Below, one piece after another: positions 1 through 10,595 of a stretch of 10,595 bases of DNA (the stretch's first letter is position 1; each line of letters begins with the position of its first letter). The notes beneath the pieces are model-generated. The model saw nothing but the letters and a program-made list of their open reading frames with translations. It ran no database searches and was not told the origin of the DNA. A program made the translations under genes and the position numbers. Source of the stretch: Minisyncoccota bacterium (GTDB lineage: Bacteria; Patescibacteriota; Minisyncoccia; Minisyncoccales; Minisyncoccaceae); NCBI GenBank assembly GCA_028711945.1, contig JAQTRG010000013.1, positions 1 through 10,595 on the forward strand. The letters are read 5' to 3'.

Positions 1-40
1 TATATGGACTATACTAACAAAAATTAGAATAAAATCAAGG

Positions 41-559
41 CTATTCTTCGTGCTTCTTGGTAATAATATCGAGTCTCATTAATGCATCTTCATATGATTC
101 AAAAAGTTTTTCAATCTCAGTAATGTCAACTCTATACCCTTTTTCTTTTCTAACCTGTTTAGCAATATCTGCCAACTTTATCAAGTCTTCCCTATCAGGA
201 ACATTTTCATCGCTAGCTAGCTCTTTTAAATCATTGCCCTTATACCCAAACCTTTTTAACGCTTTAATGAACAAAACTTCTGTTTTTAATATCGCTGTCT
301 CATATTGCTTCTTGTTTAATAAATATGATATTTCTTTAGCAGCATTAACATATGAAACAGGAGGAATGAATTTTTGAAAACTTAAAAAATCCTTAGCTCT
401 CCTCTTGCTATCATCCAAAATTGATGCTTGATCTTTTAAATAATAATAAAGACCATAAATAAAAACAACAGAAACTACTAAAGCTAACAACTTGAAAGGA
501 AAAAGAAAGCTTGAAAACTCTTGTGATTCGATAAATTTTGTTAATTCAATTACGTCCAT
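41..559 (-). CDS. Single-pass membrane protein of unknown function
   Basis: I do not recognise this 172-residue protein. Residues about 18-40 form one hydrophobic segment, followed by a basic patch (SKRRAK, 51-56). By the positive-inside rule this places a short N-terminus outside and a helical domain of about 130 residues in the cytoplasm. That domain is rich in Lys and Glu, with helices around 70-105 and 123-170. The helix [18 protein letters not shown] (86-103) faintly recalls the C-terminal helical domains of DUF4129 or HEPN-like proteins, but I would not assign a family on that. The ATG lies 14 bases inside the end of gatA, so it is probably co-translated with gatA and is the last gene seen in this run. 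No Shine-Dalgarno motif precedes it. The reading frame is very likely real; the function is unknown. Confidence 0.75.
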
Positions 560-1976
560 ATTTTTTTTCTATTAATGAAGATATTATAAATAATTTTTCT
601 TCCTCAAATGGAGCTCCGATTAATTGCAATCCTATAGGCAATCCTGTTGATGATTTGCCGCAAGGAATTGAAATTCCTGGAACACCAGCTAAATTAATGG
701 AAACTGTATATATGTCAGCTAAATACATTGACATGGGATCATCTGATTTCTCTCCAATCTTAAATGGCAAACATGGAGAAGTTGGTCCAAGAATAATATC
801 TACTTTTTCTAATACTTTTTCAAAATCTTGTCTGATTAATGTCCTGACCTTAAGCGCTCTTTTATAAAAAGCATCATAATATCCTGAAGACAAGGTATAT
901 GTTCCAAGCATTATTCTTTTCTTAACTTCTTTACCAAAACCATTTGTCCTATTATTCAAATATATATCCATCACCTTATCAACTTCATTGCCATCAAAAG
1001 CAATGCCATATCTCAACCCATCAAAACGAGCTAAATTAGCGCTAGCTTCTGCCGGAGCAATTATATAATAACAAGCAAGAGCATAATCAGTATTGGGCAA
1101 ACTCACTTCAACTATTTCAGCTCCACTAGATTTTAAAAATTCAATTACGTCTTTAACTGATTTCTCAACTTCTTTATCAAGTCCTTCTCCAAAATATTCT
1201 TTAGGAACTACAATTCTAATTTTATCCATCTTAACTTCTTTAATAGAATCCGTGCTAGTCGAATCCATCTTGTCTTTTCCCTTGATTACATCTAAAACAA
1301 TCTTGCAATCTTCAACGGTTTTAGTCATTGGCCCTATTTGGTCTAAAGAAGAAGCAAAAGCAATTAATCCATATCTTGAAACAGCTCCATATGTAGGCTT
1401 TATTCCTGTGATTCCACAAAAAGAAGCTGGCTGCCTAATTGACCCACCTGTATCAGAACCCAGTGCATACACGCATAAATCACCTGCTACAGCTGCTGCT
1501 GAGCCACCCGAGGATCCTCCTGGAACTCTTTCTAAATCATGCGGATTTCTTGTAGGAAAAAATGCAGAATTCTCACAAGAAGAACCCATAGCAAATTCAT
1601 CAAGATTTGTTTTTCCTAAAAACACTGCTCCTGATTTCTTTAACTTTTCAATAACTGTAGCATCGTATTCTGCAATATAGTTTTCAAGAAACTTAGAAGC
1701 AGCAGTACACTTAACTCCCTTTATCATTATATTGTCCTTTATCGCGCAAGGAATACCTGTTAAAATATTCCCCTCACCTTTCTTAATCATTTCGTCAGCT
1801 ATTTTAGCTTGTTCCAATGCTAAATCTTCAGTCACATTAATATATGCTTTAATCTCTTTGTCTTTTTCCTTAATTCTTTCTAAAAAAGCTTTTGTCAGCT
1901 CTAAAGAAGTGAATTCTTTATTCCTTAATCCTTCTGAAACTTCCCCAATTGTCATTTTATAAAAATCAGTCTTCAT
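546..1976 (-). CDS. gatA: Asp/Glu-tRNA amidotransferase subunit A (GatA)
   Basis: Glutaminase/amidase subunit of the GatCAB complex. It releases ammonia from glutamine; GatB then uses this to convert Glu-tRNA(Gln) to Gln-tRNA(Gln), and often Asp-tRNA(Asn) to Asn-tRNA(Asn). The 476-residue length fits the family. The amidase-signature triad is visible: Lys80 (in PCAIKDNI), cis-Ser155 (in [14 protein letters not shown], 152-165) and nucleophile Ser179 (in [10 protein letters not shown], 175-184). The C-terminal part keeps [10 protein letters not shown] and [10 protein letters not shown]. The ATG at 1976 overlaps gatC by 11 bases, implying translational coupling. A second in-frame ATG (codon 8) is a possible alternative start, because many GatA proteins begin just before the equivalent of TIGE. 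gatB is not in the window and would have to lie elsewhere. Confidence 0.96.
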
Positions 1977-2256
1977 TGTATAAAATCTTTTTAACTTCTA
2001 AAAACCTGTCTTTCTTTTTTGAAAAAGCATTGATTAATCCTTCGCTGTCTTTTTTCTCTGAAACGTCTTCTCTAAAAACATTATCTGTTTTAGAAAGATT
2101 AGCTGTTTCTGCTATATTATCAAGATTAAGTTCTTGAAGCTTGTTTATATAATCTAAAATAGAAGAGAATTTATCTCTCATTTCCTCTATCTCATTATCA
2201 TTAATTTTAAGATAAGAAAGCTTAGCTATTTTTCTAATTTCCTCTTCTGATATCAT
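1966..2256 (-). CDS. gatC: Asp/Glu-tRNA amidotransferase subunit C (GatC)
   Basis: Small scaffold subunit that wraps around and stabilises the GatA-GatB contact in GatCAB. The 96-residue length is typical. The N-terminal half shows the GatC pattern: an [12 protein letters not shown] helix (7-18), then a helix ending [15 protein letters not shown] (30-44). FREDV (61-65) matches the usual conserved Arg-Glu-Asp stretch, and the C-terminus ends in the short RFLEVKKIL tail. It directly precedes gatA and overlaps it by 11 bases. The 23-base gap upstream contains a promoter-like sequence with its -10 box six bases before the ATG, and no Shine-Dalgarno motif, so this gene may start a leaderless gatC-gatA message. 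Confidence 0.93.
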
Positions 2257-2262
2257 AGATTC

Positions 2263-2291
2263 AATATATACTAATACAATTATTTAAGCAA
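2263..2291 (-). promoter_or_regulatory. Putative leaderless promoter for gatC-gatA
   Basis: Read on the minus strand, TTGCTT (2286-2291) and TATATT (2263-2268) are separated by 17 bases. Exactly six bases lie between the -10 box and the gatC ATG, so a normal start site would fall on or beside the A of the ATG. The -35 box matches consensus at three of six positions and overlaps the last codons of the upstream small exported protein. The -10 box matches at five of six. The geometry equals that before murG. In AT-rich DNA such matches can arise by chance, so this is tentative. Confidence 0.4.
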
Positions 2292-2564
2292 TTCTACAAC
2301 TTTATCCCAAATAGCTTGTGCCGCAACTGGAACATCTCTAACCGCTTCACCAATTTCCTTCCTGATTTCACTTAAGGTTTGCTGACTTAAATTGCTTTCT
2401 GCCCAAATTACTGCCTTGTTCCATAAAGGAACTATATTGCTATCAAAAAATGCTACTATCTTATCAACAAACCCACTAGTCTGTTCTATGTTAATCTCAA
2501 AAGCCAAACAAGAAGAAGAGATTAATACAAAAACAATAGACAAAATTAATATTTTCTTAAGCAT
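2280..2564 (-). CDS. Small exported protein of unknown function
   Basis: A 94-residue protein not recognised as a member of a named family. It begins with a textbook signal peptide: basic MLKK, a hydrophobic core ILILSIVFVLISSS, then SCLA with a likely signal peptidase I cut after Ala21. Cys19 does not sit in a good lipobox because the -3 position is Ser, so a lipoprotein is less likely. The mature part of about 73 residues looks amphipathic-helical, with aromatic PLWNKAVIWAE (46-56) and AIWDKVVELL (84-93). The ATG overlaps the end of gltX by eight bases, giving an operon position between gltX and gatC. Exported proteins of this size between translation genes are unusual. The reading frame is plausible from the signal peptide and its fit between neighbours. 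Confidence 0.7.
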   Translation of the reverse strand: MLKKILILSIVFVLISSSCLAFEINIEQTSGFVDKIVAFFDSNIVPLWNKAVIWAESNLSQQTLSEIRKEIGEAVRDVPVAAQAIWDKVVELLK

Positions 2565-4026
2565 ATTTTTGAATAGCTTTTTTAATTCTTTTTAATGTTT
2601 CTTCTTTTCCCAATGCTTCCATTAATTCTATCGGACCTGCAGAACTCTTTTTGCCTGTCAAAGAAACTCTTAATGGCCACAAAAGATTACCTCTGTTTTC
2701 CATTTTTTCTGCTTCTGCCAAAAAAATCTTTTCAAGATTCTGCTTCGTATACTCTTCTGCTCCCAAAACAAGTTCGTATGATTTTTCCAAAGAAGCAACC
2801 ACATCTTTGTCTTCCATGGTTTTCCATTTTAACAAATCTTTTTCATATCCTAAATCTTCTTTAAAAAATATATCTACCAACTCAACAATTTCAGAAAGCT
2901 TCTTTAATCTTTCTTGATATAATGATATTGCTTTCTCAATAAATGGAGAAGAAATTTCTTCACTTATCAGCCCTGCTTTTTTCAAATATGGCAGACATCT
3001 TTCTGTAAGCTCTTTGATTGGCATTTTTCTAATATACAAACCATTGACCCAATCCAACTTATCAATATTAAATATAGCTCCTGATTTTTGTATCTTTTCC
3101 AAAGAAAAATCATGAATTAATTCTTCCATTGTATATATTTCTTTTTCTGTTCCAGGATTCCATCCTAAAAAAGCTATAAAGTTAATTAATGCTTCTGGAA
3201 GATATCCTGCCTCTATATATTCATCGATAGAAGTCTTCCCATCTCTTTTCGACATCTTTTTTCTGTCAGCTCCAAGAATTAAAGACAAATGTGCATATCT
3301 AGGAACATCGAATCCCATTGCTTTGATTAATAATATCTGTTTCGGAGTGTTAGGAATATGATCTTCTCCTCTGATAACATAATTTATCTGCATATCAATA
3401 TCATCGACAACACAGGTAAAGTTATACAAATAATTATCAAAATCTTTAGCAATTACGAAATCTCCAATTGTACTAGAATCAACTTCAATTTTTCCTCTAA
3501 TTAAATCGTCAAAAACTATCTTTTCTCCAAATGGAGCTTTAAATCTAATAACTGACCTCTTTCCTTCTTTTAAATATTTTTCAACTGTTTCTTTGTCTAA
3601 ATCTCTACATTTTCCGTTATAAATAGGAGCTTCTCCTATGGACATTAGATATTGTTTTTGTGACTCAACATCTTCTTTAGAACAAAAACAATGATAAGCA
3701 TGCCCTTCTTCAATAAGCTTTTCTAGATATTTTTTGTATATTCCATTTCTTTCGCTCTGTCTGTAGGGATCATGTGGCCCACTCATTTCTGGCCCTTCAT
3801 CCCAATTCATTCCCATCCACTTTAAATTACCCATCAATTGGGTTTCAAATTCTCTCTTTGATCTTTCTTTGTCAGTATCCTCAATTCTTAAAATAAACTT
3901 TCCATTATTTTTCTTAGAAAATAAATAATTGAACAATGCTGTTCTTGCTCCTCCAATATGAAAAGGACCTGTCGGAGACGGCGCATATCTTGTCCTTATT
4001 TCTTTTTCTTCCTTTTTTGCAATCAT
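2557..4026 (-). CDS. gltX: Glutamyl-tRNA synthetase (GltX)
   Basis: Class I aminoacyl-tRNA synthetase that charges tRNA(Glu) with L-glutamate using ATP. In organisms relying on GatCAB it often also charges tRNA(Gln). The length of 489 residues is normal. The N-terminal Rossmann domain carries YAPSPTGPFHIGGARTALF (14-32, HIGH-type motif HIGG at 23-26) and RIEDTD (47-52). A possible zinc site appears as Cys113-x-Cys115 with Tyr136 and Cys140, as in zinc-binding bacterial GluRS. VIRGEDHIPNTPKQ lies at 217-230 and the ATP-binding loop KMSKR at 257-261. The helical anticodon-binding region fills the rest. The start ATG overlaps the murG stop as ATGA, so the two are probably translationally coupled. 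Adjacency to gatC and gatA fits a non-discriminating enzyme, but I cannot decide that from the sequence. Confidence 0.97.
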   Translation of the reverse strand: MIAKKEEKEIRTRYAPSPTGPFHIGGARTALFNYLFSKKNNGKFILRIEDTDKERSKREFETQLMGNLKWMGMNWDEGPEMSGPHDPYRQSERNGIYKKYLEKLIEEGHAYHCFCSKEDVESQKQYLMSIGEAPIYNGKCRDLDKETVEKYLKEGKRSVIRFKAPFGEKIVFDDLIRGKIEVDSSTIGDFVIAKDFDNYLYNFTCVVDDIDMQINYVIRGEDHIPNTPKQILLIKAMGFDVPRYAHLSLILGADRKKMSKRDGKTSIDEYIEAGYLPEALINFIAFLGWNPGTEKEIYTMEELIHDFSLEKIQKSGAIFNIDKLDWVNGLYIRKMPIKELTERCLPYLKKAGLISEEISSPFIEKAISLYQERLKKLSEIVELVDIFFKEDLGYEKDLLKWKTMEDKDVVASLEKSYELVLGAEEYTKQNLEKIFLAEAEKMENRGNLLWPLRVSLTGKKSSAGPIELMEALGKEETLKRIKKAIQKYA

Positions 4027-5141
4027 GATAAATAGTCTAAAATATACTTTGATATTGCATCAGCAGCATCTGGTTTCGAAAAAGCTTCCGCTGATTTTTT
4101 CATTGTTTCTGCATGTACATTTATAACATCTTTTATCTTTTCCAAAAACAAATGATATGTAAAATTACTTTCTTCTAGAACAATACAAGCGCCTGAATCA
4201 GCATAGGCATAAGCATTTTTAACTTGATGATTCTGAGCTGATTCTGGAAGTGGGATAAGGATGCTTGGTTTTTTTAATGCTGCAAGTTCAAATATGCTTC
4301 CTGCTCCAGCCCTAGATATAACACAATCAGCAACAGCATATGCATGCTTTAATTCATTTTCATCTAAAAAGAACGTTGGGTGATAGTATTTTTTAAAATC
4401 ATCTGTAATAAATGCTGCTGACTCTCTCATAACTTTTTTAAAATCTGAAATACCTGTTTGATGTATCACTTCAAATTCTTTTAATAACTCTGGAAGCGTT
4501 TCAAGTATTACCTCATTAATCCTTTCACTACCCTGAGATCCTCCAAACACCAAAATCAATGGCTTGTCAGATATTAATTTAAATATCTTTTTTGCTTCTT
4601 CTTTGTTCCCTTCTGTTAAATTTTTCCTAAACGGATTTCCAGTCTCAATCATTTTTCCTTTAGGAAAATACTCAGTTTTATCTATTGGAAAAGAAACAAA
4701 TATCTTTTCTGAGAACACGCTACAAATTTTATTTGCTAGTCCTGGATCAATATCTGATTCGTGTAAAAATATAGGTATTCTCAATATCCAGCCTGCTATT
4801 ACCACTGGTATCGATCCAAATCCGCCTTTGCTAACGATAACATCTGGCATGGTGAAAAACATTATCGAGAAAGCTTGAAAAATACCGAAAGGAATTTTAA
4901 AGAACAAATCTATAAAATTAAACATTACAGAGCTAAAAGATAAATATCTTCTTATCTTTCCGCAAGAGATATAATATGTTTTTATCTTCTCTTTTCCCAT
5001 GAAAGCAGAAGAGCAAAAATCTTTAGGTCCAATATATGACAAATTTAAATCAAGCCCCTTTTTATTAGCTTCTTGAGCAATGGCAATAATAGGAAAAACA
5101 TGTCCCCCTGTTCCGCCACCTGTAAATAAAATCTTTTTCAT
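4023..5141 (-). CDS. murG: Lipid II synthase, UDP-GlcNAc:lipid I GlcNAc transferase (MurG)
   Basis: Peripheral membrane GT-B glycosyltransferase on the cytoplasmic face. It transfers GlcNAc from UDP-GlcNAc to lipid I, giving lipid II. The 372 residues cover both Rossmann domains. Visible motifs are GGGTGGHVFP (8-17, with His14 at the conserved position), SKGGFGSIPVVIAG (104-117), HESDIDPGLANK (127-138), GGSQGSERINE (200-210), SRAGAGSIFELAA (276-288) and SAQNHQVKNA (301-310, the nucleotide-binding Gln/His stretch). HESDIDPG replaces the more familiar HEQN-type loop. The gene follows ftsW after 38 bases and overlaps gltX by four. Upstream there is a promoter-like element and no correctly spaced Shine-Dalgarno motif (AAGG is one base from the ATG). 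Confidence 0.96.
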   Translation of the reverse strand: MKKILFTGGGTGGHVFPIIAIAQEANKKGLDLNLSYIGPKDFCSSAFMGKEKIKTYYISCGKIRRYLSFSSVMFNFIDLFFKIPFGIFQAFSIMFFTMPDVIVSKGGFGSIPVVIAGWILRIPIFLHESDIDPGLANKICSVFSEKIFVSFPIDKTEYFPKGKMIETGNPFRKNLTEGNKEEAKKIFKLISDKPLILVFGGSQGSERINEVILETLPELLKEFEVIHQTGISDFKKVMRESAAFITDDFKKYYHPTFFLDENELKHAYAVADCVISRAGAGSIFELAALKKPSILIPLPESAQNHQVKNAYAYADSGACIVLEESNFTYHLFLEKIKDVINVHAETMKKSAEAFSKPDAADAISKYILDYLS

Positions 5142-5147
5142 ACCTTA

Positions 5148-5176
5148 AATATAGTATTTTTTAGGGTTTTTAACAA
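5148..5176 (-). promoter_or_regulatory. Putative leaderless promoter for murG
   Basis: On the minus strand TTGTTA (5171-5176) is followed after 17 bases by TATATT (5148-5153), then six bases (TAAGGT) and the murG ATG. The -35 box matches consensus at four of six positions and the -10 box at five of six. A start site at the usual distance would coincide with the A of the ATG. The element fills the only gap between ftsW and murG. It would allow murG, gltX and downstream genes to be transcribed separately from ftsW. Confidence 0.45.
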
Positions 5177-5179
5177 GTA

Positions 5180-6268
5180 TCATCCTTTAGCATGCAAAGA
5201 TGCATTCAAAAGCATTCCGCAACCGATGAGCTCGGCTATTAAATGAGAGCCTCCATAACTGATAAATGGCAAAGGAATTCCAGTCAATGGAACCAAATTA
5301 AGCATTGCACCGATATTAACAAATGCCTGGACAATTATCCAAGAACCGATTCCTATTACAAGCAACCTTAAATATTCATCATTAATCCTCCTAGCTATTG
5401 ATAGAGAAGAATAAAAGAAAATTAAAAACAAAATAATTAAAACTAAACAACCAGCAAATCCAGTTTCTTCTGCAAATATGGCAAAAATAGAATCAGAAAT
5501 TGATTGAGGCAAAAATCCAAACTTTTGTATGCTAAATCCTAAACCAGAACCAAACAATCCTCCAGACCCCACAGAAATCAAAGCCTGATTAATATGATAA
5601 CCAACCCCCAATGTATCTGTCCCTGGGTGTAGATATGTATACAGTCTTTCTATCCTATGGGGAGCAATAAAAATTAACCCTATAAATCCAGCCAAAGCAG
5701 TAAAAAATATCATCAATGTCTGCTTTATCGGCGTTTTGGAACAAAAAAACATTATGAAAGCAATTGAAAACAAAGCGATTAATGTTCCCATATCATTTTG
5801 TAAAAATAATGAAAAGAACACTAGACCACTAATAATTATAAAAGATATAAATTTTCTTCTTTGCTTTTCATTGTTTAATATAGCTGCTAAATATATTATC
5901 ATTGCTATTTTTAAAACCTCAGAAGGTTGAAGGCTACCAAAAAATCCAAGTGACAACCACCTAGTTGCTCCCAACTCTGTTTTACTCAAAGCTGGAACAA
6001 AAACTAAAAGCATAAGAATATATGCTCCAATAAAAATAGGTAAACTCCATTTCTTTAAATTGTGTAATGGAATTTTAAAAGCAACAAATCCCAATAGCAA
6101 TCCTGGTAAAAGTCCCCAAAGCAATTGATGGAACAAATAATAATTAGGGTTATTGGTCACTTTCATTGATAAAGGAACAGAAGATGTGGCTAATGCTAAA
6201 ATACCAATAACAATCAAAATACAAATTGTGACAAAAAGCGTAATGTTTGGAAAATTCTTAATCTTCAT
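5180..6268 (-). CDS. ftsW: SEDS peptidoglycan polymerase / division protein FtsW
   Basis: Polytopic SEDS-family glycosyltransferase that polymerises lipid II; FtsW works at the septum with a class B PBP. The 362 residues hold roughly ten hydrophobic segments. Family signatures are GATRWLSLGFFGSLQPSEVLK (100-120), QNDMGT (157-162, usually QPDLGT), GYHINQALISVGSGGLFGSG (223-242), LPQSISDSIFAIFAEETG (253-270) and PLTGIPLPFISYGGS (327-341). Asp259 in SDSIFA corresponds by hand alignment to the putative catalytic Asp in the usual HTDFIFA loop, with His and Thr changed to Ile and Ser. FtsW is preferred over RodA because of the place between murD and murG. The ATG overlaps the murD stop as ATGA. Confidence 0.93.
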   Translation of the reverse strand: MKIKNFPNITLFVTICILIVIGILALATSSVPLSMKVTNNPNYYLFHQLLWGLLPGLLLGFVAFKIPLHNLKKWSLPIFIGAYILMLLVFVPALSKTELGATRWLSLGFFGSLQPSEVLKIAMIIYLAAILNNEKQRRKFISFIIISGLVFFSLFLQNDMGTLIALFSIAFIMFFCSKTPIKQTLMIFFTALAGFIGLIFIAPHRIERLYTYLHPGTDTLGVGYHINQALISVGSGGLFGSGLGFSIQKFGFLPQSISDSIFAIFAEETGFAGCLVLIILFLIFFYSSLSIARRINDEYLRLLVIGIGSWIIVQAFVNIGAMLNLVPLTGIPLPFISYGGSHLIAELIGCGMLLNASLHAKG

Positions 6269-7578
6269 TTTCCATATTTAATTATAAACTTCTTAAATTG
6301 TTCCCCCCTATCTTTATAGTCAACAAACGTTCCGAAGCTGGGAGACGCAGGAGATAATAAGCATATCTTCCCTGCACTAGTTTTTTGAAAACACTTTTTA
6401 ACAGCATCTTCCATGTTTCCTACAAATACATGTTTAACTTTTCCTTCTCTCTTTTCTACTTCTTTTAATATTCTTTCTCCAGAAGGATTAAAAAGAATTA
6501 AATTCTTGACTTTGCTCTTAACAATTCTTTCTGCCAATTTTCCATGCTTTATCCCCCTATCAAATCCTCCAACAATTAAAGTCTCAACATCATTGCCCAA
6601 TGAATCTAAGGCAAAAATAGCTGCTTCGGGGATGGTAGAGATCGAATCATCATAGAATCTAATTCCATTGTATTCTCCAATAAACTCCAATCGATGAGCT
6701 GGCCTCTTAAATTTCTTAAAAGCTTTGATAATCTTTTCCTCTTTGATTCCTAAAATCTTAAAAACATTCAAAGCTGCTACCAGATTATCAATATGTGTTA
6801 TCTCTAAAAACTCTTGATTATTTTTTAAAAACTTAGAAAAATCATCTGCATTAATTTCAATCTTTTTTGACTTTGCTTTTTCAGCCAAATTCTTAATTTC
6901 TTTAATCTTCGAATTGAAGACAAAGTAATCATCTTTTTTCTGATATTTAACGATATTCGCTTTAGCTAAAAAGTATTCTTTGAAATTCTTGTAATAATCT
7001 AAATGTTCTAGATAAACATTCAAGAACAATCCAATATGTGGACTCTTCTCTAAAGACTGAAGCTGATGAGAAGATAATTCATATACAAAAATATCTTCTT
7101 TTTTAGCATTTAATAAAAAGGACAATGATGGTGTTTCAATGTTGCCAACTAAATATGATTTCATTCCAGCCTCTTTCAAAACAGAATAAATCAAAGAAGA
7201 TGTTGTACTTTTACCCTTAGTTCCAGTTATTCCAATTATCATTCCAGGACAATTATCAAAAAACAATTCAGTCTGACTAGTTACCTTTGTTCTCTTGCTT
7301 AAATACTTTTTAATGGAAGATAAGAGTATTCCTGGAGATTTGATAATAATATCAAAGCCTTTAATGTTTCTTAAATAATCTTCTCCCAAAAACAATTCTA
7401 CTTTTTTGTCTTTTAACAATTTCTTAGTATCAACGCTCAAATCTTCAAACTTCTTTTTGTCAGCGATAAATAAAACTTGTTTGGGAAATATGTGTCTTAA
7501 AAAAACAAAAGAATCGACACCCTCTCTGCCAATTCCCAAAATCAAAACTTTCTTATTTTTTAGTTCTTTTATCTTCAT
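6265..7578 (-). CDS. murD2: MurD2-like UDP-MurNAc-L-Ala:L-glutamate ligase
   Basis: Mur ligase that adds glutamate to UDP-MurNAc-L-Ala with ATP. With the ATG at 7578 it has 437 residues. Motifs are LILGIGREG (12-20), P-loop GITGTKGKSTT (116-126), GNIETPS (145-151), ELSSHQLQ (167-174), NVYLEHLDYY (187-196), likely carbamylated Lys206, HRLEFIGEYNGIRFYDDSIST (295-315), GGFDRG (337-342), LSPASPSFGTF (408-418) and DRG (423-425). GTKGKSTT and DSIST replace the GTNGKST and NDSKATN of classical D-Glu-adding MurD. With a MurL homologue nearby this points to the L-Glu-specific MurD2 subfamily. Ordinary MurD remains possible. An in-frame TTG at 7608 would add ten residues, but it lies on the terminator U-tract and the extra residues do not resemble the family start. 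ftsW overlaps by four bases. Confidence 0.9.
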   Translation of the reverse strand: MKIKELKNKKVLILGIGREGVDSFVFLRHIFPKQVLFIADKKKFEDLSVDTKKLLKDKKVELFLGEDYLRNIKGFDIIIKSPGILLSSIKKYLSKRTKVTSQTELFFDNCPGMIIGITGTKGKSTTSSLIYSVLKEAGMKSYLVGNIETPSLSFLLNAKKEDIFVYELSSHQLQSLEKSPHIGLFLNVYLEHLDYYKNFKEYFLAKANIVKYQKKDDYFVFNSKIKEIKNLAEKAKSKKIEINADDFSKFLKNNQEFLEITHIDNLVAALNVFKILGIKEEKIIKAFKKFKRPAHRLEFIGEYNGIRFYDDSISTIPEAAIFALDSLGNDVETLIVGGFDRGIKHGKLAERIVKSKVKNLILFNPSGERILKEVEKREGKVKHVFVGNMEDAVKKCFQKTSAGKICLLSPASPSFGTFVDYKDRGEQFKKFIIKYGK

Positions 7579-7606
7579 TAGATATAATTTAACATAATTT
7601 AGCAAC

Positions 7607-7642
7607 AAAAAAAAGACCTTTGTTTAATTGCTCGCGGTCTTT
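7607..7642 (-). terminator. Intrinsic terminator after the hydrolase gene
   Basis: On the minus strand AAAGACC (7642-7636) pairs with GGTCTTT (7618-7612) across a 17-base loop. The 3' arm runs into eight consecutive T residues (7614-7607). The 5' arm overlaps the last codons of the hydrolase gene and the stop codon lies in the loop. The loop is long, so the hairpin is of medium strength, but the U-tract and position are right for ending the hydrolase transcript. It stands between the hydrolase and murD2. Confidence 0.6.
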
Positions 7643-8364
7643 ATTTCTGCGAGCTTTTTTTCGACGATACTTACAACCGTGGGTATAGCACTTTTGTCAG
7701 CCTCATCCAATTCGTCTTCGGAAAGACTTTCAACATCTCTTCCGTTGAATGGAAAAAGATGGTGGTTGCACTCGACCGAAGACCCAATCCCATGAGGGTC
7801 GCTTGACCATGATGGAACCGTTGTGTCGTTTTTCCCGCTTATGTAATAAGCATCTTGCGGGATACCATCCTTATTCAACTCTTTAAGGAATTTACTTCCC
7901 CTCAAGAGCTGGCGGAAGGCTGGAACATTGCACACGTATTTGCTTGATAAGACCCATAATAGTGGGCATATCAACAAACCAAGCATCGATCCACCAATTG
8001 ACTTGTAAGTTATCCCAAGATTAGGAGTGCCTACGAGGACCATTTCTCTTGATGGGAAATATCCTTCTGCACAAAGACGCCTTGCAATAACTCCACCCAA
8101 AGAGTGCCCAACAACCATTATCGGAACTCTTGGATAATCAAATTGCGCTTGCAAATAATATCTCAACACTGTGTCCGCATATTGCTCAACGGTCAGGTGC
8201 GATTTAAATTGAGCTAATTTGCCTTTTCCGTCAAGATAGTCCGCAACAACTACCTTTACTCCGAAAATGTTCTCAAGTACTGTTCTGATAAGAGCATTTA
8301 ACCATGCTCCGCTTTCTGACCATCCTTGGATGAGCAGAACGACTAAAAACACTGGCGATGTCAA
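7624..8364 (-). CDS. Alpha/beta-hydrolase, lipase/esterase-like (PGAP1-type)
   Basis: A serine hydrolase of 246 residues; substrate unknown. Strand one VFLVVLLIQGWSES (5-18) supplies the oxyanion region. GHSLGG (86-91) is the nucleophile elbow with Ser88. GTPNLG (112-117) is typical of lipase and PGAP1-like folds. Asp180 in SGKNDTTVP and His201 or His202 in CNHHLFPF complete a plausible triad. A hydrophobic stretch at 124-140 may contact membrane. No signal peptide is evident. The start is TTG at 8364, chosen because a TGA stop lies directly upstream in frame and GGAAGGG stands six bases before it; GTG at codon 5 is an alternative. Six sampled 60-base lines average about 44% GC, against about 26% in sampled neighbours. 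With its own promoter and terminator it looks horizontally acquired and unrelated to the cell-wall operon. Confidence 0.88.
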   Translation of the reverse strand: MTSPVFLVVLLIQGWSESGAWLNALIRTVLENIFGVKVVVADYLDGKGKLAQFKSHLTVEQYADTVLRYYLQAQFDYPRVPIMVVGHSLGGVIARRLCAEGYFPSREMVLVGTPNLGITYKSIGGSMLGLLICPLLWVLSSKYVCNVPAFRQLLRGSKFLKELNKDGIPQDAYYISGKNDTTVPSWSSDPHGIGSSVECNHHLFPFNGRDVESLSEDELDEADKSAIPTVVSIVEKKLAEIKTASN

Positions 8365-8370
8365 TCAAAT

Positions 8371-8377
8371 CCCTTCC
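8371..8377 (-). promoter_or_regulatory. Shine-Dalgarno site for the hydrolase TTG start
   Basis: GGAAGGG lies six bases before the TTG at 8364-8362. It decides the start, because no ATG is suitably placed and an in-frame TGA directly precedes the TTG. It is the only well-spaced purine-rich ribosome site seen before any gene in the window. Confidence 0.7.
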
Positions 8378-8403
8378 AAAAATTAATGTAAAAGAATAAT
8401 CAC

Positions 8404-8432
8404 ATTATAAAATATAATGCTAATTTTGTCAA
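8404..8432 (-). promoter_or_regulatory. Perfect consensus sigma-70-type promoter for the hydrolase
   Basis: On the minus strand TTGACA (8427-8432), a 17-base spacer and TATAAT (8404-8409) match the housekeeping consensus at all twelve positions and at ideal spacing. The expected start lies near 8397, giving a leader of about 30 bases that includes the GGAAGGG ribosome site. It lies in the 89-base gap after the MurL gene and should make the hydrolase strongly and independently transcribed. Confidence 0.85.
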
Positions 8433-8440
8433 ACTAGTTT
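8431..8440. promoter_or_regulatory. Ten-base palindrome touching the -35 box
   Basis: AAACTAGTTT is a perfect inverted repeat whose last two bases on the minus strand are the first two of the TTGACA box. Its position would suit a repressor or activator site. The half-sites are only five bases and AT-rich, so it may be chance. Confidence 0.2.
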
Positions 8441-8453
8441 CCCCCACCCTAAA

Positions 8454-9806
8454 TTAGTCCTTAAAATACTTAGGAATAAAGTTTTTCCTGTTCCAGTGAT
8501 CCATTGCCTCGATAGACATATTCTCCCAATTCTTGTGCTTAGGCAAAATACTCTTTTCAAAGTATCTTAATAACACTGGAAGTCCTCCTTCTTTTTTATA
8601 ACACAAATACATCGCAACCAATGCTTCTTTTCTAGTTCCCACACACTCAAACGGCTTTACCTTCTTCTCCCCTATTAATTCTTTCAAAGTTTCTAATAAT
8701 TCTTTTTTCTCAAACAAATCTTGTCCAAAAATTGAAAGAAGCTCTTCTTTAGAAATAAACGGGCAGAGAATCATATAAACAAACAAGCACTTAGAACATG
8801 CTCCACACCACTTCCCTGCCTTTTTCTTTATTCCTGAATATGTTTTTTGTGATTCATTGCAACTCAAAAACACTGGAAAATAATCTTTCATGTAAGAAAA
8901 GATGCGAGCAATCTGTATTTCATACAATAATCTTAAAACGCTAAAATATTCTAAATCATTAACCAGATATTCAGAACAATATTTCCTAAATTTATTCTCA
9001 AAATCATATGTTTTAGAATATTGATGATTAATTTCTTTTCCCAACCATTTAACGTTTCCTTCATTAGAGCTATCTTCGTTTGAAAAGACAATATACTTTT
9101 TGTTAAATAAAACTGAAACTAAAACGGTTAAAAATGAAAGATAAGCAACAAAAGGAGTGTGCCCATTTAAATATCCTTTTCTATTCATTTGAAGCAGCTT
9201 GTCTTCAATCTTTCTTTCACAAACAATCATTCTGCCGTATCCAAAAACCTTAAACATGTCTACAGTGTTTGATGTAGGATTCAAACTAAAACAATCAACA
9301 TCTTTGCTAAACTTTTTCATTAGCTCTAATGTAACAGCTGAATCTTTGCCTCCTCCAACTGGAATCAATATCCCTTTCCTAGACACTTTTCCTTTTTTAA
9401 CCTTCCCTTTGCCTTCTGAAATTATTTCTATAAAATCAGAAGCAGTGAAATTAATCTTGTTTTCATAGAAGAACTGGCCCATTCCATTAATTAAAATATC
9501 TTTCCACCAATTTATCTGTTTCTTGTCCAACTTCCCTGCTCTAACAATTATCCTTTTTGAACAAGTTGCTTTCCAATAAGAAAACATTTCTATCATTCCT
9601 AAATTAAAAACCAAATTATCCAAAACAGAAGAATCTGTTTTCTTAAAATCTTTTAAAGAAATATCTTTGATGACAACGCAAGGATTAAATTCTATCTCTT
9701 TTGTTCTAAAACAAAAAGAAATAACAAGGTCGCTCCCCTTAATTTCGTAGTCGAACTTTTCATAAGAAAAGGTTGGATATTTATTTCTTAAATCTTTAAA
9801 TGTCAT
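8454..9806 (-). CDS. murL: UDP-MurNAc-L-Ala-L-Glu epimerase (MurL)
   Basis: MurL, known from Xanthomonas oryzae, uses ATP to invert the terminal L-Glu of UDP-MurNAc-L-Ala-L-Glu to D-Glu, working with MurD2. This 450-residue protein has the expected build. After an N-terminal domain of about 140 residues comes a PP-loop, PVGGGKDSAVTLELMKKF (149-166), the adenylating motif of PP-loop ATPases. It is followed by NGHTPFVAYLSF (214-225), SNEDSSNEGN (242-251) and NHQYSKTYDFE (260-270), then CNES (316-319) and a KWCGACSKC cluster (Cys334, 337, 340). These match my memory of the MurL pattern; tRNA-thiolating or QueC-type PP-loop enzymes are much shorter and lack the NHQYSK segment. The ATG overlaps the mraY stop as ATGA, tying it to cell-wall synthesis. 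The cysteines could bind metal; that is inference. Confidence 0.87.
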   Translation of the reverse strand: MTFKDLRNKYPTFSYEKFDYEIKGSDLVISFCFRTKEIEFNPCVVIKDISLKDFKKTDSSVLDNLVFNLGMIEMFSYWKATCSKRIIVRAGKLDKKQINWWKDILINGMGQFFYENKINFTASDFIEIISEGKGKVKKGKVSRKGILIPVGGGKDSAVTLELMKKFSKDVDCFSLNPTSNTVDMFKVFGYGRMIVCERKIEDKLLQMNRKGYLNGHTPFVAYLSFLTVLVSVLFNKKYIVFSNEDSSNEGNVKWLGKEINHQYSKTYDFENKFRKYCSEYLVNDLEYFSVLRLLYEIQIARIFSYMKDYFPVFLSCNESQKTYSGIKKKAGKWCGACSKCLFVYMILCPFISKEELLSIFGQDLFEKKELLETLKELIGEKKVKPFECVGTRKEALVAMYLCYKKEGGLPVLLRYFEKSILPKHKNWENMSIEAMDHWNRKNFIPKYFKD

Positions 9807-10595
9807 CTAGCTAATTGTATTGAAATTCCTAAAATAGCGCAAACTATACTAATAATCCAAAACCTCATAGTAATCTGAGGCTGTTTCCATCCAAGTGCTT
9901 CCAAATGATGATGAATTGGAGTAGACATCCAAATCTTTTTGCCCCTAAACTTTTTAGATAATAATTGAACAATAACTGAACCTGTTTCAATCACTAAAAC
10001 TCCTCCTATTATCGGTAACACTGCAACTGAGTCAGTAATAAAAGCAATAGCAGTCATGGTCATGGTTAATCCAAGTATTCCTGTTTCTCCCATATAAAAC
10101 TTAGCTGGTGGGATATTAAACCACAAAAAACTGAACAATGCTCCAAATATAGCAGCACAAAGAGTAGCAAGATCTGCTTGCCCTTGAGCTAAAGCAATAA
10201 TCGCAAAAGCTCCGAAGATGGCACTAAAAACTCCCCCAGCAAGTCCATCAATTCCATCAACCACTCCACTTGCCCAAGAAGCAAGACTAACTATTACATA
10301 TAAAACAACAAAAATTATTCCTAAATGCAAATCTATTCCATGTGGAAAATTATATATCAAAGGAATATGTATTGAATCCCATCCTAATTTGTAATACAAC
10401 CAAAATCCTCCAACCAAACCAATCATGCTAACAAGGGCTAAGCGAATTCTGAACATTAATCCTCCTCCAATATATTTTCCTGTCCCATAAACAACTGAAA
10501 TATCATCGATAAGACCGATAATTGAAGCTGTGATTAAAGCAAACAAAGGAATCCATGTTTCATCTCTTGAAATAAAGTTTAATTTATCAATCCAC
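9803..10595 (-). CDS. mraY: Phospho-MurNAc-pentapeptide transferase (MraY), 5' end outside window
   Basis: Integral membrane enzyme that moves phospho-MurNAc-pentapeptide from UDP to undecaprenyl phosphate, making lipid I. The open frame continues without a stop to the window edge, so the N-terminus, probably around 60-100 residues, is missing. The TTG at 10546 is an internal Leu. Seen in order are GLIDD (Asp pair at 10502-10507), VDGIDGLAGG (near 10258), FLWFNIPPAKFYMGETG (near 10085-10130) and PIHHHLEALGW (near 9890-9920), with many hydrophobic helices. Against E. coli MraY, the Asn of NLTDGLDG is Gly here and the Asp of MGDVGS (Asp267 in E. coli) is Glu. The histidine loop is intact and the rest aligns well, so MraY is preferred over WecA-type relatives. 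Confidence 0.94.
   Translation of the reverse strand, partial: WIDKLNFISRDETWIPLFALITASIIGLIDDISVVYGTGKYIGGGLMFRIRLALVSMIGLVGGFWLYYKLGWDSIHIPLIYNFPHGIDLHLGIIFVVLYVIVSLASWASGVVDGIDGLAGGVFSAIFGAFAIIALAQGQADLATLCAAIFGALFSFLWFNIPPAKFYMGETGILGLTMTMTAIAFITDSVAVLPIIGGVLVIETGSVIVQLLSKKFRGKKIWMSTPIHHHLEALGWKQPQITMRFWIISIVCAILGISIQLAR

Follow-up and report, generated by a model that had tools for sequence, protein, structure and literature searches.

The MurD2-MurL pathway was described in Xanthomonas oryzae (XOO_1320/XOO_1319), in which no D-Glu-forming genes are reported. Its two reactions were reported in this species, and orthologues from Micromonospora and Salinispora were confirmed in vitro. The pair has been considered limited to relatively few genera and is promoted as a narrow-spectrum drug target. 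The E197D/R358K double change made Xanthomonas MurD2 a D-Glu ligase, and Escherichia coli MurD with a K319T substitution accepts L-Glu (PMC8788868).

We analyzed a 10,595-nucleotide stretch of DNA, here called the window, from a 0.53-Mb patescibacterial genome of the Paceibacterota type (G000, 86.39% complete). This placement was tested and agrees with the CPR-like origin assumed in the original prediction. The minus strand of the window carries a series of cell-wall genes, in the order mraY, murL-like gene, alpha/beta hydrolase gene, murD-like gene, ftsW and murG (Table 1). The PP-loop ORF contains all the motifs that had drawn attention to it, PVGGGKDS, SNEDSSNEGN, NHQYSKTYDFE and KWCGACSKC, and it does overlap mraY by four bases. 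Similarly, both GTKGKSTT and DSIST are present in the Mur ligase ORF (6265 to 7608), which is indeed the next cell-wall gene after murL, though the hydrolase ORF intervenes. The start of murD2 is more likely the ATG at 7578 than the TTG at 7608, and the gene shares four bases (6265 to 6268) with ftsW. A chance or mis-called ORF was ruled out by 79% identity in genome G007 and by open frames in most relatives.

Table 1. Features of the window and the matches that identify them.
Feature	Coordinates	Strand	Evidence
mraY, truncated at window edge	9803..10595	-	Stop 9803-9805; TIGR00445 E=1.3e-47, PF00953
murL ORF, 450 aa	8454..9806	-	NF041275 E=4.4e-77; 4-base overlap with mraY (9803-9806)
PP-loop motif PVGGGKDS in MurL, residues 149-156	9339..9362	-	Sequence
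WCGACSKC motif in MurL, residues 333-340	8787..8810	-	Sequence
Sigma-70-like promoter ahead of hydrolase gene	8404..8432	-	12/12 consensus bases; consensus match only
Alpha/beta hydrolase (GHSLGG) between murL and murD2	7624..8364	-	PF01674 24.6 bits, cut-off 20.3
murD2, 437 aa from ATG at 7578	6265..7578	-	TIGR01087 308.6 bits, cut-off 211.95; residue set E, I, R, P, F
ftsW-type gene	5180..6268	-	PF01098 E=2.4e-89; TIGR02614 323.2 bits, under cut-off 337.5
murG	4023..5141	-	TIGR01133 259.3 bits, cut-off 250.25

The identification of the PP-loop protein as MurL agrees with its motifs and domains. It has GGGKDS, NRxGxxNGHxP, FSNExS, NHQxSKxxxFE, SCN, WCGxCxKC and KPFECVG in common with MurL of Xanthomonas sacchari, and it matches PF26298 and PF26299, as do all 120 listed Xanthomonas/Stenotrophomonas-type proteins, although its identity to Xanthomonas MurL is just 31% across 326 residues. 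Its NF041275 match (259.5 bits, E=4.4e-77) misses the cut-off of 700 bits; by its name this is a model for one order, Xanthomonadales, and X. sacchari MurL scores 836.5 bits. The score is no proof of function, because a higher one (323.1 bits) belongs to a MurL-like protein encoded on a Pseudonocardia plasmid, where the 11 kb that were read contain no murD. Residues G152, G153, K154 and D155 are invariant over 36 alignment rows, as are C316, C334, C337 and C340; C316 and the cysteines of WCGACSKC possibly form a four-Cys metal site.

Both its motif and its predicted fold make this protein a PP-loop enzyme of the QueC/QatC-like kind, its top structural neighbours being QatC-type and QueC proteins. 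A sequence search for a solved MurL structure returned only two weak matches, to TtuA PH0300 chains (E=0.022). QueC chemistry consists of adenylation, then ammonia. An enzyme with the MurL fold might by such chemistry amidate or otherwise modify the carboxylate of the precursor glutamate and be no epimerase, and one relative (P0099) does carry the name queuosine 7-cyano-7-deazaguanine synthase from JGI. We regard this as very improbable, since both motifs and domains match the MurL family for which assays exist, and the L-Glu added by an L-Glu-type ligase would stay unepimerised. Identity to QueC/QatC enzymes is 9 to 13% in structural alignments, the QueC alignment is restricted to residues 143 to 440 of the MurL model, and those enzymes have another substrate and pathway. 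A generic PP-loop or queuosine enzyme was ruled out, as the motifs and domains are those of MurL.

The ligase is a clear TIGR01087 homologue of MurD that retains the P-loop, His184 and Lys199 (full-length E. coli numbering); its identity to the Xanthomonas ligase is just 26%. At the positions of E. coli MurD D182, K319, K348, A414 and L416, it has Glu, Ile, Arg, Pro and Phe. All five stereochoice residues are identical to those of X. sacchari MurD2, in agreement with the MurD2 assignment originally made. E. coli D182 and K348 correspond to E197 and R358 of Xanthomonas MurD2, so that the window ligase has Glu and Arg where the double change was made. Arg at position 348 is not sufficient for L-Glu use, because Streptococcus mutans MurD has Arg there, yet its substrate is D-Glu (PMC8788868). 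The MurD of PDB 3lk7 also has Arg in this region (GGLDRG). The ligase could thus be an ordinary D-Glu-adding MurD with a neutral Arg, as in streptococci, the MurL homologue acting on another substrate and D-Glu coming from neighbours or hosts. The identity of all five positions, not just Arg, to those of X. sacchari MurD2 argues against such scavenging.

Genome mining in the phylum bears on the same question. MurL was found in 44 of 286 sampled genomes, approximately one in seven, after removal of G193 from 45 because its MurL match was weak (E=8.9e-11). Glutamate racemase MurI scored over its cut-off in none of those 44 genomes versus 73 of the 242 others. Matches of other kinds occur in MurL genomes, namely an Asp/Glu-racemase-superfamily protein in 12, a TIGR00067 match below 60 bits in 10 and a D-amino-acid-transaminase match under cut-off in 5. 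The source genome has no PF01177, TIGR00067 or TIGR01121 match, a result that its 86.39% completeness makes provisional; neither murI, which the original prediction had suggested might be lacking, nor a D-amino-acid transaminase gene was found. MurI over cut-off was also absent from 40 relatives in the window's order. The missing murI is less telling than it looks, because the 40 order members searched also lack alr. The lack of alr in all 40, and of an over-cut-off ddl in 38 of them, fits scavenging of D-amino acids.

Position 348 largely separates the two groups of ligases. Arg is present in 52 of the 55 readable ligases from MurL-bearing patescibacteria, which are not 52 independent events because the ligase tree (142 rows, 16 from named loci) places most MurD2-type ligases in a single clade, with weak support. 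Lys is found in 69 of 69 ligases from genomes without MurL, chosen non-randomly from among the higher-listed TIGR01087 matches. The 55 derive from 57 rows, 56 of them distinct (L038 was dropped as a duplicate of L093), one of which (L078) is cut by a contig end and unreadable at 348. Lys or Asp stands there instead in four ligases associated with MurL, three in the sample (L062, L069 and L086) and one among the named loci (L194). Of the 69 ligases with Lys, 34 are from genomes without an over-cut-off or intermediate MurI match, that is, from expected scavengers, which goes against the scavenging alternative. An independent-pairs test on the ligase tree found two pairs on starred branches, too few for significance. 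The MurL tree comprised 97 of 141 rows, L078, L108 and L152 having been excluded beforehand. Two other candidate markers were rejected: Glu at D182 is present in 19 of the 69 ligases from genomes without MurL, and a non-Lys residue at K319 in 68 of them.

The two genes also remain together. Among 32 MurL genomes, that of the window and 17 others were read with their flanks; murD was present in the fetched stretch at all 17 loci of relatives and at 38 of 43 phylum loci. At those 38 it adjoins murL or is fused to it, as a single ORF in eight. A search for murD in the stretch found none at 5 of the 43 phylum loci and at 12 of the 80 named ones, and the existence of MurL-like proteins without a nearby murD (L233, L234) is what scavenging with a MurL of other function would allow. 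In G306, murL sits in the murI slot next to a murD with Arg, whereas MurI-bearing relatives have Lys there; the G306/G314 pair (Arg versus Lys) looks like a natural switch. With murL kept next to or fused with murD, and this replacement in G306, we consider it unlikely that the pair belongs to a D-Glu scavenger.

Homology, residue signature, gene order, co-occurrence, mutual exclusion with MurI and predicted fold thus support the original proposal that the MurD2-MurL pair makes peptidoglycan D-glutamate on the precursor, a reading to which we give a probability of roughly 0.9. The ligase would attach L-Glu to the cell-wall building block UDP-MurNAc-L-Ala. MurL, as a PP-loop ATP pyrophosphatase of QueC/QatC fold, would then adenylate the alpha-carboxylate of the attached L-Glu, acidifying its alpha-hydrogen, which would be removed and restored on the opposite face to give D-Glu. 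The adenylate mechanism was put forward as a hypothesis by the authors of a review (PMC8788868). We infer that the patescibacterial pair performs the reactions of X. oryzae. The host is an uncultured, small-genome patescibacterium. In X. sacchari (L232), murL is also directly upstream of the ligase gene; in contrast, the pair there has an aspartate kinase/DAP decarboxylase gene a short way upstream, while the window pair lies between mraY and ftsW and is split by the hydrolase gene. Relative to the canonical MurI and MurD of E. coli, no MurI was found in the source genome, and Glu, Ile, Arg, Pro and Phe replace Asp, Lys, Lys, Ala and Leu.

The source genome carries MurE, Mur ligases resembling MurC and MurF, a penicillin-binding transpeptidase domain and FemAB. 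Its weak TIGR01205 match (C46, 43.1 bits) was rejected as a D-Ala-D-Ala ligase, as the 510-aa ORF resembles a biotin carboxylase and adjoins carboxylase and biotin-ligase genes, as read from translations. The two order genomes of 40 with an over-cut-off D-Ala-D-Ala ligase both lack MurL. A tentative and rather doubtful extension is that the order has lost the standard makers of free D-amino acids for wall synthesis and may set stereochemistry wholly on UDP-linked precursors, with D-Glu made via MurL and the terminal residues either taken up as a ready-made dipeptide, supplied by an unrecognised route or replaced.

The contig scan for relatives covered the best 80 of at least 567 confirmed relatives. 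Pairs of MurL with an Arg ligase are also found in Bacteroidales, Clostridia, Bacilli and others. This is therefore a known pathway with a much wider spread than stated (PMC8788868), and the few-genera premise of a narrow-spectrum target needs revision. MurL had been suspected of being misnamed in related genomes, and most source-named proteins among 120 listed relatives are "hypothetical proteins"; P0012 was correctly named by JGI. A likely function can now be given to many such hypothetical proteins. Whether position 348 holds Arg or Lys is a candidate marker, readable from genomes, of the glutamate isomer used by MurD, and structural studies could draw on the natural MurL-MurD2 fusions as single-chain enzymes.

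We know of no part for an alpha/beta hydrolase in the MurD2-MurL pathway. A terminator after the hydrolase gene, spotted by eye at 7607 to 7641, is not claimed, as the terminator scan did not call one. The GC content of the gene is 0.438 versus 0.298 to 0.350 in seven other genes, and a similar ORF separates murL and murD at three other loci (L095, L103 and L155).

The window very probably encodes a pair of the already known MurD2-MurL pathway type, in which a Mur ligase adds L-Glu to UDP-MurNAc-L-Ala and MurL epimerizes it, in place of the glutamate racemase MurI. This stretch is contig C27 of its own genome (G000; 530,532 bases in 88 contigs, 86.39% complete), and all of its cell-wall genes lie on the minus strand, followed after murG by genes that read as gltX, gatC and gatA, names given on inspection of the sequence. 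The motifs quoted in the original prediction were all found in the MurL-like and ligase ORFs, and the four-base overlap of the former with mraY was confirmed; the ligase ORF overlaps ftsW by four bases. The hydrolase ORF between murL and murD2 has a GC content of 0.44 versus 0.30 to 0.35 and its own sigma-70-like promoter. A similar ORF separates murL and murD at three other loci (L095, L103 and L155).

Features of the window, in gene order, and of two other loci
Feature	Locus	Position	Strand	Remark
mraY	window		minus	cut by window edge
MurL-like ORF	window	8454-9806	minus	
promoter of hydrolase ORF	window	8404-8432		12/12 consensus match
alpha/beta hydrolase ORF	window	7624-8364	minus	between MurL-like and ligase ORFs
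MurD2-type ligase ORF	window	6265-7608	minus	
ftsW	window		minus	
murG	window		minus	
racemase-superfamily gene	L236 (G306)	about 4559-5262		two ORFs
MurF-like ligase	L247 (G000)	4898-6610		570 aa

The MurL-like protein matched the NCBIfam model NF041275 (MurL_Xanthmoales) over residues 43 to 447 (E = 4.4e-77), with a score of 259.5 bits that is below the curated cut-off of 700. The MurL of Xanthomonas sacchari scored 836.5, and homologues from Bacteroidales and from genome G306 scored 262.9 and 341.3, respectively. This score cannot separate likely MurL enzymes from orphans, because a Pseudonocardia plasmid protein without a nearby murD reached 323.1. The window and X. sacchari MurL proteins are 31% identical over 326 residues. 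Among the 120 window-MurL matches listed, of which those with a name from their source are mostly “hypothetical protein”, 119 carry both PF26298 and PF26299, the exception being a partial protein (P0089) with PF26299 only; both domains are also present in all 120 matches listed for X. sacchari MurL. The search with the window protein covered 5.8 billion proteins, and of 8000 candidates that were scored, 7964 reached an E-value of at most 1e-10. At two Pseudonocardia plasmid loci (L233 and L234), the MurL-like gene is convergent with a large WD40-repeat gene and murD was not found in the stretch read; their MurL-like protein may act on a substrate other than the peptidoglycan precursor.

The ligase is a MurD according to TIGR01087 (308.6 bits). 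Its type is told by residues rather than by overall identity, which is nearly equal for X. sacchari MurD2 (26%) and Escherichia coli MurD (25%). The consulted part of PMC8788868 describes four differing positions, D182, K348, A414 and L416 in E. coli MurD versus E197, R358, P433 and F435 in Xanthomonas MurD2, and reports that the latter became a D-Glu ligase when it carried E197D/R358K, and that E. coli MurD with K319T accepts L-Glu. In an alignment to E. coli MurD (L021), the window ligase has Glu, Arg, Pro and Phe at the four positions and Ile at K319. X. sacchari MurD2 has identical letters at all five, and likewise contains the GTKGKSTT and DSIST sequences.

The original prediction suspected that the organism may lack MurI, and the searches agree with this: none of the 40 genomes of the order, G000 included, has a glutamate racemase over cut-off (G003 has a 24.8-bit match), and 32 of them have a MurL match. 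In the phylum sample, the MurL profile matched 45 of 286 genomes, or 44 after removal of a weak match (G193). TIGR00067 exceeded its cut-off in 73 of the 286, comprising 0/44 MurL genomes versus 73/242 others (Fisher p = 8.7e-7, with genomes treated as independent, which they are not), and none of the 16 intermediate matches belongs to a MurL genome either. Contrary to exclusion, TIGR00067 matches of less than 60 bits occur in 10 MurL genomes, a PF01177 superfamily protein in 12 and a D-amino-acid-transaminase match below cut-off in 5; no transaminase match exceeded the cut-off in any of the 286 genomes.

The adjacency of mraY and murL, which the original prediction proposed to survey, held in all 17 relatives read; murD then ftsW follow murL in 14, and the stretch ends within murD in the other 3. 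At 38 of 43 phylum loci murD lies within the fetched stretch, arranged as murL then murD (23), murD then murL (7) or one ORF (8). The one-ORF cases (L055, L060, L067, L073, L078, L079, L082 and L085) are 731 to 907 aa long with MurL in front; L078 is cut by the contig end, and two were checked with NCBIfam. Further cases occur in a Woesebacteria (L183) and a Bacteroidales genome (L205) among the named loci, where L186, being equal in length, is apparently the same contig as L079. Pairs with an Arg-type ligase were also seen in genomes titled Anammoxibacter, Acidobacteria, Bacteroidales, Bacilli, Mycoplasma, Delongbacteria and Clostridia (L170, L177, L182, L184, L188, L195, L196 and others).

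Ligases were obtained from 56 of 61 phylum MurL loci (the window, 43 phylum loci and 17 relatives). At K348, 52 have Arg, two Lys (L062 and L069) and one Asp (L086), and one is cut off. All 69 ligases of genomes without MurL have Lys; 33 of these genomes have MurI over cut-off and two an intermediate match (G155 and G261), and the other 34 Lys-type ligases come from genomes with neither. Among the named loci from species genomes, the best 80 of 567, a ligase was found in 68 (62 Arg, one Lys in L194, five unreadable) and not in the fetched stretch of 12. Glu at D182 is far less telling, being also present in 19 of the 69. The seven loci with murD upstream of murL (L062, L063, L066, L069, L072, L074 and L086) have divergent MurL proteins outside the main MurL tree group, and their function is less certain. 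Position 348 of their ligases is Lys, Arg or Asp.

On a ligase tree built without the five trait columns, the MurL label needs three changes, two of them forced by starred branches. The clearest exchange case is G306. Branches with SH-aLRT values of 98 and 96 place its ligase among the ligases of G314 and G161, two genomes with MurI, and it shares 52% identity with the G314 enzyme. Upstream, three ORFs are kept in order with identities of 76, 72 and 69%, the last of them in inverted orientation, and a short ORF on the opposite strand lies directly in front (46%); three downstream ORFs also keep their order, with additional ORFs between murD and them in G306. The slot directly before murD is occupied by murI in G314 (L235) and by murL in G306. 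The five positions read E, L, R, A, F in G306, where G314 has E, F, K, A, F. On the MurL tree, the G306 protein belongs to a group (95) that also contains four fusion lineages and L081, which is not fused. We take this to mean that an acquired murL took the place of murI and that Lys changed to Arg, with both the direction and the acquisition inferred. A racemase-superfamily gene near the G306 locus is apparently broken.

The pathway goes back to 2017, to a paper cited by PMC8788868, the consulted part of which reports its spread in some gamma- and alphaproteobacterial genera and rare actinobacteria; that of PMC5808125 mentions orthologues of low similarity from a fungus, cyanobacteria and an amoeba. 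Among the openly licensed papers listed, no title or abstract opening pointed to MurL/MurD2 in the present lineages. One relative's MurL is correctly named by JGI, showing that annotation pipelines partly know it.

At the D-alanine end, alr (TIGR00492) had no match in any of the 40 order members, 24 of which have a completeness of 90% or more, and no lead on the route emerged among the literature matches listed. Ddl (TIGR01205) was over cut-off in G022 and G036 only; G029 scored 206.5 of 245.65 bits, and all three lack MurL. Weak matches occurred in 21 more (best, 53.1 bits). G000 has MurE over cut-off, a transpeptidase domain and FemAB, and two further Mur-ligase proteins whose Pfam domains and motifs suggest MurC and MurF. 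Its MurF-like ligase is extended at the N terminus by a long, apparently membrane-spanning part. Next after the ligase gene comes one for a DegT-family aminotransferase, and farther along lie genes of the FemAB family and of the FtsQ POTRA type.
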